Assembly (NCBI GenBank): GCA_017795045.1
Contig: CP051244.1
Location: forward strand, 957,481 to 1,021,480
Reading direction: 5' to 3'
Length of the DNA stretch: 64,000 nucleotides
Origin: Allomuricauda sp.
GTDB taxonomy: Bacteria; Bacteroidota; Bacteroidia; Flavobacteriales; Flavobacteriaceae
Numbering within the stretch: the first letter of the stretch is position 1; each line of letters starts with the position of its first letter. Below are positions 1 to 64,000 of this stretch, one piece after another. Position numbers and translations under genes: made by a program. Under the pieces are notes generated by a model, which saw nothing but the letters and a program-made list of their open reading frames with translations, was not told the origin of the DNA and ran no database searches.

Positions 1-14
1 ATTATCAACACTTT

Positions 15-1286
15 ATGAACAAAAAAACGTTAACGATTACCGCCTTTGCCCTTTTCTCACTTTTTTTTGGTGCGGGCAACCTTATCCTACCTCCACAATT
101 GGGATTTAATTCGGGGAATTTATGGTGGCTGGTCACCTTGGGTTTTTGCCTTTCGGCCGTGGTCATTCCCCTATTGGGTATTTTGGCCCATGCCCGTTTA
201 CAGGGTACCATGTTCGATTTTGCCAAAAAAGTATCCCCAGTATTCAGTTGGGTATACTGCTATTTGGTCTATGTCATTTCCATTGCCCTCCCTTCTCCCC
301 GGACGGCCTCCGTTACCCATGAAATGGCTATTCAACCTTTATGGGATGCCCCTGCCTGGACCACCAGTGTTATTTACTTTGCATTGGTATACATTTTTGT
401 GGTAAACCGATCTAAAATATTGGATTTGGTGGGCAAACTGCTCACTCCGGGCATCTTGGTCATCCTCCTATTTATTTTTGTGGTGGCCACTTTTTCATTC
501 GATTTTAATTTTGTCGATTCCCATATTGCACATCCATTCAGCCATGGGATTTTGGAAGGTTACCAAACTTTTGATGCCATCGGGGCCGTTGTGGTCGGGG
601 CCGTCATTATCATTTCCATCAATCTAAAAAACAGGGATGCGTCTTTCGAATCGAAAAGAAATCTCATCCGAAAATCTGGGTTTTTAGCGGGTCTGGGGTT
701 GTTCTTGGTTTATGCCGGACTGATTTTTACCGGGGCCGTGTTTGGAGATTCGTTTGACCCATCCATTTCTAGGACTTCACTTTTAAGTGGTATCAGTCTA
801 AAGACCCTGGGTAGTACCGCACATTGGTTCCTCAGTCTTTTGGTGAGTCTCGCCTGTTTTACCACCGCTGTGGGCATTGTTACCGGCACTTCGGATTTTA
901 TCAAAGGGCAATTCAACGATTCCGTTTTGGCCTATCGGATTACGGCCGTCATCGGGTGTCTTTTAGGGATTCTCATGGGACAACTCAACGTGGATTATAT
1001 CATCGCCGTGGCACTTCCGGCCCTTATGCTCATTTATCCCATTACCATTGTCTTGATCGTGCTGAATGTGGTGCCCGAAAAGTTTGCCTCGCCCAAAGTG
1101 TTTCGTTGGGTGGTGGTCACCACCGTGATTTTTAGTGTTCCGGATTTTTTGGGAAGTGTGGGATTGGGTTCCACAATAGGGCCATACACTGAATGGTTGC
1201 CCTTGACCAACTATCAATTGGGTTGGGTGTTGCCAGCCTTAATGGCCTTTGCCATCTCCAACCTACTTCAGAAAAAAGTTGAGTAA
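15..1286 (+). CDS. brnQ: Branched-chain amino acid carrier, LIVCS family
   Basis: This is a Na+ (or H+)-coupled symporter for leucine, isoleucine and valine in the inner membrane. The 423-residue length is normal for the LIVCS family, and the protein is almost wholly hydrophobic, with about 12 predicted membrane segments. The N-terminus carries the family signature FSLFFGAGNLILPPQLG at about residues 15-31, the unwound first helix that forms the substrate site in related transporters. The start is the ATG at 15, right at the window edge, so any upstream operon partner is out of view. It converges on the PAP2 gene with 15 bases between the stops and no clear hairpin terminator. The family assignment is firm; the coupling ion and exact substrate range are inferred. 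Confidence 0.93.
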   Translation: MNKKTLTITAFALFSLFFGAGNLILPPQLGFNSGNLWWLVTLGFCLSAVVIPLLGILAHARLQGTMFDFAKKVSPVFSWVYCYLVYVISIALPSPRTASVTHEMAIQPLWDAPAWTTSVIYFALVYIFVVNRSKILDLVGKLLTPGILVILLFIFVVATFSFDFNFVDSHIAHPFSHGILEGYQTFDAIGAVVVGAVIIISINLKNRDASFESKRNLIRKSGFLAGLGLFLVYAGLIFTGAVFGDSFDPSISRTSLLSGISLKTLGSTAHWFLSLLVSLACFTTAVGIVTGTSDFIKGQFNDSVLAYRITAVIGCLLGILMGQLNVDYIIAVALPALMLIYPITIVLIVLNVVPEKFASPKVFRWVVVTTVIFSVPDFLGSVGLGSTIGPYTEWLPLTNYQLGWVLPALMAFAISNLLQKKVE

Positions 1287-1301
1287 TCCCAATCCCTGTT
1301 C

Positions 1302-2054
1302 TCAAAACGATGCAGATAGCACCACCCCAAACGTTTCCCCGCCTTGGAAATCTATCTTGATGCCTTTAAAAAAATCGTTATCTCCAAACACCATTTTTTT
1401 CACAAAGGGAGCGATTTGATAAGCCAGTTTTGTGCTTAAAATCCCAATGCCAGCTCCAGTGACCACATCGGTGAACCAATGTCGGTTGTTGTACATCCGC
1501 AGAAAGCCGGTACATGCCGCCACCATGTATCCCGATATCCCATACCAGATGGATACTTCCTTAAATTCCTGGTTCAAAAATTCGGCGGCCATAAAAGCGG
1601 TTGCCGTATGGCCCGAAGGAAATGCATTATACGCGGTTCCATCCGGTCTTTGGATTGCGGTGAGTCTCTTGAGGCCTTGCACCGTGACCCCCATGAGCAC
1701 ATATGCGGTGCCCAAGGCGATGGTCCTATCCTTAAAATTGTGCTTCCCCTTGACTCCAATTGCATTCAAGGCATACACGGACACCATGGGAACGTATTGA
1801 CTATAGTCATCTATATATGTACTCCTGTCCCGGAGTGCATCCATCTCGCTCCTCATTTGTAGATTAAAGCGTTTAATGCCTTCACTTTCAAGACCTATAA
1901 ACCCATAACTTATCAAAGCAGTGGGGATGATCAGCTTTTTGTAATTGAACTCGGAATTGATGTTTTGTTCTAGGGAATCTGGCTGTATGCGCTGTGCAAA
2001 CAGATTCGGACAAAACAAACAGAACAGTACTGCCAGTTTTATAAAATCTGCCAT
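1302..2054 (-). CDS. PAP2-superfamily phosphatase, exported
   Basis: This is a membrane-associated acid phosphatase of the PAP2 (type 2 phosphatidic acid phosphatase) superfamily, which removes phosphate from lipid phosphates such as phosphatidate or undecaprenyl pyrophosphate. All three signature motifs are present: KRLTAIQRP (KX6RP), PSGH, and a final R-x5-H-x3-D in FLRMYNNRHWFTDV. I start it at the ATG at 2054 because this gives a clean signal peptide ending in a polar segment after FCPNLFAQ; a longer reading to 2129 adds an unlikely charged N-terminus. About 250 residues. Substrate unknown. It is monocistronic on the minus strand, followed upstream by a 430-base gene-free stretch. Confidence 0.85.
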   Translation of the reverse strand: MADFIKLAVLFCLFCPNLFAQRIQPDSLEQNINSEFNYKKLIIPTALISYGFIGLESEGIKRFNLQMRSEMDALRDRSTYIDDYSQYVPMVSVYALNAIGVKGKHNFKDRTIALGTAYVLMGVTVQGLKRLTAIQRPDGTAYNAFPSGHTATAFMAAEFLNQEFKEVSIWYGISGYMVAACTGFLRMYNNRHWFTDVVTGAGIGILSTKLAYQIAPFVKKMVFGDNDFFKGIKIDFQGGETFGVVLSASF

Positions 2055-2487
2055 TCTTTTTTTAATTATGCACGCCTCCAAGGCATGAAGTAGGTTAAAC
2101 TTATCTGCGGCCAGAACGGGACGGTTCAAGCGTTAGAGCTTCGAAGTTCAGGGTTCCCTAGATGGGTTTGTGTGCCCAATTGACGAATGGCAGGTATGGG
2201 TTCACCAATCCCATAAAGTAATTGACGGGGACTTTCAAAAAACCACAAAAAAGAAGAAGAATCGGTTTTGTGAAGCGAGCAGAAAATTAAAGGTGAAGAT
2301 GAAGTGGCGTTGTATTTATCCCTGTTTCTGGCTTCCAATATTTGATTTCTGTGTATGACTTGTACGGAATCCCCCTCAAATCAGATGCGATTAGAAACTC
2401 AAATTCTGTTTAGTGCACATTGTAGCGCTAGCTTTTTTTAAAATAAATAAGAGTATATTGAAAGATCTTATTCTTTTTTAGCGCAGT
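2055..2487. other. Gene-free stretch upstream of the CPBP gene
   Basis: This gap of about 430 bases separates the PAP2 gene (leftward) from the CPBP protease gene (rightward). I see no convincing coding region, RNA gene or hairpin terminator. It holds one copy (2224-2261) of a short element that recurs just after the CPBP stop codon at 3204-3239, and an AT-rich leader with a small self-complementary TAGCGCTA near 2427. It must also contain the promoters for both flanking genes, but no strong TAnnTTTG match was identified. Confidence 0.5.
2224..2261. repeat. Short direct repeat, left copy
   Basis: About 38 bases beginning GACGGGG and ending in a purine run CAAAAAAGAAGAAGA. A near-identical version lies at 3204-3239 in the same orientation. 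The two copies bracket the CPBP protease gene. Confidence 0.6.
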
Positions 2488-3201
2488 TTGTTAGGTATTG
2501 TTGTTGTTTTTCTTCTCTCATGGTTAATTCTTTGGATCATTTCAAAAGAACACATCACTGTTCTAGGGATACTACCGACCAAGAGACGCTTGAAAGGTTT
2601 TTTTATTGGTTTGATTTCCATGGCGTTGTTTTGCACTATCAATTTACTGGGCCAGTCCTATTTTAAAGACATTGGCTATGTAAGAAACCCTGATTATGGA
2701 ATTTGGGAAAGCATAAATGGAATATGGTGGGCGTTTAAGGCCGCCCTGTTTGAAGAACTTATTTTTCGAGGGGCATTATTATATCTGCTCATCAAAAGAT
2801 TAGGGGTTAATTGGGCATGCATCATCAGTGCATCGGCATTTGGAATATATCATTGGTTCAGTTATCAAATGTTTGGTCGTGGTCTCATTCCAATGGCCTA
2901 TGTTTTTCTGTTAACTGGAGCAGGAGGTTGGATGTTTGCCTATGCCTTTGCCAAAACGAAATCATTGTATACGCCATTGGGATTGCATTTTGGATGGATC
3001 GTGGTCAGTATAGTTGTTTTTTCCGCTGGCCCATTGGGTAATTCCTTATTTATTGCAGATGGTGATGGTGTGGATTTAGGTGGATGGGAACAATTATCGT
3101 TTTTCCTTTGGCAGACATTGGTCGTGCCAGGAATTGTAACTTGGTATCTTATAAAAAATGCCCGTAAAGCTAAACTGGAGATCCCCGATCCCGTAGAGTG
3201 A
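2488..3201 (+). CDS. CPBP family intramembrane metalloprotease
   Basis: This is a polytopic membrane protein of the CPBP (CaaX protease and bacteriocin-processing, Abi) family, glutamic-type or metal-type intramembrane proteases related to eukaryotic Rce1. The expected motifs are visible: FEELIFRG (EExxxR) near residue 90, an aromatic-plus-His motif at IYHWF, and HFGW near residue 170. The 237-residue length is typical. An in-frame stop at 2479 forces translation to begin after it, and the best available start is TTG at 2488; no ATG precedes the first membrane helix. The substrate is unknown; relatives act in bacteriocin self-immunity or protein maturation. It is flanked by a pair of direct repeats. 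Confidence 0.8.
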   Translation: MLGIVVVFLLSWLILWIISKEHITVLGILPTKRRLKGFFIGLISMALFCTINLLGQSYFKDIGYVRNPDYGIWESINGIWWAFKAALFEELIFRGALLYLLIKRLGVNWACIISASAFGIYHWFSYQMFGRGLIPMAYVFLLTGAGGWMFAYAFAKTKSLYTPLGLHFGWIVVSIVVFSAGPLGNSLFIADGDGVDLGGWEQLSFFLWQTLVVPGIVTWYLIKNARKAKLEIPDPVE

Positions 3202-3203
3202 TG

Positions 3204-3239
3204 GACGGGGTTTTCCAAAAACCTGCAAAAAAGAAGAAT
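3204..3239. repeat. Short direct repeat, right copy
   Basis: Begins GACGGGG three bases after the CPBP stop codon and ends with CAAAAAAGAAGAA, just short of the end of the ketopantoate reductase-like gene. It matches 2224-2261 with a few substitutions and small indels. Confidence 0.6.
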
Positions 3240-3243
3240 AGCC

Positions 3244-4158
3244 CTATCGGTGCAGCTCGGATTTTAACTTTACCAGCTCACCTAACAGCCGGGTTTCCTT
3301 TACCCGATCAGATAGGTTCATGGCCTGGGCCATTCGGTAAATTTCAAAGTTCAGGGTGTCGATTTCCGTTTCCCTTTTATTATTGATGTCCTGCAAAGTG
3401 GAGATAAACTGGCCGTCGGACATTCGGCTTATGGTCAATACCTGGTCTTCCAATTCCGAAGTACCCAAATCCACTCCTTTTTTGTTTGCAATGGTCACGC
3501 ATTCCGTGATTACCCGTTGCGCAATGGCCAACACTTCCTTATTCCTGTGAAAGATGCCATTATCCACCTCCAACAAGGGGCAAATGGAATTAAAAACACT
3601 GTTGGCAATGGCTTTTTTCCAGATGGTGCGCTGGATGTTCTTTTCCGCCACAAATCTGAAATTGGGGGTATCCAATAGGCCGACCACCGTTTCCAAGCTC
3701 GAAGTTTTTTGTTGAACAACCCCAATGGGTGATTCCGCAACGGGTTTGTAACTAACAGTATTGGCATCGCTATGCTGGCTGGTCATGAAAAGGACACATC
3801 GGTACAATTCGTCAAAGCCTTTCTCCAAAAAAGGTTGTTCCACTCCCAGTCCATTTTGCAACAAAACCAAGGGTGAAGTTTTGGCTTTGGATTGCAGTTT
3901 TTCGGCGAGTGCCTCATTTCCGAACGACTTGTTCGTAAGGACCACCAACCCATCCAAGGTTTTATGGTTGTCCAAGGTACTGATGCTGATATTCGCCTCA
4001 AGCTGAGCTCCATTCTTAAGCTGTAAGGTAATCTTTTGCTGATGGGGTTTGCCCTGACCTTCGCGACCGCGAATCAATTCCACTTCCTTTCCCTGATGAT
4101 GGAGACAAACGGCCAACGTCTTGCCCACAGACCCAGCTCCAATGATGTATGTTTTCAT
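3244..4158 (-). CDS. Ketopantoate reductase-like (PanE/ApbA family) protein
   Basis: This protein resembles 2-dehydropantoate 2-reductase, the NADPH-dependent enzyme that makes pantoate for coenzyme A. The N-terminal Rossmann fold opens with MKTYIIGAGSVGKTL (GxGxxG), and the central segment around ANSVFNSICPLLEVDNG corresponds to the family's conserved helix with the catalytic lysine and Asn. The 304 residues match the family. Many Bacteroidota carry several PanE paralogues, some not acting on ketopantoate, and no other pantothenate gene is nearby, so the substrate is uncertain. It is a single gene on the minus strand, 35 bases from the next leftward gene. Confidence 0.78.
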   Translation of the reverse strand: MKTYIIGAGSVGKTLAVCLHHQGKEVELIRGREGQGKPHQQKITLQLKNGAQLEANISISTLDNHKTLDGLVVLTNKSFGNEALAEKLQSKAKTSPLVLLQNGLGVEQPFLEKGFDELYRCVLFMTSQHSDANTVSYKPVAESPIGVVQQKTSSLETVVGLLDTPNFRFVAEKNIQRTIWKKAIANSVFNSICPLLEVDNGIFHRNKEVLAIAQRVITECVTIANKKGVDLGTSELEDQVLTISRMSDGQFISTLQDINNKRETEIDTLNFEIYRMAQAMNLSDRVKETRLLGELVKLKSELHR

Positions 4159-4193
4159 AGAACTAAAGGTACCAAGATTCCTCCAGATACTTT

Positions 4194-4775
4194 TTAGAGT
4201 CCGTCTTCTCTATCGGAAAGCCAATCCTTGTATTTCGATTTTAATTCGTTTCTCTTTTGGGTAGTGTCCATCACAATATCGACCCCTCCATCATATGGGG
4301 CAATTATGCATTGTTTTGAAGGGCAGACAAACATTGCCCGAAACTTGTCATCCGCAATTGCCCTTAGCATCTTGTCTTGACTGTTCTTTTCCCATTTTTT
4401 TACGGTAACATATATCTCCAAATGCACTTCATCTTCATATGCTTCTGGTCGTTCCTTTTTGAGATCCACTGAAAAAACTTTTTGAAATTTATCAAACCCT
4501 TCCAACTCCTTGCTCCGATCACCCAATGACCCATACTCATACAATCCAACCGATATGAACATTTCCGTTTTCTGTCCAATGAGGTCGTTAATCAATTGGT
4601 TCTGTCTATCGAGTATAATTCCATACTCGTCTTCGTTCTCAGCATATCTTTTGGAGCTTGGCAAGCTATGGATTCTGAACCATCGGTCTTTATATTTCCA
4701 CTTTAGTTCGTGATTGATGGGCAGCGCCTCTGGATATTCCCTATCCCAATATGATATAAATTCGCTTTCGGTCAT
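4194..4775 (-). CDS. DUF3885-like protein of unknown function
   Basis: A soluble 193-residue protein with no signal peptide or membrane segment. The N-terminal half, especially HELKWKYKDRWFRIHSLPSS followed by a KRYxExExEY segment, matches my recollection of the DUF3885 family, small cytosolic proteins found sporadically in Firmicutes and Bacteroidota. In other bacteria, proteins of this kind often sit in polymorphic-toxin or immunity-like neighbourhoods, but nothing of that sort is visible here. It could be an orphan immunity gene; that is only an inference. Confidence 0.6.
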   Translation of the reverse strand: MTESEFISYWDREYPEALPINHELKWKYKDRWFRIHSLPSSKRYAENEDEYGIILDRQNQLINDLIGQKTEMFISVGLYEYGSLGDRSKELEGFDKFQKVFSVDLKKERPEAYEDEVHLEIYVTVKKWEKNSQDKMLRAIADDKFRAMFVCPSKQCIIAPYDGGVDIVMDTTQKRNELKSKYKDWLSDREDGL

Positions 4776-4907
4776 CTATGTATGCTGAAATTTTTGAAGT
4801 AAGTTCAGGTATTTCTGTATCTCTACCCCGACACAATTGACAAACAGCCCATATGAGGCAATGGATTTGTGGTTTCACTTGATAGAATGTCCTTATCTAA
4901 TTGAACT

Positions 4908-5081
4908 TCAATCAGAACCCCGCTTTTTCTTATTGTAATAATACAGGGCATAGGCAATCCCCGCCAGTACCACAAAGGGCAAATAACTACCAATGACCAC
5001 GCCTATTTCATAGGCACTGTCCGGGGCTTCCTGTATTTTCTTTTCAATATCGGCTTGTTGTAAAAACAGAATCAGTTTCAT
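4908..5081 (-). CDS. Small single-pass membrane protein
   Basis: A 57-residue protein starting at the ATG at 5081. It has a short N-terminal part (MKLILFLQQADIEKKIQEAP), one membrane helix (about residues 25-46, ending AYALYYYNKK), and a basic tail KKKRGSD, which suggests an N-out/C-in arrangement. A longer frame up to 5123 exists, but the added residues come from the dispersed repeat next door and are unlikely to be translated. Small membrane proteins of this size are common in Flavobacteriaceae; no function is known. It is followed leftward by 130 bases without features. Confidence 0.5.
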   Translation of the reverse strand: MKLILFLQQADIEKKIQEAPDSAYEIGVVIGSYLPFVVLAGIAYALYYYNKKKRGSD

Positions 5082-5091
5082 AGTTGTTATT

Positions 5092-5143
5092 GTCATTCTG
5101 GGCAAAGTGAAGAATCCAATCATTTCGACTACGCTCGATGTGA
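5092..5143. repeat. Fragment of the dispersed TCATTTCGA/CGCTCGATGTGACA repeat
   Basis: The sequence reads TGTCATTCTGGGCAAAGTGA, then ATCATTTCGACTACGCTCGA, then TGTGACA. These words recur at 14286-14534, 24069-24140 and 37620-37920, so this is a short member of the same intergenic repeat family. It fills the gap between the small membrane protein and the aminopeptidase. Confidence 0.6.
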
Positions 5144-5148
5144 CAAGG

Positions 5149-6441
5149 TTATGTATTCATCAACCCCTCTATTTCTTCAATCTCAATGGGGATGTTGCGC
5201 ATCAAATTGAACGGCTCCCCTTGTTCCTGTATGACCACATCGTCCTCCAAACGAATGCCCATTCCCTCTTTGGGAATATAGATCCCAGGTTCCACGGTAA
5301 AGACCATATTGGCCTTCATGGGCGTTTTCAATGCTCCGTAATCATGGGTGTCCAACCCAATATGGTGACTGGTGCCATGCATAAAGTATTTTTTGTAGGC
5401 AGGCCATTTGGGGTCTTCGTTCTGCACATCGGCCTTGTCCAAAAGCCCAAGACCCAATAATTCGGAAGTCATGATTTTCCCCACTTCTTTATGGTATTCG
5501 GCCCAAAGGGTGCCGGGCACCAACATTTTGGTGGCTTCGTCCTTTACCCTGAGTACCGCGCTGTACACTGCTTTTTGACGGTCGGTGAATCTTCCGTTGG
5601 CAGGTATGGTCCGGGTAAGGTCACTGGAGTAATTGGCATATTCCGCGGCCAAATCCATCAAGATCATATCCCCATCTTTCACCTGTTGGTTATTTTCCAC
5701 ATAGTGGAGCACATTGGCATTGGCGCCCGATGCAATGATGGGTGTATAGGCAAAGCCTTTAGAACGGTTCCGTACAAACTCATGAAGGAACTCCGCTTCC
5801 ATTTCATACTCCCAAACGCCTGGTTTCACAAATCCCAAGATTCTTCGGAAGCCTTTTTCGGTGATGTCACAAGCGGTCTGCATCAATGCGATTTCCTCAG
5901 GTTCCTTTACCCCACGGATCTCTTGTAAAATAGTATTGCTCTTCGCCCATTGATGGGCAGGAAAATCCTGTTTACATTTTTGGATGAAACGGTCTTCCCG
6001 GGTCTGGGTCTCCACAGCCTGACGGTAATGCTCATTGGTGTTGAAATAAATGGTATCCGCTTCGGTCATCAAATCAAAAAAGACCTTGTCAAAATCCGTG
6101 AGCCAGTAGACGGTTTCAATCCCAGATACGGTAGTGGCCTGTTCCTTGGTGAGCTTGGCCCCTTCCCAAACGGCAATATGCTCGTTGGTCTCCCTTACAA
6201 AGAGAATTTCCCTGTGTTTTTTGTCCAAGGCATCCGGGAAAAGTAGCAGAATGGTTTCCTCCTGATCCGCCCCGCTCAAGTAAAAAATATCCCTAGCTTG
6301 CTCAAAGGGCATGGTACTGTCCGCCCCAATCGGATAAATGTCGTTGGAATTGAACACCGCAATACTTTTGGGCTTCATCTGCGCCATAAATTTCTTGCGG
6401 TTCTTTATGAATAGGGTTTGGTCTATTGGGAAGTATTTCAT
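5149..6441 (-). CDS. pepP: Aminopeptidase P family (Xaa-Pro) metallopeptidase
   Basis: This is a cytosolic dinuclear-metal (usually Mn) peptidase that removes an N-terminal residue preceding proline. It has an N-terminal AMP_N creatinase-like domain (about residues 1-170) and a C-terminal pita-bread M24 domain. The five metal ligands can be placed: Asp in MDLAAEYAN, Asp in SSDLTRTIP, His in HGTSHHIGLD, Glu in VEPGIYIP and Glu in GIRLEDDVVI. I chose the ATG at 6441, giving MKYFPIDQTLFIKNR, because a good promoter lies just upstream and the seven extra residues from 6462 would overlap it. Divergent from the DUF2721 gene. Confidence 0.92.
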   Translation of the reverse strand: MKYFPIDQTLFIKNRKKFMAQMKPKSIAVFNSNDIYPIGADSTMPFEQARDIFYLSGADQEETILLLFPDALDKKHREILFVRETNEHIAVWEGAKLTKEQATTVSGIETVYWLTDFDKVFFDLMTEADTIYFNTNEHYRQAVETQTREDRFIQKCKQDFPAHQWAKSNTILQEIRGVKEPEEIALMQTACDITEKGFRRILGFVKPGVWEYEMEAEFLHEFVRNRSKGFAYTPIIASGANANVLHYVENNQQVKDGDMILMDLAAEYANYSSDLTRTIPANGRFTDRQKAVYSAVLRVKDEATKMLVPGTLWAEYHKEVGKIMTSELLGLGLLDKADVQNEDPKWPAYKKYFMHGTSHHIGLDTHDYGALKTPMKANMVFTVEPGIYIPKEGMGIRLEDDVVIQEQGEPFNLMRNIPIEIEEIEGLMNT

Positions 6442-6459
6442 GTCAAAAAATGATTTGTC

Positions 6460-6491
6460 CAAATGTAGGTAATTGTGTTCCCGAAGACAAA
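6460..6491 (-). promoter_or_regulatory. Bacteroidota-type promoter for the aminopeptidase gene
   Basis: Read on the minus strand, TTTG (6491-6488) is followed by 20 bases and then TACATTTG (6467-6460), a full match to the Bacteroidota housekeeping consensus TTTG-N19-21-TAnnTTTG. The predicted transcription start is about 10-15 bases before the ATG at 6441, so the leader is short. Confidence 0.7.
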
Positions 6492-6519
6492 TTCATACCT
6501 TCCCGTTAAAATAAAATCC

Positions 6520-6909
6520 ATGCAGCTCAACCTAAGCATCCCGGCCCTCTTGTTTCCGGCCATTTCACTGACCATGTTGGCCTACAATGCCCGGTATTTG
6601 GCCATTGCGGCGCTGATCCGACAGTTGCACAAACAGTTTGAGGAAACCTCGGCCCAACCCTTGAAACAACAAATAAACCAACTCAGAAAGCGCTTGGGTA
6701 TCATCAAAAACATGCAGGCAACGGCCATCATTAGTTTCTTATTGGCTGCGGTGACCATGTTCCTCATCTATGTGGAGCTGAATGTTTGGGCCAATGTCAT
6801 CTTTGGGGTCAGTCTGGTCTTTTTGGTCATTTCCTTGCTCTTGTCCCTGTTGGAAGTGCAGCTTTCCACCAAAGCATTGGGGATTCAGCTAAAGAGTATG
6901 GAAAAATAA
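6520..6909 (+). CDS. DUF2721 family membrane protein
   Basis: A 129-residue inner-membrane protein starting at the ATG at 6520 (MQLNLSIPALLFPAISL). It has one hydrophobic segment at the N-terminus, a charged amphipathic stretch (RQLHKQFEETSAQPLKQQ, then RKRLGII) and two closely spaced membrane helices, a layout typical of DUF2721 proteins. The function of this family is unknown. A GTG at 6475 would add 15 polar residues and overlap the divergent promoter, so I disfavour it. The gene stands alone. Confidence 0.75.
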   Translation: MQLNLSIPALLFPAISLTMLAYNARYLAIAALIRQLHKQFEETSAQPLKQQINQLRKRLGIIKNMQATAIISFLLAAVTMFLIYVELNVWANVIFGVSLVFLVISLLLSLLEVQLSTKALGIQLKSMEK

Positions 6910-7060
6910 TCCCTAGTTCTTGAGGAAATCGCTCCTTTCTTAAAATAAAGCAATTTTCGGGTCATTTTCTTCCAAGGGTTTTGCGTAATTTGGTGATGCT
7001 AAAACGCACTTGTACAGAAGGTTATTCCTTTTGGTAAAAAACAACCATCAACACATCATC

Positions 7061-8239
7061 ATGCAGACCAACCGAAAAAACCGAATCAAATCCATTGACA
7101 TGCTCCGAGGACTTGTCATGGTCATCATGGCACTGGACCATGTCCGTGATTATTTTCATTTCGACGCCTATTTCTTTGACCCAACGGACATGTCCCAAAC
7201 CAATGTCCCTTTATTCTGGACCCGGTTCGTTACCCATTTTTGTGCACCGGTATTTGTTTTCTTGGCAGGTACCTCAGCTTTTTTTGTAGGACAGCGTATC
7301 ACTAAAAAAGCCCTGTCCACATGGTTGTTAAAACGCGGTCTTTGGTTGTTGATTGCCGAATTCACCATTATAAAGCTGGCGTGGATGTTCAAGCTGGACT
7401 ATTCCACCATCCTTCTTCAAGTAATTTGGGTGCTGGGCATCAGCATGATCTTTTTGGCCGGATTCATCCATCTTCCCAAAAAGCTTATCATTGCGCTATC
7501 CCTAATTGCGGTTTTTGGCCATAACCTGTTGGATTCCATTGCTCCGACCGACCCGTTGACTTCTGGTATATGGTCGTTGTTGCATGTGTTCAATTTGGTG
7601 GATTTGGGCAGTTTCCAAGTCTTTGTGGGATATCCTATGATCCCTTGGATCTTTGTAATGCCCCTCGGATATTATTTTGGCGGGTTCTATCTACCGTCTT
7701 TTGATTCCAAGCTTCGGATTAAAAGGCTTTTTCAACTTGGCGCTGGGATGGTTCTGATATTTTTTGCCCTGAGGACTTTCAACACCTATGGTGACCCTAA
7801 TCTTTGGGCAAATCAAGATAGTATTGGGCTAACCATAGCCTCCTTTTTCAATGTGACCAAATATCCCCCATCCTTGCTTTACTTATTAATCACACTTGGC
7901 CCTTCACTGATCTTTTTGGGCTTGGTGGAAAATTGGCAAAACCGCTGGACCGAAAAATTGGTGGTCATTGGTCGGGTACCCATGTTTTTTTACATTGTCC
8001 ATATTTATGTGATCCATATATTGGCCGTATTTGCTGCCATCTTTACCGGGTTCAGTTTTTCCGATATGGTCATCGATCTATGGGTCACCTTACAGCCTCA
8101 ATTGAGGGGATATGGGTTCAGTCTGTGGGTGGTATATCTCATTTGGATTCTGCTGACCTTGGCCCTGTACCCTATTTGTAGCTGGTACAATAATTACAAG
8201 ACCGACCATAGGGAAAAATGGTGGCTCAGTTACCTTTAA
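7061..8239 (+). CDS. HGSNAT/DUF1624-type membrane acyltransferase
   Basis: A 392-residue polytopic membrane protein beginning MQTNRKNRIKSIDMLRGLVM. The sequence SIDMLRGLVMVIMALDHVRD is the signature of the heparan-alpha-glucosaminide N-acetyltransferase / DUF1624 branch of the membrane acyltransferases, where the His after Asp is the proposed acetyl acceptor. About ten membrane helices follow. In bacteria these enzymes are thought to acetylate sugars at the membrane; the substrate here is unknown. The ATG at 7061 was preferred over the frame start at 7010 because homology begins there. Nearest relatives in Bacteroidota are usually stand-alone genes, as here. Confidence 0.8.
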   Translation: MQTNRKNRIKSIDMLRGLVMVIMALDHVRDYFHFDAYFFDPTDMSQTNVPLFWTRFVTHFCAPVFVFLAGTSAFFVGQRITKKALSTWLLKRGLWLLIAEFTIIKLAWMFKLDYSTILLQVIWVLGISMIFLAGFIHLPKKLIIALSLIAVFGHNLLDSIAPTDPLTSGIWSLLHVFNLVDLGSFQVFVGYPMIPWIFVMPLGYYFGGFYLPSFDSKLRIKRLFQLGAGMVLIFFALRTFNTYGDPNLWANQDSIGLTIASFFNVTKYPPSLLYLLITLGPSLIFLGLVENWQNRWTEKLVVIGRVPMFFYIVHIYVIHILAVFAAIFTGFSFSDMVIDLWVTLQPQLRGYGFSLWVVYLIWILLTLALYPICSWYNNYKTDHREKWWLSYL

Positions 8240-8316
8240 AAAAATTAAGCTGTTCATAAAACAGTGTCGGAATACGTCTTGGGATTGATTAATTTTACGG
8301 TCCAAGTTTTTTTGGC

Positions 8317-8760
8317 ATGCAGAGAACCGTCAAGGACATAGACTTTTTTAAGAACATCCGTGAAATACGGGAATGCGAATTCGGGATTTTCTATTTCTTT
8401 GATGGATTGGTCATTTCTGAAATCAAGGAAGGTGTGGTCTTTAACTGGTCCATGGCCAAAAAAATTATAGACATCGCTTACGAAATCATTGGGAGGGATG
8501 AGCCCGTTGCCTACATCTCCAATCGCATTAACCCTTACTCGGTTGTCCCCACGGATTGGCTCAAATTTTATAGAAATCGACATCAGCTCAAATACTATTC
8601 CATTGTGAGCTATGACAAAGGTGGGCTGTCCAGCATTGTTTTGGAGCGACTGTTCTTCAAGGAAAAAATTCGCCAGTTTGAAAATTTGGAAAGCGCCATT
8701 GCATGGAGCCTTTCCAAAATTGAAGAGGAGAAGAAAGGCCTAACGCCCCAAATGAAATAG
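8317..8760 (+). CDS. Conserved hypothetical, possibly SpoIIAA/STAS-like fold
   Basis: A soluble 147-residue protein. It lacks a signal peptide and membrane segments. The pattern of strands and helices (a strand at FGIFYFFDGLVISEI, a helix at SMAKKIIDIAYEIIG, a strand at PVAYISNRIN) recalls the small SpoIIAA-like proteins common in Flavobacteriaceae, but this is a visual comparison only. Its stop codon overlaps the end of the convergent AstE/AspA-like gene by 21 bases, so the two transcripts must be antisense to one another at their ends. Confidence 0.6.
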   Translation: MQRTVKDIDFFKNIREIRECEFGIFYFFDGLVISEIKEGVVFNWSMAKKIIDIAYEIIGRDEPVAYISNRINPYSVVPTDWLKFYRNRHQLKYYSIVSYDKGGLSSIVLERLFFKEKIRQFENLESAIAWSLSKIEEEKKGLTPQMK

Positions 8761-9699
8761 GGCATCACCTTGATTGACCACGGCTTGGTGGTTGATACAG
8801 ATGACATAACCATCAAATGGAGCCTTGATTTTTTTGTTCTTTTTCGCGTAGGTATCCGTAACCAACCCCAAAACTTCTCCTTTTTGAATCGATTGTCCAT
8901 TCGCAATCTCTGGTATGAACATTCCGGCCCTTGGTGCCCTGACCCATCGGGTATACTCCAAGTGGACCGATTGCTTTTCTTCTTTTGGTTCACTCTTGGA
9001 AAACATGTTGAGGCCATTCAATACATTTTGTATCCCCTGCATGCCAAACGCAATGGCATTTTCATCAAACCGCATGCTCTCCCCTGCTTCATACACCATG
9101 GTGGGTATGCCCATTTTAAAAGTCGTCTTCCGAAAAGACCCTGTTATCAGTTTGGAGGCAAAATGAAATGGCGCCCCGAAGGATTCCGCCAGCATCTTAC
9201 TTTTGGGGTCTTCTTGGGTATAGCGTGCCTGGGGATGGTTATGGCGTTGGCTTCCCCCGGTATGTAAATCGATTCCAAAATCCACTTTCGGCAATAGCTG
9301 GGAGGCATAGGTATGGGCAATCCTGCTAGCCAAGGAACCTGTTTTGCGCCCGGGAAAACTACGGTTCACATCTTTGCCATCCGGTACATCCCTTGAAAAA
9401 TGGATAAATCCAAAAATATTGAGGATAGGGACCACCATTACCGCCCCCTTTTTCACATTGAACTTCTTTTCCTGAAGCATTCGCCTTAAGGTCTCCACCC
9501 CATTGATCTCATCGCCATGCAATCCGGCTTGCACCAACACGGTTGGACCGGCCTTCTTTCCATTGAATACATGCACCGGGATATCAATGAGTGTTCCCGT
9601 AGGCAAACGGGCTATGTTCAACGCAACTGATTTTTGTTCCCCCGGAGCTATGCTCTCCCCATTTATGGTGATGGTCTTATTATCTTTTTCTACGTCCAT
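8740..9699 (-). CDS. AstE/AspA-family (succinylglutamate desuccinylase-like) hydrolase
   Basis: A zinc carboxypeptidase-fold hydrolase of the succinylglutamate desuccinylase/aspartoacylase family. The zinc ligands are in QAGLHGDEINGVE (His, Glu) and a later DLHTGG (His). A C-terminal beta-rich domain with APFDGYVICINHQ follows, as in the AspA-like proteins that lack arginine catabolism context. The ATG at 9699 (MDVEKDNKTITINGES) fits better than 9711. It overlaps the end of rimK by about 20 bases and is therefore translationally linked to it; no arginine catabolic genes are near. Inference: it may trim or recycle glutamyl/aspartyl conjugates tied to RimK activity. Confidence 0.82.
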   Translation of the reverse strand: MDVEKDNKTITINGESIAPGEQKSVALNIARLPTGTLIDIPVHVFNGKKAGPTVLVQAGLHGDEINGVETLRRMLQEKKFNVKKGAVMVVPILNIFGFIHFSRDVPDGKDVNRSFPGRKTGSLASRIAHTYASQLLPKVDFGIDLHTGGSQRHNHPQARYTQEDPKSKMLAESFGAPFHFASKLITGSFRKTTFKMGIPTMVYEAGESMRFDENAIAFGMQGIQNVLNGLNMFSKSEPKEEKQSVHLEYTRWVRAPRAGMFIPEIANGQSIQKGEVLGLVTDTYAKKNKKIKAPFDGYVICINHQAVVNQGDALFHLGR

Positions 9700-10567
9700 T
9701 TTTTTCCACATATTGGATGATGTGCTTGGCCACGTTCACATTTGTGGCGGCCTCTATTCCTTTCAATCCCGGAGAGGCATTTACCTCTATCAACAAAGGT
9801 CCTTTTTTGGAACGGATAAGGTCTACTCCAGCAACTCCGAGACCCAAGTATTTGGTTGCATTGAGGGCAATATATTTTTCTTTTGGGGTCAACTGGACGG
9901 CTTCGGTTTCTGCACCACGGTGTACATTGGACCTAAAATCATCGATATTGCTGATCCGCTTCATGCTGGCCACCACTTTGTTTCCCACCACAATGATCCG
10001 AAGATCTTCGCCATGGGCCTCCTCAATATATTCCTGCAATAAAATACTCGTGTTCATATTGTAAAGGGTATCTATGATGGACTTGGCCGATTTTTTGCTC
10101 TCGGCCAGCATTACCCCCTTGCCTTGGGTGCCTTCCTGCAATTTTATGATCACCGGACCGCCACCCAAAAACTTGATCTGTTCCTCAACATTGTGGGGGT
10201 TGATGGAAAATACCGTTTCGGGAATGGGGATTCCCTTTCTGGACATGATCTGGAGGGTCCGTACCTTGTTTCGGGCCCGGGTTATGCCCAAGGACCTGGC
10301 CGTACTGAAGATATCGTTCATCTCAAATTGCTTCACAATGGCGGCCCCATGCCGGGTGACCGTGGTGCCAATCCGGGGGATAATGGCATCGAACTCATCG
10401 GTGATATCCTCCGCATCCAGATAAATTTTGGGTTTGTCCGTACCCAACCGCACCGAACATCGGGTATGATCGATCATTTCCACATAATGTCCTGCATTTT
10501 GCGCCTCCTGTGCTATTCTTCTGGTGGAATGTACGTTGAGGCTAACGGATAAAATGGCAATGTCCAT
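9680..10567 (-). CDS. rimK: RimK-type ATP-grasp alpha-L-glutamate ligase
   Basis: An ATP-grasp ligase that adds glutamate to the C-terminus of ribosomal protein S6, or makes poly-glutamate, using ATP. The 295 residues match E. coli RimK. Visible motifs are the pre-ATP-grasp region at ILSVSLNVHSTRRIAQEA, the ATP-binding PVIIKLQEGTQGKGVMLAES segment near residue 145, and the Mg-binding end LLIEVNASPGLKGIEAA near residue 265. It leads a two-gene leftward operon with the AstE/AspA-like gene. The ATP-dependent zinc protease (RimB) that often accompanies RimK is not adjacent. Family call is firm; the S6 target is inferred. Confidence 0.9.
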   Translation of the reverse strand: MDIAILSVSLNVHSTRRIAQEAQNAGHYVEMIDHTRCSVRLGTDKPKIYLDAEDITDEFDAIIPRIGTTVTRHGAAIVKQFEMNDIFSTARSLGITRARNKVRTLQIMSRKGIPIPETVFSINPHNVEEQIKFLGGGPVIIKLQEGTQGKGVMLAESKKSAKSIIDTLYNMNTSILLQEYIEEAHGEDLRIIVVGNKVVASMKRISNIDDFRSNVHRGAETEAVQLTPKEKYIALNATKYLGLGVAGVDLIRSKKGPLLIEVNASPGLKGIEAATNVNVAKHIIQYVEKNGRRKR

Positions 10568-10742
10568 GATAAAGTTTCGGTTGGTAATTATCGGTAATAT
10601 CGGTCAAAAATCCTAAACTCGACGCCTCGATAAGGTTTTGAAAATAGGATCAAGCCTTATGTATTGGCCAAACCTATTTCTTCCAAGGGGCGCCCAACAG
10701 CTTAAAATCAATCTAAATAAGCTGTTTTCCAATATTGAAAGC

Positions 10743-10773
10743 TTGTTAAAAACTCGTCCGTGCTGTAAATTTG
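10743..10773 (+). promoter_or_regulatory. Promoter of the sdhCAB operon
   Basis: TTG at 10743-10745, a 20-base spacer, then TAAATTTG at 10766-10773: a near-perfect Bacteroidota housekeeping promoter. The predicted start of transcription is around 10779, giving a leader of about a dozen bases before the sdhC ATG at 10791. This supports the short sdhC start over the longer reading from 10638. Confidence 0.75.
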
Positions 10774-10790
10774 TCTCAAAACCAGCACTA

Positions 10791-11459
10791 ATGAGTGGAT
10801 TGATAAAATCTTCAATTGCCCGAAAAGTTGTGATGGCACTTTCGGGTCTTTTTTTGGTTGTTTTTCTTACACAACATTTTACCATTAACATTACCTCGGT
10901 CATAGACCCTGAAACCTTTAATGCTTGGTCCCATTTCATGGGATACAATCCATTGGTACAATTTGTTCTTCAGCCCGTTCTGATTGCGGGGGTAATCATC
11001 CATTTTGTCATGGGTTTTGCCTTGGAAATCCAGAACAAGAAAGCAAGGGGTGGCAGTTATGTGAAGTACAAGGGAAGCGCCAACGCACCATGGGTGTCCA
11101 GAAACATGATCTATTCCGGATTGGTGATCTTAGCTTTTTTGGCACTCCACTTTTATGATTTTTGGGTTCATGAAATGGCCTACAAATACATAGAGGTTTC
11201 CCCAGAGGACCCAACGCGTTATTACCATGAAACCGTAGAAAAGTTCGCCCCTTTCTGGAGGACCATCATCTACATTGTTTCATTTTTCCTTCTGGGTCTT
11301 CACCTGTGGCATGGCTTTGCCTCTTCTTTCCAGAGTATGGGATTGAACAACAAGTACTCTCCAGGTATCAAGACATTTGCAAAAATATTTTCGGTGGTCA
11401 TTCCATTGGGCTTTGCTTTCATCGCCCTGTATCACCACCTTAACCCAGTAACACATTAA
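10791..11459 (+). CDS. sdhC: Succinate dehydrogenase cytochrome b subunit (type B)
   Basis: The 222-residue membrane anchor of complex II. It has five predicted membrane helices, carries the haem b groups through conserved histidines (for example in [29 protein letters not shown] and GLHLWHGFA), and passes electrons to menaquinone. A single large anchor subunit rather than SdhC plus SdhD makes this the type B, Wolinella/Bacillus-like enzyme usual in Bacteroidota. First gene of sdhCAB, starting at the ATG at 10791; a longer frame from 10638 would include the promoter and is rejected. sdhA begins two bases after the stop. Confidence 0.95.
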
Positions 11460-11461
11460 GT

Positions 11462-13465
11462 ATGGGCATAATGGATTCCAAAATTCCATCTGGGCCTTTG
11501 GCCGATAAATGGACCAAACATAAGAACGATATCAATCTTGTAAATCCCGCCAACAAAAGGAACATCGATGTTATTGTGGTAGGAACAGGATTGGCTGGAG
11601 GTGCGGCAGCCGCTACCTTGGCCGAGTTGGGTTACAACGTAAAGACTTTCTGCTATCAAGATTCCCCACGTAGGGCACACTCCATTGCTGCCCAGGGAGG
11701 AATCAACGCAGCCAAAAACTATCAAGGGGATGGTGACAGTAACTATCGCCTTTTCTACGATACCATCAAAGGAGGGGACTACCGTTCCCGTGAAGCCAAC
11801 GTATACCGATTGGCTGAGGTATCTGGAAACATCATTGACCAATGTGTGGCCCAAGGGGTTCCTTTTGCCCGTGAATATGGAGGGCTTTTGGACAACCGCT
11901 CCTTTGGAGGGGTATTGGTTTCAAGAACTTTTTATGCGAAAGGCCAGACTGGGCAACAGTTGCTTTTAGGGGCCTATTCGGCCATGAACCGACAAATCAA
12001 TCGAGGTAAGATCCAAGCGTACAACCGCCATGAAATGATGGACTTGGTCCTAGTGGATGGCAAAGCGCGTGGTATCATCGCCCGGGATTTGGTAAGTGGT
12101 GAAATAGAACGACACAGTGCCCATGCCGTGGTTTTGGCCACTGGAGGGTATGGAAACGTGTTCTTCCTATCCACCAACGCCATGGGAAGTAACGTCATGG
12201 CGGCTTGGAGAGCACACCGTAAAGGGGCTTTCTTCGCCAATCCGTGTTTTACGCAGATTCACCCGACCTGTATTCCGGTTTCAGGGGAGCATCAATCCAA
12301 ATTGACCTTGATGTCCGAATCCCTACGAAACGATGGTCGTATTTGGGTGCCCAAGAAAATGGAAGATGCCGTGGCCATCCGTGAAGGGAAATTGAAGCCT
12401 ACGCAACTTGCGGAAGAAGATCGTGATTACTATTTGGAGCGACGTTATCCCGCTTTCGGTAACCTTGTGCCCCGTGATGTGGCCTCAAGAGCTGCCAAGG
12501 AGCGTTGCGATGCCGGATTTGGTGTGAACAAGACCGGAGAGGCCGTGTATTTGGATTTTGCTTCGGCCATTAAACGATATGGAAAAGAAAAAGCCTTGAC
12601 CTCTGGACTTAAAAATCCAGATGAGGCCACCATCATAAAATTGGGTGAGGAAGTTATCGAAGCCAAATATGGAAACCTGTTCCAGATGTACGAAAAAATC
12701 GTGGATCAAAATCCGTATAAAACTCCAATGATGATCTATCCTGCGGTGCACTACACCATGGGTGGACTTTGGGTGGATTACAACCTACAGACCACCATTC
12801 CAGGTTGCTACGCAGCTGGTGAGGCCAACTTTAGCGACCACGGTGCCAACCGTTTGGGGGCTTCGGCCCTGATGCAAGGTCTGGCCGATGGATACTTTGT
12901 ACTCCCTTATACCATTGGTGATTATCTGTCCGATGATATCCGTACCGGAAAAATCCCAACCGACTCCAAGGAATTCGATGAGGCCGAGAAGCAAGTTCGC
13001 GACCGTATGGAAAAATTGATGGGCGGTTCTGGAATCCATTCCGTGGATTACTATCACAAGAAGTTGGGCAAGATCATGTGGAACAAATGTGGTATGGCCC
13101 GAAACGCCAAAGAGCTGGAAGAGGCCGTCAAAGAGATTTCCGACTTGCGTAAGGATTTCTGGGAGAACGTAAAGGTTCCCGGCACCATCGACTCCAAAAA
13201 CCAGGAATTGGAAAAAGCCGGACGAGTGGCCGATTTCTTGGAACTGGGGGAACTGTTTGCCAAAGATGCCCTTCACAGAAACGAATCCTGTGGTGGACAT
13301 TTCCGTGAGGAATACCAAACCGAAGAAGGTGAGGCATTGCGTGACGACAAGAACTTTAAATATGTGGCCGCTTGGGAGTTTGCCGGTGAGCCCAAAGATG
13401 CCAAATTGCACAAAGAGGATTTGGTTTATGAAAACATTGAACTGAAGACACGATCCTACAAATAA
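11462..13465 (+). CDS. sdhA: Succinate dehydrogenase/fumarate reductase flavoprotein subunit
   Basis: The catalytic subunit that oxidises succinate to fumarate on a covalently bound FAD. The Rossmann motif [19 protein letters not shown] is at about residues 39-57, the FAD-linking His lies in [18 protein letters not shown] or its neighbour RAHS just before, the substrate-site [12 protein letters not shown] is near residue 266, and a second nucleotide motif [16 protein letters not shown] is near 456. The 667 residues are typical of the type B Bacteroidota enzyme, longer than E. coli SdhA. Middle gene of sdhCAB; only six bases separate it from sdhB. Confidence 0.97.
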
Positions 13466-13471
13466 GAAACT

Positions 13472-14218
13472 ATGAAATTATATTTAAAAATATGGCGTCA
13501 AAAAGACGCGTCCTCAGCAGGAAAAATAGTGGATTATACGCTTGACGGTGTAGAAGGGGACATGTCTTTCTTGGAAATGCTGGACATCTTGAACGAGGAA
13601 TTGATTTCCAAAGGTGAGGAACCGGTTGAGTTTGATCATGATTGTAGGGAGGGTATCTGCGGAACCTGTTCCTTGCAGATCAACGGCGAACCTCACGGTC
13701 CAGACCGTTTGGTGACCACTTGCCAATTGCACATGCGTAAGTTCAATGATGGGGATACCATCGTGATTGAACCATTCCGAGCCAAAGCATTTCCCGTGAT
13801 CAAGGATTTGATTGTAGATCGTAGTTCTTTTGACCGTATCCAACAAGCTGGAGGGTATATCTCGGTAAACACCTCTGGAAATACCGTGGATGCCAATGCC
13901 ATTCCTATCAATAAGCATGCTGCAGACGAGGCCATGGATGCCGCTACCTGTATTGGTTGTGGTGCCTGTGTGGCCGCTTGTAAAAATGCAAGTGCCATGT
14001 TGTTTACCTCTGCGAAGGTTTCCCAATTTGCGCTACTGCCCCAAGGAAGGGTCGAAGCTGTGGAACGGGTTCAGAACATGGTCCGCCAAATGGATTTGGA
14101 AGGTTTTGGAAACTGTACCAACACTGGAGCTTGTGAAGTGGAATGCCCCAAGGGGATTTCCTTGACCAACATTGCCAGAATGAACCGCGAATACCTATCG
14201 GCTACCCTAAAGGGATAA
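13472..14218 (+). CDS. sdhB: Succinate dehydrogenase iron-sulfur subunit
   Basis: The 248-residue electron-transfer subunit of complex II with three Fe-S clusters. The plant-type 2Fe-2S ligands are in [12 protein letters not shown] and the later VTTCQLH (about residues 57-90); the 4Fe-4S and 3Fe-4S ligands are in [14 protein letters not shown] (about 156-169) and [15 protein letters not shown] (about 215-229). It links the SdhA flavin to the haems of SdhC. Last gene of the operon, followed 20 bases later by a strong intrinsic terminator. Confidence 0.97.
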
Positions 14219-14238
14219 GTCATAGACATCTTATATGG

Positions 14239-14275
14239 AAAAGCCCCAACTCTTAAGAGTTGGGGCTTTTTGTTG
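14239..14275 (+). terminator. Intrinsic terminator of sdhCAB
   Basis: A perfect inverted repeat, AAAAGCCCCAACTCTTA followed by its complement AAGAGTTGGGGCTTTT, ending in a T run. It lies 20 bases after the sdhB stop. Confidence 0.92.
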
Positions 14276-14285
14276 CTTTGGATAT

Positions 14286-14534
14286 TGTCAGGTCGAGCGC
14301 AGTCGAGACCATACTGACAAGGTTAAAATAACACGCACCACTTATGTCATTTCGAAATGAGGAATGAAATGACAATTGAGAAATCTTTAATCCTTTTGAG
14401 ATTTCTCACTTCGATTTCGACTGCGCTCAATCTCACAGTTCGAAATGACGCATCCGCGTCATGCTGAACTCGTTTCAGCATCTCATATGAGTGATTGGAT
14501 TTTGCATTGTGTCTCGACTGCGCTCGACATGACA
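14286..14534. repeat. Composite of flavobacterial dispersed inverted repeats
   Basis: Most of the 14219-14637 gap after the sdh terminator is repeat. The outermost arms are a perfect 17-base inverted repeat: TCGAGCGCAGTCGAGAC at 14293-14309 and its complement at 14511-14527. Inside lie a second inverted pair (TGAGAAATCT near 14378 and AGATTTCTCA near 14399), the words TCATTTCGAAATGA and GTTCGAAATGAC, and a small hairpin TGCTGAAC..GTTTCAGCA at 14462-14480. The same words occur at 5092, 24069 and 37620. No coding region or RNA gene is visible; these look like REP/MITE-like palindromic units. Confidence 0.75.
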
Positions 14535-14637
14535 TATTCGTGTCAAACCATTTTGTTGTCCACTAATCGATTCTTCCATTTGCTCAGAATGATATTTCAA
14601 CAGTTTATTTTTGATTGAATCCTTCGTATATTCCAAC

Positions 14638-15117
14638 ATGTCCAAAAAGTATCCCAAAGAACGTATCAAAGTGCCTCGGTTCAATGAGGAAAGTGGGTTT
14701 TATACCACCCCGGAACGCTCCAAGATCATGGGCAAGATCCGCGGCAAGAACACCAAGCCAGAGCTTGCGTTTAGGAAAGCTTTGTGGGCAGCGGGATACC
14801 GATACCGAGTCGATTACAAAAAACTCATTGGAAAACCGGATATCGCCTTAAAAAAGTACAGTACGGTCATCTTTATTGATGGAGAGTTCTGGCATGGCTA
14901 TAATTGGGAGGAACGCAAGCATAAAATCAAGACCAACCGCGAATTTTGGATCGCAAAAATTGAACGCAACATCCAACGGGACGAGGAGGTCAACGAAGCC
15001 TTGGAAAAAATGGGCTATACCGTGTTTCGGTTTTGGGAAACCGAAGTAAAAAAAGACTTGGAAAGTTGCTTGCAAAAAGTACTTGACCGATTAAAAGAAC
15101 ATCACGCCAATGATTAA
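14638..15117 (+). CDS. vsr: Very-short-patch-repair (Vsr)-like endonuclease
   Basis: A 159-residue nuclease of the Vsr family, which nicks next to T:G mismatches created by deamination of 5-methylcytosine. The fold markers are present: TPERSKIMGKIRGKNTKPEL at the N-terminus, the catalytic Asp in GKPDIAL, the FIDGEFWHGYNW segment with the catalytic His, and a late FRFWE. In E. coli Vsr that segment is HGCFWHHHHC and its cysteines help bind zinc; here they are missing. The ATG at 14638 was chosen over an in-frame ATG at 14611. No Dcm-like methylase is adjacent. It overlaps the aminotransferase start by 8 bases, so the two are co-translated. Confidence 0.8.
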   Translation: MSKKYPKERIKVPRFNEESGFYTTPERSKIMGKIRGKNTKPELAFRKALWAAGYRYRVDYKKLIGKPDIALKKYSTVIFIDGEFWHGYNWEERKHKIKTNREFWIAKIERNIQRDEEVNEALEKMGYTVFRFWETEVKKDLESCLQKVLDRLKEHHAND

Positions 15118-16255
15118 ACCATCCTCCAAACTACCGCAGGTAGGCACCACCATTTTTACCACCATTGGCCAATTGGCCCAAGAGCATAATGCCATTAACC
15201 TATCCCAGGGATTTCCCAATTTTAACCCAGACTCTGAGCTTCTACAACTCGTAGGCGAGGCTTTTAAAAAAGGTCATAACCAATATGCCCCCATGCAGGG
15301 GGTACTTTCTCTCCGGGAAGCCATTTCAGAAAAAATTGAACATCTATATGGGAACTATTATCATCCAGAATCTGAAATCACCGTTACGGCAGGGGCCACG
15401 CAGGCCATTTTTACAACAATTGCCGCCTTTGTGCGCCAAAACGATGAGGTCATCGTCATAGAACCTGCTTTTGATTGCTACGAACCGGCCATAACGCTTT
15501 TTGGGGGTAAAAGTATCCCGGTAGCTCTGGAGGGAAATGATTTTAAAATGAATTGGCGTGCTTTTAAATCAGCGATAAGTCCCAAGACCAAAATGGTCAT
15601 TATCAATACCCCGCACAATCCCACCGGCACCATTTGGTCTGAAAGTGATATGATGCAGCTTCAGGATATTTTAAGGGATACCAATATTATCTTGTTGAGT
15701 GATGAGGTCTATGAACACATCGTTTTTGATGGCAAACCCCACGAAAGCGTAGCCAAATATCCCGATTTGGCCGCTAGAGCCGTCATCTGCTCTTCTTTTG
15801 GAAAAACGTTTCATGCCACGGGCTGGAAAATAGGCTATTGTGTAGCACCAAAACCCTTGATGCGGGAGTTTCAAAAAGTACATCAGTTCAATGTATTTTC
15901 GGTCAACCATGCCCTTCAGGTTGCTTTGGCCCAATATGTGAAAGATCCACAACATTATACTAATCTAAGTGGTTTTTATCAAGAGAAGCGGGATGCCTTC
16001 TTAAATGCCATTCAAGGCTCTCGATTCAAAATGGTTCCTTCAGCTGGTACGTATTTTCAGTTATTGGAGTATTCCGATATCACAGACGAAAAAGACACGG
16101 CCTTTGCAGAACGTTTGATCAAGGAGTACAAGCTTGCCAGTATTCCGGTCTCTGTATTTTGCAAGGCGGATTACGACCAAAAATTCCTTCGGTTTTGCTT
16201 CGCGAAGACCAATGATGTTTTGTACCAAGCTTCCGAAATCTTGAACTCAATTTGA
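15110..16255 (+). CDS. Methionine aminotransferase (PLP, class I/II)
   Basis: A fold-type I pyridoxal-phosphate aminotransferase, close to E. coli YbdL and plant-type methionine/glutamine aminotransferases, which convert 4-methylthio-2-oxobutyrate to methionine in salvage. The first segment INLSQGFPNFNPD, the cofactor region NTPHNPTGTIW (about residue 165), LLSDEVYEHI (about 195) and the Schiff-base lysine in SSFGKTFHATGWKIGY (about 230) are all present. The 381 residues are standard. It overlaps the vsr-like gene. An exact substrate cannot be read from sequence, and kynurenine aminotransferase-like activity is an alternative. Confidence 0.88.
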   Translation: MIKPSSKLPQVGTTIFTTIGQLAQEHNAINLSQGFPNFNPDSELLQLVGEAFKKGHNQYAPMQGVLSLREAISEKIEHLYGNYYHPESEITVTAGATQAIFTTIAAFVRQNDEVIVIEPAFDCYEPAITLFGGKSIPVALEGNDFKMNWRAFKSAISPKTKMVIINTPHNPTGTIWSESDMMQLQDILRDTNIILLSDEVYEHIVFDGKPHESVAKYPDLAARAVICSSFGKTFHATGWKIGYCVAPKPLMREFQKVHQFNVFSVNHALQVALAQYVKDPQHYTNLSGFYQEKRDAFLNAIQGSRFKMVPSAGTYFQLLEYSDITDEKDTAFAERLIKEYKLASIPVSVFCKADYDQKFLRFCFAKTNDVLYQASEILNSI

Positions 16256-16266
16256 ATATCGTAAGG

Positions 16267-16980
16267 CTAAAGCTGCTTTTTCACAATCTTGAATACTTGC
16301 AGCACATCATCCAAGGGCAGTTCAAAATCCTGATATTCTGGAGAAGTGTTCAAATTATGGCATTGGACCGTTCCCCTTTTTGAATCATACCCTGTAAGTT
16401 GTTTACAGATAATCCTGTCCTTGCAGACCAATATGTAGGATTTATTCCATAAGCTTTCGTCCTTCTTGGCCAAATCTTCCTTTTTAAGGGCCAACCCCAA
16501 AACAAAGGATTTGTTGGGAATGGCGTGTATACTGGAATCGTTCATGGAATTGCCTGAAACCTCAAATATATAGTAGGGTTCTTTGGCCACCGAATCTATG
16601 ATAAAAGCGGATTGAAAAGGCACTTTCCCTTCCCCTTTATCCAACGTATCCAGAGCTTCAATATATTTTTTGTGCCATTCCATTAGGACCAAGGGAGCCA
16701 TCACCAGATATTTTCCATGCTCCAAGGGATAAAAAACACTCCCATGTTTGGTAAAAGGCTTATCCTTGACATAGGGTTCGCCCAAATCATTGATTTCACG
16801 CAGATGCAGTTCCGCGATGGTCATCTCAAAATACTGGGCAATCTTGGTTAGATTTTTAATGGGAATGTTGGCATCTTTCCGCTCGTACAGCTGAATGGTA
16901 CGGAGGCTAACCCCAATTTCATCCCCCAATTGCGTTTGACTAATCTTTTTTTTGCGTCTTAATTGCTTGATTATCACCAT
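16267..16980 (-). CDS. XRE-type repressor with S24/LexA-like C-terminal domain
   Basis: A 237-residue regulator. Residues 1-60 form a lambda-repressor-like helix-turn-helix (KKISQTQLGDEIGVSLRTIQ). The C-terminal half resembles the S24 self-cleaving domain of LexA and phage CI proteins: VSGNSMN carries the candidate nucleophile Ser, and a Lys follows in DRIICKQLTG. I take the ATG at 16980 (MVIIKQLRRKKKIS). A 21-base palindrome lies 13 bases upstream and is the likely autoregulatory operator. Divergent from a small HTH-like gene, the arrangement of phage CI/cro pairs, though no phage structural gene is near. Whether it cleaves itself is unknown. Confidence 0.8.
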   Translation of the reverse strand: MVIIKQLRRKKKISQTQLGDEIGVSLRTIQLYERKDANIPIKNLTKIAQYFEMTIAELHLREINDLGEPYVKDKPFTKHGSVFYPLEHGKYLVMAPLVLMEWHKKYIEALDTLDKGEGKVPFQSAFIIDSVAKEPYYIFEVSGNSMNDSSIHAIPNKSFVLGLALKKEDLAKKDESLWNKSYILVCKDRIICKQLTGYDSKRGTVQCHNLNTSPEYQDFELPLDDVLQVFKIVKKQL

Positions 16981-16992
16981 AAGTTTACTATA

Positions 16993-17013
16993 TTGTGTAA
17001 TATTATTACGCAA
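16993..17013. promoter_or_regulatory. Palindromic operator candidate for the S24 regulator
   Basis: TTGTGTAATA, central T, TATTACGCAA: a 21-base inverted repeat with one mismatched pair (T opposite G) in ten. It lies 13 bases before the regulator's ATG and about 115 bases before the divergent gene, so a bound dimer could block the regulator's own promoter. Confidence 0.55.
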
Positions 17014-17126
17014 CACACTATAGCTGCAGCAATTTCGCTACTTTTCTGTAATTGGGTTACAAGCCAAATATAGAAAATAGGAATTAACCCCAATAAAATA
17101 ATTATTAATCCTTTAATCTATTATCT

Positions 17127-17447
17127 ATGGGGTCTCCTAATTATTCCCGCTTTGTCATTAAAAGTGAGAACATCTTCACCAACGAAGATTATGGCAAACC
17201 GATCAGCGAACGTCTTTCTGAAATTTTGCGAAGAAATGCTTCCAAAGACGATTTGGCAAACATTGCCATCAAGTGTAAAATCAGCTTTTCTACCATCAGG
17301 GATGTGGTTTACAGAACCAATAGCCTTACCAAGGCCAATGCCACGGCCATTGCACAACTGATTTATGTTGCTTTTGAAAACTCAATTGGGTATAAGATTC
17401 GTTCCGAAACCGATGTCATGTTTTTGGAAGAGCTTTTAAACTTCTAA
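17127..17447 (+). CDS. Small protein with HTH-like segment, unknown
   Basis: A 106-residue soluble protein that I do not recognise. The middle, DLANIAIKCKISFSTIRDVV followed by YRTNSLTKANATAIAQLIYVA, has the spacing of a lambda-repressor-like helix-turn-helix, which suggests DNA binding. It is divergent from the S24 regulator across a 146-base gap containing the palindrome, and converges on the GNAT gene with a 12-base overlap of the ends. A cro-like partner of the regulator is one possibility; that is inference. Confidence 0.6.
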   Translation: MGSPNYSRFVIKSENIFTNEDYGKPISERLSEILRRNASKDDLANIAIKCKISFSTIRDVVYRTNSLTKANATAIAQLIYVAFENSIGYKIRSETDVMFLEELLNF

Positions 17448-17960
17448 GCGAAGTAACCAATCGGTCTGTTCATCGGTTCCAATATAGTAGGGGTGCTCCC
17501 CAAACTTTTGGAAACCATGGCGCTGGTAAAAGCGTATGGCCTTGGGGTTGTGTTCCCACACCCCAAGCCATAGATATTCCATTTTTTGTTCCGCAGCCAA
17601 TTGGATGATGTATTGAAGCATTTGCGCTCCTATCTGTTTTCCCTGATGTGCTCCACGCACATAAATCCGTTCCAATTCCATGGACTTTTCATCATGGACA
17701 TCGGTTTGGGCTGTACCCAAGTTCACTTTAAAGTAACCTACCAAGGTGTTGCTTTCATATACAAAATGGAAGAGCGAGTCGGGATTTTTAAGTTCCATTT
17801 CCAATCTTTCCCTACTAAACGCTTTGTTGATATACTCCCAAAAGTCATCAGGGTCATTGTCCTTTTCAAAAGCGGCCACAAAGGTGTCCTTTGAGATTTT
17901 CACCAAAGTATCCAAATCTGAAACACTACATTCCCTGAAAGATAGATTTGCCGAGGTCAT
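17436..17960 (-). CDS. GNAT family N-acetyltransferase
   Basis: A 174-residue acetyl-CoA-dependent N-acetyltransferase. Motif A with the pyrophosphate-binding loop is at MELERIYVRGAHQGKQIGAQ (about residues 91-110), and the following YLWLGVWEHNPKAIRFYQRH is motif B. The order and sequence are closest to the PaiA-like spermidine/spermine acetyltransferases, so a polyamine or small-amine substrate is possible but not shown. Its end overlaps the end of the convergent small HTH-like gene. Confidence 0.85.
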   Translation of the reverse strand: MTSANLSFRECSVSDLDTLVKISKDTFVAAFEKDNDPDDFWEYINKAFSRERLEMELKNPDSLFHFVYESNTLVGYFKVNLGTAQTDVHDEKSMELERIYVRGAHQGKQIGAQMLQYIIQLAAEQKMEYLWLGVWEHNPKAIRFYQRHGFQKFGEHPYYIGTDEQTDWLLRLEV

Positions 17961-18033
17961 TGCTTAAAAATATCGCAAAAAAAAGAGCCTAACAAAATGT
18001 CGGCTCCTAAATTTTCAGGGGGAAATTATACGT

Positions 18034-18141
18034 CTAAAGCATAAAAAGCTTCTTGATCAGTAACATAAATCCTGTAAAAAAATCGTTTCGATAGATTTGG
18101 ACGTTTTCGTCCATGGTGGTGTGGTTTAATTTGGCTGCCAT
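18034..18141 (-). CDS. Possible 35-residue peptide
   Basis: A short frame, MAAKLNHTTMDENVQIYRND then FFTGFMLLIKKLFML, from the ATG at 18141. It has a hydrophobic amphipathic C-terminus and follows the end of scoB by about 130 bases. Flavobacteriaceae encode several small proteins with such tails, but I cannot name the family. It may be a real small membrane-associated peptide or chance; the frame continues open to 18303 with less protein-like sequence. Confidence 0.3.
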   Translation of the reverse strand: MAAKLNHTTMDENVQIYRNDFFTGFMLLIKKLFML

Positions 18142-18271
18142 GGTGTCGTTTTTACGGTTGTCAATTTGGGTAAAAAATTCGATATAACCAAATATAAAAT
18201 CGATGAATGACAATATAAAACTAATGTTGTGTAACCGTTTCTTTTTGTTGTAAAAAAGCGAATGATATTTG

Positions 18272-18925
18272 CTAAATGTGCATCTCGGGCACCGCTTCCC
18301 CAACCATCAATTTTCCTTCGGTGGCCTTCACGATATCTTCCACGGTGACCCCAGGTGCCCGTTCAAGGAGTTTAAAACCTTCCGGAGTGACTTCCAGAAC
18401 CGCCAAATTGGTCACGATCTTCTTTACACAGCCCACTCCGGTCAAAGGCAGGGTACAGCGTTTCAATAGTTTGGATTCACCCGCCTTGTTGGTGTGCATC
18501 ATGGCCACGATGATGTTTTCCGCCGAGGCGACCAAATCCATGGCCCCACCCATGCCCTTTACCATTTTTCCGGGAATCTTCCAGTTGGCAATATCGCCGT
18601 TCTCGGCCACTTCCATGGCGCCCAAAATGGTCAGGTCCACATGCTTTCCCCTAATCATTCCAAAACTCAACGCGGAATCAAAAAAAGAAGCTCCGGGTAG
18701 GGTGGTTATGGTTTGTTTTCCGGCATTGATGATATCGGCATCCTCATCGCCCTCAAACGGAAATGGACCCATGCCCAATACCCCGTTCTCGCTCTGGAAT
18801 TCCACACTGATATCGTCCCGCACAAAATTGGCCACCAAGGTAGGTATCCCTATACCCAGGTTCACATAGTATCCATCCTTGACCTCCCGTGCAATACGTT
18901 TTGCTATTCCGTTTTTATCTAACAT
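18272..18925 (-). CDS. scoB: 3-oxoacid CoA-transferase subunit B
   Basis: The beta subunit of succinyl-CoA:3-ketoacid CoA-transferase, a heterodimer that moves CoA from succinyl-CoA to acetoacetate in ketone-body use. The catalytic Glu lies in the conserved SENGVLGMGPFP segment (about residues 44-55). The family features YVNLGIGIPTLVANF near the start and VVTNLAVLEVTPEGF-like sequence near the end are present; 217 residues is usual. It is the last gene of scoA-X-scoB: its ATG overlaps the stop of the middle gene by one base. Confidence 0.92.
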   Translation of the reverse strand: MLDKNGIAKRIAREVKDGYYVNLGIGIPTLVANFVRDDISVEFQSENGVLGMGPFPFEGDEDADIINAGKQTITTLPGASFFDSALSFGMIRGKHVDLTILGAMEVAENGDIANWKIPGKMVKGMGGAMDLVASAENIIVAMMHTNKAGESKLLKRCTLPLTGVGCVKKIVTNLAVLEVTPEGFKLLERAPGVTVEDIVKATEGKLMVGEAVPEMHI

Positions 18926-19266
18926 TATTTTCTTTTTAACGCATAAGAATTAAACCTGTGGGCCTTTTCACCATCATACCTCCAAAAAATGATTGGGACA
19001 CAAAATGTTATTGTCGCTATTGCTCCAAAAAAATTCCAAAGAACAATAGTACTGATGACCCCCACTCCTACACCAACCAACATTATTCTATTGTCCACCA
19101 CCGCGGTTATCCTGTTAATGTGCTTTTTATCCAATTTTCCGCAATAGTCGCAATTTACATGCACCTCGTCATTCCCTGTTTTCATTTGTAAATCCGGTCT
19201 TGTTTCTGCCGTGGTCTTTAAATAATTCTGCTTCTTGCATACTGAGCACGTATATGTAAGTTTCAT
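18925..19266 (-). CDS. Small zinc-ribbon membrane protein between scoA and scoB
   Basis: A 113-residue protein I do not recognise. Residues 1-45 contain two Cys pairs, CSVC at about 8-11 and CDYC at about 39-42, spaced like a zinc ribbon. A hydrophobic region (about 62-96, [17 protein letters not shown] then [16 protein letters not shown]) forms two membrane segments, and a short basic tail follows. Its start overlaps the scoA end by about four bases and its stop overlaps the scoB start, so the three genes are translationally coupled. It is not part of the known CoA-transferase. Confidence 0.7.
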
Positions 19267-19967
19267 AAATCCCTTTTACGAACTGTTCTTTGCTCTATTC
19301 GCTTCTCATATTTTTCACCTTGGAAGATTCGCTGCACAAAAATGCCAGGGATATGGATCTCGTTGGGGTCCAAGCTTCCGGCTGGAAGCAGCTCCTCCAC
19401 CTCCGCCACGGTAATCTTGGAGGCACCGCACATGCAAGGGTTAAAGTTTCGGGCCGTACCCTTGAATATGAGATTTCCGGCCTCATCTCCTTTCCAGGCT
19501 TTTACAAACGAAAAGTCGGCCTTAAAGGCAGGTTCCAGAACATACATCTTCCCATCAAATTCACGGGTTTCCTTTCCTTCCGCCACTTCGGTGCCATATC
19601 CGGCCGGGGTATAAAAAGCTGGGAAACCTGCTTGGGCCGCCCTGCATTTTTCGGCCAATGTGCCTTGGGGGGTCAATTCCACTTCCAATTCGCCACTCAA
19701 CATTTGACGTTCAAACTCATCGTTTTCACCAACGTAGGAGGATATCATTTTTCTGATCTGGCGCTGCTGCAAAAGCAGTCCGAGGCCAAAATCGTCCACT
19801 CCGGCATTGTTGGAAATACAGGTAATGTCCTTGATGCCCAATCGTACAAGCTCGGCAATGGCATTTTCGGGAATTCCGCAGAGGCCAAACCCGCCCAACA
19901 TAAAGGTCATCCCATCGGCAACACCTTCAAGGGCCTTATGGACATTGGAAACCGTTTTATTGATCAT
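19263..19967 (-). CDS. scoA: 3-oxoacid CoA-transferase subunit A
   Basis: The alpha subunit of succinyl-CoA:3-ketoacid CoA-transferase. The glycine-rich loop typical of class I CoA-transferases is at [15 protein letters not shown] (about residues 22-36). The core [16 protein letters not shown] and the later [14 protein letters not shown] are standard SCOT-A segments, and 234 residues is usual. First gene of the leftward operon. The catalytic Glu is on the B subunit. The pair feeds acetoacetyl-CoA into thiolase and the TCA cycle. Confidence 0.92.
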
Positions 19968-20004
19968 GAATATTATATTTTCTGATGCTTGAAAATACGA
20001 TTTT

Positions 20005-20037
20005 AATAAAAAAGCCCCAAGACATTCTGCTTGGGGC
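20005..20037 (-). terminator. Terminator of the gldH/PBP1A operon
   Basis: Read on the minus strand: GCCCCAAG, an eight-base loop, CTTGGGGC and a T run. It lies 27 bases past the PBP1A stop and just before the scoA promoter region. Confidence 0.88.
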
Positions 20038-20063
20038 CAACGCTTTTTTTATGTTCTTCAAGG

Positions 20064-22394
20064 TTAGAAATCGATATCCTCTAGGTCGTCCTCCGTATCC
20101 AACTCATCTTGAAGTTCTTCCAAAACTTTGGTACAATCCACATTGATGGACAGATTTTCGGGTTTCTCAAAGGCATCTTTGGAGATTCCCAGTTCCTCGT
20201 TCTCATAATTCTTTTTCATATACAGGCCCCAAATAGGCAATGCCATAGCGGCCCCTTGACCATAAAGCAGTCGGGAAAAGTGAATACTCCTATTGTCTCC
20301 TCCTACCCATACACCGGTTACCAGATTGGGTACCATGCCCATGAACCAACCATCACTTTGGTTTTGGGTAGTTCCTGTTTTTCCCGCAATGGGATTGGTA
20401 AGCTCATAAGGGTATCCCGTGATAATTTCTTTGTACACGGTCTGGTTCTTCCCATAAGTATGTCTTAACCTTCCTCCTGAACCGTATAGGGTTACACCCT
20501 CCATAAGGTTTACCATAGCATAGGCCACATCTTTGCTCAGCACATCCTTGGTCTCGGGGGTATACTCATAAAGTACCGTTCCGTTCTTATCCTCTATACG
20601 CGTCACCATGACCGGTTTAACATATACGCCTTGGTTGGCAAAGGTGCCATAGGCCCCTACCATTTCATAGACATTGATGTCCTGGGTTCCCAAAGCAATG
20701 GAAGGCACTTCTGGAATTTCGCGGCTAATCCCCATGTTCTTGGCGATGGCCACCACCGATCCCGGCCCCACCTTATCGATCAATTGGGCGGTAATGGTAT
20801 TTACCGAGTTGGCCAAGGCACTTTTTAAGGTCAGGTTCTTTCCGGAATACTTTCCATCAGAGTTTTTGGGGCACCATGCCTCCATATTGCCATGTTTCAA
20901 TGGCTCAATACAGTATTGGTTATCCGGCAATGAGTCGCAGGGCGAATACCGCAACTGATCTATCGCCGCTGCATACACAAAAGGTTTAAAGGTAGATCCC
21001 GCTTGTCTTGCTCCCTGATACACGTTGTCATACTGAAAGTGTTTGTAATCCACACCCCCTACCCATGCCTTCACATGGCCCGTTTGGGGCTCCATGGACA
21101 TCATGGCCGTTCTCAGGAAGGTCTTGTAGTAGCGAATGGAATCCATGGGGGTCATGATGGTGTCCTTTTCATAGGAATCGCTGTTCCAATCAAACACGGT
21201 CATCTCGGCTTTTTCATGGAAAGTGGCTTCAATCTCCTTTTCGGACAGTCCTTCCCGTTTCAAATGTCGCCATCTAGGGGAAGTTTTCATGGCGCTACGC
21301 ATGATGGTATCAATAGCACCTTTGCTAATGTCCAAGAACGGTGCTGTTGGATTTCTATCTGGTGTATTTTGATGGAAGAATTCGGCCTGTAGGTTTTTCA
21401 TGTGGGCCTCTACCGCTTCCTCTGCATTTTTTTGCATCCGGGAATCAATGGTGGTATATACCTTGAGTCCATCTAGGTAAATATTGTATTTCTCCCCATC
21501 TGGTTTTAGGTTGTTTTCCACCCAATTACCCAACCAGCGTTGCATGTACATCCTAAAATAGGTAGCCAAGCCTTCTCTATGCGATTCTGGATTAAAGTTG
21601 ATTTTCATCTCCAAAGCCTGCAAGGAATCTTTTTCCCCTTCAGTGATGTAATCATATTTGGCCATTTGACCAAGCACTGTATTTCTTCTATTGTATACTA
21701 ATTCTTCCCTCCGGATAGGATTGTATAAAGATGAATTTTTCAACATCCCCACTAATACAGCAGATTCTTCGGTACGAAGTTCATGCGGTTCTTTTCCAAA
21801 ATATATTCTTGAAGCGGAACGGATACCATCAGCAGCATAACCAAAATCATAAATGTTCAAGTACATTGCTATGATTTCTTCCTTGGTATAATTTCGCTCC
21901 AGACGGGTAGCGATTACCCATTCCTGAATTTTTTGCAAAATGGCATTGGTAGTGCTTTCCTTGTCCCTTACACCAACAAACAATTGTCTGGCCAACTGTT
22001 GCGAAATAGTACTCGCTCCCCCTTTTTTACCTAAATAGGCCAAAGCCCTGATAAATCCTCTTGCATCGATACCAGAATGATCATAGTATCTAGCATCTTC
22101 TGTGGCCACTAAGGCATTGACCAAGTTTTGAGGTAGTTTGTCAAATGAAACCGGGGTACGGTTATCGTCCAAGTATAATTTCCCAAGGGTTTCCCCATCA
22201 GAAGATATAAACTCAGTGGCCAAATTGGTTTCTGGGTTTTCCAATCGCTCGAAGGTGGGCATCTCCCCAAATACTCCCCAGGAGGCCAAGAGGAAAATCA
22301 ATATAGCGAAGAGAACGCCGGACCCAAAAAGAATCCAAAACCATTTAATGTAGGTAAAGAAGCCTTTTTGCTCCTTTTGTTTTGCTTTTGCCAT
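20064..22394 (-). CDS. mrcA: Class A penicillin-binding protein 1A
   Basis: A bifunctional peptidoglycan synthase anchored in the inner membrane by one helix (about residues 15-38). The glycosyltransferase domain shows EDARYYDHSGIDARG (about 97-111) and GASTISQQLARQLF. The transpeptidase domain shows the acyl-enzyme Ser in GSTFKPFVYAA (about 466), SVN in LANSVNTITA, and KTGTTQNQSDGWF (about 672). The 776 residues are usual. It follows gldH with a two-base gap; this ricT-gldH-PBP1A order is common in Flavobacteriia. The C-terminal acidic tail is typical of the clade. Confidence 0.94.
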   Translation of the reverse strand: MAKAKQKEQKGFFTYIKWFWILFGSGVLFAILIFLLASWGVFGEMPTFERLENPETNLATEFISSDGETLGKLYLDDNRTPVSFDKLPQNLVNALVATEDARYYDHSGIDARGFIRALAYLGKKGGASTISQQLARQLFVGVRDKESTTNAILQKIQEWVIATRLERNYTKEEIIAMYLNIYDFGYAADGIRSASRIYFGKEPHELRTEESAVLVGMLKNSSLYNPIRREELVYNRRNTVLGQMAKYDYITEGEKDSLQALEMKINFNPESHREGLATYFRMYMQRWLGNWVENNLKPDGEKYNIYLDGLKVYTTIDSRMQKNAEEAVEAHMKNLQAEFFHQNTPDRNPTAPFLDISKGAIDTIMRSAMKTSPRWRHLKREGLSEKEIEATFHEKAEMTVFDWNSDSYEKDTIMTPMDSIRYYKTFLRTAMMSMEPQTGHVKAWVGGVDYKHFQYDNVYQGARQAGSTFKPFVYAAAIDQLRYSPCDSLPDNQYCIEPLKHGNMEAWCPKNSDGKYSGKNLTLKSALANSVNTITAQLIDKVGPGSVVAIAKNMGISREIPEVPSIALGTQDINVYEMVGAYGTFANQGVYVKPVMVTRIEDKNGTVLYEYTPETKDVLSKDVAYAMVNLMEGVTLYGSGGRLRHTYGKNQTVYKEIITGYPYELTNPIAGKTGTTQNQSDGWFMGMVPNLVTGVWVGGDNRSIHFSRLLYGQGAAMALPIWGLYMKKNYENEELGISKDAFEKPENLSINVDCTKVLEELQDELDTEDDLEDIDF

Positions 22395-22396
22395 TG

Positions 22397-22882
22397 TTAT
22401 TGGGTGCTTTTTTCTATTTCCAAACCAACATCTGTGATGCCCTCCAACACATGGAGGCCCTCTACATCCCCATTTCTGCGCATGGCATGGAAAATGTTCA
22501 CTTTATATACGCCTGAATCGGGAAAAACGATGTTTTCCTGAAACCAAAGTTTACTTTCCTTGACACTTCCCAAACCGGTGCCCAACCATTCCCCTGTGGG
22601 TTCGGCCATTTTGTATTCTAAGGTATCCTTGATGGTATTGCCTCCCGGCGACTCCAGTTCGGCAATCAAAAAAAGGTTGCTGAATGGAAAGGAATCATCA
22701 TTTCTAATGTTGATGAACATATTGTGTGTGATGGTGGAATCCAATCCTGAGAACTCAAATGCCACGGGGCTGTCCATCTCCCATTGTCCATTTTTTATGG
22801 GGCCATATTCTGAAAAGACCAATTGATCATTACAGGATGTGACCATCAGGACAAGCGCCAATAAGGCTAAAACGTTACGCAT
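22397..22882 (-). CDS. gldH: Gliding motility lipoprotein GldH
   Basis: A 161-residue lipoprotein required for gliding motility and chitin use in Flavobacterium johnsoniae. A lipoprotein signal with Cys after LMVTS is at about residue 18, followed by a beta-rich domain with NMFINIRNDDSFPFSNLF, a segment I recognise from GldH. The ATG at 22882 (MRNVLALLALVLMVTSCND) gives the proper signal peptide; a longer frame to 22948 overlaps ricT and is rejected. It overlaps the ricT end by 8 bases. GldH is thought to work with the Gld/T9SS apparatus at the envelope. Confidence 0.9.
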   Translation of the reverse strand: MRNVLALLALVLMVTSCNDQLVFSEYGPIKNGQWEMDSPVAFEFSGLDSTITHNMFINIRNDDSFPFSNLFLIAELESPGGNTIKDTLEYKMAEPTGEWLGTGLGSVKESKLWFQENIVFPDSGVYKVNIFHAMRRNGDVEGLHVLEGITDVGLEIEKSTQ

Positions 22883-24029
22883 TGGAGGATGCTTTTGGGT
22901 TAGGTTTCTTTCGACGCTTTTTCTTCCTTCTCTTTTTAGGCCTGTCAAATCGTGTTAAACTGTCTTGCCCCACTACATTTTCAAAGGTCGCTTTTTCCTC
23001 ATCTATATTATCTTGGGCGTAGTCTTCCAGACTATCCACTTTCTCGTTCTTCTTGTTCAGTTCCAGGATTTCCAACACCTGATCCTTGCTCAGGGTATGC
23101 CATGTGGCAGGGTCATCCTTGTAAGAGAACCATAGGGTTTCCTTGAAAATATCCGCTTTCTGGCAAAAGGCAATTCCCTTTTTGGTCAATAATTTGCTGT
23201 CTTGGGGTGGGAAATTTTTCAATGCCTCCAAATACATGTCCAGCTCATAATTGAGGCAGCACTTTAATTTACCGCATTGTCCTGCCAATTTCTGGGGGTT
23301 CAAGGCCAATTGCTGGTATCTGGCCGATGCCGTACTTACCGACCTGAAGTCTGTTAACCATGTAGAGCAACACAACTCCCGTCCACATGAACCTACACCA
23401 CCTAAGCGCTGTGCCTCTTGTCTGTACCCTATCTGACGCATTTCTATGCGGATGCCAAAGGCTTTGGCCATATCTTTTATGAGCTGTCTAAAATCGACTC
23501 GGTCTTCCGCAGTATAGTAGAAGGTAGCCTTGGACCCATCGCCTTGGAATTCCACATCGCTCAACTTCATCTCGAGCCGTAAGGAAATCGCTATTTCACG
23601 TGATCGTTTTTTGATTTCCTCTTCCCGATCACGGCATTTTTGCCAAATATCAATGTCTCGTTGGGTGGCTTTTCTGTAGACTTTGGGAAGGGTCTTGTCG
23701 TCTGCCGCGACCTTTTTTCGCTTCATTTGGATGCGCACCAGTTCCCCGGTGAGGGTCACCATACCCACATCATGGCCGGATTTGGCCTGGGTGGCCACCA
23801 CATCGCCAATGGACAAGGGCAGATTGTCCGCATTCCTATAAAATTCTTTTCTACTGTTCTTGAAACGTACCTCAACGCAATCAAAAGGTTTTTGACCGTT
23901 GGGCAACGACATATTGGAAAGCCAATCGAAGACCGTTAGCTTGTTACAACCATCAGTGCCGCAAGTCCCATTGTTCTTGCAACCACGCGGTTGTCCATCC
24001 TTGCCGGTTGAACAACTGCTACACGCCAT
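22875..24029 (-). CDS. ricT: PSP1-domain protein (RicT/YaaT-like)
   Basis: A 384-residue cytosolic protein with a PSP1 domain. The N-terminus is rich in Cys (MACSSCSTGK, then CKNNGTCGTDGC), and two more Cys clusters follow in GGVGSCGRELCCSTWL and CGKLKCCLNYEL, the pattern of RicT, which in Bacillus forms an Fe-S complex with RicA and RicF that affects RNase Y processing. RicA/RicF are not visible here, so the role in Bacteroidota is unclear. The C-terminal 60 residues end in a strongly basic KKRRKKKRRKKP tail, probably for RNA or nucleic acid contact. ATG at 24029 chosen. Confidence 0.88.
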   Translation of the reverse strand: MACSSCSTGKDGQPRGCKNNGTCGTDGCNKLTVFDWLSNMSLPNGQKPFDCVEVRFKNSRKEFYRNADNLPLSIGDVVATQAKSGHDVGMVTLTGELVRIQMKRKKVAADDKTLPKVYRKATQRDIDIWQKCRDREEEIKKRSREIAISLRLEMKLSDVEFQGDGSKATFYYTAEDRVDFRQLIKDMAKAFGIRIEMRQIGYRQEAQRLGGVGSCGRELCCSTWLTDFRSVSTASARYQQLALNPQKLAGQCGKLKCCLNYELDMYLEALKNFPPQDSKLLTKKGIAFCQKADIFKETLWFSYKDDPATWHTLSKDQVLEILELNKKNEKVDSLEDYAQDNIDEEKATFENVVGQDSLTRFDRPKKRRKKKRRKKPNPKASSNA

Positions 24030-24068
24030 ATTTTGTATCTTGATTGAGGTGCACAAAAACAAGTTGTC

Positions 24069-24140
24069 AGTTCGAGCGCAGTCGAGAACTCCTTAAAACA
24101 AACATTGTTTAACATACATCTCGACTGCGCTCGATGTGAC
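24069..24140. repeat. Compact inverted repeat of the dispersed family
   Basis: A perfect 15-base inverted repeat, CGAGCGCAGTCGAGA at 24073-24087 and its complement at 24119-24133, with a 31-base AT-rich centre. The outer ends (GTCAGTTCG and CGATGTGAC) are also partly complementary. It is the simplest copy of the family seen at 14286-14534, and it fills the gap between ricT and the trhO end. The remaining bases between ricT and trhO show no gene. Confidence 0.75.
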
Positions 24141-24235
24141 ATACAAACATCGTTTATCCTTTTTGGACAACCTCAATAGGGTTCATAAAATTACTCAACT
24201 GTAAATATAGCACAAATTGTGGCTACCGAGAAATG

Positions 24236-25267
24236 CTAGTTTTTGTATTTCAGCACGGGAGAACGCCCTTTCTTGAAAATCTTGTTGCTGACTTCCTTGC
24301 CTTTGCGAAGTTTCTTCTGTTCTTCATAAGGCAGGGCATGGATTTCTTGGCATTCCGTGGAGCAACAGTTGTCCATGGCCGTAGCACATTCCTCGCACTG
24401 GATAAACAGCAAATGACAGGCTTCATTGGCACAGTTCACATGGGTGTCACAGGGTTTTCCGCACTGATGGCAATTGGAGATGATGTCCTCCGAAATACGC
24501 TCCCCTCTTCGGTGGTCAAAAACAAAGTTTTTGCCCAAAAATTTATTTTCAAGATTGTTGGCCTTCACTTGGCGGGTATATTCAATGATGCCTCCTTCCA
24601 ACTGGTACACATTCTTAAACCCTTTGTGCTTGTAATAGGCACTGGCCTTTTCGCAACGGATTCCACCGGTACAGTACATCACCAGCTTTTTGTCTTCCTT
24701 GTGCTCAGCTAGATCCGCTTCAATAATATCCAAAGAATCCCGGAATGTGTCCACATCCGGGGTAACGGCATTTTTAAAATGCCCTATCTCACTTTCATAG
24801 TGGTTACGCATGTCCACCAAAACCGTATCAGGGTCTTCAATAAGCTCATTGAATTGCTCCGCGCCCACATGGACGCCTTTGTTGGTGACATCGAAAGTGT
24901 TGTCGTTCAATCCGTCTGCCACAATTTTTTTGCGGACTTTCACCTTCAGCTTTAGGAAAGATTTGTTGTCCTGCTCAATGGCAATGTTCAATCGAACATT
25001 TTCCAAGAAAGTGATGCTGTCCAAATGGGTCTTGAACGTCTCAAAATTTTCAGCAGGAACAGAGAGCTGGGCGTTTACCCCTTCATAGGCTACATAAATC
25101 CTGCCGAGAACGTCCATTTCGTTCCAAGCCAAAAAAAGATGGTTCCGTAAAATTTGGGGATTCCCAATGTGCGCGTACTTGTAGAAAGAGATGGTAAGCC
25201 GATCCTGTCCGGCTTCCTCAATAAGTTTTTCCCTTTCCCTTGCGCTTAACGTATTGTACAGTTGCAT
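24236..25267 (-). CDS. trhO: tRNA uridine(34) hydroxylase TrhO (rhodanese domain)
   Basis: An O2-dependent enzyme that makes 5-hydroxyuridine at position 34 of tRNA. It has an N-terminal ferredoxin-like UPF0176 domain (about residues 1-115), a rhodanese domain with the active Cys in VMYCTGGIRCEKA (about 205), and a Cys-rich C-terminus (CHQCGKPCDTHVNC, then CEECATAMDNCC), as in TrhO. The 343 residues match. Single gene on the minus strand with a TATCTTTG -7 element upstream; recA is divergent. Confidence 0.92.
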   Translation of the reverse strand: MQLYNTLSAREREKLIEEAGQDRLTISFYKYAHIGNPQILRNHLFLAWNEMDVLGRIYVAYEGVNAQLSVPAENFETFKTHLDSITFLENVRLNIAIEQDNKSFLKLKVKVRKKIVADGLNDNTFDVTNKGVHVGAEQFNELIEDPDTVLVDMRNHYESEIGHFKNAVTPDVDTFRDSLDIIEADLAEHKEDKKLVMYCTGGIRCEKASAYYKHKGFKNVYQLEGGIIEYTRQVKANNLENKFLGKNFVFDHRRGERISEDIISNCHQCGKPCDTHVNCANEACHLLFIQCEECATAMDNCCSTECQEIHALPYEEQKKLRKGKEVSNKIFKKGRSPVLKYKN

Positions 25268-25314
25268 GCTATACCAATATTTAAGTTAAAGAATGGTTCA
25301 AAATAAAAACGGGG

Positions 25315-25322
25315 CAAAGATA
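25315..25322 (-). promoter_or_regulatory. -7 element for trhO
   Basis: On the minus strand this reads TATCTTTG, a full match to the Bacteroidota -7 consensus, about 48 bases before the trhO ATG. No good -33 TTTG was seen at the right spacing. Confidence 0.5.
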
Positions 25323-25347
25323 CAAATTTCAAGTAGGGGAAAAAGAA

Positions 25348-25376
25348 AAGGGCTTCCGGAGTCCGGAAGCCCTTTT
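25348..25376. terminator. Terminator-like hairpin between the divergent trhO and recA genes
   Basis: AAAGGGCTTCCGGA and its complement with a minimal loop, followed on the plus strand by CCCTTTTT. It has the form of an intrinsic terminator, but no annotated gene runs into it from either side: trhO starts to its left and recA to its right. It may end a short unannotated transcript or insulate the two promoters. Confidence 0.6.
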
Positions 25377-25502
25377 TAAAACCACTTTGGTCTTTTTCAT
25401 AGCTATATTTTCTCCCTACCTTGAATGTCGAACCAATGTTCGCCCTATGGATATTGAGTTAGTACCCCTTAGATTCATAACTTATAAAAAGGTTGCGTGG
25501 CC

Positions 25503-25534
25503 TTTGCCGTATGAAGAAAGAAATGGTATTTTAG
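25503..25534 (+). promoter_or_regulatory. Probable recA promoter
   Basis: TTTG at 25503-25506, 20 bases, then TATTTTAG at 25527-25534, which matches TAnnTTTG except at one position. The ATG of recA is 20 bases downstream. No LexA-box-like palindrome was identified here. Confidence 0.5.
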
Positions 25535-25554
25535 CCTTCCTAATCCTTTGAACC

Positions 25555-26562
25555 ATGAGCAACGAGAAAGAAGCAAAATTAAAAGCCCTTAAACTAACCC
25601 TGGACAAGCTGGACAAGACCTACGGAAAGGGTGCCGTCATGAAAATGGGCGACAGTGTGGTGGAAGATGTTGAGGTAATCCCTACGGGCTCGTTGGGACT
25701 GGATGTTGCTTTGGGCGTTGGTGGATACCCACGGGGAAGGGTCATTGAAATCTACGGTCCCGAATCGTCCGGTAAGACCACATTGACCTTGCACGCCATC
25801 GCCGAAGCCCAAAAAGCTGGGGGCATTGCAGCCTTTATCGATGCGGAACATGCTTTTGATCGTTTTTATGCCAAAAAGTTGGGGGTGGATATTGATAACC
25901 TCATCATTTCCCAACCCGATCATGGGGAACAGGCACTTGAAATTGCGGATAATCTGATTCGTTCAGGGGCCATTGATATTGTTATTGTGGATTCTGTTGC
26001 GGCTTTGACCCCAAAAAGTGAGATTGAAGGCGAAATGGGGGATTCCAAAATGGGACTCCATGCCCGACTTATGTCGCAGGCTTTGCGAAAACTGACTTCT
26101 ACCATAAGTAAGACCAAGTGTACGGTAATCTTTATCAACCAATTGCGGGAAAAAATCGGGGTCATGTTCGGGAACCCGGAAACCACTACTGGGGGTAATG
26201 CCCTTAAGTTCTATGCTTCGGTCCGTTTGGATATTAGACGTTCCACCCAAATAAAGAGCACCGATGGGGATGTACAAGGAAACAAGACCCGTGTAAAGGT
26301 GGTCAAGAATAAAGTAGCCCCACCTTTCAAGACTGCTGAATTTGATATTATGTACGGCGAAGGAATCTCCAAAGTAGGCGAGGTCATCGATTTGGGTGTA
26401 GCCTATGAAATCATCAAGAAAAGTGGTTCCTGGTTCAGTTATGGCGACACCAAATTGGGACAAGGAAGGGATGCCGTAAAAGCACTTTTATTGGACAACC
26501 CAGAACTTTCGGAAGAACTCGAGACCAAAATAAAGGAAGCAATTTCCGCTCTGAGCGCATAA
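25555..26562 (+). CDS. recA: Recombinase A
   Basis: The strand-exchange ATPase of homologous recombination. The Walker A loop GPESSGKTT is at about residues 67-75, Walker B is in [12 protein letters not shown] (about 145), and the L2/DNA loop is near [15 protein letters not shown]. The 335 residues are usual; the acidic C-terminal tail is short, as in Bacteroidota. The start at 25555 ([18 protein letters not shown]) is the only sensible one. Single gene; the next gene begins about 100 bases later with no clear terminator. Confidence 0.98.
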
Positions 26563-26667
26563 ATCCGCGAAACAATAATTTGGGCAGGTTTAACTTTTCC
26601 CTGTGAAAATCTTACGCAACCCTTGGCTATACTGCACATCTAGGGTATATAAAGCAAGGATTTTATA

Positions 26668-27105
26668 ATGAGAAAAGTATTAGTTCCCCTACTATGGATT
26701 TTGGCATTTACGTGGCTCAGCTCGTGCAGCTTGGACGACGATACCCCGAATTTTTATTTCACTACCTTGAAGACGGTGGAAGCTGAGATGCCCGAGTCTT
26801 TTGAACTCAATGGATCATACGACATCAAGGTCACATATGTAAGGCCCAATGGCTGTACGTATTTTGAAAAGTTTGAGGTGTACAAAACAGGGGAAACCGA
26901 CAGGGAGGTATACCTACAAGGGTCCGTCCTCACCAATGATGACACGGCTTGTACAGAGGCTCTTGAAGAGGTCATTGCCACACTAAAGTTCAATGTGATT
27001 TTCACGGGAGAATACCATTTTAAATTTTATGCCGGGCAAGATCAAAATGACAAACCTGTGTTTTTGGAATACAGCGTCCCGGTAGCAGACACACAAACAA
27101 ATTAG
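26668..27105 (+). CDS. Small exported lipoprotein, unknown
   Basis: A 145-residue protein with a lipoprotein signal peptide: MRKVLVPLLWILAFTWLSSC with Cys at residue 20, followed by acidic LDDDTP. The mature part is predicted beta-rich and has a conserved-looking GCTYFEKFEVYKTG with two further Cys residues (one later in DDTACTEAL) that could form a disulfide. Not recognised. It sits 36 bases before an ECF sigma factor gene on the same strand and is probably co-transcribed, suggesting an envelope-stress role. Confidence 0.7.
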   Translation: MRKVLVPLLWILAFTWLSSCSLDDDTPNFYFTTLKTVEAEMPESFELNGSYDIKVTYVRPNGCTYFEKFEVYKTGETDREVYLQGSVLTNDDTACTEALEEVIATLKFNVIFTGEYHFKFYAGQDQNDKPVFLEYSVPVADTQTN

Positions 27106-27141
27106 AAATTTAGACAGTAACAATCCAAAATTGACCAACAT

Positions 27142-27678
27142 TTGGATCTTGAAGAACTGATATATAACTGTAAAAAAGGGGAAAGGCGTGCACAAGCCGA
27201 GCTATACCGGAGATATTCCGGTATTCTTTTCGGTATGTGCCTCAAGTACTCAAAGAATAGAACCGAAGCGGAGGACAACCTCCATGACAGTTTTATGACC
27301 ATTTTCAGCAAGATAGATCAGTACAGTTTTCAAGGGTCCTTTGAAGGTTGGATCAAACGAATCACCGTAAATACCGTACTTCAGAAATACCGAAAGGAAC
27401 AATATCTGGATGTGGTATCGGAAAATATGGGAGATAATCCCGATTCGGATTTTGATATTGAACAGACAGACATAAACCTGTCTTCCTTATTGGGTTATAT
27501 CCAAGAATTACCGAACAAGTATAGGTTAACGTTCAACCTGTATGTTTTGGACGGCTATAGCCACAAAGAGATCAGTGAGATGTTGGGGACATCCACAGGA
27601 ACCTCCAAATCCAATTTGGCACGGGCCAAAATGATTCTGAGGGAAAAAATTGAAAAAAAGAAAATAAACATTGCTTAA
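27142..27678 (+). CDS. ECF-type RNA polymerase sigma factor
   Basis: A 178-residue sigma-70 family factor of the extracytoplasmic function group. Region 2 (AELYRRYSGILFGMCLKYSK to VLQKYRKEQ, about residues 17-85) and region 4 (LPNKYRLTFNLYVLDGYSHK to ARAKMILREKI, about 120-172) are both present. The likely start is TTG at 27142 (MDLEELIYNCKKGERRAQ); the upstream stop at 27118 leaves no ATG. It is followed 11 bases later by a protein with an inner-membrane segment that probably acts as its anti-sigma or its target. Confidence 0.88.
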   Translation: MDLEELIYNCKKGERRAQAELYRRYSGILFGMCLKYSKNRTEAEDNLHDSFMTIFSKIDQYSFQGSFEGWIKRITVNTVLQKYRKEQYLDVVSENMGDNPDSDFDIEQTDINLSSLLGYIQELPNKYRLTFNLYVLDGYSHKEISEMLGTSTGTSKSNLARAKMILREKIEKKKINIA

Positions 27679-27689
27679 AGAACTTAACA

Positions 27690-29171
27690 ATGGGGAAAAA
27701 GAATTTAGAGCAATTGTTCAAGGAGACCTTTGATGGGTTTCAAGAGACCCCGGACGACAGAGTCTGGGAGTCCATTGAAGCTTCCTTGGACAAGAAGAAA
27801 CGAAAAAAACGGATAGTGCCCATTTGGTGGCAATTGGGTGGTGTGGCCGCATTGTTGGCCATCTTGTTCTACATCATCAATCCGTTGGGTACGGAGCAAC
27901 CTAATGATCAAATCATCATTTCAGACACCGAAACCCCTGTACAAAAGACTACTACAGATGAGAATTCGTCCCAACACAACAATTCTTCCACCAGTGAAAG
28001 TGTACAAGGGTTGGTAGAATCCTCTTCGGGATCTGAAAAGAACAAGCAAAATGGTTCGGAAAGCACCTTCAACCAGAACCAAAGCATGGCTTCCAAAAAT
28101 CAATTGGCCGATGCAGATTCTCCAAACAACAAAACTGCCAAAGTGGACCAAGGTTTTTCCGCAAAACACCAAAATCAAAAAGACGCCGCCTTGACCGTGA
28201 ACAAAGATGTCTTGGAAGACGTTGAAAGTACCATAACAGACAACAATACCCAAGAAGGCATAGCTCAAAACATTACTCCTGACAACAGCAATAAAGAGCC
28301 ATCAATTTCTGAAGCTTTTAATGAGAAAGACAAGGAAGAAGCAATCGCGGCCAATCAAAAGGAGCAACCCGAAAAGAAATCCATTTATGACGCCATAAAA
28401 GAGCAGGAAGAAGAAGCGGTAGTGGCCAACAACAACTCGGGCAAATGGTCCGTAGGCCCCTCCGTGGCACCGGTATACTTCAATGCCACTGGAGGCGGTT
28501 CTCCCATTCATTCCGATTTTGCCAGTAATTCCAAATCAGGGAATTTTAATTTAAGCTATGGACTTACCGTTGCCTATGAAGTAGGAAAAAAAGTAAAAGT
28601 GCGTTCTGGGGTGCACCGGGTAAATTATGGGTACGATACCAACGATGTGGTCTTTTCCTCCTCTTCAAGAATCGCCGCAGATGAGAAACTGGACAATATC
28701 AACTACAGTCAAAAATCACAGACAGTGGTGGTGCAGAGCAAGAACAGTCTTCCCAACAACCTTCCAACAGATGCCTTTTTGGAACTGGCTTCCAATGAGA
28801 TTCCTGTTTTTGATGGAAAAATGGTCCAACAATTGGGCTACATTGAGGTTCCTTTGGAGGTAGATTATGCCTTGATAGACCGAAAGTTTGGTGTTGATCT
28901 TATCGGAGGGGTAAGTTCCCTGTTTTTGGTGGACAATTCGGTATTGTTGGAGGCGGAAGGGTTGGTAACCGAAATTGGAGAGGCCACCAATGCCAATGAT
29001 GTAAACTTCAGCGCCAATTTTGGCATGGGGTTCAATTATAAGTTTACCTCTAAAGTACAGCTTAACATAGAACCTGTTTTTAAATATCAGATGAACACCT
29101 TTTCCAAAACCGCAGGGGAATTTCAGCCTTTTTCCCTTGGCGTATATAGTGGTGTCAGTTTTAAATTCTAG
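27690..29171 (+). CDS. Membrane-anchored protein with outer-membrane barrel domain, anti-sigma-like
   Basis: A 493-residue protein with an unusual layout. Residues 1-43 are cytosolic (MGKKNLEQLFKETFDGFQET, then basic KKKRKKRIVP). Residues 46-63 are a single membrane helix (WWQLGGVAALLAILFYII). About 65-250 is a low-complexity, Gln/Asn/Ser/Glu-rich region, likely periplasm-spanning. About 250-493 alternates hydrophobic and polar residues and ends in aromatic FKF, as outer-membrane barrels do. The N-terminus resembles Bacteroidota anti-sigma proteins encoded after ECF sigma genes. Inference: it senses the outer membrane and holds the sigma factor. Confidence 0.75.
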   Translation: MGKKNLEQLFKETFDGFQETPDDRVWESIEASLDKKKRKKRIVPIWWQLGGVAALLAILFYIINPLGTEQPNDQIIISDTETPVQKTTTDENSSQHNNSSTSESVQGLVESSSGSEKNKQNGSESTFNQNQSMASKNQLADADSPNNKTAKVDQGFSAKHQNQKDAALTVNKDVLEDVESTITDNNTQEGIAQNITPDNSNKEPSISEAFNEKDKEEAIAANQKEQPEKKSIYDAIKEQEEEAVVANNNSGKWSVGPSVAPVYFNATGGGSPIHSDFASNSKSGNFNLSYGLTVAYEVGKKVKVRSGVHRVNYGYDTNDVVFSSSSRIAADEKLDNINYSQKSQTVVVQSKNSLPNNLPTDAFLELASNEIPVFDGKMVQQLGYIEVPLEVDYALIDRKFGVDLIGGVSSLFLVDNSVLLEAEGLVTEIGEATNANDVNFSANFGMGFNYKFTSKVQLNIEPVFKYQMNTFSKTAGEFQPFSLGVYSGVSFKF

Positions 29172-29217
29172 CTATAAAGATGTTGGTTAGGAAGATTGCC
29201 CCTTTAGGCAATCACTT

Positions 29218-29247
29218 AAGTGCCCCGAATCTTGGGGCACTTTTTTT
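29218..29247 (+). terminator. Terminator of the sigma factor operon
   Basis: AAGTGCCCC, loop GAATCTT, GGGGCAC, then seven T residues, 47 bases after the stop of the barrel-domain gene. Confidence 0.9.
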
Positions 29248-29305
29248 GATGCTACCCCCAAAAAATTTAGTACTTTAAACTCCTAAACCTACCATCTATC
29301 TCCTT

Positions 29306-30469
29306 ATGGGCGAAGCATTTGAGAATATTCTTATTTACTTTTCAAAATCATTGATGGGTAAAGTAAATGAAGAGGATATCTTATGGGATTTGGCCAAAAA
29401 CTGTATTGCCAAACTGGGCTTTGTGGACTGTGTGGTCTACCTCGTGGACCATAAAAACAATCTATTGGTACAAAAGGCCGCCTATGGGCCTAAAAATCCA
29501 AAAGACCGAAAATTATACAAGCCCGTTGAGATAAATATCGGGGATGGCATCACCGGATATGTGGCCCTAAGTGGACAGGCGGAAATCATCAACGACACCT
29601 CAAAAGATGTCAGGTATATAGAGGACGATGCCTTACGGCTTTCCGAAATCTGTGTGCCCATTGTATATGAAGACACCATTTACGGGGTTATTGATTGTGA
29701 ACATCCCCAGGCCAATTTTTTTACTGCCCATCATTTAAAAATGCTTTCGGCCATAGCATCGATCTGTGCCATAAAAATTAAAAGTGTCCGGGACAATTTG
29801 GCCTTGATGGCTGAAAAGGACCGACTACTGGAAATAAAGGAGGAAATGTTGGAGCTGAAATTAAAAACCTTGAACTCCCAACTGAACCCTCATTTTGTAT
29901 TCAATGCACTCAACTCCATCCAATACTACATCACCACCGAAAAAAAGAAGTTGGCCTTGGAATACCTGTCCACCTTCAGCAAACTAGTCCGGTTCTATTT
30001 AAATCAATTGGAGCAGGATACTGTATCCCTCAAGGAAGAAATTGAAATGCTGAATGCATTCCTGAAACTCCAAAAGCTACGTTATGATGATTCCTTTGAT
30101 TATGACATTTCCATTTCAAAAGGTGAGGGCCAAGTGGAAGAGGCCATTGTTCCCTCTTTGGTGATACAGACTTTCTTTGAGAACCTCATTGAAGATGCCA
30201 TGGGCAATCAACAGAAAAGTCAATATTTCATGATTTCTTTTGTTGTTTCCGAGGCTTCCGTGACCATGGAGGTCCAGCATAAAAGTCCAAATATGGACCC
30301 TTTTATGGAAAACCATCCAGAGCACCGGGAAAGTATTCTCCAATGGGAAGACCAGATCAACCTCCTAAACTCGATAAAAAATTATTCGATCGTTTATACG
30401 ATCACGAATGCCCCTGATCAAAAAGGGCACCTCAGAAATATCACTTTGAAACTTCCTAATCTTGCTTAA
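29306..30469 (+). CDS. GAF-domain LytS-type sensor kinase with degenerate ATP-binding domain
   Basis: A 387-residue soluble protein. Residues about 10-165 form a GAF domain, a linker coiled coil follows, and from about 190 the sequence matches the LytS/YehU His_kinase domain: LNSQLNPHFVFNALNSIQYY, then LSTFSKLVRFYLNQ. The ATP-binding part is poor: the N-box that should read ENAIxHG is ENLIEDAM, and the DTGxG loop is absent. It may be unable to hydrolyse ATP and serve as a signalling scaffold. No response regulator is adjacent. Preceded by a terminator; convergent with the PlsC gene. Confidence 0.8.
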   Translation: MGEAFENILIYFSKSLMGKVNEEDILWDLAKNCIAKLGFVDCVVYLVDHKNNLLVQKAAYGPKNPKDRKLYKPVEINIGDGITGYVALSGQAEIINDTSKDVRYIEDDALRLSEICVPIVYEDTIYGVIDCEHPQANFFTAHHLKMLSAIASICAIKIKSVRDNLALMAEKDRLLEIKEEMLELKLKTLNSQLNPHFVFNALNSIQYYITTEKKKLALEYLSTFSKLVRFYLNQLEQDTVSLKEEIEMLNAFLKLQKLRYDDSFDYDISISKGEGQVEEAIVPSLVIQTFFENLIEDAMGNQQKSQYFMISFVVSEASVTMEVQHKSPNMDPFMENHPEHRESILQWEDQINLLNSIKNYSIVYTITNAPDQKGHLRNITLKLPNLA

Positions 30470-31212
30470 GTCCCAATGTCCTGCATCAATTCTTTGAGCA
30501 TGACTTCCCTTACCTCTTCCCTTAGGGTTGATTTATCCTCTTCCGCCAATATCCCCGTTTCAAAAAAGCGGTGCACTTTGGCCCGTACCGGTCCTGGCGA
30601 ACCACTTAAAAACGTGAAGGAAAAACGTTTTTTGTTGTCATAAAATGTAATGGGCACTATAGGAATCTTATGGGCTATGGCCATTTTAAAGGCCCCGTCC
30701 TTGAATTCGTCCAGAACAACATGCTCCTCCGGTACTCCCCCCTCAGGAAATATGCAAATGCTCAACCCTTGGTCCAATCTTCGCTGCGCCCGTCTATATA
30801 CTCCGGTCCTGCTCCTCACATCCTCTCGATCTACCATAATACAGACTCTTTTATAGAAAAACCCAAAAACTGGAATCTTGACCAGTTCCTTTTTACCTAC
30901 GAACACGAATGGGTTTTTGCTCACCACCAACATCAGCATAATGTCCAACATACTGGCATGGTTGGGCACCAGCATATAACTCTTCCCTCTTTCCATTTCC
31001 TGTTCCCGGATAATTTTTGGGAAACATCCCATACCGTACAGAATGGGCTTTGCCCATAAATTTTTGGCCATCCAAAAAAATTGGGGATAGGTCCTTTCAG
31101 AAATCGTGGCCAACAGCAAAAAGGGAGAAAAAACAAGAATGGGAACGGCCACCAGCACGTAAAACCAAATCCTAAAAATTGTATGACCTATGTTTTTAAA
31201 AAAAAGAGCCAT
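30466..31212 (-). CDS. plsC: 1-acyl-sn-glycerol-3-phosphate acyltransferase (PlsC family)
   Basis: Acylates lysophosphatidic acid to phosphatidic acid at the inner membrane. The catalytic NHxxxxD motif is NHASMLD (about residue 80), the substrate motif is FPEGG (about 150), and an N-terminal hydrophobic helix anchors the protein. The 248 residues are usual. It lies between two LytS-type kinase genes on the opposite strand and overlaps the end of the first by four bases. Ornithine- or other lipid-specific PlsC paralogues exist, so the substrate is not certain. Confidence 0.9.
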   Translation of the reverse strand: MALFFKNIGHTIFRIWFYVLVAVPILVFSPFLLLATISERTYPQFFWMAKNLWAKPILYGMGCFPKIIREQEMERGKSYMLVPNHASMLDIMLMLVVSKNPFVFVGKKELVKIPVFGFFYKRVCIMVDREDVRSRTGVYRRAQRRLDQGLSICIFPEGGVPEEHVVLDEFKDGAFKMAIAHKIPIVPITFYDNKKRFSFTFLSGSPGPVRAKVHRFFETGILAEEDKSTLREEVREVMLKELMQDIGT

Positions 31213-31432
31213 GTATTTAATATATAACCTTTAATGCGACCAAATTTTGTTAAAAATAGTTAGATGAAAACTGTAAGCACCATTACCAAATCGATAAAAA
31301 TTCTTATTTGCCTTGTATCCATTTTCTTTCCTAAAGGTATTGTTTTCATAAAGCCCTCAATACTAATCATTTAAATGGCTATCTTAAGGTTTAGAAGGGA
31401 CCTCGACATCTAATCTAACGTTAAAAAAATAA

Positions 31433-33280
31433 ATGAACCATTGGCTTTCTTTTTTCATTATTGTTTTTGGCTGGGGCTCTACGCTTCATGCAAATGTGCA
31501 AGAAGATAGGAAAATTCCCTTTGAGGTGTTCAAAGACAACCTGAAAGAGGATTCCATTGATAACGTGCCCATTGGAGGAAATTTTAAACCTTCCTCTTCC
31601 TTTACGGAGAGAACCTCTCCAGATGAATTTTATTGGATTCTGCTTGACTTTACAGGTTTCATGGACTCGTTTAGTGAAAATGACAGCTTGTATTTAAAGA
31701 TGAACACCTTTGATCATGGCAGTTTATATTACTGGAAAGCTAACCATGTTACTAAAAAGACCATAGGCTATTTTGACAAGGGCTCAGAAAGTGAAAAAAT
31801 ACCTTTTTAAAATTATTATTCCGAAGTTAAACTGGATGCCGATGGTTTAATCGACAACAGATACCTGTATATAAGGGCAAAGCGCATCACCTTTTACGAA
31901 AGCATACAGAATTGGGAGTTTAGCCTTCTCGTAAGGTCTAGCAAAACAAACTATAACCTTGACGATTTAAAAAGACTATGGCCTTATTTTGGTTTTACCG
32001 GCCTATGTCTTGTTATTTGGTTATCCACACTTACCTTTTACTTCTATCTCCGAAGACCGGAATTTCTTTTTTATTCCACCTACATCCTGATTCTTTATTT
32101 TTACGTTTGTGGTGACATCCTCAACATTTACGATTCCATTTTTAGTGAGAACCATTTGTTGCAGCACTGGATCTCCCAGAGTGTGATACAATTGGCCAAT
32201 GTTTGCTACGGTTTCTTTTTTATATACTATCTGGGGACCAAAAAAGATTATCCCAAGATCCATTCCCTGATGTACATTATCATGTCGTTGATTTTTGTGC
32301 CAATACTATTGATCGTGGTCCTGTATCTCTTTAACTACATGGATGGCTTGATCTTTATCAACGCCTATTTTATGAAGGCTGTTTTTGCCTTATCTGCCTT
32401 AGGCTTGGTTTATATCATTTTCAACGCAAAAAATGCCCAGGCCTATTTTGTTCTGCCAGCTTCGTTCTCCTTTCTCATATCATATATGTTACATGTATAT
32501 TTTGCAGACCCCAATGATGGGTTGCTTTTGAACAGTAGATATTACCTATTGATAGGCTGTTCTTTTGAAATATTGATCTTTAGTGTTGGCTTAAACTACA
32601 AGGTGCATTTGGAGTTTAGGAGGAATTTGGCACTTCAACAAGATGCCCTCACTGAAAAAACCAAGGCCCTTAGGGCGCAAATCAATCCGCACTTTATCTT
32701 TAACGCCCTGAATTCACTTCAAAACCTGATTATAAAAAACCATAAGATTTCCGCCCTAAAATACTTGTCCAATTTTAGCCGTTTGGTACGGAATGTCTTG
32801 GAAAGTTCTTTTGAGTCCAATGCAACCTTGGAAATGGAGATGAACATGCTCAACGATTATCTGGAACTGGAATCCTTACGGTTTGACAATGCTTTTTCTT
32901 ACGAGATAAATTGCAAAACAGACATAGATACGGCTTCCATTGAAATCCCATTCATGATTTGCCAACCCTTTGCCGAAAATGCCATAATACATGGATTGTT
33001 GCCAAAGCAGGATGGCGAAAAAAAACTGACCATAGACTTCAATGTGGACGGCAACTTATTGATTTGTACCATAGATGATACCGGAGTGGGAAGGCAGGCA
33101 ACAGAGGATAATGGCCCTTGGCAACAAAAAAAGAAAAAGTCAAGAGGTATGCAGGTAAGTAAGCTCCGACTAGATTCCAGTGGAAAAACATCCAATAATT
33201 ATGAAATAATCGACAAAAAGGATTCCAACGGAAATCCTATGGGCACCAAAGTGATTTTAAAACTGGTCGTTGAGGTTTAA
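31433..33280 (+). pseudogene. 7TM LytS-type sensor histidine kinase interrupted by an in-frame stop
   Basis: The frame starts at the ATG at 31433 with a signal peptide (MNHWLSFFIIVFGWGSTLHA). It stops at TAA 31808-31810 after 125 codons, then stays open in the same frame with no other stop to 33280. Read through, it gives about 615 codons: an extracytoplasmic sensing domain, a hydrophobic region of about seven helices (about 32000-32600), and a LytS/YehU kinase with INPHFIFNALNSLQ, the N-box ENAIIHG and DDTGVGR. A single C-to-T change (CAA to TAA) would explain it. The downstream part alone could only start at TTG or mid-domain. Recent inactivation or a sequencing error are both possible. Confidence 0.8.
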
Positions 33281-33385
33281 TCACAATGCTTACAAACAGA
33301 CCCAATCTTTCATAAAAATAAAGGCCTGCCACAATAGTGGATTTTTTGAATATCTTTATAGGACTAACCGTTAAAACTTGTAACA

Positions 33386-33628
33386 ATGGGATTACTTTAT
33401 GCATTATTGATTGGAGCACTTGCAGGCTGGCTAGCCGGAAAAATCATGAAAGGAGGCGGCTTTGGTGTTTTGTTGAACATTATTCTTGGTATTGTGGGCG
33501 GTATTGTGGGCAACTGGCTTTTTGGCACTTTGGGCATCCACATAGGCTCTGGGGTCATTGGTGATTTGCTTACCGGCGTCATTGGAGCGGTAGTACTTCT
33601 TTTTGTGGCCAGCCTATTTAAGAAGTAG
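33386..33628 (+). CDS. GlsB/YeaQ/YmgE-family stress response membrane protein
   Basis: An 80-residue inner-membrane protein of the family once called transglycosylase-associated. The sequence AGWLAGKIMKGGGFGVLLNI and GIVGGIVGNWLFGTLGI are the signature: a glycine-rich set of three helices. In other bacteria these are small general-stress proteins with no known activity. It has its own intrinsic terminator 22 bases downstream. Confidence 0.9.
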   Translation: MGLLYALLIGALAGWLAGKIMKGGGFGVLLNIILGIVGGIVGNWLFGTLGIHIGSGVIGDLLTGVIGAVVLLFVASLFKK

Positions 33629-33649
33629 CTTTTCCAAAGAAAACAAATT

Positions 33650-33671
33650 AGCGGCTTTTGCCGCTTTTTTT
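33650..33671 (+). terminator. Terminator after the YeaQ-like gene
   Basis: GCGGC, four T loop, GCCGC, then seven T residues. It ends before the trpS start at 33712, separating the two genes. Confidence 0.8.
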
Positions 33672-33711
33672 ATCCCCATCGGATACGTATTTTTACGGGC
33701 AAAAACGTAAC

Positions 33712-34680
33712 ATGGCCCGTATCCTCACCGGAATCCAAAGTACAGGAACGCCCCATTTGGGTAATATTTTGGGTGCTATAATGCCCGCCATTGAGATGGC
33801 GCAAGACCCCAATAACGATTCCTTTCTTTTTATTGCTGATATGCATTCGCTTACCCAAATTAAAGATGGGGAACTGTTGCGAAACAACACCTATGCGATA
33901 GCAGCAGCTTGGTTGGCATTTGGGCTGGATATAGACAAAACCGTTTTTTACCGCCAGAGCGATGTGCCACAGACCGCCGAACTGGCCTGGTACCTTAGCT
34001 GCTTTTTTCCGTACCAACGACTCACTTTGGCCCATTCGTTCAAGGATAAGGCCGATCGTTTGGAAGATGTAAACGCAGGGCTCTTTACCTACCCTATGCT
34101 CATGGCCGCCGATATTTTACTGTACGATGCCGACATAGTTCCCGTAGGGAAAGACCAGCTGCAACACTTGGAAATGACCCGCGATGTGGCCTCCCGCTTC
34201 CATAATCAAATGGGTGAGACCTTTGTAATACCGGAGGGCAAGGTCCATGAAGGCACCATGTATGTTCCCGGTACCGATGGGGAGAAAATGAGCAAGAGCC
34301 GCAACAACCTCATCAACCTGTTCCAACCGGACAAAAAGTTGCGCAAACAGATTATGGGCATTGTAACGGACAGCACGCCTATGGAAGAGCCCAAAGACCC
34401 GAGCAAGGACAATGTCTTTGCCCTCTACAAGCTTTTGGCCACTCCCGAACAGATAGAAGAAATGAGTGCCAACTACCTAGCGGGCAATTATGGCTACGGT
34501 CATGCCAAACAAGCCTTGTACGAACTTATCGTGGAGAAGTTTAAAGAGCCCCGTGAAAAGTTCGACTACTACATGAATCATTTGGATGAGGTGGATCAAG
34601 CCTTGGCCATTGGCGCCCAAAAGGCCCAAAAAGTGGCCAATGGGGTTTTGGAACGGGTACGGGAGAAGTTGGGGTATTGA
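33712..34680 (+). CDS. trpS: Tryptophanyl-tRNA synthetase
   Basis: A class Ic aminoacyl-tRNA synthetase that charges tRNA-Trp. The start at ATG 33712 gives MARILTGIQSTGTPHLGNIL, where TPHLGN is the HIGH-type signature; the KMSKS loop is GEKMSKSRNN at about residue 190. The 322 residues are usual for bacterial TrpRS. A longer frame from 33658 runs into the preceding terminator and is rejected. No T-box or attenuator-like leader is visible in the 40 bases upstream. Convergent with dprA. Confidence 0.97.
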   Translation: MARILTGIQSTGTPHLGNILGAIMPAIEMAQDPNNDSFLFIADMHSLTQIKDGELLRNNTYAIAAAWLAFGLDIDKTVFYRQSDVPQTAELAWYLSCFFPYQRLTLAHSFKDKADRLEDVNAGLFTYPMLMAADILLYDADIVPVGKDQLQHLEMTRDVASRFHNQMGETFVIPEGKVHEGTMYVPGTDGEKMSKSRNNLINLFQPDKKLRKQIMGIVTDSTPMEEPKDPSKDNVFALYKLLATPEQIEEMSANYLAGNYGYGHAKQALYELIVEKFKEPREKFDYYMNHLDEVDQALAIGAQKAQKVANGVLERVREKLGY

Positions 34681-34682
34681 TC

Positions 34683-34722
34683 ATTGTTCATTAGTCATTG
34701 TTTATTGCCCATTGTTTATTGA
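34683..34722. repeat. Imperfect tandem of CATTGTTTATT-like units
   Basis: Three or four imperfect copies of a CATTGTTTATT unit (CATTGTTCATT, then CATTGTTTATT twice) fill the gap between the convergent trpS and dprA ends. No hairpin terminator is visible. Confidence 0.5.
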
Positions 34723-35829
34723 TTAAATCGCCTCAAACAATTTCCCGGGCAATGGTCGGATCAAACCTTTCATTTCCAAGTTCAAAAGTGTGGATGAGGT
34801 TTTGTGGATAGGTAGATTACACTCCAAAGCTACGGTGTCCAGCAACTGTTTCCCGTTCAACTGCAAGTAGGAATGAACAGACCTTTCTGTTGCATCCAAA
34901 TCGATGAAAAGCTGTTTTTGTACTGGGTATTTTTCCTTTTTTTCCTCCAACTCCCATCCCAAAAGATAGATTAAATCCGCTGCGGAAGTAAGCAAATGGG
35001 CCTTTTGTCTTTTAATAAGGTCATTGCAGCCCCTACTGAATTTATCTGTGCACCTTCCCGGCACGGCAAACACTTCCCGATTATACCCATTGGCCAAATC
35101 TGCCGTGACAAGACTTCCTCCTTTTTCGGCCGACTCCACTACCAAGGTTGCTTCGCTCATCCCAGCTATGATCCGGTTTCGTTTTAGAAAATTTTCCCGG
35201 TCCGGTTTGCTGCTGCTCCAAAATTCTGTGATGAATCCCCCATTCCGTTCCATTTGCGCCACATACTTTTTATGCGCTTTAGGGTAAATCTGATTGAGAC
35301 CATGAGCCAAGCATGCCACGGTCTGCAAACCCTTCTTCATGGCCGCCTTTTGGATGGCAATGTCCACCCCATAGGCAAAGCCACTCACCAAAATAGGGTC
35401 CAATGGGGCAATCTCTTCCACAAACGCCTCGCAAAATGCAGTACCATAGCTTGTAATATTTCGAGTGCCCACTACACTGATAATCCTTCTTTCCCTTAAA
35501 TTGATGTTGCCCTTCTTAAAAATAAGAATGGGACCATCCACACAATGTTTCAAATAGGCCGGATAGTCTTCCTCCATAAAATAGGAGGCTTTGATGTTCT
35601 CCTCGGAAATAAATTGGTATTCGGATTCGGCCTCATCCAGATACATGGCATCGTGAAGCCCCTTTAAGGTAAACTGACCAATGCCCTCAATCTTTAAAAG
35701 GTGATGTGGTTTATCCTTAAAAATGGCCGTTGGACTACCACAATGGGAAATTAATTTCTTGGCCGTGATATCACCAATATTGGGAATGGCCTGCAGGCGG
35801 AGCGCCGCAATAATTTCAGGTTCAGTCAT
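34723..35829 (-). CDS. dprA: DNA-processing protein DprA
   Basis: Loads RecA onto incoming single-stranded DNA during natural transformation. A helix-hairpin-helix region is at the N-terminus (LQAIPNIGDITAKKLISHCG). The Rossmann-like DprA core follows with VSGFAYGVDIAIQ (about residue 160), LAHGLNQIYPKAH and SAEKGGSLVTADLA. A C-terminal winged-helix domain begins near residue 290. The 368 residues are usual. It is divergent from the HU/SPOR gene. A complete competence set is not visible in this window. Confidence 0.95.
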   Translation of the reverse strand: MTEPEIIAALRLQAIPNIGDITAKKLISHCGSPTAIFKDKPHHLLKIEGIGQFTLKGLHDAMYLDEAESEYQFISEENIKASYFMEEDYPAYLKHCVDGPILIFKKGNINLRERRIISVVGTRNITSYGTAFCEAFVEEIAPLDPILVSGFAYGVDIAIQKAAMKKGLQTVACLAHGLNQIYPKAHKKYVAQMERNGGFITEFWSSSKPDRENFLKRNRIIAGMSEATLVVESAEKGGSLVTADLANGYNREVFAVPGRCTDKFSRGCNDLIKRQKAHLLTSAADLIYLLGWELEEKKEKYPVQKQLFIDLDATERSVHSYLQLNGKQLLDTVALECNLPIHKTSSTLLNLEMKGLIRPLPGKLFEAI

Positions 35830-35934
35830 TTGATTTGGGTGTGATAATTGTTCACAAAATACAGATTTTCAAATGTTAATAAAAAGTTATCCCTCCTATT
35901 TTGTTCTCCTATATTTTTTGCAATATTTGTGGCC

Positions 35935-36879
35935 ATGCGGATTGATTCTTACATAGAAAAATTGCTGTTCGATTACAATTGTGTTGTGGTGCCCGGTTTT
36001 GGGGCTTTCCTCGCACATGGAAAATCCGCTGAGATTGATGTGACCACCAACACTTTGGTCCCTCCTTCCAAAACCATTTCCTTTAATGCCCAATTATCCA
36101 AAAATGATGGGCTTTTGGTCTCCCATATTGCCAAGGAAAAAAAATTGGGCTATGAGGAGTTGTTGCAGGAAGTGGAAGAAGTGTCCCGTTCATGGAAAAA
36201 TAAGTTGGAACAAGGGGAAAGCATTGAACTTTTTGGGGTTGGAAAACTTTGGTACAATAGGGAACAACGCATCCAATTCCAACCAGAGAACAAAACCAAC
36301 TTTTTGACCTCATCTTTCGGGTTATCCACTTTTTCGGCCACACCCATTCAGCGTGAGGTACTCAAAGAGGAAGTTGAGGAACTCGAAGAAAAAATTCCGT
36401 TCATCATCACTCCCGAAAAAAGGGAACAAACCTCCTTCAGGCCTTGGTTAAAATATGCTGCCGTGTTGTTTTTGGCCGTTTCCTTGGGTGTTACTTCATA
36501 CCGCACCTATGGTGATCTTCAACAGAAACAGGTCGCTGTCCAACAGGATGCCCAAGAACAAGTGTCACGTTTGATCCAAGAGGCCACTTTCTTTGAAAGC
36601 GATCCCTTGGAACTACCTGCCTTGAATTTGGATGTAACCAAAAAGAAATTGGGCAAACACCATGTCATTGCCGGTGCCTTCCGCATGGAAGAAAATGCCG
36701 AGAAACGCGTGGAGGAACTCAAAAACAAAGGTTTTAATGCTTTTTATCTGGGTATCAACAAGTATGGCCTGCACCAAGTGGCCTATGATAGTTTTGACGA
36801 CCCCAAAGAGGCCTTGACCTTCCTTAGAAAGGTAAAGACCTCCGAATCACGTGATGCCTGGCTCCTTTCCGAGAAATAG
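35935..36879 (+). CDS. HU/CCDC81-like domain fused to a SPOR domain
   Basis: A 314-residue single-pass membrane protein. Residues 1-60 and 65-140 resemble the paired CCDC81-type HU-like domains (MRIDSYIEKLLFDYNCVVVP then GFGAFLAHGKSAE). A membrane helix is at about 190-207 (WLKYAAVLFLAVSLGVTS), followed by a coiled-coil-prone linker. A C-terminal SPOR domain (about 240-310, HHVIAGAFRMEENAEKRVEE) binds denuded glycan at the septum in other proteins. The ATG at 35935 was chosen over 35848. Inference: it joins a cytosolic HU-like module to periplasmic peptidoglycan. Confidence 0.85.
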   Translation: MRIDSYIEKLLFDYNCVVVPGFGAFLAHGKSAEIDVTTNTLVPPSKTISFNAQLSKNDGLLVSHIAKEKKLGYEELLQEVEEVSRSWKNKLEQGESIELFGVGKLWYNREQRIQFQPENKTNFLTSSFGLSTFSATPIQREVLKEEVEELEEKIPFIITPEKREQTSFRPWLKYAAVLFLAVSLGVTSYRTYGDLQQKQVAVQQDAQEQVSRLIQEATFFESDPLELPALNLDVTKKKLGKHHVIAGAFRMEENAEKRVEELKNKGFNAFYLGINKYGLHQVAYDSFDDPKEALTFLRKVKTSESRDAWLLSEK

Positions 36880-36913
36880 GCCTACTTTTCTTTAAAACGA
36901 TACTTCACTTCAA

Positions 36914-36921
36914 TATCTTTG
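36914..36921 (+). promoter_or_regulatory. -7 element for the thioesterase gene
   Basis: TATCTTTG, a full -7 match, 17 bases before the ATG at 36938. The -33 region is only TTT-like. Confidence 0.5.
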
Positions 36922-36937
36922 CGCAAAATTTAAAGGT

Positions 36938-37450
36938 ATGCGCGCTAAAACTCCAAGCGAATCCAGAACTGTAATGACCGATTTGGTCCTCCCCAGCGAG
37001 ACCAACCCCTTGAACAACCTGTTTGGCGGGGAACTCTTGGCCCGAATGGACAGGGCGGCCAGTATTTCGGCCCGTAGGCATAGCCGAAGGATTACCGTTA
37101 CCGCCTCAGTGAACCATGTGGCCTTTAACCGGGCGGTGCCCCTAGGTAGTGTGGTCACCGTGGAAGCTGCCGTTTCCCGGGCGTTCAAGACCTCCATGGA
37201 GATTTTTATCGATGTATGGATCGAAGATCGCTTTACCGGCGAACGCACCAAGGCCAATGAGGCCATTTATACCTTTGTGGCCGTGGACGATACAGGAAAA
37301 CCTACCGAAGTTCCACCTTTGGAGCCTGAAACCGATTTGGAAAAGGAACGCTTTGCCGCCGCTTTGCGGAGAAAACAATTGAGTTTGGTCTTGGCCGGAA
37401 AGCTAAAGCCTTCAGATGCTACCGAGCTTAAGGCTTTGTTTCTGGGTTGA
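36938..37450 (+). CDS. Acyl-CoA thioesterase (hotdog fold)
   Basis: A 170-residue hotdog-fold hydrolase that cleaves acyl-CoA to free fatty acid and CoA, of the YciA/BACH type. The conserved ETNPLNNLFGGELLARMDRA segment (about residues 23-42) contains the catalytic Asn/Asp region, followed by the characteristic TASVNHVAFNRAVPLGSVV. The start MRAKTPSESRTVMTDLVLPS is the ATG at 36938. Chain-length preference cannot be read off. It is followed by a repeat-filled gap of about 550 bases. Confidence 0.9.
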   Translation: MRAKTPSESRTVMTDLVLPSETNPLNNLFGGELLARMDRAASISARRHSRRITVTASVNHVAFNRAVPLGSVVTVEAAVSRAFKTSMEIFIDVWIEDRFTGERTKANEAIYTFVAVDDTGKPTEVPPLEPETDLEKERFAAALRRKQLSLVLAGKLKPSDATELKALFLG

Positions 37451-37549
37451 TTCTCGACACCGTTTTTCTGGCTTCAACAAGTTCATTTGAAGGAAAAACC
37501 ACTCGATTGATGATTTCCAAGCCGAGTGAAACCACGGCTTTATTTTAGG

Positions 37550-37686
37550 ATTATGGGATTCCATGTCAAGCACGCAATGATATTGGGGACGGACAAAAAT
37601 TGACCCAATTGACCCGAATGTCTTTGTCATTTCGACAGAGTGAGGTACGAGTGACGAGAAATCTTATAATCGTGAGATTTCTCACT
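37550..37686. repeat. 137-base repeat unit, copy A
   Basis: Runs from ATTATGGGATTCCATGTCA to GAGATTTCTCA. About 85-90 percent identical by eye to copy B at 37753-37888, in the same orientation. Contains TTGGGGACGGACA, GACCCGAATGTCT and TTTCGACAGAGTGAGGTACG. Confidence 0.75.
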
Positions 37687-37752
37687 ATTTCTTCATTTCG
37701 TTCAGGACTGGGTTCGGAATGACGATTACGCATTGGACATTGTCATTCTAGA

Positions 37753-37888
37753 ATTATGGGATTCCATGTCAGGCACGGAATGACATTGGGGACGGACACG
37801 AATTCCCCCAATTGACCCGAATGTCTCTATCATTTCGACAGAGTGAGGTACGAGCGACGAGAAATCTATGGTTGGGTGAGATTTCTCA
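37753..37888. repeat. 137-base repeat unit, copy B
   Basis: Direct copy of 37550-37686 with scattered substitutions (for example AGGCACGGAATGACATTGGG against AAGCACGCAATGATATTGGG). Followed by further short members of the dispersed family up to about 37920. Confidence 0.75.
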
Positions 37889-38005
37889 ATCGTCACTACG
37901 TTCCTCATATCGAAATGACAATTGCGGATTTCCCGGTGTGAGTGTTTGCCACAGGGTACAATTTTGTGAGAGCAGGGTTACGGAGCTTAAGGCGTTCTTT
38001 AAAGA

Positions 38006-38632
38006 TTAAAACGCATACAATTTTATCCCTATGGAAGGTGCAAAAGTTTGTGTCCTTCCAAAAAAATTTTCAAGTTCAGACGCAGTTGTCACTCCCAAGA
38101 AATCCCAGTAGTTGTCCAATTTTAGGTATATCCCAATACTTTTGGTGATTCTATATGATGATGAAAGAGTGGTCGCAAGTGAGAAACCATCATCCCTGAA
38201 TCTTTTGAATTCTTTTTTATGCCTATAGTTGGCATACCCTATACCCAGCGCTATTTCAAAAAATATGCGATTGGCACCCGTATTTATGAACGAATACCCG
38301 CCTATGACATGGAGATGTGTAATTCCACTCTTGTCAATGGCCCCAACGGCAGTTACATTGGTGACCTCCCCTTTAAAATGACTCCCTTGACCCCCAACAA
38401 ACCAATTGCTGCCCATCACCACAAATGCATCAATAGTAAATCCATTTCCCAAACCATACCCTTCTGAAAGGAAATTGTTGCCATGCGCAACGGGAACAAC
38501 ATAACAGACTCCTATTTCCCCAAAAATGGCACTCTCCAAGGTTTCATCTTGTTCCTGTCCATAAAGAAACGGCACTGCCAAACAGCAAACCATCTGCATA
38601 ACCCTGTTTTTAAAATTCAAACTCATATGCAT
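38006..38632 (-). CDS. Probable outer-membrane beta-barrel protein, unknown
   Basis: A 208-residue protein with a short signal peptide (MQMVCCLAVPFLYGQEQ region, so the true start may be M12 or M14) and many alternating hydrophobic strands, ending in aromatic IKLYAF, a typical barrel end. I do not recognise the family. It follows the neighbouring lipoprotein gene with a 23-base overlap and is likely co-translated with it. The pair may be an outer-membrane protein and its surface or periplasmic lipoprotein partner. Confidence 0.6.
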   Translation of the reverse strand: MHMSLNFKNRVMQMVCCLAVPFLYGQEQDETLESAIFGEIGVCYVVPVAHGNNFLSEGYGLGNGFTIDAFVVMGSNWFVGGQGSHFKGEVTNVTAVGAIDKSGITHLHVIGGYSFINTGANRIFFEIALGIGYANYRHKKEFKRFRDDGFSLATTLSSSYRITKSIGIYLKLDNYWDFLGVTTASELENFFGRTQTFAPSIGIKLYAF

Positions 38633-39302
38633 TTTCTGTTTTATTATAGGGTAATACTATGGTCTGCTGTTTTTTGACCAGCTCATCATTGACCAGTTTG
38701 TATTGAAGTGCTATGGAATCCCCTTCTGGGACACAAATGGTCTGTTCTTCAAAGGAATCTTCTAAAAAAAGTTCCCCAGACTTGCTATGTGGCCAGTTCC
38801 CACCTTCTTGTTCAGCCCCCGGCTCAAAGCTGATTTCCTTCATCTTGGCGTTATACAAAATCTTATACTCAAGCCTATCCATCTGGTTTGCTATCCTATG
38901 AATCTTAACTTGCACTTCTTTCATTTTTCCCATTCGAACCCTATTGGGAATAGTATATTTTGAGTCTTCCATTATCAAGAAATTAACCCCCTGTAAAGTA
39001 ATGGAAGGTCTGTCCCCTTGATAGCCATAGGTCCCTTCTTTATTAATGTATACCGAAATATTCTGGGAATTCTTGGCTGAAATGGTCGTGATCGCGTACT
39101 TCCCTTTGGTATTGGATTGGTCTGTTCCTATTAAATCGGTATCCGCATATACTGAAGCATAGGCTTCAATTGGAAAAACAGGAAGTTCCTCGTTTTCAAA
39201 ACCTACAACTTGGCCACTAATCAAAAGCCTTCTGTTGTCCTCATAATCCAATTGGCAGGCAGAGAAGAGCATCAACACGTATAAAATTCGAATCCTGGAC
39301 AT
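38610..39302 (-). CDS. Lipoprotein with carboxypeptidase-regulatory-like region, unknown
   Basis: A 230-residue protein with a lipoprotein signal (MSRIRILYVLMLFSACQLDY, Cys at residue 16). Residues about 25-100 look like a carboxypeptidase-regulatory/Ig-like fold (LISGQVVGFENEELPVFPIE, then TKGKYAITTIS), common in Bacteroidota surface proteins. The rest is beta-rich. Not recognised. It leads a two-gene leftward unit with the barrel-like gene. No SusC/D pair or polysaccharide-utilisation gene is nearby. Confidence 0.65.
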   Translation of the reverse strand: MSRIRILYVLMLFSACQLDYEDNRRLLISGQVVGFENEELPVFPIEAYASVYADTDLIGTDQSNTKGKYAITTISAKNSQNISVYINKEGTYGYQGDRPSITLQGVNFLIMEDSKYTIPNRVRMGKMKEVQVKIHRIANQMDRLEYKILYNAKMKEISFEPGAEQEGGNWPHSKSGELFLEDSFEEQTICVPEGDSIALQYKLVNDELVKKQQTIVLPYNKTENAYEFEF

Positions 39303-39491
39303 CTGTATGGAACATGTTTGGTTTGAGAGATTAAAAATCTCCTATAGAGAACCTGAACAAGAAGGATTTAATGAATTGATGCGGTCTACAAACATCAATA
39401 AGACAGATTCCCTACACTTTAATTTTCTCATATCTCTCAAAATTTTAAGTATTAAGAGACAATTTCACGGTTTGGGGCCAATGTACACCCC

Positions 39492-39527
39492 TTGAATTGA
39501 CGGATGCCGCGTTTGAATTGACGGATG
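39492..39527. repeat. Two tandem copies of TTGAATTGACGGATG
   Basis: The 15-base word TTGAATTGACGGATG occurs at 39492-39506 and again at 39513-39527, a 21-base period. It lies in the 287-base gap between the lipoprotein gene and the end of the aldo-keto reductase gene; a 62-codon frame at 39307-39495 there shows no protein-like features. Confidence 0.6.
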
Positions 39528-39589
39528 AGGGTCAATGCTTAAAATCAATAGCTTATCTACACTTTTTTACCGCATGGTTGATGCCCAAA

Positions 39590-40426
39590 TCAAAAATCAA
39601 AATTATCCGGGTCCGGGCCAAAGCGCTTGCCACGGTCCAAGGCATCCAACCGTTGCATATCTTCTGCGCTGAGTTCAAAGTCGAAAATAGACGCATTGGA
39701 GATGATCCGCTCTTTTTTAGAAGATTTTGGGATGGTGACCACCCCTTTTTGAAGGTCCCACCGCAGCACAATCTGCGCAACGGTCTTGTTGTACTTGGAA
39801 GCCAACGCCTTCATAATCTCAAGGTCAAAGATGTTTCCTTGCATCATGGGCGACCAGGCTTCATACTGAATGCCCTTGGCACGGCAGAAATCTACCAGAT
39901 CCTGCTGTACCAAATACGGATGGAATTCCATTTGGTTCACCATGGGGACAATTTCGGCCGAGGTCAACAAATCCTCCAAATGGTGCTGTAAAAAGTTGCT
40001 TACCCCAATGGCCCGTATACGTTTTTCCTTATAAAGTCGTTCAAGTGCTTTCCAGGTTTCCTTGGAAAGTTCGCCCTTGGGCCAATGGATCAGGTATAGG
40101 TCCAGATAATCGGTGTCCAACCGTTTTAGACTGGCCTCAAAAGCTCTGAGCGTGCTATCGTAGCCTTGATCGGTGTTCCAGACCTTGCTCACCAAAAAAA
40201 TATCCCTTCTAGGGACCCTGCTTTCTTTGATACCGATACCCACACCCTCTTCATTATCGTAAATGGCAGCGGTATCTATATGTCGGTATCCGTGGTCCAA
40301 GGCAACCCTTACCGCGTTGATGACTTCAGTACCATCCTTTGAGAGATATACTCCTAATCCAAAATAAGGCATTTGGACTCCATTGTGCAATGCAAAAGTC
40401 CCTTGTAGATCTGTGATTTTTTCCAT
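39590..40426 (-). CDS. Aldo-keto reductase
   Basis: A 278-residue NADPH-dependent TIM-barrel oxidoreductase of the AKR superfamily. The catalytic tetrad can be seen: Asp and Tyr in YRHIDTAAIYDNEEGVG, Lys in VSKVWN and His in LYLIHWPKGE. The C-terminal IPKSSKKERIISNASIFDF binds the cofactor phosphate. It is most like AKR5 family 2,5-diketo-gluconate/methylglyoxal reductases. Last gene of the leftward envelope operon, three bases after envC, so probably co-transcribed though unrelated in role. Confidence 0.92.
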   Translation of the reverse strand: MEKITDLQGTFALHNGVQMPYFGLGVYLSKDGTEVINAVRVALDHGYRHIDTAAIYDNEEGVGIGIKESRVPRRDIFLVSKVWNTDQGYDSTLRAFEASLKRLDTDYLDLYLIHWPKGELSKETWKALERLYKEKRIRAIGVSNFLQHHLEDLLTSAEIVPMVNQMEFHPYLVQQDLVDFCRAKGIQYEAWSPMMQGNIFDLEIMKALASKYNKTVAQIVLRWDLQKGVVTIPKSSKKERIISNASIFDFELSAEDMQRLDALDRGKRFGPDPDNFDF

Positions 40427-40429
40427 GTG

Positions 40430-41656
40430 TTATAGCTGATATATCCAATCCTCGGGGTTAAGTCGATTGGAATCCTGAAACAAATAAAACTTCAATTTTG
40501 TGGAGCCATCCAACCGATTGGTATAAATTTCGCCCAACGCTTCCTTGGCCGCCACCTTGTCGCCCTTTTTCACATATAATGTGGAAAGGTTGTAGTAGGT
40601 GCTGATATAGTTCCCGTGTTTGATGGTCACTCCTTTCCCGCCCCCGGGGACAGAGATAATGGCAATGACCTCGCCTTCGAAAATGGCCCGGGCCTGGCTT
40701 CCCTTGTCCGTGGTGATGGTAACCCCATTGTTCTGGTGTTTTATCCCTGGATAGATTTTATCCGCGTACACACCATATCCTTGACTTTTTATCCCTTTCT
40801 CCACCGGCCAAATAAGCCGTCCCTTGTTTGATGAAAAGTTATCTGCCAACAACTTGGCTTCGGGGGTCAGTGCAAACTTGGTGGTACTCGTGGATTTTCC
40901 AGAGCTTTTATTGGAACTGGCAATGGCAGTACGGATCATTCTTTCGATCTCACGATCAATTCTACGGGCCTCTTTTTGCTTTTCTGCAATGGCAGCGGTA
41001 TACTTGGCCTCATTTTGGCGAACGCTCCTTAAAAGGTCTCTTTGGGACTCCACCTCGCGGGAAAGCTCGTTCTTAGCCTTGGTATTCTCTGCCAAGAGTT
41101 GCTCCTTTTCCTTACGTTGCACTACCAAGTCTTGGTTGAGTTGGGCCAATTCCTCTGTTTTTTGGATGATACCTTCCCCCTGTTTCTTTCGATGCTTTGC
41201 ATATTGTTGCATGTATTGCAATCTTTTAAAAGCCTGAAAAAAATTCTCGGCACTCAACAAGAACATCAATCGATTGTTCTGGGATTTGTTCTGATAGGTC
41301 TTTTGGATCAGCTGGGCATAATCTTCTTTCAATAGGTTCAGATCTTCCCGAAGCTTACTGATGTTCCTAATGTTGACATTGATTTGCCTGTTGAGCAAAT
41401 TGGATTGCTGGTTGGTGACCCTGATTAGTTCTTGCCTCACATTGATCTTGTTGTCCAAGGCCTCCATCTGATCCAAAATGGTTCCTTTTTCCTTGCGTTC
41501 AGCAAAGAGCAATCTGTTGATTTCCTTGATTTCCTGTTGAAGTCGTTCCCTTTTGGCCTCCAATGCCTTTTGTTCACTTGTCTGCGCCGCCGCTGGAGCA
41601 ACAAAAAAAATTGTAAAACACAGAAAATAAATGCAATATGAAATTTTACCTCTCAT
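40430..41656 (-). CDS. EnvC-like murein hydrolase activator
   Basis: A 408-residue exported protein: a signal peptide (IYFLCFTIFFVAPAAAQTS), a long coiled coil (about residues 30-270) and a C-terminal LytM/M23-like domain (about 285-400). The usual zinc ligands of active M23 peptidases are not kept: KHQNNGVTI replaces HNGIDI, and TKLKFYLFQD replaces the HLHFE ending. So it is probably an activator of a cell-wall amidase at division, as E. coli EnvC is of AmiA/B, not an enzyme. Next gene upstream (DUF4292) ends two bases before its start. Confidence 0.88.
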   Translation of the reverse strand: MRGKISYCIYFLCFTIFFVAPAAAQTSEQKALEAKRERLQQEIKEINRLLFAERKEKGTILDQMEALDNKINVRQELIRVTNQQSNLLNRQINVNIRNISKLREDLNLLKEDYAQLIQKTYQNKSQNNRLMFLLSAENFFQAFKRLQYMQQYAKHRKKQGEGIIQKTEELAQLNQDLVVQRKEKEQLLAENTKAKNELSREVESQRDLLRSVRQNEAKYTAAIAEKQKEARRIDREIERMIRTAIASSNKSSGKSTSTTKFALTPEAKLLADNFSSNKGRLIWPVEKGIKSQGYGVYADKIYPGIKHQNNGVTITTDKGSQARAIFEGEVIAIISVPGGGKGVTIKHGNYISTYYNLSTLYVKKGDKVAAKEALGEIYTNRLDGSTKLKFYLFQDSNRLNPEDWIYQL

Positions 41657-41657
41657 A

Positions 41658-42449
41658 TTACTTTAATGTGATTTTATCAAATCCCTTGGGAACTTTGTAT
41701 GGAAAATTCATGGGTTTGTTCAATTCCAGGTTCCTAAAATTCAAATCTATGGTTGTTTTGTCCTTTGCCTCGGCCGCTACGATATTGATGTCCTCTGGCA
41801 AAACACTTCCCGAAATATCCTGATAGGTATATTTTATTTGCAACTGTCTTGCTTTTTCAGGTTGGGATATTTCTTGTGAAGCAATCTTGAAGTTTTTAGG
41901 TTCCAATTGCAGCAAGATCTTGAACAACTCCCTTGCCTTTCTGGGTTTCAACTCATAGTTCTCCCCACTTACGGAAGAGGTGAACTTTTCCTTCCTTAAA
42001 TCCAAAACCGAACTGCCCAACAAAAGGTTCTGAACTTTGTCAAAGTCCAAGTCGGTTCCCAATAGATCACTTAAATAACTGAAATCCCCTTCAAAGTACT
42101 CATTGTCCAACTTGTTGTAGAAAGACACTTTCTCTGGAGTGATATGGGCCTTTACCACTCCCAAAGGAGCGCTCATCCAGATTACCTTGTCCTTTTCCAT
42201 CCGAAGGCTTACATTTACCCCTTGGCTCCCATCACCGTTGGAATAATCTATCTTGACCCGTCCGCTCAAGGTTTTGAACTTGGGCTGATGGCTATAATGG
42301 TTGTCAATGATATTTTTTGCGGACATGCGGGAATCCACCTCGCCTCCCGTGACCGACTTGGTGCCTTTACAAGAAGTCCCAAGCACAGCCATGGACAACA
42401 GCAAAATCACTGCCCTATTCTTGCATATGTCCTTTATTTGAATCCTCAT
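41658..42449 (-). CDS. DUF4292 family lipoprotein
   Basis: A 263-residue lipoprotein with Cys about residue 27 in LLSMAVLGTSCKG. The mature part is beta-rich, and the DNHYSHQPKFKTLSGRVKID start and later segments match DUF4292, a Bacteroidota family resembling the LolA/LolB lipoprotein-carrier fold. It overlaps the TPR gene end by four bases and is followed two bases later by envC. Inference: a Lol-like lipid or lipoprotein handling role at the envelope. Confidence 0.8.
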   Translation of the reverse strand: MRIQIKDICKNRAVILLLSMAVLGTSCKGTKSVTGGEVDSRMSAKNIIDNHYSHQPKFKTLSGRVKIDYSNGDGSQGVNVSLRMEKDKVIWMSAPLGVVKAHITPEKVSFYNKLDNEYFEGDFSYLSDLLGTDLDFDKVQNLLLGSSVLDLRKEKFTSSVSGENYELKPRKARELFKILLQLEPKNFKIASQEISQPEKARQLQIKYTYQDISGSVLPEDINIVAAEAKDKTTIDLNFRNLELNKPMNFPYKVPKGFDKITLK

Positions 42450-43381
42450 AGTCCGGATTTAATCTTGTTCAAATATTCATTTGCCTTTGAGGTGTTCCCT
42501 ATACTGGTATAGGCCTTCGACAATTCTTTATACAAAAGGTTTGCCAAAGCATCCGTATCGTCCAACAAATAATCCAATCCGCTTTCCAAGACCTCAATGG
42601 CCTTGTTCGCATTTGAGGTATTGTTCAGCGCAGCCCCGTAAGCGTAATAAAAATAAGGCTGCAATGGATACGTATCCAAAGCCTCTTTGGATATGGCCAA
42701 GGCTTCTTGATAGTTGCCATCTGCCAACAAATTGTCAATTTGATCCCGATATTCAGTCATGGGGTCATCTTCATTTGTCCGAGGAGCTTCTCTGGTCACT
42801 ACGTTCCCAGCCTCTTTTTCCCCGTGCTCCAATGAATCCTTTATCTTGGAGGTCAAATCTGTGGCAAAGGTTGAATTATCAAGCTCCTTGAGTACGTTGA
42901 GGGCGTCCTGATACTTTTGCTTTTTGAAATACCCCAAGGCCAGATTTTGTTTTAGCTGTCCATTGGAATATGGTATCTGCTCTTTTATGGCATCCCATGG
43001 AACGCCCTGTTTTTCCAAAATACTCAGCAGATTGTCCAAATACCAAAAGTCCGTTGGCTCTGCATTCAGGGCCGTGATGGCATACTCTTGGGCCAGTATG
43101 TATTGTTTGTCCAACAAATACGCTTTGGCCAGCTCGTAATCCACCACGCTGTTTGCAGGGTCCAATTGCTTACACTTTAGGAACAGATCAACGGCCCTGT
43201 CATAATTCTGAATCCCTTTTTGTTTCAGGGCCTCAAAAAAGTTTTCTTGGAACTCATCGGTGTATTCCTCCAAATAGACTTCGGAACTTTCTTGCTCTTC
43301 TTGGGCATGGCCTGTGCTCCATGTCATCGTGGACACTGCCAAACACATCCATAAAAGAGCCATTCTATCCATAACGTTCAA
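42446..43381 (-). CDS. Exported tetratricopeptide repeat protein
   Basis: A 311-residue protein with a signal peptide (MALLWMCLAVSTMTWSTGHAQ) and several TPR-like 34-residue helical pairs, for example NYDRAVDLFLKCKQLDP, NYQEALAISKEALDTYP and ANKAIEVLESGLDYLLDD. It is a scaffold for protein contacts, probably periplasmic. It sits between the nucleotidyltransferase and DUF4292 genes of the leftward envelope run; gaps are small or overlapping. Partner unknown. Confidence 0.82.
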   Translation of the reverse strand: MNVMDRMALLWMCLAVSTMTWSTGHAQEEQESSEVYLEEYTDEFQENFFEALKQKGIQNYDRAVDLFLKCKQLDPANSVVDYELAKAYLLDKQYILAQEYAITALNAEPTDFWYLDNLLSILEKQGVPWDAIKEQIPYSNGQLKQNLALGYFKKQKYQDALNVLKELDNSTFATDLTSKIKDSLEHGEKEAGNVVTREAPRTNEDDPMTEYRDQIDNLLADGNYQEALAISKEALDTYPLQPYFYYAYGAALNNTSNANKAIEVLESGLDYLLDDTDALANLLYKELSKAYTSIGNTSKANEYLNKIKSGL

Positions 43382-43406
43382 GTCCCCATCGAAATCAAAA
43401 AAGTCT

Positions 43407-44423
43407 TTATTCCAAAACGGAATAGTCCCCTATACTTATTGCCTCAAAGTTACCATTAAAAACCACATGATTACCAATCATGGCATTGTCCAAATTAGCA
43501 TTGGATATTTTGGTATTATTTTGAATAAGGCTGTTCTTAATGGTTGAATTTTCCAAAACTGTGTTCGCTCCAACCGATACAAAAGGACCTACCGTAGTGT
43601 TTTTGAGCACCACATTATCACCAATAAAGCAGGGTTCAATAATGTTTGCGTTCTCAGTTTTCACGGTATCGGATATTAAGTTTTCCCCGTCTTTTTCCAA
43701 GAAGCCCAACATACGCTGATTGGTCTCCACGGTTACATTTTTGTTACCACAGTCCATCCATTCATCCACTTGACCAGGCACAAATTTCATGCCTTTTTCC
43801 ATCATGCGTTTGATCCCATCATTGATTTGGTATTCCCCACCATTGGTGATGTCATTGTCCAGCACATGCTGCAGTTCGTTCTTGAGCACGCCAACATCCT
43901 TGAAATAATAGATGCCTATTACCGCCAAGTCGGATACAAACTCTTGGGGTTTTTCCACCAATTCCACAATGTGGTTGTCCTCACTCAATTTAACCACTCC
44001 AAAGGCTTCAGGACGCTCCACTTGTTTCACCCAGATAACGCTGTCCGCTGACTTGTCCAAATCAAAATTGGCGCGGATAAGGGTGTCGGCATACGCAATA
44101 ACAGCAGGGCCACTCAAGGATTCCTTAGCGCTCATGATGGCGTGTCCGGTTCCCAAAGGCTCATCTTGTCGGTAAATGGACCCCTTGGCTCCCAATTCTT
44201 TGGCCAGTTCCATCAAACTCTCGACCACATCATCCCCAAAAAAGGCCGGATCGCCCAAAATAAAGGCGACTTCCTCAATAGGTTCGCCCAGTACTTTGGC
44301 AATATCGCTCACCAAGCGATGTACTATAGGTTTTCCAGCTACCGGTATCAATGGTTTTGGAACGGTCAATGTGTGTGGTCTCAATCGGGAACCTCTTCCC
44401 GCCATAGGGACAATAATTTTCAT
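43407..44423 (-). CDS. Sugar-phosphate nucleotidyltransferase
   Basis: A 338-residue NTP-transferase that makes an NDP-sugar. The N-terminal signature MAGRGSRLRPHTLTVPKPLI binds the nucleotide; QDEPLGTGHAIMSAK and the later NGGEYQINDGI are family motifs. After about residue 245 it has left-handed beta-helix hexapeptide repeats (NIIEPCFIGDNVVLKNTTVG), which can indicate a bifunctional GlmU-like or RmlA-like protein. The exact sugar (glucose, N-acetylglucosamine or other) is not clear. Beside a flippase and dut in one leftward run. Confidence 0.85.
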   Translation of the reverse strand: MKIIVPMAGRGSRLRPHTLTVPKPLIPVAGKPIVHRLVSDIAKVLGEPIEEVAFILGDPAFFGDDVVESLMELAKELGAKGSIYRQDEPLGTGHAIMSAKESLSGPAVIAYADTLIRANFDLDKSADSVIWVKQVERPEAFGVVKLSEDNHIVELVEKPQEFVSDLAVIGIYYFKDVGVLKNELQHVLDNDITNGGEYQINDGIKRMMEKGMKFVPGQVDEWMDCGNKNVTVETNQRMLGFLEKDGENLISDTVKTENANIIEPCFIGDNVVLKNTTVGPFVSVGANTVLENSTIKNSLIQNNTKISNANLDNAMIGNHVVFNGNFEAISIGDYSVLE

Positions 44424-44448
44424 CTTTTAAGTATAAGGTTGTTCGTGT

Positions 44449-44883
44449 TTATTTTATGCCTGTACTCCCAAATCCGCCTGCTCCCCTGTCTGTTTCCGAA
44501 AGAGAATCCACTTCTTCCCATTCAGCACGTTCATGTTTAGCCAATACCATTTGGGCAATCCGTTCGCCATTTTCAACAACAAATGCTTCAGAGGACAGGT
44601 TCACCAAAATCACCCCCACTTCTCCACGGTAATCCGCGTCAATGGTTCCCGGGGCATTTAGAACAGATATCCCTTTTTTGGCCGCCAAACCACTTCGGGG
44701 CCTTACTTGGGCTTCATACCCCACAGGTAGCTCCATAAAGATGCCCGTGGGCACAATGGCCCTTTCCAAGGGTTTCAATGTGATTGGGTTTTCCAAATTT
44801 GCCCTTAGGTCCATCCCTGCGGAGGCCAATGTTTCGTAATGGGGCAGTTTGTGACTTGATTTGTTGATTACCTTAATTTTCAC
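44449..44883 (-). CDS. dut: dUTP diphosphatase
   Basis: The homotrimeric enzyme that hydrolyses dUTP to dUMP, keeping uracil out of DNA. All five family motifs are visible: [38 protein letters not shown] and the C-terminal [10 protein letters not shown] that closes the active site. The 144 residues are usual. Its start overlaps the flippase stop by 11 bases. Confidence 0.96.
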
Positions 44884-46342
44884 GCTTTAAAAATATGCTT
44901 CTTAAATTATCTCCTTCCATTCTATAAATCAGCATCAAAAATAACAAAAGAAGAAGGCTGCCGGCTATTAAATTTCTATTAAAAACATAGAAAGAGAGAA
45001 CGGAAAACAACAGCGAAACCAAAAGATAGAAGATTATCTTTCGCATATTATACGGTACCGGATAGTATTTCCTGCCAAAGAAATAGGACAGGAGCATCAT
45101 ACTCCCATACGCGGCCAGCGTAGCCAAGGCCGATGCCATATATCCCATTTTCGGAATCAAGCCCACATTGATGATCAAAGTGATCAAGGCCCCTATGGAG
45201 GAGATATAGGCCCCAAATTTGGTCTGGTCCGTGACCTTGTACCAAACGGAAAGGTTGTGATAGATACCCAGACAAAAGCTTCCCAAAAGGATTATGGGCA
45301 CCACATTGAGTGCTTCCCGATATATGGCGTTACCCAACAGAATTTTGGCCAATACATCTACATAGACCACCACCCCAAGTAGGATGATACTCCCCAAGAT
45401 TACAAAGTAATTGGTAATCTGGGCATAGGTTTTTTGTGGTTTTTCCGATTTGGCATGACTGAAGAAAAAAGGTTCCACGCCCATCCGGAATGCGGTCCCG
45501 AACAAGGTCATGAACAAGGCCAATTTATAACATGCACTATACTTTCCCACTTCGGCCTCGGCAATATCCTGAGGCAACATTTCGGTGAGCAAAATCTTAT
45601 CGAAGACCTCATTGATCGTAAAGGCCACCCCTGCCAACATTACTGGTCCGGCATATTGGAGCATCTGTTTCCAAAGCACCGAATCAAAGGTGTAGGGAAC
45701 TTTTATATAGGTGGGCAGTAAAATCAACAGGGTAATACCACTGGCAATGACATTTGAAATCAACACATAGTGGATTTCCCAATCCGTTTTGTAAATCGAA
45801 TGGAAGAAACCACTTTCCGCTTCTTGGGCCATTTGGGGCAAAATGAGCAGAAAAAAAACATTGAAGGCCAAGTTGATGGCTACGTTGATGGTTTTCAACA
45901 CAGCATACCGCATAGGCTTTTCCTGTGCTCTCAACAAGGCGAACGGGATAATGACCAAGGCATCCAAAACCAGAATAAAGGCGGTGAACTTTATATAATC
46001 CGGATTGATGTTGGTTACCCCGGACAGCCATTGTTTTACGGACAGGGCCAATATCAAAAATAATAGTGATGACCCCAACAGGGAGATAAGTGAGGTGGAA
46101 ACCACCTTTTCCTTATCCTCACTCTTATGGTAAAACCGAAAAAAGGCGGTTTCCATACCATAGGCCAAAAACACATTGAAAATGGCAATCCAAGCATAGA
46201 TATTGGTGTATTGCCCGTAACCTGATGCATTTTCAAAGACCGAGGTATATAGGGGAAGCAGTAGAAAGGAAATGACCCTCGGCAAAACTGTAGCGAGGCC
46301 GTAGATAAAAGTCTGCTTAAAAAGCCTTTTTAACGGGTTCAA
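44873..46342 (-). CDS. Polysaccharide/oligosaccharide flippase (MATE/MurJ-like)
   Basis: A 489-residue integral membrane protein with about 14 helices, beginning [20 protein letters not shown]. It belongs to the Wzx/MOP exporter superfamily that moves lipid-linked sugars across the inner membrane. Lipid II, O-antigen or capsule units are all possible cargo; the neighbouring sugar nucleotidyltransferase suggests a polysaccharide. It is the first gene of the leftward run that includes dut, the TPR protein, DUF4292 and envC. Confidence 0.85.
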
Positions 46343-46423
46343 TAGGTGTGTTCTTTAAAACTTTTTAAATAAAGCCACAAGTTACACAAAACCCTTTAGT
46401 CCACTGGTGTCAAAATTTGCCAA

Positions 46424-46452
46424 ACAAAAAAGGCCGCTTTAAGCGGCCTTTT
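46424..46452 (-). terminator. Terminator of the ATP synthase operon
   Basis: AAAGGCCGCTT and its complement around a single base, with a T run on the minus strand, 21 bases past the atpG stop. It separates the atp operon from the flippase operon. Confidence 0.92.
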
Positions 46453-46472
46453 ATATATAATTCTTATAAAGT

Positions 46473-47330
46473 CTAGTTGTTCAATGCCTCCGCACCACCA
46501 ACAATCTCAAGGATTTCGCTGGTAATGGCTGCCTGACGAGCCTTGTTGTACGTCAATTTCAATTGGGACCTCAATTCTCCAGCGTTGTCCGTAGCCTTGT
46601 GCATGGCCGTCATACGGGCACCGTGCTCACTGGCAAAGGAATCACGAATAGCTTTGTATAGCTGTGTCTTCAAGGATTTTGGAATCAGTTGTTCCACAAT
46701 CTCTGCTTTTGATGGTTCAAAAATGTAATCTGAAGCCACTGGAGTGTCACCTTCAACGGAAATAGGCAAGAACTGTTCGGTCATTACAATCTGCGTGGCC
46801 GCGTTCTTGAACTTGTTGTATACCAATTCTATCTTGTCATAACTACCCGAAGCAAATTGCTCCATCAAGAAATCGGCAATCTCGGCAACATTGTCAAAGG
46901 TCAAGTCATCATATACATCACTGTGGTTGGCCACAATGGTGTTCTTTTTTCCAAGGATGTCGTTCCCCTTTTTTCCTATTGTGACAAAGTCCACCTGCTT
47001 GCCCGCATATTTGTTGGCCACCAAGTTATTGCTCTGTTTGATGATGTTGGAATTGAAGGCTCCACAAAGTCCCCTATTGGAAGTAATGGACACCAACAAA
47101 ACTTTGTTTACGGGCCTGCTTTCCGCGAATTTGCTTCCACCATCGCCTTCCAAACTGGCACTGAGTCCTTGAAGGAGCTCCGTAAGCTTATCGGCATAGG
47201 GACGCATTGCGGTAATGGCATCCTGGGCTTTCTTCAACTTGGCAGCAGAGACCATTTTCATGGCACTGGTAATCTGCATCGTTGATGAAATGGATGATAT
47301 CCTGTTCCGTATTTCCTTTAGATTTGCCAT
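46473..47330 (-). CDS. atpG: ATP synthase gamma subunit
   Basis: The rotating central stalk of F1. It begins MANLKEIRNRISSISSTMQI, and the C-terminal helix SQLKLTYNKARQAAITSEIL with EIVGGAEAL is the most conserved part of the family. The 285 residues are usual. It is the last gene of the leftward operon, separated from atpA by an inserted gene. Confidence 0.97.
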   Translation of the reverse strand: MANLKEIRNRISSISSTMQITSAMKMVSAAKLKKAQDAITAMRPYADKLTELLQGLSASLEGDGGSKFAESRPVNKVLLVSITSNRGLCGAFNSNIIKQSNNLVANKYAGKQVDFVTIGKKGNDILGKKNTIVANHSDVYDDLTFDNVAEIADFLMEQFASGSYDKIELVYNKFKNAATQIVMTEQFLPISVEGDTPVASDYIFEPSKAEIVEQLIPKSLKTQLYKAIRDSFASEHGARMTAMHKATDNAGELRSQLKLTYNKARQAAITSEILEIVGGAEALNN

Positions 47331-47345
47331 TCGTTTTAATTATGG

Positions 47346-47723
47346 GTTATGAGTGTTGAGTTAAGAGTTTTTGACTATTGCCACAATTATTCTAATCAAC
47401 TCTTCACATCTATCCATTAATTCTTTGGGAACTTCTCTTCCAGTTGCTTCCAAAATCTCAAGCCAATACTTTGTTTCATCAGCCTCCTTTAGAGCTATCC
47501 CAAATTTATTTTTAAAATCCTTTGTGCTAACCCCTCTTTGCGCTTCCCTAGTATTTGCTCCAATACTTGTTCCACTTTTTAACAATTGAGAGGCAATCTC
47601 AAAATCCTTTTTATTCTTTAATTCATCACAGAAATGAACAATTTTACAGGCAAACTCGAAACTTTTTATTCTTACAGGACTAGTTTCAAGCTTTCCCATA
47701 ACTCATCACTCTGAACTCTTAAC
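47346..47723. repeat. Inverted 10-base repeats bracketing the inserted S23-like gene
   Basis: GTTAAGAGTT at 47360-47369 and its complement AACTCTTAAC at 47714-47723. Related words (GTTATGAGTG near 47346 and CATAACTCATCACT near 47697) extend both arms. The left arm includes the stop codon of the inserted gene and the right arm includes the stop codon of atpA, so the inserted cassette has exact edges. Confidence 0.6.
47361..47699 (-). CDS. Four-helix-bundle (S23-like) protein inserted in the atp operon
   Basis: A 112-residue helical protein of the four-helix-bundle family named for the 23S rRNA intervening-sequence S23 protein, seen in many Bacteroidota. Visible family features: FEFACKIVHFCDELKNKKDF, QLLKSGTSIGANTREAQRG and FGIALKEADETKYWLE. 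No function is established; relatives are also carried in diversity-generating retroelements (Avd). It lies between atpA and atpG, 30 bases from atpG and 20 from atpA, flanked by inverted repeats, and is not part of any known ATP synthase. Confidence 0.85.
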   Translation of the reverse strand: MGKLETSPVRIKSFEFACKIVHFCDELKNKKDFEIASQLLKSGTSIGANTREAQRGVSTKDFKNKFGIALKEADETKYWLEILEATGREVPKELMDRCEELIRIIVAIVKNS

Positions 47724-49299
47724 CTTTATACTTGCTTGAAAGGTCTTTACAAACCGCAGTCAAGGTTTCGGTTACCTCATCGGTCAATTTACCTGCCTTA
47801 AGGGCATCCAAAACATTTCTGTGCTTGGCATTCAAGAACTCCAAGAAATCCTTTTCAAACTCTTTTACCTTGTCCACAGGAACATCCCTCAACAAGTTTT
47901 TGGAACCTGCAAAGATGATGGCCACCTGATCTTCCACGGTAAAGGGATCGTTCTGACCTTGTTTCAAGATTTCCACGTTTCTACGTCCTTTTTCGATTAC
48001 GTTCAAGGTAGCGGCATCCAAATCGGAACCAAACTTGGCAAAGGCCTCCAATTCACGGAACTGGGCCTGGTCCAATTTCAAGGTACCGGCTACTTTTTTC
48101 ATGGATTTGATCTGCGCGGAACCACCCACACGAGATACGGAGATACCCACGTTGATCGCAGGACGCACCCCTTGGTTGAACAAGTCTTGCTCCAGGAATA
48201 TCTGACCATCGGTAATGGAAATTACGTTGGTTGGGATATAAGCGGAAACGTCACCAGCTTGTGTCTCGATAATTGGAAGTGCTGTCAATGAACCCCCACC
48301 TTTTACAATCGGTTTCAACGAATCGGGAAGGTCGTTCATGTTCTTTGCGATCTCATCATCGGCAATCACCTTTGCGGCACGCTCCAACAATCTTGAGTGC
48401 AGATAGAAAACGTCACCAGGGTATGCTTCACGTCCCGGAGGTCTTCTCAACAACAAGGACACCTCACGATATGCAACGGCCTGTTTAGACAAATCATCAT
48501 AGATGATCAAAGCAGGACGTCCAGTATCCCTAAAATATTCTCCAATGGCAGCACCAGCGAAAGGAGCATATACCTGCATTGGGGCAGGGTCAGATGCATT
48601 GGCCGCTACGATGGTGGTATACGCCAAGGCTCCTTTGTCTTCCAAGGTCTTTGCGATGGCAGCAACGGTAGATGCTTTCTGACCTACGGCAACGTAGATA
48701 CAGTACACAGGCTCACCGGCATCGTAAAATTCTTTTTGGTTCAGGATGGTATCGATACAAACCGTGGTCTTCCCTGTTTGCTTGTCACCAATTACCAACT
48801 CCCGCTGTCCACGACCTACAGGAATCATGGCATCGATAGCCTTGATACCGGTCTGTAGTGGCTCGTTAACCGGTTGTCTATAAATTACACCGGGGGCCTT
48901 ACGCTCCAAGGGCATTTCATAGGTTTCCCCAGAAATGGGTCCCTTACCGTCGATTGGGGTCCCCAAGGTGTCAATGACACGACCAACAATTCCTTCACCA
49001 ACATTGATGGATGCGATACGTTCTGTTCTTTTTACAGTGGCGCCTTCCACAATCTCTTTGGATGGGCCCAACAATACCACACCAACGTTGTCTTCTTCCA
49101 GGTTCAATACGATACCTTGCATACCGCCATCAAACTCCACCAACTCCCCGTACTGGGCATTGGAAAGTCCATAGACACGGGCAATACCGTCACCTACTTG
49201 TAGCACGGTACCTACTTCGTTCAACGAAGCGCCTGCTTCAAAACCTGATAATTGTTTTTTCAAAATTGCTGAGACCTCAGCGGCTTTTACTCCTGCCAT
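47719..49299 (-). CDS. atpA: ATP synthase alpha subunit
   Basis: The non-catalytic nucleotide-binding subunit of F1. The P-loop [13 protein letters not shown] is near residue 170, [18 protein letters not shown] near 375 is the alpha signature region, and the N-terminus [20 protein letters not shown] contacts delta. The 526 residues are usual for Bacteroidota. Three bases after atpH on the leftward operon. Confidence 0.98.
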
Positions 49300-49301
49300 T
49301 T

Positions 49302-49841
49302 TTATAGACTATTTGTAAATTCTCTTTTTAATCCGTTCAATTTGTTGGCAATGCTTGCATCGTATTGGGTATCGCCAACCCTAAGCACAAATCCACCAAT
49401 GATGGCTTCATCCACCTTGTTTTCAATGGTGACCTTGTTGCCCGTAGCTTTTTTCACTTCAGCCAGGATTTTCTTTTCCAAATCGGCTGTCAAAGGAACT
49501 GCAGTGGTTACATAGGCTACTTCCTCTCCCTTCATTTTTTCGTGAAGGATGATGTATTTATAGGCTACTTCCTGTAGCATTGCAATCCTTTTGTTGTCCA
49601 CCAAGGTCTGGATGAGTCCTTTAGTGATCTCGTTGGCATCCTTGAAAATTTCCAGCAATGCACTTTTCTTGAGCTCTGATTTTACGATAGGGCTTTCCAA
49701 AACACTTTGGAGCTCCCCGTTTTCAGATATCGTTGCAGCAATGTCCCGCATGTCTTTCTCAACGGCATCGGCCGCGTTCTTTTCGACTGCGTAGTCCAAG
49801 GTTGCTTTAGCGTAGCGTATGGCTGCCCTGTTTTGGTTCAT
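49302..49841 (-). CDS. atpH: ATP synthase delta subunit
   Basis: The 179-residue peripheral-stalk subunit that ties F1 to the b subunits. The N-terminal helices begin [18 protein letters not shown], and the C-terminal conserved [20 protein letters not shown] is the family signature. It lies between atpF and atpA with tiny gaps. Confidence 0.95.
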
Positions 49842-49848
49842 GCTCTAA

Positions 49849-50349
49849 TTAGTTCAGTTTGATATCCCCCAACATGTCCTCGACCAACTTCTGTTGTTTC
49901 TTGTTGTCGGACAACTCTTCCTTGATGATCTTTTCCGCGATTTCCACGGAAAGGTTGGCTACTTGGGTCTTGATGTCGGCCACTGCCGCTTTTTTCTCTG
50001 CTTCAATGGCAGCTTGGGCTTGCTTGATCATCTTATCCCCTTCAACCTGGGCCTGCTCCTTGGCTTCGGAAATGATGCTTTCCTTGATTTCCCTTGCTTC
50101 TTTCAACAACACATCTCTTTCGGCCTTGGCTTCTTTCAACAGTTTTTCACTGTCTGCAGTAACGTTCTGCATTTCCTTTTTGGCAGCCTCGGCAGCTTCA
50201 AGGGCATCCTTGATTCCTTCTTCCCTTTTTTCAACCGCACCTAGAATGGGCTTCCATGCATATTTTCGCAACAACAACAATAGGCCCACGAAGAGCAACA
50301 ACTGCCAGAAAAACAATCCGAAGGAAAACTGTTCGATTAACTTATCCAT
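49849..50349 (-). CDS. atpF: ATP synthase subunit b
   Basis: A 166-residue stator subunit: one N-terminal membrane helix (FFWQLLLFVGLLLLLRKYAW) and a long, highly charged coiled coil (about residues 35-155) rich in Ala, Glu and Lys. It dimerises and holds F1 to the membrane. Located between atpE and atpH. Confidence 0.95.
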   Translation of the reverse strand: MDKLIEQFSFGLFFWQLLLFVGLLLLLRKYAWKPILGAVEKREEGIKDALEAAEAAKKEMQNVTADSEKLLKEAKAERDVLLKEAREIKESIISEAKEQAQVEGDKMIKQAQAAIEAEKKAAVADIKTQVANLSVEIAEKIIKEELSDNKKQQKLVEDMLGDIKLN

Positions 50350-50439
50350 GTATCTTACTATTAAATCTTTACTATATCATTTAAATCAATGAAGGGCCAT
50401 AGCCAACCGCTATGGCCTTCATCAATACTGTTACGGTTA

Positions 50440-50631
50440 TTAAGCTGCAAAAAGAGCGGCGAAACCGATACCTTCAATAAGGGCTGCTGCGATCAACATA
50501 GCGGTTTGGATCTTACCAGAAGCTTCAGGTTGACGAGCAATGGCTTCCATTGCCTGACCACCGATTCTACCGATACCCAATCCTGCTCCGATTACAATCA
50601 AACCAGCACCTACGATGTTTGGAATTGTCAT
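50440..50631 (-). CDS. atpE: ATP synthase subunit c
   Basis: A 63-residue hairpin of two membrane helices that forms the rotor ring. The polar loop is GGQAMEAIARQPEASGKI, and the ion-binding carboxylate is the Glu in AALIEGIGFAALF. No Ser or Thr follows that Glu as in Na+-driven rings, which suggests proton coupling, though the evidence is limited. It is shorter than most c subunits, which suits the clade. Confidence 0.96.
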   Translation of the reverse strand: MTIPNIVGAGLIVIGAGLGIGRIGGQAMEAIARQPEASGKIQTAMLIAAALIEGIGFAALFAA

Positions 50632-50662
50632 GATATATGAATTTAAATATTAAACGTTCTTC

Positions 50663-51811
50663 TTAATGGTGATCTTCTTCCACTGCCATTCCAAAATAAA
50701 GGGCCGACAACATGGTGAAAATATATGCTTGCAATGCGGCAACCAACAATTCCAATAAGGAAAGAGCGAATGCCAATACAAACGACAATGGACTTCCTAT
50801 CCAGTTCTTGAAAATGAACATAAGTCCTATAATACTCATCAATACTACGTGGCCCGCAGTAATGTTGGCATACAAACGAATCATCAATGAAAATGGCTTG
50901 ATGAAGGTTCCCAACAATTCTATCGGTGCCAATATAATTTTCATGGGGGCAGGCACGCCCGGCATCCAGAAAATATGTTTCCAGTAGTTCTTGTTTCCAG
51001 AAAAAGTGGTGATCAAATAGGTAATCAATGCCAAGGCAAAGGTCACCGCAATATTGTTGGTCACGTTTACACCAAGCGGCGTAAGCCCCAACAAGTTGAT
51101 AATCCACACGAAAAAGAATACGGTAAGCAAATAGCTCATGTATCTTTTGTATTTGTGCTCACCAATGTTCGGGATGGCAATTTCATCACGGACAAAAAGC
51201 ACCAAGGGCTCCAATACCCTGCCGATTCCTTTTGGAAGGCTGTTCTTTTTGTAATTATTGGCAACACCACGGAACATGAAGAACATCAACAAACCGACCA
51301 ACATGATAAAGACCACGTTCTTGGTTATGGAAAAATCCAATGGCTTTACATTGGTGGGATGGGCATCATCCACTACCAAATTTTCACCAAACGCATCCTC
51401 CTCATGGGTCTCTTCTCCATGATGTGCCCCAAAATTGATGGTGCCTTCCGCGTCTGTCTTGTAAATTTTATTGTGATATAGGGTGTAGTAGTTGCCATCC
51501 GCTTCGGCAACGCCCTCGCCATGCTTTAGTTTGGAGGAAGAAAACACCTTAAGGCCATTGTCCCATAAAATCACCGGCAATGGAAAACCAATGTATTTGT
51601 GCTCCCCTGCATCCGTAGTATAGGAATACAGATTAAAGTCATGGGAGTCCAGAAGGTGGTGGCCAATGTATTCCTTGATTTCGGTCTTCAAATCATGGGC
51701 TCCGGTTTCAACTTCCTGTGCCCCATGGTCTTGGGCCGATAAAATCCCCGCGGCCATAAAAACCACGGCGGTCAATTTTTTACTTAATAACGAATATCGC
51801 ATATGATGCAA
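50663..51811 (-). CDS. atpB: ATP synthase subunit a
   Basis: The membrane channel subunit beside the c-ring. The conserved Arg lies in PFSLMIRLYANITAGHVVLM (about residue 315). The protein is 382 residues because of an N-terminal signal-like segment and about 140 extra residues before the first core helix, a Bacteroidota trait. The start may be 51811 (MHHMRYSLLS) or the ATG at 51802. First of the core atp genes, 105 bases after the DUF6168-like gene and with its own -7 element. Confidence 0.96.
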   Translation of the reverse strand: MHHMRYSLLSKKLTAVVFMAAGILSAQDHGAQEVETGAHDLKTEIKEYIGHHLLDSHDFNLYSYTTDAGEHKYIGFPLPVILWDNGLKVFSSSKLKHGEGVAEADGNYYTLYHNKIYKTDAEGTINFGAHHGEETHEEDAFGENLVVDDAHPTNVKPLDFSITKNVVFIMLVGLLMFFMFRGVANNYKKNSLPKGIGRVLEPLVLFVRDEIAIPNIGEHKYKRYMSYLLTVFFFVWIINLLGLTPLGVNVTNNIAVTFALALITYLITTFSGNKNYWKHIFWMPGVPAPMKIILAPIELLGTFIKPFSLMIRLYANITAGHVVLMSIIGLMFIFKNWIGSPLSFVLAFALSLLELLVAALQAYIFTMLSALYFGMAVEEDHH

Positions 51812-51834
51812 CTATGGGTCCTCAAAAATCGGTG

Positions 51835-51842
51835 CAAAAATA
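51835..51842 (-). promoter_or_regulatory. -7 element upstream of atpB
   Basis: Minus strand reads TATTTTTG, a full -7 match, 24 bases before the atpB ATG. It suggests that atpB to atpG can be transcribed independently of the upstream atpZ genes. Confidence 0.5.
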
Positions 51843-51916
51843 CATTGCTCATTCAAAAGAAAAAAGCTTTTACAGTATTATTTACAGTATTGATTTTTTT
51901 GTTGATTTTTTGGACT

Positions 51917-52309
51917 TTATCTCACAGAATTAAGCAGTTTGCCCAAAAAGAGGGTTTCCAAGGTCAGGGAATAGAGGTACGGGACAAAAAAAGCAAGGAA
52001 CTCTGCGCGCTCCAAAACACCATCTGCCTTATATCCGGAATAGAATGCCACGAAGAAAACACCAAATTTTAAAAGGCTCCCTATCAAAAAAAAGAACCCT
52101 AGATAATCGCGATACTTGTTCCTGTAAAAATAAATGGCAAAAAAAATAATGCAGGCCAATATGGAATTCAACAAATAGCTTTTTACCAGTTGGTTCCCGT
52201 GGGGTTCATAACCATACCAAGCCTGCAACTTGGCATGGCCCAAAAAAAGAAGGATCGATCCAACGACCAACCCTATTGTAAAAATGATGGGAATAGACCT
52301 ATTCTTCAA
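51917..52309 (-). CDS. DUF6168-like small membrane protein
   Basis: A 130-residue protein with four predicted membrane helices (IIFTIGLVVGSILLFLGH, LLNSILACIIFFAIYFY, LGFFFLIGSLLKFGVFFVAF, FFVPYLYSLTLETLFLG). It occupies the position of atpI between atpZ and atpB. I believe it matches the DUF6168 family seen at this locus in Flavobacteriaceae. A chaperone role in c-ring assembly, as for AtpI, is inference. Overlaps atpZ end by four bases. Confidence 0.7.
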   Translation of the reverse strand: MKNRSIPIIFTIGLVVGSILLFLGHAKLQAWYGYEPHGNQLVKSYLLNSILACIIFFAIYFYRNKYRDYLGFFFLIGSLLKFGVFFVAFYSGYKADGVLERAEFLAFFVPYLYSLTLETLFLGKLLNSVR

Positions 52310-52542
52310 TTATTGATTCTTTTCAATTGCTGGACCACCAAATATATGGAAACCGCTACGCCAAACAAGGTACATATGGGCAAGAACACCTTTTCGGTCC
52401 CGTAATGGGTGTCCAACCATCTCCCTCCTTTGACCGCCAAATAGATGATGACGCCCATTTGTATGGCCATCCCCGACAAGCGGGCCGCCTTGTTCAAAGT
52501 GTCTCTTCGCGTGTTCTTATTAGGAAGCTTTTGCTGGTTCAT
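52306..52542 (-). CDS. atpZ: AtpZ/AtpI-family protein
   Basis: A 78-residue protein with two membrane helices, AARLSGMAIQMGVIIYLAVK and VFLPICTLFGVAVSIYLVVQ, and a conserved GGRWLDTHYG between them. AtpZ with AtpI forms a Mg/Ca uptake or c-ring assembly unit in other bacteria. I use the ATG at 52542 (MNQQKLPNKNTRRDTLNKAA). Its start lies within the bactofilin 3' end, so the two are translationally coupled. Confidence 0.85.
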   Translation of the reverse strand: MNQQKLPNKNTRRDTLNKAARLSGMAIQMGVIIYLAVKGGRWLDTHYGTEKVFLPICTLFGVAVSIYLVVQQLKRINN

Positions 52543-52951
52543 TGCTCTTGGTGGACTGCATTTTTGGCGCCGATCCGGACGCACTTACAGCTCCTTTGCC
52601 CATGGTACAGGCTGCATTGAAAGTAGCTCCGGGCTCCACTGCCAATTTGGCCACGGATACAGTGCCCTCAATAATGGCAGAAGCCTTCAATGAAAGTAGT
52701 TCCGCTACCGAAAGTTCGCCGTTGAACTTTCCTTCAATATCGGCATTGACACACTCAACTTTACCGTTGATATAACCGTCCTTGCCAATGACCACTTTAC
52801 CAGAGGTCTTTACGTTGCCTTCCAGTTTCCCGTCGATTCTAAAATCTGCTTCGGAAGTAATATCACCTTTAATTTTTGTATTCTTCTCAATTCTGTTGGG
52901 CTGCCCTCCAAATTCATTCATAGGTCGTGGTTTTTTGTTGTCAGAAAACAT
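52520..52951 (-). CDS. Bactofilin (polymer-forming cytoskeletal protein)
   Basis: A 143-residue cytosolic protein that forms non-nucleotide-dependent filaments. The central beta-helix of about residues 22-110 shows the repeated hydrophobic pattern (IKGDITSEADFRIDGKLEGN then VKTSGKVVIGKDGYINGKVE). The ends are low complexity, as in all bactofilins, which organise envelope enzymes. Between sprE and atpZ on the minus strand, 21 bases after sprE's stop. Confidence 0.92.
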   Translation of the reverse strand: MFSDNKKPRPMNEFGGQPNRIEKNTKIKGDITSEADFRIDGKLEGNVKTSGKVVIGKDGYINGKVECVNADIEGKFNGELSVAELLSLKASAIIEGTVSVAKLAVEPGATFNAACTMGKGAVSASGSAPKMQSTKSNEPAKAS

Positions 52952-52972
52952 TGTGTTCTAGGGTTTTGGGGT

Positions 52973-55510
52973 TTAAAATTGTGCTTTGTATGATTCTAAA
53001 TTCTTATGTACTTGAATAATTTTATAGTTATCCGATAAAATTACGAAATTCTCATCGTTGATGCGGTAGTCCCTATTGTTTTTTATGAGTTCTGCGAAGC
53101 CCAAAGCAAAGTCCTTGGAACGGAAACCATGGACCACAACAAACTCGTCTTCAAGGGTGTAGATATCTTTGGAAATGGCGTTCCTGTAGTTCAGCTCCTT
53201 AATGACTTCCATCAGCCTTTCCTGAAGCTTTACGGCTTTTTCATCGTCCCTTATCTTAAACGGAAAGACCACTTTCCAATTTCCTGCCCCGCTGGATCCG
53301 GTCTCCGGTGAAAAATCCTTCTTCTCCAATTTGGGAAGCTGTTGCTCCACCATTTCCTCGGCCTTCTTTCCTTCCGGATTGTTGGGATAGGTCAGTGCAA
53401 CATAGTTCAAGGCTTCCTTGAACGGTTCAAAACCTTGCAAGCGACCAATGGCATTGGCCTTCAACATTTCAAATTTGGGGACAATAGGGTCTCCCGTGAA
53501 TTGGTTGATGTATCTCTCAGACTGGGTAATGACCTGAAGGAACTCTTGCTTCTCGTATAATTTAAAAAGGGCTGCGTAGCGTGCATCCGGACTGTCGGTG
53601 CTTCCCTCCAGAACGGCCTGCGGATTCAACAAAATCTCGGCATACCTCGTGTCTGGGTGATTGGCAATGATGTCCTGTTTCATGTTCTGGGCCAAAGGAC
53701 TGCCGCTCTCCTCATAAATCTTGAACAGGTTGTATTTGGAGGGAAGGATCAAACGTTCCTCTGGATTGGAGGCCAATACCTTTTCCAATTTTGCGGCAGC
53801 CAAAAGGTTGTCCTTGAATTTTTCCTTGTAGATCAGCCCCAATTGGTAGTTGGCAAAGTTTCTTTCGGTCCTGAGGCTATCAATCTCAGTAACATCGGTG
53901 GGAATCCTGTCCAAATAATAGTCCAGTGAATATCGTTGGTCTTCCGTAAGGTTTTCTCCAGATGAATCATTGCCTACAAACTCTCCCGTAGCTTCGGAAA
54001 TCAAGGTTCGGGATTTATTGCTCCAGCGCCAATCGTCTTCCAAGGTCCGGTCTCCCCAGCGGGTCTTAAAATCATTTTTACCATACCCCAAGCTCGTTAC
54101 ATTATAAAAATAGAACTTGCCTTGGTTCTGTTTTCCTCCCTTACTCTTGGCAAAAGTGGCAAAGCCTGCGGCAGCCTGTTGCTGTTTCTTCTCTTCCTCT
54201 TCTTCCGCTTTGCGTTTTAGTTCGGCAATATAGTCCTCAAAATACGCTTTACGCTCCGTTTCCGGCATTTCGTACAGGGTAATTACGCTGTCCGTATGCT
54301 GCACAATATCCTCGTACTTGATCACGTCTTCCAGATTGTCCAGCTTCTTTTTAATGTTCCTGAACTGTCGGGTATTCTCTTTTAGGTTGGTCAACGTACT
54401 GTCGTAGTAGGCCCCAGCGGTTTTGTACGCATCCTCATCAAAATAATAATCGGCCAGGCTCTGGTAGTTGAGGGCATTGAGCTTTTGCTCGCCTTGGGTG
54501 GCCTTGAGTGATTTGTTGTAATACGCCAGTGCCAAACTATCCGATTCATTGGCCAAATGGAATTGGGCCACTTCACGATAAATTTTATCCAAAAAGGGGC
54601 GGTTCTCGCGGTTCTCCTCCAATTCGGTGAGATATTCCAACAGCTCTTCCCTATTCCCATCGGTAAGTTCCGTATTCTGGATTTTCTGTAGATGCGCATT
54701 GATCATATACACCCTTGGCGACTTTCGGTTGAGCGCAATCACCTTGTCGAAGGCATAATTGGCACTGTCTTTATGTCCCAATTGGTTGAACAACTGACCA
54801 ATAATAAATAGATATCTTCCCTTTTCGGGGTTCTTTTTGGTGTAGGCCTGGGCTATCTTAAGTTTTTGAATAGCCGTATCCGGTGCATTCAAATTGATGT
54901 AGCATTGTGCCAAAACAGCATTGGCATCGGCATATTCCTGATCTTTTAGCGACTCGTACTTGAACAATCTTTTCAGGTTCTTGATCGCTACTTCCGGATT
55001 GTCCAATCGCATGTTGGTCTTTTCCCTCCAAATGGTGGCTTCGTTCAATTTATCACTCTGCACATATTTTCTAAGGATGTAATTGAAGGATTCCAAAGCA
55101 GGGATATACCGTTGATCGAAGTAGCGTGCCTTGCCCAAAAGCAAAAAGGCCTCATCCGTTTGCGGATTGCGTTCTTGGTCCTTAATGTCCATGCTGTGCT
55201 TTTGTATGGCCTTGGTGGCCTTTTCCTCGGCAATGATGAAATTGGGATTGTTGTCCTCGGAATCGAGCTTTATTTCATCGGTCACCTCCAAACGTTCCAC
55301 GGGGAGGATTTCCCAATAATCGTCCCGATAGCTCTCATTGAGTTCCTCGCGGCCTTGTTCAAAGGCAATATTGCCATTGTACAGGGTATTGTACTTGGTG
55401 TTGAGTGCGTGCCAGTTTCGGTTGATGAACTTGTCCTTTTGGGTGGAACAGGATTCAAAAATCAACCCGGCCAAAACTATGGCGCTGAAAAGTATGTGTC
55501 GAAGCTTCAA
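52973..55510 (-). CDS. sprE: T9SS periplasmic TPR lipoprotein SprE/PorW
   Basis: An 845-residue lipoprotein (Cys in LAGLIFESCSTQ, about residue 21) made mostly of TPR-like helical repeats, ending in a small C-terminal domain (FVVVHGFRSKDFALGFAELI). The sequence NRNWHALNTKYNTLYNGNIA after the signal is the start I associate with PorW/SprE, the component that links the type IX secretion translocon to energy in P. gingivalis and is required for gliding in F. johnsoniae. It begins the leftward run that continues into bactofilin and the atp genes. Confidence 0.85.
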   Translation of the reverse strand: MKLRHILFSAIVLAGLIFESCSTQKDKFINRNWHALNTKYNTLYNGNIAFEQGREELNESYRDDYWEILPVERLEVTDEIKLDSEDNNPNFIIAEEKATKAIQKHSMDIKDQERNPQTDEAFLLLGKARYFDQRYIPALESFNYILRKYVQSDKLNEATIWREKTNMRLDNPEVAIKNLKRLFKYESLKDQEYADANAVLAQCYINLNAPDTAIQKLKIAQAYTKKNPEKGRYLFIIGQLFNQLGHKDSANYAFDKVIALNRKSPRVYMINAHLQKIQNTELTDGNREELLEYLTELEENRENRPFLDKIYREVAQFHLANESDSLALAYYNKSLKATQGEQKLNALNYQSLADYYFDEDAYKTAGAYYDSTLTNLKENTRQFRNIKKKLDNLEDVIKYEDIVQHTDSVITLYEMPETERKAYFEDYIAELKRKAEEEEEKKQQQAAAGFATFAKSKGGKQNQGKFYFYNVTSLGYGKNDFKTRWGDRTLEDDWRWSNKSRTLISEATGEFVGNDSSGENLTEDQRYSLDYYLDRIPTDVTEIDSLRTERNFANYQLGLIYKEKFKDNLLAAAKLEKVLASNPEERLILPSKYNLFKIYEESGSPLAQNMKQDIIANHPDTRYAEILLNPQAVLEGSTDSPDARYAALFKLYEKQEFLQVITQSERYINQFTGDPIVPKFEMLKANAIGRLQGFEPFKEALNYVALTYPNNPEGKKAEEMVEQQLPKLEKKDFSPETGSSGAGNWKVVFPFKIRDDEKAVKLQERLMEVIKELNYRNAISKDIYTLEDEFVVVHGFRSKDFALGFAELIKNNRDYRINDENFVILSDNYKIIQVHKNLESYKAQF

Positions 55511-55624
55511 AATTATCGATGATCTTGTGTAACCTTAACTGAAAAAAAACCAGATTATTATAAGGCTCATCGATAAAGTGTCGGATTTTTTATTTGCTCC
55601 TTGGTCAAAGGTGAAATGGTCCCG

Positions 55625-56638
55625 TTACCATGCTGTGGTCCGTTCCGGATTCAATACCGTCATATTGTATTTGGCCTTATAGGCCACGGGAGACAATCCT
55701 ACGTATTTTTTGAACACCGTCCGGAATGCTTTTTGATCGGCATACCCTACCTGGTACATCACTTCATTCACGTTTTGCTGGGTGCTTTCCAGACTGCGTT
55801 TGGCCGCTTCCATTTTTACTCGTTGTATGTATTCCAAAGGGGTATTCTGGGTGGCTTTTTTAAACCTTCGGACAAAGTTCCTACTGCTAATGGCCGATTT
55901 TTTGGCCAATTCCTCCACGGATATCTTATCGGTTACATTGCTCTCAATAAAATTTTGCGCTTCTTTGATGGCAACATCATTATGCTCCTTCTGCCCTTGA
56001 AAAATGACAAATTGGTTTTGATCTTGCCGATCGATCTCAATCTCAAAATATTTCGAAATATAAATGGCAGCGTCCCTACCGCAGTATTTTCCAATAAGGT
56101 GCAGCATCAGGTTTAAAAAGGAATAAGCCCCTCCACTGGTATAGATGCCATCTTCCTCGGTCACTATTTTATTGGAAACAAGATTGACCTTGGGGTACAT
56201 GTTTTTGAACATTTCCATGGCCGCCCAGTGGGTAGAGCATTGCTTGCCATCCACCAGCCCCGTCCGGGCCAGAACAAAGGCCCCCATACACATACTGGCC
56301 ACTTCGGCATTGTGTAGATTCCGTTGCTTAAGGATCCAATCCACAAAAGGATTGTTTTGTTCCAGTTCCTCTATAAATCTATCTGTTTTCAACGCAGGAA
56401 TAAGTATAATGTCCGTTTTTTCTACCTCATCAATAATCTTATCGCAATGGATGCTAAAAAGTCCATTATATAATGAATGGTCTCGTTCCAGTCCCACCAA
56501 ATGGATATCAAAAAAATCGTCGTTTCTAACACCCCTTTTCTTTAGAAACTGGTTGGCAGCGGACAAAATCTTGTAGGGGCCCACCACACTGCTCAATATG
56601 GTATTGCCTTTGGGCACCAAAATGCTTACGTGTTTCAT
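55625..56638 (-). CDS. GlxA-family AraC transcriptional regulator
   Basis: A 337-residue regulator with an N-terminal DJ-1/PfpI-like domain (about residues 1-200; VASMCMGAFVLARTG has the nucleophile-type Cys) and a C-terminal AraC helix-turn-helix pair (SVEELAKKSAISSRNFVRRF and NEVMYQVGYADQKAFRTVF). The ATG at 56638 starts MKHVSILVPKGNTILSSVVG. It is alone on the minus strand and divergent from the YjbR-like gene. Ligand and targets are unknown. Confidence 0.9.
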   Translation of the reverse strand: MKHVSILVPKGNTILSSVVGPYKILSAANQFLKKRGVRNDDFFDIHLVGLERDHSLYNGLFSIHCDKIIDEVEKTDIILIPALKTDRFIEELEQNNPFVDWILKQRNLHNAEVASMCMGAFVLARTGLVDGKQCSTHWAAMEMFKNMYPKVNLVSNKIVTEEDGIYTSGGAYSFLNLMLHLIGKYCGRDAAIYISKYFEIEIDRQDQNQFVIFQGQKEHNDVAIKEAQNFIESNVTDKISVEELAKKSAISSRNFVRRFKKATQNTPLEYIQRVKMEAAKRSLESTQQNVNEVMYQVGYADQKAFRTVFKKYVGLSPVAYKAKYNMTVLNPERTTAW

Positions 56639-56737
56639 AATCATTGGTTTACAAAGGATAAATGTAAGACTTCTGTTTGGCAGAATCAACCCTTAAAAGT
56701 GTCCTATTTGCCCACAACTGTGCCTTTTTTCCTTTTG

Positions 56738-56745
56738 TAGCTTTG
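56738..56745 (+). promoter_or_regulatory. -7 element overlapping the YjbR-like start
   Basis: TAGCTTTG, a full -7 match, only four bases before the ATG at 56750. Transcription starting at the usual distance would begin on or next to the ATG, so the mRNA may be leaderless. Confidence 0.5.
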
Positions 56746-56749
56746 GTTC

Positions 56750-57067
56750 ATGGCGTTTGAAAAATTCAGCGAAATACGGGAAAAATATTGCATAACCCAT
56801 GTAGAGGTGACCGAAGGCAAGATGATGAGCTCACCTGCCATACATTATAAAAAGAAGGTGTTTGCCTTCTTCTCCAAAAACCACACCATGGTTTTCAAAT
56901 TGGGCAAGGATTTTCCCATGGATACTTTGGACATACCGCTTTCAGAATTCAGTCCCTTTAAGACCAAAAAACCACTTGGAGGTTGGTACGAGGCACGTTT
57001 TGAAGACCATGGACAATGGGAAACCCTTACTGAACTGGCATTGAACCGCATACAACAGGACATATGA
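56750..57067 (+). CDS. MmcQ/YjbR-like protein
   Basis: A 105-residue soluble protein with the layout of the YjbR/MmcQ fold: VTEGKMMSSPAIHYKKKVFA then FFSKNHTMVFKL, and a late GGWYEARFEDHGQWETL. The family has a double-winged DNA-binding-like fold but no proven role. It overlaps the DUF2461 gene by four bases (ATGA) and is the first gene of a rightward run of three. Confidence 0.7.
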   Translation: MAFEKFSEIREKYCITHVEVTEGKMMSSPAIHYKKKVFAFFSKNHTMVFKLGKDFPMDTLDIPLSEFSPFKTKKPLGGWYEARFEDHGQWETLTELALNRIQQDI

Positions 57068-57723
57068 TTACAAAAGAGTATACTTTATTTTTTGAGGAAC
57101 TGGCCCAAAACAACCACAAGGAATGGTTCCATGCAAACAAGAAAAGATATGAGGAAAAAGTAAAACTGCCCTTTTTGTCCCTAATGGATGGGTTGTTGCA
57201 AGAGTTGACCTCGTGGGATGGGCGCATTCCCTCCGATGCGAAGAACGCCATGTTCCGCATCAATAAAGATGTGCGATTTTCCAAGGACAAAACCCCTTAC
57301 CATACCCTACTTAAGGCAGGATTTTCACCACATGGCAAAAAATCCCTATTGCCGGGTTACTATCTTGGTATTGATGCCACGACCATTTATGTGGGTGGTG
57401 GCCTGTTTACACTTCGCTCCCCCGAACTCCATCTGGTACGGGACCATATATCCAAGAATGTTTCAGGACTCCTGGACGTGGTTAACGATTTAACCTTTGT
57501 CCAAAATTTTGGTCGCATCAAAGGGGAAAAGAACAAACGCTTGGATAAAGGCCTCCTTCCAGCGGCAGAAAAAACAGCACTGATCTATAACAAACAGTTT
57601 TACGCCATGGCCGAATTTCCGTTGGAACCTTTTTATAATTCGGAAGACCTGCTGGATGAGATCATGTTTCATTTTAAAACCATTAGACCCTTGAATACTT
57701 TTCTAAACCAAGCCTTTGATTGA
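57064..57723 (+). CDS. DUF2461 family protein
   Basis: A 219-residue soluble protein. The signature of DUF2461 (TIGR02453) is clear: NNHKEWFHANKKRYEEKVK near the start, AMFRINKDVRFSKDKTPYHT (about residues 60-79) and the later GGGLFTLRSPELHLVRDHI. The family is widely conserved but uncharacterised. Coupled to the YjbR-like gene by the overlap, and followed by the NTF2-like gene 38 bases later. Confidence 0.88.
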   Translation: MITKEYTLFFEELAQNNHKEWFHANKKRYEEKVKLPFLSLMDGLLQELTSWDGRIPSDAKNAMFRINKDVRFSKDKTPYHTLLKAGFSPHGKKSLLPGYYLGIDATTIYVGGGLFTLRSPELHLVRDHISKNVSGLLDVVNDLTFVQNFGRIKGEKNKRLDKGLLPAAEKTALIYNKQFYAMAEFPLEPFYNSEDLLDEIMFHFKTIRPLNTFLNQAFD

Positions 57724-57761
57724 ATCTGAGTTTATTTAGTAATCATAAAAACAAAACAAAC

Positions 57762-58130
57762 ATGAACACACAAGAAATTGCAGACAAATTAGTGGCCTTC
57801 TGCCGGGAGGGCAAGTTCAATGAAGCCTACAGCCTATACGCACAAGATGCCGTAAGTGTTGAAATGCCCGGAATGCCCAATGAGGTGACCGAGGGTCTTG
57901 ACAACATTCTGGAAGGTTTTAAACAATGGGGCGAAAGTATACAGGAAACCCATGGAGGCAGTGTTGGTGATCCCGTAGTGGTGGGCAACCACTTTGCCGT
58001 ACCCATGACCAGTGATGTTACTTTTAAGGATGGCAACCGAATGAGCATGGAAGAAATCTGCCTGTACCAAGTTGGGGATGGCAAAATAAAAAAGGTGAGT
58101 TACCATTACGACACTTCTGCCATGTGTTAG
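57762..58130 (+). CDS. NTF2/SnoaL-like protein
   Basis: A 122-residue protein with a nuclear-transport-factor-2 type alpha+beta fold, beginning MNTQEIADKLVAFCREGKFN at the ATG at 57762. The segment FNEAYSLYAQDAVSVEMPGM and the final KIKKVSYHYDTSAMC fit SnoaL-like proteins, which bind small ligands or act as isomerases. The ligand is unknown. It is the end of the three-gene run and has its own terminator. Confidence 0.85.
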   Translation: MNTQEIADKLVAFCREGKFNEAYSLYAQDAVSVEMPGMPNEVTEGLDNILEGFKQWGESIQETHGGSVGDPVVVGNHFAVPMTSDVTFKDGNRMSMEEICLYQVGDGKIKKVSYHYDTSAMC

Positions 58131-58150
58131 AACTTTCCGCCTAAAAACTC

Positions 58151-58180
58151 AAAAAGCGCCATTGAAGTGGCGCTTTTTTT
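58151..58180 (+). terminator. Terminator after the NTF2-like gene
   Basis: AGCGCCA, loop TTGAAG, TGGCGCT, then a T run, 20 bases after the stop. Confidence 0.9.
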
Positions 58181-58212
58181 ATGGAATGGGCTTTCAAAAT
58201 AAGTTGAATGCT

Positions 58213-58220
58213 TAATTTTG
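58213..58220 (+). promoter_or_regulatory. -7 element for the PaaE-like gene
   Basis: TAATTTTG, a full -7 match, 16 bases before the ATG at 58237, directly after the preceding terminator. The -33 region is not clear. Confidence 0.5.
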
Positions 58221-58236
58221 CAGCAAAATTGTTTTT

Positions 58237-59286
58237 ATGAGCGATTCCCACGCATTGCAGATTACCGCAGTGGATGCATTGACCCCAAACGCAGTAGCCC
58301 TCACTTTTGAAGTTCCAGAAAATCTTAAGGATGTATATGCTTACGAAGCAGGACAATACATTACCATAAAACATCAGCTCAACGGAAAGGAACTCCGCAG
58401 GGCCTATTCCATTTCTTCGGCTCCTTCTTCTGGGAAACTGACCGTGGGCATTAAAAAAATGCCGGAAGGTACATTTTCTGTCTATGCCAATGAATCCTTA
58501 AAGGCTGGTGATGTGTTGGATGTACTACCTCCAGAAGGCCGCTTTGTATTTCATACGGATGACCTACCAAAAAATGTGGCCGCATTTGCCGCTGGTAGTG
58601 GAATAACCCCCATCATGAGCATTGCCCAAACCGTTTTGGAAAACCATCCAGAGAACATTTTTGTTTTGGTTTTTGGGAATCAGTCCCCCGAAGAGACCAT
58701 GTACTTTCAGAAAATACAAGAGCTAAAAGAGCAATATACCAATAGGTTTTTTGTTCAGTATATCTACAGCCGATCTAGGGAAAATGATGCCCTTTTTGGC
58801 CGAATAGACACTTCCACCATAAACTTTGTGGTAAAGAACAAGTTCAAGGATACCGCTTTTGATGCCTTTTACCTATGTGGGCCAGAAGATATGATCCATG
58901 CCGTTTCGGATACCTTGAAGAACAATGGCGTTGATGGGGATCGTATTCATTTTGAATTGTTCACCAGTGCCGACACTGAAGATGAAATGGCTGAAAGCTT
59001 GGAAGGAATGACCCAAGTGGAGGTCATTTTGGACGATGAGACCTTTTCATTCAGCATGGATAAAAAGAAATTGGTGCTGGATGCTGTCCTGAATGAGGAT
59101 ATAGATGCCCCTTATTCATGCCAAGGAGGCGTGTGCAGCAGTTGCATTGCCCGCATCAAGGAAGGAAAGGCAGAAATGGTGAAAAATCAAATCCTCACCG
59201 ATGGCGAAGTGGCCGAAGGCTTGATCTTGACCTGTCAGGCCCACCCCTTGACGCCTAAGCTTGTGGTGGATTATGACGATGTGTAA
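58237..59286 (+). CDS. PaaE-like flavin/2Fe-2S oxidoreductase
   Basis: A 349-residue electron-transfer protein with three modules: an FAD-binding barrel (RRAYSISSAPSSGKL, about residues 50-70), an NAD(P)-binding domain (GSGITPIMSI and YLCGPEDMIHAVSD) and a C-terminal plant-type 2Fe-2S domain (PYSCQGGVCSSCIARIKEG and a last Cys in ILTCQAHP). It feeds reducing power to a partner oxygenase, as PaaE does for phenylacetyl-CoA epoxidase. No paa genes are near, so its partner is unknown; it is a stand-alone gene with its own promoter. Confidence 0.88.
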   Translation: MSDSHALQITAVDALTPNAVALTFEVPENLKDVYAYEAGQYITIKHQLNGKELRRAYSISSAPSSGKLTVGIKKMPEGTFSVYANESLKAGDVLDVLPPEGRFVFHTDDLPKNVAAFAAGSGITPIMSIAQTVLENHPENIFVLVFGNQSPEETMYFQKIQELKEQYTNRFFVQYIYSRSRENDALFGRIDTSTINFVVKNKFKDTAFDAFYLCGPEDMIHAVSDTLKNNGVDGDRIHFELFTSADTEDEMAESLEGMTQVEVILDDETFSFSMDKKKLVLDAVLNEDIDAPYSCQGGVCSSCIARIKEGKAEMVKNQILTDGEVAEGLILTCQAHPLTPKLVVDYDDV

Positions 59287-59287
59287 T

Positions 59288-60067
59288 TTATTGGGTTGAC
59301 AACATTCTCTCCATGGCCCTACTGCCATGGTCATAGCCTATGGTAAAGGCATTCTCTATTCCTTTTTTGTCCAAAACCCCAATTTTGTCCAACTCCTTGG
59401 GTTCGATGGAAATGTTGCATTCGGCCAATTTTACCCGGTTGGAGGCATAAATCATCAAACTGGTGACCCTTCCGGCCAGCTGCAGGGAATTTTTAAGGTC
59501 GTTCTTGCGTACTTCAGCCGCTATGGAGACATTACTGCCAATAATGTATGAAGCATGCTCATCCACATACTCCTTTGGAAAGTTGTTCATGATGCCCCCA
59601 TCGGCATAGAGCACCCCATCAATGTCCACTGGACTAAAAACCGGGGTCAAGGCCGCTGAGGCCAGTAAAGGTTTGATCAACTCCCCTTGGTTGAACATCC
59701 GCTCCTCTCCCTTTAACAGATCGGTGGCGACCACATAAAGGGGTTTACGCAGACTCTCGAACGTATTTTCAGGGAAATAGCCCTTAAATATTTTGAAATA
59801 GCGTTCGGTGTCTATAAATCCGGGTTTGTTGATGGCGAAAAAACTGTATTGGAACAAAGGGGTCTCCCTAAAAAAGCTCAACATACTCTCCACCGAGTTG
59901 CCATTGGCATACAGCGCCCCCACCAATGCCCCAACACTTGAGCCGGCCACAAGGTCTGCCTCCACCCCATGTTCCCGCATGGCTTTGATCAATCCAATAT
60001 GGGCCATTCCGCGTACGCCTCCTCCCGAGAGCACCAAGCCTACTGATTTTGTCTGTGATACATCCAT
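59288..60067 (-). CDS. Patatin-like phospholipase
   Basis: A 259-residue lipid acyl hydrolase. The oxyanion loop GGGVRGMAHIGLI is at about residues 15-27, the nucleophile Ser in GSSVGAL at about 43, and the catalytic Asp in DGGIMNNFP at about 165. The 5' part has no signal peptide, so it acts from the cytosol or needs a partner for export. Lies opposite the PaaE-like gene with one base between the ends. Upstream is a 268-base gap with a palindrome. Confidence 0.9.
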   Translation of the reverse strand: MDVSQTKSVGLVLSGGGVRGMAHIGLIKAMREHGVEADLVAGSSVGALVGALYANGNSVESMLSFFRETPLFQYSFFAINKPGFIDTERYFKIFKGYFPENTFESLRKPLYVVATDLLKGEERMFNQGELIKPLLASAALTPVFSPVDIDGVLYADGGIMNNFPKEYVDEHASYIIGSNVSIAAEVRKNDLKNSLQLAGRVTSLMIYASNRVKLAECNISIEPKELDKIGVLDKKGIENAFTIGYDHGSRAMERMLSTQ

Positions 60068-60335
60068 TTTTAGCGCATTTTGGAGGTTAGTTTTACGGAT
60101 AAACAGGGTTCCATTTACCGACCCTCTGGTCTGTTTTTACCTTCAAGCCATCTGTTTTGGGTAGCTTGTCGAGAGTTTCTCGATTTTAATCCTCAAAAAG
60201 ATAATGGCCTGATTATCAAAACCGACTCATGGGTCGGTATGTTAAATTTTAGTTTTCCTGTTCGAAAATGTAATCAAAAATAGCATCCAACGACCAAATT
60301 CTATGCTAAGATTATTGTAAGTTTAGGATAATTAT
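60068..60335. other. Gap between patatin and glycosyltransferase genes
   Basis: 268 bases holding the two divergent promoters. Visible are a palindrome ACCGAC-N6-GTCGGT (60221-60238), of a kind used by TetR-family regulators, and a small hairpin CGAGAGTTTCTCG near 60168. No coding region is evident. Confidence 0.5.
60221..60238. promoter_or_regulatory. Palindromic operator-like site ACCGAC-N6-GTCGGT
   Basis: A six-base perfect inverted repeat with a six-base spacer TCATGG. It lies about 100 bases before the start of the DUF2064 gene and 154 before the patatin ATG. No regulator gene is adjacent. Confidence 0.4.
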
Positions 60336-61058
60336 TTGGTTGATTTGTCCCTAAGGCCCATTCAAAATACCGCCATTCTTGTTTTCGCAAATTCAGCGAA
60401 ATGGGATAGTGGTATCAAAAAAATAGATGGGGATGCCAGTTTCTTTGAAACTCTGACCACGCAAACCTTGGGTATTGCCAAAACTTCCGGCCTACCATAT
60501 TATCATTTTACGGAAAAAGAACAACAAGGCAATACTTTTGGGGAACGTTTTACCCATGCCCTACAATCGGTTTTTGATAAAGGCTATGCCCATGTGATTG
60601 CCATAGGGAACGACAGCCCTCAATTGAAAACCCAGCACCTGCTCGAGGCACACCGATTACTCCAATATGGAAAATCCGTTTTAGGCCCAACCATGGATGG
60701 TGGTTTTTATCTTATTGGGCTCCATCTTGGCCAGTTCAACCCAGAGCAATTTCAGGCCCTTCCATGGCAATCGCCTTCCCTACTCAAGGAAACGCAGAAC
60801 TATTTTGCCTCCAAAGGTGAACCCGTTGCCTTGTTGAACGTATTGATCGATGTGGATTCGAAAAGGGACATCAAACGACTTTCCAATTTCACCAAAACCT
60901 TGGCCAAAAGGTGGTTGGCTCTTTTTTCCATCATCATTCATCAAAAAATGGCTATTGACAATATCCACAAGAAGGTATTCAAAACCAATTTTCTGGACAT
61001 CCCTTTCAACAAGGGTTCTCCGTTATTTCCTTTCCCAACATTTGTCGCCCAAGTGTAA
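60336..61058 (+). CDS. DUF2064 (TIGR04282-like) glycosyltransferase
   Basis: A 240-residue GT-A-type sugar transferase. The DXD-like region is IAIGNDSPQL (the family more often has SDCPxL), and VLGPTMDGGFYLIGLHLG is the substrate-binding signature. The start is TTG at 60336 (MVDLSLRPIQNTAILVFANS). In many bacteria this family is linked with ArsS, and here it stands 86 bases before the peroxidase-like gene and just before arsS, supporting an arsenosugar role. The shift from the usual metal-binding sequence is noted. Confidence 0.75.
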   Translation: MVDLSLRPIQNTAILVFANSAKWDSGIKKIDGDASFFETLTTQTLGIAKTSGLPYYHFTEKEQQGNTFGERFTHALQSVFDKGYAHVIAIGNDSPQLKTQHLLEAHRLLQYGKSVLGPTMDGGFYLIGLHLGQFNPEQFQALPWQSPSLLKETQNYFASKGEPVALLNVLIDVDSKRDIKRLSNFTKTLAKRWLALFSIIIHQKMAIDNIHKKVFKTNFLDIPFNKGSPLFPFPTFVAQV

Positions 61059-61144
61059 GTGCTTGGATACATCCTTACTTACTTTTTTATGCCTATCCCT
61101 ACCCATGGGAGGCGTACATTTTTAAACCACTAAAAAACAAAAAC

Positions 61145-61480
61145 ATGGCAAACTCATATTACGACCCAGCGGATCTACGCAAATTTGGCAACATCACGGA
61201 ATGGAGCGAAGAACTCGGAAGTAAATTCTTTGACTACTACGGAAAAGTCTTTGAAGAAGGGGCACTTTCTGCCCGTGAAAAATCCTTGATAGCGCTGGCC
61301 GTGGCCCATGTGGTCAAATGCCCGTATTGTATTGATGCTTATACCAAAGATGGCCTGCAACGAGGCATCACCAAAGAAGAAATGATGGAAGCCGTACACG
61401 CCGGAGCTGCCATAGAAAGTGGCGCTACCCTGGTCCACGGGGTCCAGATGATGAACAAGTACAACAAATTATCCATGTAA
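61145..61480 (+). CDS. Arsenosugar-associated peroxidase-like (AhpD/CMD family) protein
   Basis: A 111-residue protein of the carboxymuconolactone decarboxylase/AhpD fold. The redox motif CPYC is at residues 59-62 with the preceding helix EKSLIALAVAHVVK, and the sequence MANSYYDPADLRKFGNITEW matches the type found with ArsS. It is probably a thiol peroxidase-like helper. It begins 86 bases after the glycosyltransferase and ends 10 bases before arsS, so all three are likely one unit. Confidence 0.88.
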   Translation: MANSYYDPADLRKFGNITEWSEELGSKFFDYYGKVFEEGALSAREKSLIALAVAHVVKCPYCIDAYTKDGLQRGITKEEMMEAVHAGAAIESGATLVHGVQMMNKYNKLSM

Positions 61481-61490
61481 ACCTATAACC

Positions 61491-62579
61491 ATGGCGGAAA
61501 GCATTATGCCACAGCTTAAAAAAGCAGCAAAAAAATCCCTTAAGGCCCGTGAAAATGAACTGGCCCATACAGATCGGCAAATGGAAATCCTAAATGGAGA
61601 GCTATTTGCCGATGGGGAGCTACCCTATTTTAAGGATAAGATAGCTGAAATTGGCCATTCCCCCCTCCGACCCAAAGCGTTGGAGATTTTACAGATCAAT
61701 GTAGGGTATATGTGCAACCAAGTCTGTGAGCACTGCCATGTGGATGCCGGACCGGACCGCAAGGAAATCATGACCCATGAGACCATGGAACAGTGTTTGG
61801 AGGTCATCCGAAACACCGGGGCGCACACCTTGGACCTTACTGGTGGTGCCCCGGAGATGAACCCCAATTTTAGATGGTTTGTGGAAGAGGCCTCCAAAGC
61901 GGGCATAAAAGATTTTATTGTACGGTCCAATCTCACCATCATCCGGGCCAATAAAAAATACTATGACCTACCGGAGTTTTTCAAAAAACACAATGTACAT
62001 GTAGTGTCTTCCATGCCGCACTATACCCGGGGCAAAACGGACAAGCAACGTGGGGATGGGGTTTTTGACAAATCTATTGAGGCGCTACAGCAGCTCAATG
62101 CCGTGGGCTATGGCATGCCGGACAGTGACCTTCGGTTGGACTTGGTCTACAACCCTTCAGGAGCATTTTTGCCCAGTGACCAAGCGGCCATGGAGCGCGA
62201 CTTTAAAAAGGCATTGAAGGAGGATTTCAATATTGAGTTCCACAATCTGTTCGCGATTACCAATCTGCCCATTTCCCGATTTTTGGATTACCTCATCGCC
62301 TCGGACAACTATGAGGATTATATGTACTCTTTGGTGGAGGCCTATAACCCTGCGGCTGTGGAAAATGTGATGTGCACCAATACCATTTCGGTGAGTTGGG
62401 ACGGTTGGCTCTACGACTGCGACTTTAACCAGATGCTGGGCCTTAAGGTGGCCAGCAAGGTAAAGCACATCAAGGATTATAATGAGGAAGTATTGAGCGA
62501 CCGCAACATTGTGATCTCGCAACATTGCTATGGCTGTACGGCCGGTGCGGGAAGCAGTTGCCAAGGGACGGTGGCTTAA
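61491..62579 (+). CDS. arsS: Arsenosugar biosynthesis radical SAM protein ArsS
   Basis: A 362-residue radical SAM enzyme thought to build the C-As bond of arsenosugars from 5'-deoxyadenosyl and dimethylarsinite. The 4Fe-4S ligands are C75, C79 and C82 in YMCNQVCEHCHVD; the SAM-binding LDLTGGAPEMNP follows. A C-terminal DUF3641 region carries a second cluster of Cys (CYGCTAGAGSSCQG). In some organisms the homologous C-terminal position is selenocysteine; here it is Cys. ArsM, which supplies dimethylarsenic, is not in the window. Confidence 0.9.
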   Translation: MAESIMPQLKKAAKKSLKARENELAHTDRQMEILNGELFADGELPYFKDKIAEIGHSPLRPKALEILQINVGYMCNQVCEHCHVDAGPDRKEIMTHETMEQCLEVIRNTGAHTLDLTGGAPEMNPNFRWFVEEASKAGIKDFIVRSNLTIIRANKKYYDLPEFFKKHNVHVVSSMPHYTRGKTDKQRGDGVFDKSIEALQQLNAVGYGMPDSDLRLDLVYNPSGAFLPSDQAAMERDFKKALKEDFNIEFHNLFAITNLPISRFLDYLIASDNYEDYMYSLVEAYNPAAVENVMCTNTISVSWDGWLYDCDFNQMLGLKVASKVKHIKDYNEEVLSDRNIVISQHCYGCTAGAGSSCQGTVA

Positions 62580-62615
62580 CTGCGAGTATTGCTGTTGAAT
62601 TATGTTGCGTATTAA

Positions 62616-63017
62616 TCAGTTGCCTTTGTCTTTGATTAAAAACTGCATGATCTGTATCATTTCCACCGCATAATTGATTTCGATGTTCAATTCATTATTG
62701 CCATCGTAAGCTATTTGTATTTCTTCACCTTCCTTTGCTGGGCCTATGGCCAGTTCGGTTCCATCAATGTCCCACGAATAGTTGCCTTGCTTTTCCGTAA
62801 ACAGGTTTTTCAAATACGGCTTTTTTATGTACCCTTCACTTTCCCATATCTCTTGTGCAATTTTGGTGAAAACTTCAATGATTTCGATAGTGTCCATTTT
62901 GGTCAAAAGACATTTCCCTTCGTTGCAGTTGTTCAACGACACGTGTAAATGATCTCCATTCTTGAAAATGACCAAGTCTCCTTCTTTTACAAGCCAGTTA
63001 TAAACTTCTTTACTCAT
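62616..63017 (-). CDS. Unknown soluble protein
   Basis: A 133-residue protein (ATG at 63017, MSKEVYNWLVKEGDLVIFKN) with an early beta region (KEGDLVIFKNGDHLHVSLNN) and an acidic, helical C-terminus. No family recognised. It overlaps the end of the next gene upstream by eight bases and appears to be the last gene of a leftward operon of at least four. It may be a small partner of its neighbours, which look equally orphan. Confidence 0.5.
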   Translation of the reverse strand: MSKEVYNWLVKEGDLVIFKNGDHLHVSLNNCNEGKCLLTKMDTIEIIEVFTKIAQEIWESEGYIKKPYLKNLFTEKQGNYSWDIDGTELAIGPAKEGEEIQIAYDGNNELNIEINYAVEMIQIMQFLIKDKGN

Positions 63018-63375
63018 CTTTATTGTTGTACTGTTTTGTTTCGTTTTCCATTTCAAGCGTTTTGAACATACCCTGGAACAGGTCTAAAACTTCCAATTTT
63101 TGTTTTAATCCAGATTCCGTTTTAAGCTTAATATGGATCATTTCCGATTTTTGTTCAGCGTCGTACGCAAGTTGCAAATCCAAATGGTATTGTCGTCCAA
63201 CAAAACATTTTTTGGCCCAAAGGTCTAATTCGTCATTGGTTCCGGTCAAGGCCTCTTTGATACTTTCCATTTCGGTTTCTTCCAAGTTGTAGTTGGAAAG
63301 TTGTGCCAACATATATAGAATCCCTTTCAGTTTATGGCTCCAGAACCAAAACCCGTATTCAATCTCTTCTTTCAT
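63010..63375 (-). CDS. Unknown soluble protein
   Basis: A 121-residue protein (MKEEIEYGFWFWSHKLKGIL) with predominantly helical character and alternating acidic and hydrophobic residues. It is not recognised. Two bases separate it from the gene above. Its short length and its position beside two further unknown genes suggest an accessory operon, possibly an immunity or effector set, but there is no motif to support that. Confidence 0.5.
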   Translation of the reverse strand: MKEEIEYGFWFWSHKLKGILYMLAQLSNYNLEETEMESIKEALTGTNDELDLWAKKCFVGRQYHLDLQLAYDAEQKSEMIHIKLKTESGLKQKLEVLDLFQGMFKTLEMENETKQYNNKDE

Positions 63376-63377
63376 CT

Positions 63378-63842
63378 TTAGTAATACGGTTTGCTTTTTA
63401 TGGGAACCGCTGTGTTGTTCTCTATTTTATAGTACTCATAGCCATCATAGGTGGTATAGGGAGGGTACGGCAAGCACTTGATATAGACCTCTTGGGTTTG
63501 AAAGTCCCTATATGCTTGGACAGACTGGAACTTGGGGGGCAAAATGGTTTTTTTCTGTCCATCGGCGATTCCAAACCCATAAAAATCATCTGTCCGATCC
63601 ACTCCACCGCCAAAGCCTATGGCCCAAATATGTTTGGAATACTTGTATTTTTTGATGAGATAAAATGCCCCTTCTTGTTGCTGGTTCAATACGGATAGTT
63701 CCTCACTGTTTTCTATATGGTCTGTCCCGATCAAGGATAGTCTTGGGTAGGGATTGCCAAAGAAACAATACACATATCCTCCAATAGTGAGTATGGCCAG
63801 TCCTACCAGTATCATTGCTGTTTTATATCGTTTATGCATCAT
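63378..63842 (-). CDS. Unknown protein with N-terminal membrane anchor
   Basis: A 154-residue protein with one N-terminal membrane helix (AMILVGLAILTIGGYVYCFF) and an exported or periplasmic beta-rich rest (YGFGIADGQKKTILPPKFQS, then TYDGYEYYKIENNTAVPI). Not recognised. Start at ATG 63842; the next gene ends three bases before it. Topology suggests the C-terminal domain faces the periplasm. Confidence 0.5.
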   Translation of the reverse strand: MMHKRYKTAMILVGLAILTIGGYVYCFFGNPYPRLSLIGTDHIENSEELSVLNQQQEGAFYLIKKYKYSKHIWAIGFGGGVDRTDDFYGFGIADGQKKTILPPKFQSVQAYRDFQTQEVYIKCLPYPPYTTYDGYEYYKIENNTAVPIKSKPYY

Positions 63843-63845
63843 TTG

Positions 63846-64000
63846 CTATCTATCATCCCTCTGCATAAGCCAAAGGGATATCTGGTCCCTTGTCCAATCT
63901 TTTGGAAAATGTGCTCCTTTTCTGTTGGTATAATGCTTTAGGCTCTCTTTTGCTTGATTAAGACAGTGGACAAAATCTTTGTTGTTTAGTTCATCAAAAT
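63846..64000 (-). CDS. C-terminal part of an unknown gene cut by the window edge
   Basis: About 50 codons are visible, ending at the stop 63846-63848, in a frame open to the window end (FDELNNKDFVHCLNQAKESL, then DWTRDQISLWLMQRDDR). The composition is protein-like, with charged helices. It is close enough to the next gene to be part of the same operon. Nothing more can be said without the upstream sequence. Confidence 0.55.
   Translation of the reverse strand, partial: FDELNNKDFVHCLNQAKESLKHYTNRKGAHFPKDWTRDQISLWLMQRDDR

Follow-up and report, generated by a model that had tools for sequence, protein, structure and literature searches.

A probable, very recent nonsense pseudogene of a LytS-type 7TMR-DISM sensor kinase in Allomuricauda, a genus with scattered and broken copies of the same kinase

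RetS, together with GacS, is an example of a kinase that controls another kinase. BtsS/BtsR of Escherichia coli is presented in PMC10653868 as a LytS-type 7TM histidine kinase with a LytTR regulator, and truncation appears in PMC9241588 as a common mode of bacterial evolution.

The DNA analyzed here, called the window throughout, is a stretch of 64,000 nucleotides from an Allomuricauda genome (G000), covering positions 957481-1021480 of its single 3,755,467-base contig (completeness 92.5). It contains a kinase gene interrupted by a stop codon, which resembles BtsS/BtsR in combining a PF06580 kinase with a seven-helix membrane sensor, and a LytTR regulator adjoins the kinase in outgroups. Unlike BtsS/BtsR, the membrane domain is of the 7TMR-DISM type with approximately 180 residues ahead of it, the kinase is broken by a stop, no regulator lies alongside it in the window genome, and a GAF pseudokinase is found as an additional neighbour. 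The locus is similar to recent single-nonsense pseudogenes in that one substitution truncates the gene, close relatives have whole orthologues and no decay has yet followed; it differs from them in that a single genus has shed the same kinase family repeatedly, along with its regulator. The GAF neighbour, which retains a His box and has no ATP-lid motif, is reminiscent of pseudo-histidine-kinases that work with a catalytic partner, except that it is a soluble GAF sensor conserved in many genomes without the 7TM partner. Among the matches listed in our literature search, judged by their titles, none dealt with such a system in Bacteroidetes, Flavobacteriaceae or Muricauda.

A sensor kinase gene with one in-frame stop

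Translation of 31433-33280 gives an ATG at 31433, 125 residues, a TAA at 31808-31810, a further 489 residues in the same frame and a closing TAA at 33278-33280. An earlier note on this DNA, made from the letters alone, had given these coordinates and the same frame on both sides of the internal TAA, and translation bears it out. The features of the region are as follows.

29306..30469, + strand: GAF-domain PF06580 protein with a His box and no D.G.G, an apparently conserved pseudokinase; it adjoins the kinase and regulator in outgroups
30466..31212, - strand: putative acyltransferase-like gene; it flanks the kinase site in nearly all relatives
31433..31810, + strand: first portion of the kinase gene, coding for 125 residues with a signal-peptide-like start and most of the pre-helix domain, ended by TAA 31808-31810
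31808..31810, + strand: in-frame TAA, opposite GAA in relatives G030 and Allomuricauda ochracea
31811..33280, + strand: remainder of the kinase gene, an open frame of 489 residues plus TAA that has retained purifying selection
31988..32596, + strand: 7TMR-DISM_7TM domain (PF07695), a Pfam match whose converted coordinates were checked
32156..33280, + strand: longest post-stop ORF from a usual start (TTG, codon 242), without the first two membrane-helix-like peaks
32660..32893, + strand: His_kinase domain (PF06580), a Pfam match, with the His codon at 32690-32692
32966..33157, + strand: ATP-binding motifs read in frame, namely the N box (32966-32995), G1 (33074-33091) and G2 (33140-33157)
33386..33628, + strand: 80-residue membrane protein, presumably YeaQ/GlsB-like, at the right flank of the kinase

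The post-stop half matches PF07695 (E 1.1e-11, 45.5 bits against a cut-off of 29), a family also matched in the orthologue of G030, and PF06580 (E 1.5e-20, 73.7 bits against a cut-off of 25.2). The kinase motifs are all in frame: the His box QINPHFIFNALNSLQ, the N box PFAENAIIHG and the G boxes DDTGVG and SRGMQV. No family scored above the cut-off in a Pfam search of the 125-residue 5' part, which is 94% identical to G030 over its 125 residues, and no Pfam match to an extracellular DISMED domain was obtained for the region ahead of the helices, in the window or in G030. The gene is thus a LytS-type 7TMR-DISM sensor histidine kinase with one in-frame stop, and the earlier reading of a single 7TM-type sensor kinase carrying His, N and G motifs is confirmed by both Pfam and the in-frame motifs.

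Origin, age and reality of the stop codon

The nearest relative compared, G030, belongs to the same genus and has a fragmented genome (71% complete). Its orthologue lies in the same place as one unbroken 615-residue frame and aligns end to end with the window gene at 92% amino acid and 91% nucleotide identity. Because this single frame runs across the junction, a chance juxtaposition of two pieces can be dismissed; the earlier claim of one gene cut by one clean in-frame stop holds. The codon opposite the TAA is GAA in both G030 and A. ochracea and a threonine codon in A. taeanensis, and the frame is uninterrupted here in all 11 usable relatives (row L006, read on the wrong strand, was left out). 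A G-to-T transversion from an ancestral GAA gives the simplest history and is the likely change, as the codons of the relatives suggest. The C-to-T change proposed earlier would need a CAA ancestor and was rejected, since the relatives carry GAA. A conserved TAA, which the earlier note had named as the sign of regulated or split translation, is likewise not what the 11 relatives display.

We also examined selection on the post-stop half by polarising the differences between the window and G030 with G076. After the stop, 42 synonymous and 14 nonsynonymous changes fall on the window branch (omega 0.088, one-sided 95% upper bound 0.150), compared with 36 and 19 on the sister branch (omega 0.139; window versus sister, Fisher p 0.30). 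Under stricter polarising, which required two outgroups to agree, the counts were 16 and 5 for the window versus 16 and 10 for the sister. No relaxation after the lesion was detected on the window branch (omega 0.088 versus 0.139, p 0.30), as would be expected of a very young one, and if a constraint of approximately 0.09 ended with the stop, the broken state would fill roughly the last tenth or less of that branch. Since the post-stop half still evolves like a constrained gene (omega 0.088), the stop is read as very recent, in agreement with the earlier note. This lack of relaxation is equally compatible with a very young mutation, with a polymorphism and with a base-call error.

Our preferred explanation, to which we assign a probability of roughly 75%, is a genuine and very recent nonsense pseudogene of this sensor kinase. 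The TAA would then be a real change rather than a base-call error, and the interrupted gene would probably give no working product. Three observations count against it: the lack of relaxation would be equally expected from an error or from a gene still in use, the regulator is present without any kinase of this family in 16 of 53 regulator-positive genomes, and the completeness of G000 is only 92.5.

Within this explanation, and compatible with it, the change may be real and yet unfixed, either a polymorphism of the strain or a product of selection in culture, where sensor genes are often lost. We regard this special case as possible and somewhat doubtful. It agrees with the absence of decay after the stop and meets no direct counter-evidence, and the independent losses in other species indicate that culture is not needed to account for such a lesion.

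A base-call or assembly error, under which the genome would have a sense codon here and an unbroken kinase, is rather improbable in our judgement. It would be consistent with the absence of relaxation past the stop, with the position of the TAA codon between a T tract and an A tract, and with an assembly of completeness 92.5 in which no tRNA-Thr was seen. Against it, the difference from GAA is a substitution and not an error of run length, both frames agree, and the loss or breakage of the kinase in many relatives makes a loss plausible a priori. Further evidence comes from a comparison of 333 kb of the contig, the window included, with 340 kb of G031, in which ORF pairs were counted if they had a nearby match with at least 60% identity over 80% of the length. 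Seven of 229 G031 ORFs were flagged as broken in the window genome, and the reverse test (window genome ORFs against G031) gave 10 of 232 as raw flags. In six of the seven (B79, B80, B81, B113, B164 and B254), the break lies upstream of the likely gene start; the seventh (B12), a 162-residue ORF that starts with TTG and is of uncertain coding status, differs in frame. No clear frame or stop error inside a gene was found in the 333 kb compared with G031, which also argues against an error at the TAA. Because all seven flags fall upstream of gene starts or in B12, the assembly around the window is not full of errors. A generally error-ridden assembly was thus rejected, on this 333 kb sample only.

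It is very unlikely that readthrough, suppression or reinitiation still yields a working kinase. Although the post-stop half is under constraint, the stop is present in none of the 11 usable relatives, so nothing points to a conserved mechanism. Past the stop, the earliest of the usual start codons (ATG, GTG or TTG) in frame is the TTG at 32156 (codon 242), inside the membrane domain and beyond the first two membrane-helix-like peaks, and we found no evidence that the ORF at 32156..33280 is used. Moreover, none of the 38 tRNA loci scanned, in a possibly incomplete scan that scored 150 of 217 first-look candidates, has a stop-reading anticodon, so the suppression that the earlier note had envisaged finds no carrier there; this absence weighs little, given that only 150 of the 217 candidates were scored and that tRNA-Thr was also unseen. 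As a separate observation, no tRNA-Thr occurs among the candidates from the whole G000 contig (completeness 92.5), which may reflect either a search miss or a missing piece of the assembly. Finally, two separate genes, one for a secreted 125-residue protein and one for a shorter kinase, are scarcely credible: both pieces do have open frames, but every whole relative encodes one protein across the junction, close to which the second piece offers no usual start codon.

The kinase, its regulator and its GAF neighbour in relatives

Gene order was read at five other loci (L034, L036, L037, L040 and L042), where the domains were confirmed by Pfam. The GAF protein, the 7TM kinase and a LytTR regulator lie side by side at L037 and L040. 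At L036, a 219-residue ORF ahead of the kinase and regulator corresponds to the His-box half of the GAF protein only; the kinase and regulator occur together at L042, and L034 has neither neighbour. No LytTR response regulator stands beside the kinase in the window; one is present in outgroups L036, L037, L040 and L042. The window genome nevertheless has a whole orthologue of the regulator at 628937-629680 (G000:C1:628937 onward; L321:6938-7687). The surrounding 12 kb that were read contain no kinase match, and G031 is alike in this respect. Among the 20 stretches read around regulators, a full-length kinase adjoins the regulator in G005, G063, G093 and G072, a shorter kinase match lies beside one of the two regulator copies of G003, and only C-terminal fragments are found in G034, G083 and G076; the remaining 12 of 20, those of the window genome and G031 included, have no kinase. 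A search of the window genome with two different queries found no second kinase of the family at E 1e-52. The interrupted kinase of the window probably served the LytTR regulator at 628937-629680.

A table of kinase and regulator, typed from the search results, covers 71 genomes. Of 53 regulator-positive genomes (counting G033 and G068, with matches that start only at residues 34 and 37, as well as G003, whose best regulator copy holds one TAA), 35 have an intact kinase, two have only a broken one and 16 have none; the two are the window genome and G018, the latter scored as broken only, although the TAG in it takes no more than some 17 to 20 residues off the end. The corresponding numbers for 18 regulator-negative genomes, including the incomplete G090 (79%) and G030 (71%), are three, three and 12. 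An intact kinase is associated with the regulator (Fisher p 0.0003 over 71 genomes, with shared ancestry ignored and with the distant kinase of G071, 35%, in the table). As 16 of the 53 regulator-positive genomes have no kinase of the family, the pairing is not obligate, and the three kinase-positive genomes without a regulator also speak against strict pairing. In G084 (L340, G084:C1:1437000-1447500; L171), we observed a frame change in the kinase and an incomplete regulator with two TAA codons, and no GAF gene was found.

The kinase locus was also mapped from recA to trpS in 70 loci, comprising 69 genus genomes and Flagellimonas olearia; G014, with no match to the acyltransferase gene, is not among them. 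The 7TM kinase occupies one of three places, or two at once, or is absent. It is present in 21 of the 70 loci as 23 copies, 6 of them broken: G093, G084 and G001 have frame changes, G059 has three stops, G065 is in four pieces and G023 retains a 50-residue remnant. In the kinase tree, from which the G023 remnant and nine of the 11 "elsewhere" rows were left out as too short, the copies with the acyltransferase gene on one side and the YeaQ-like or trpS gene on the other (window, G030, G076, G063 and G093) form one clade (100/99), and the broken copy of G001 is sister to the whole copy in G005. The species tree was built without seven loci lacking one of three genes, G030 among them. The placement of broken and whole copies in the kinase tree indicates that breakage happened several times. 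No kinase lies between the acyltransferase and YeaQ genes in the close relatives G031 and F. olearia; because F. olearia carries a 7TM kinase of 40% identity ahead of its GAF gene (L039:4587-6476) and none at the window position, the kinase has been either replaced or moved. The content of the acyltransferase-trpS interval (30466-33628) varies among close species, with the kinase and the YeaQ-like gene each present or absent.

The GAF neighbour had been regarded as degenerate, and its proximity as a sign that this signalling branch is being lost. Recurrent loss of the kinase in the genus supports the idea of loss in part, but the GAF neighbour does not stand as a sign of decay, as the motif loss is old and common to all 52 intact genus copies. 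The His box PHxxFN is kept in 52 of 52 and D.G.G is found in none, whereas the 7TM kinase copies at the locus, among them the post-stop half of the window gene, have D.G.G in 19 of 19 cases. The outgroup copies (L036, L037 and L040) likewise have the His box but no G1 pattern. A decaying gene was rejected on these motif counts and on a dN/dS of 0.06 to 0.09 among the window, G030, G031 and F. olearia. The GAF neighbour looks like a conserved pseudokinase, its motifs suggesting that kinase activity is absent. A fold model of the protein (mean pLDDT 82.6, pTM 0.51) matched GAF domains first; the kinase domain of GanS came 41st and 48th, and these matches add little. The GAF gene is kept in many genomes that have no 7TM kinase, and each of the three broken GAF genes belongs to a regulator-negative genome.

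A proposed history of the sensor and its meaning

The pseudogene reading implies that a nonsense substitution in an ancestral GAA codon very recently inactivated the sensor kinase. Translation would end after 125 residues, ahead of the first membrane helix, so that no sensor kinase would be made. An older system would have consisted of the GAF pseudokinase, the 7TM kinase and the LytTR regulator, as they still lie side by side in some other Flavobacteriaceae, and would since have become scattered and repeatedly lost in the genus. In the window genome, the GAF pseudokinase is intact, as is the regulator at its separate chromosomal site, and since no kinase adjoins the regulator there, the stop would remove the only family member found. 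The lesion is most likely one case among several in which the genus has independently lost this sensor.

A broader and more tentative proposal, which we hold as a possibility well short of even odds, is that the Flavobacteriaceae have a three-part sensor made up of a soluble GAF pseudokinase (His box kept, ATP lid lost), a 7TM LytS-type kinase and a LytTR regulator; that the genus repeatedly discards the catalytic kinase, often keeping the pseudokinase and regulator; and that the window captures the rewiring just after this step. If that is true, the discarding of the kinase while its two partners are often kept would mean that the pseudokinase is phosphorylated by other kinases, or signals without phosphorylation.

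A single nonsense change in a sensor kinase is ordinary in kind, and its value lies in the context of genus-wide kinase erosion around a conserved pseudokinase. The kinase, its likely regulator and its GAF partner have been lost or broken many times in this genus, beside species that keep all three. The genus would thus lend itself to asking which component of a signalling system is the first to be lost, and what function a conserved pseudokinase has after the loss of its catalytic partner.
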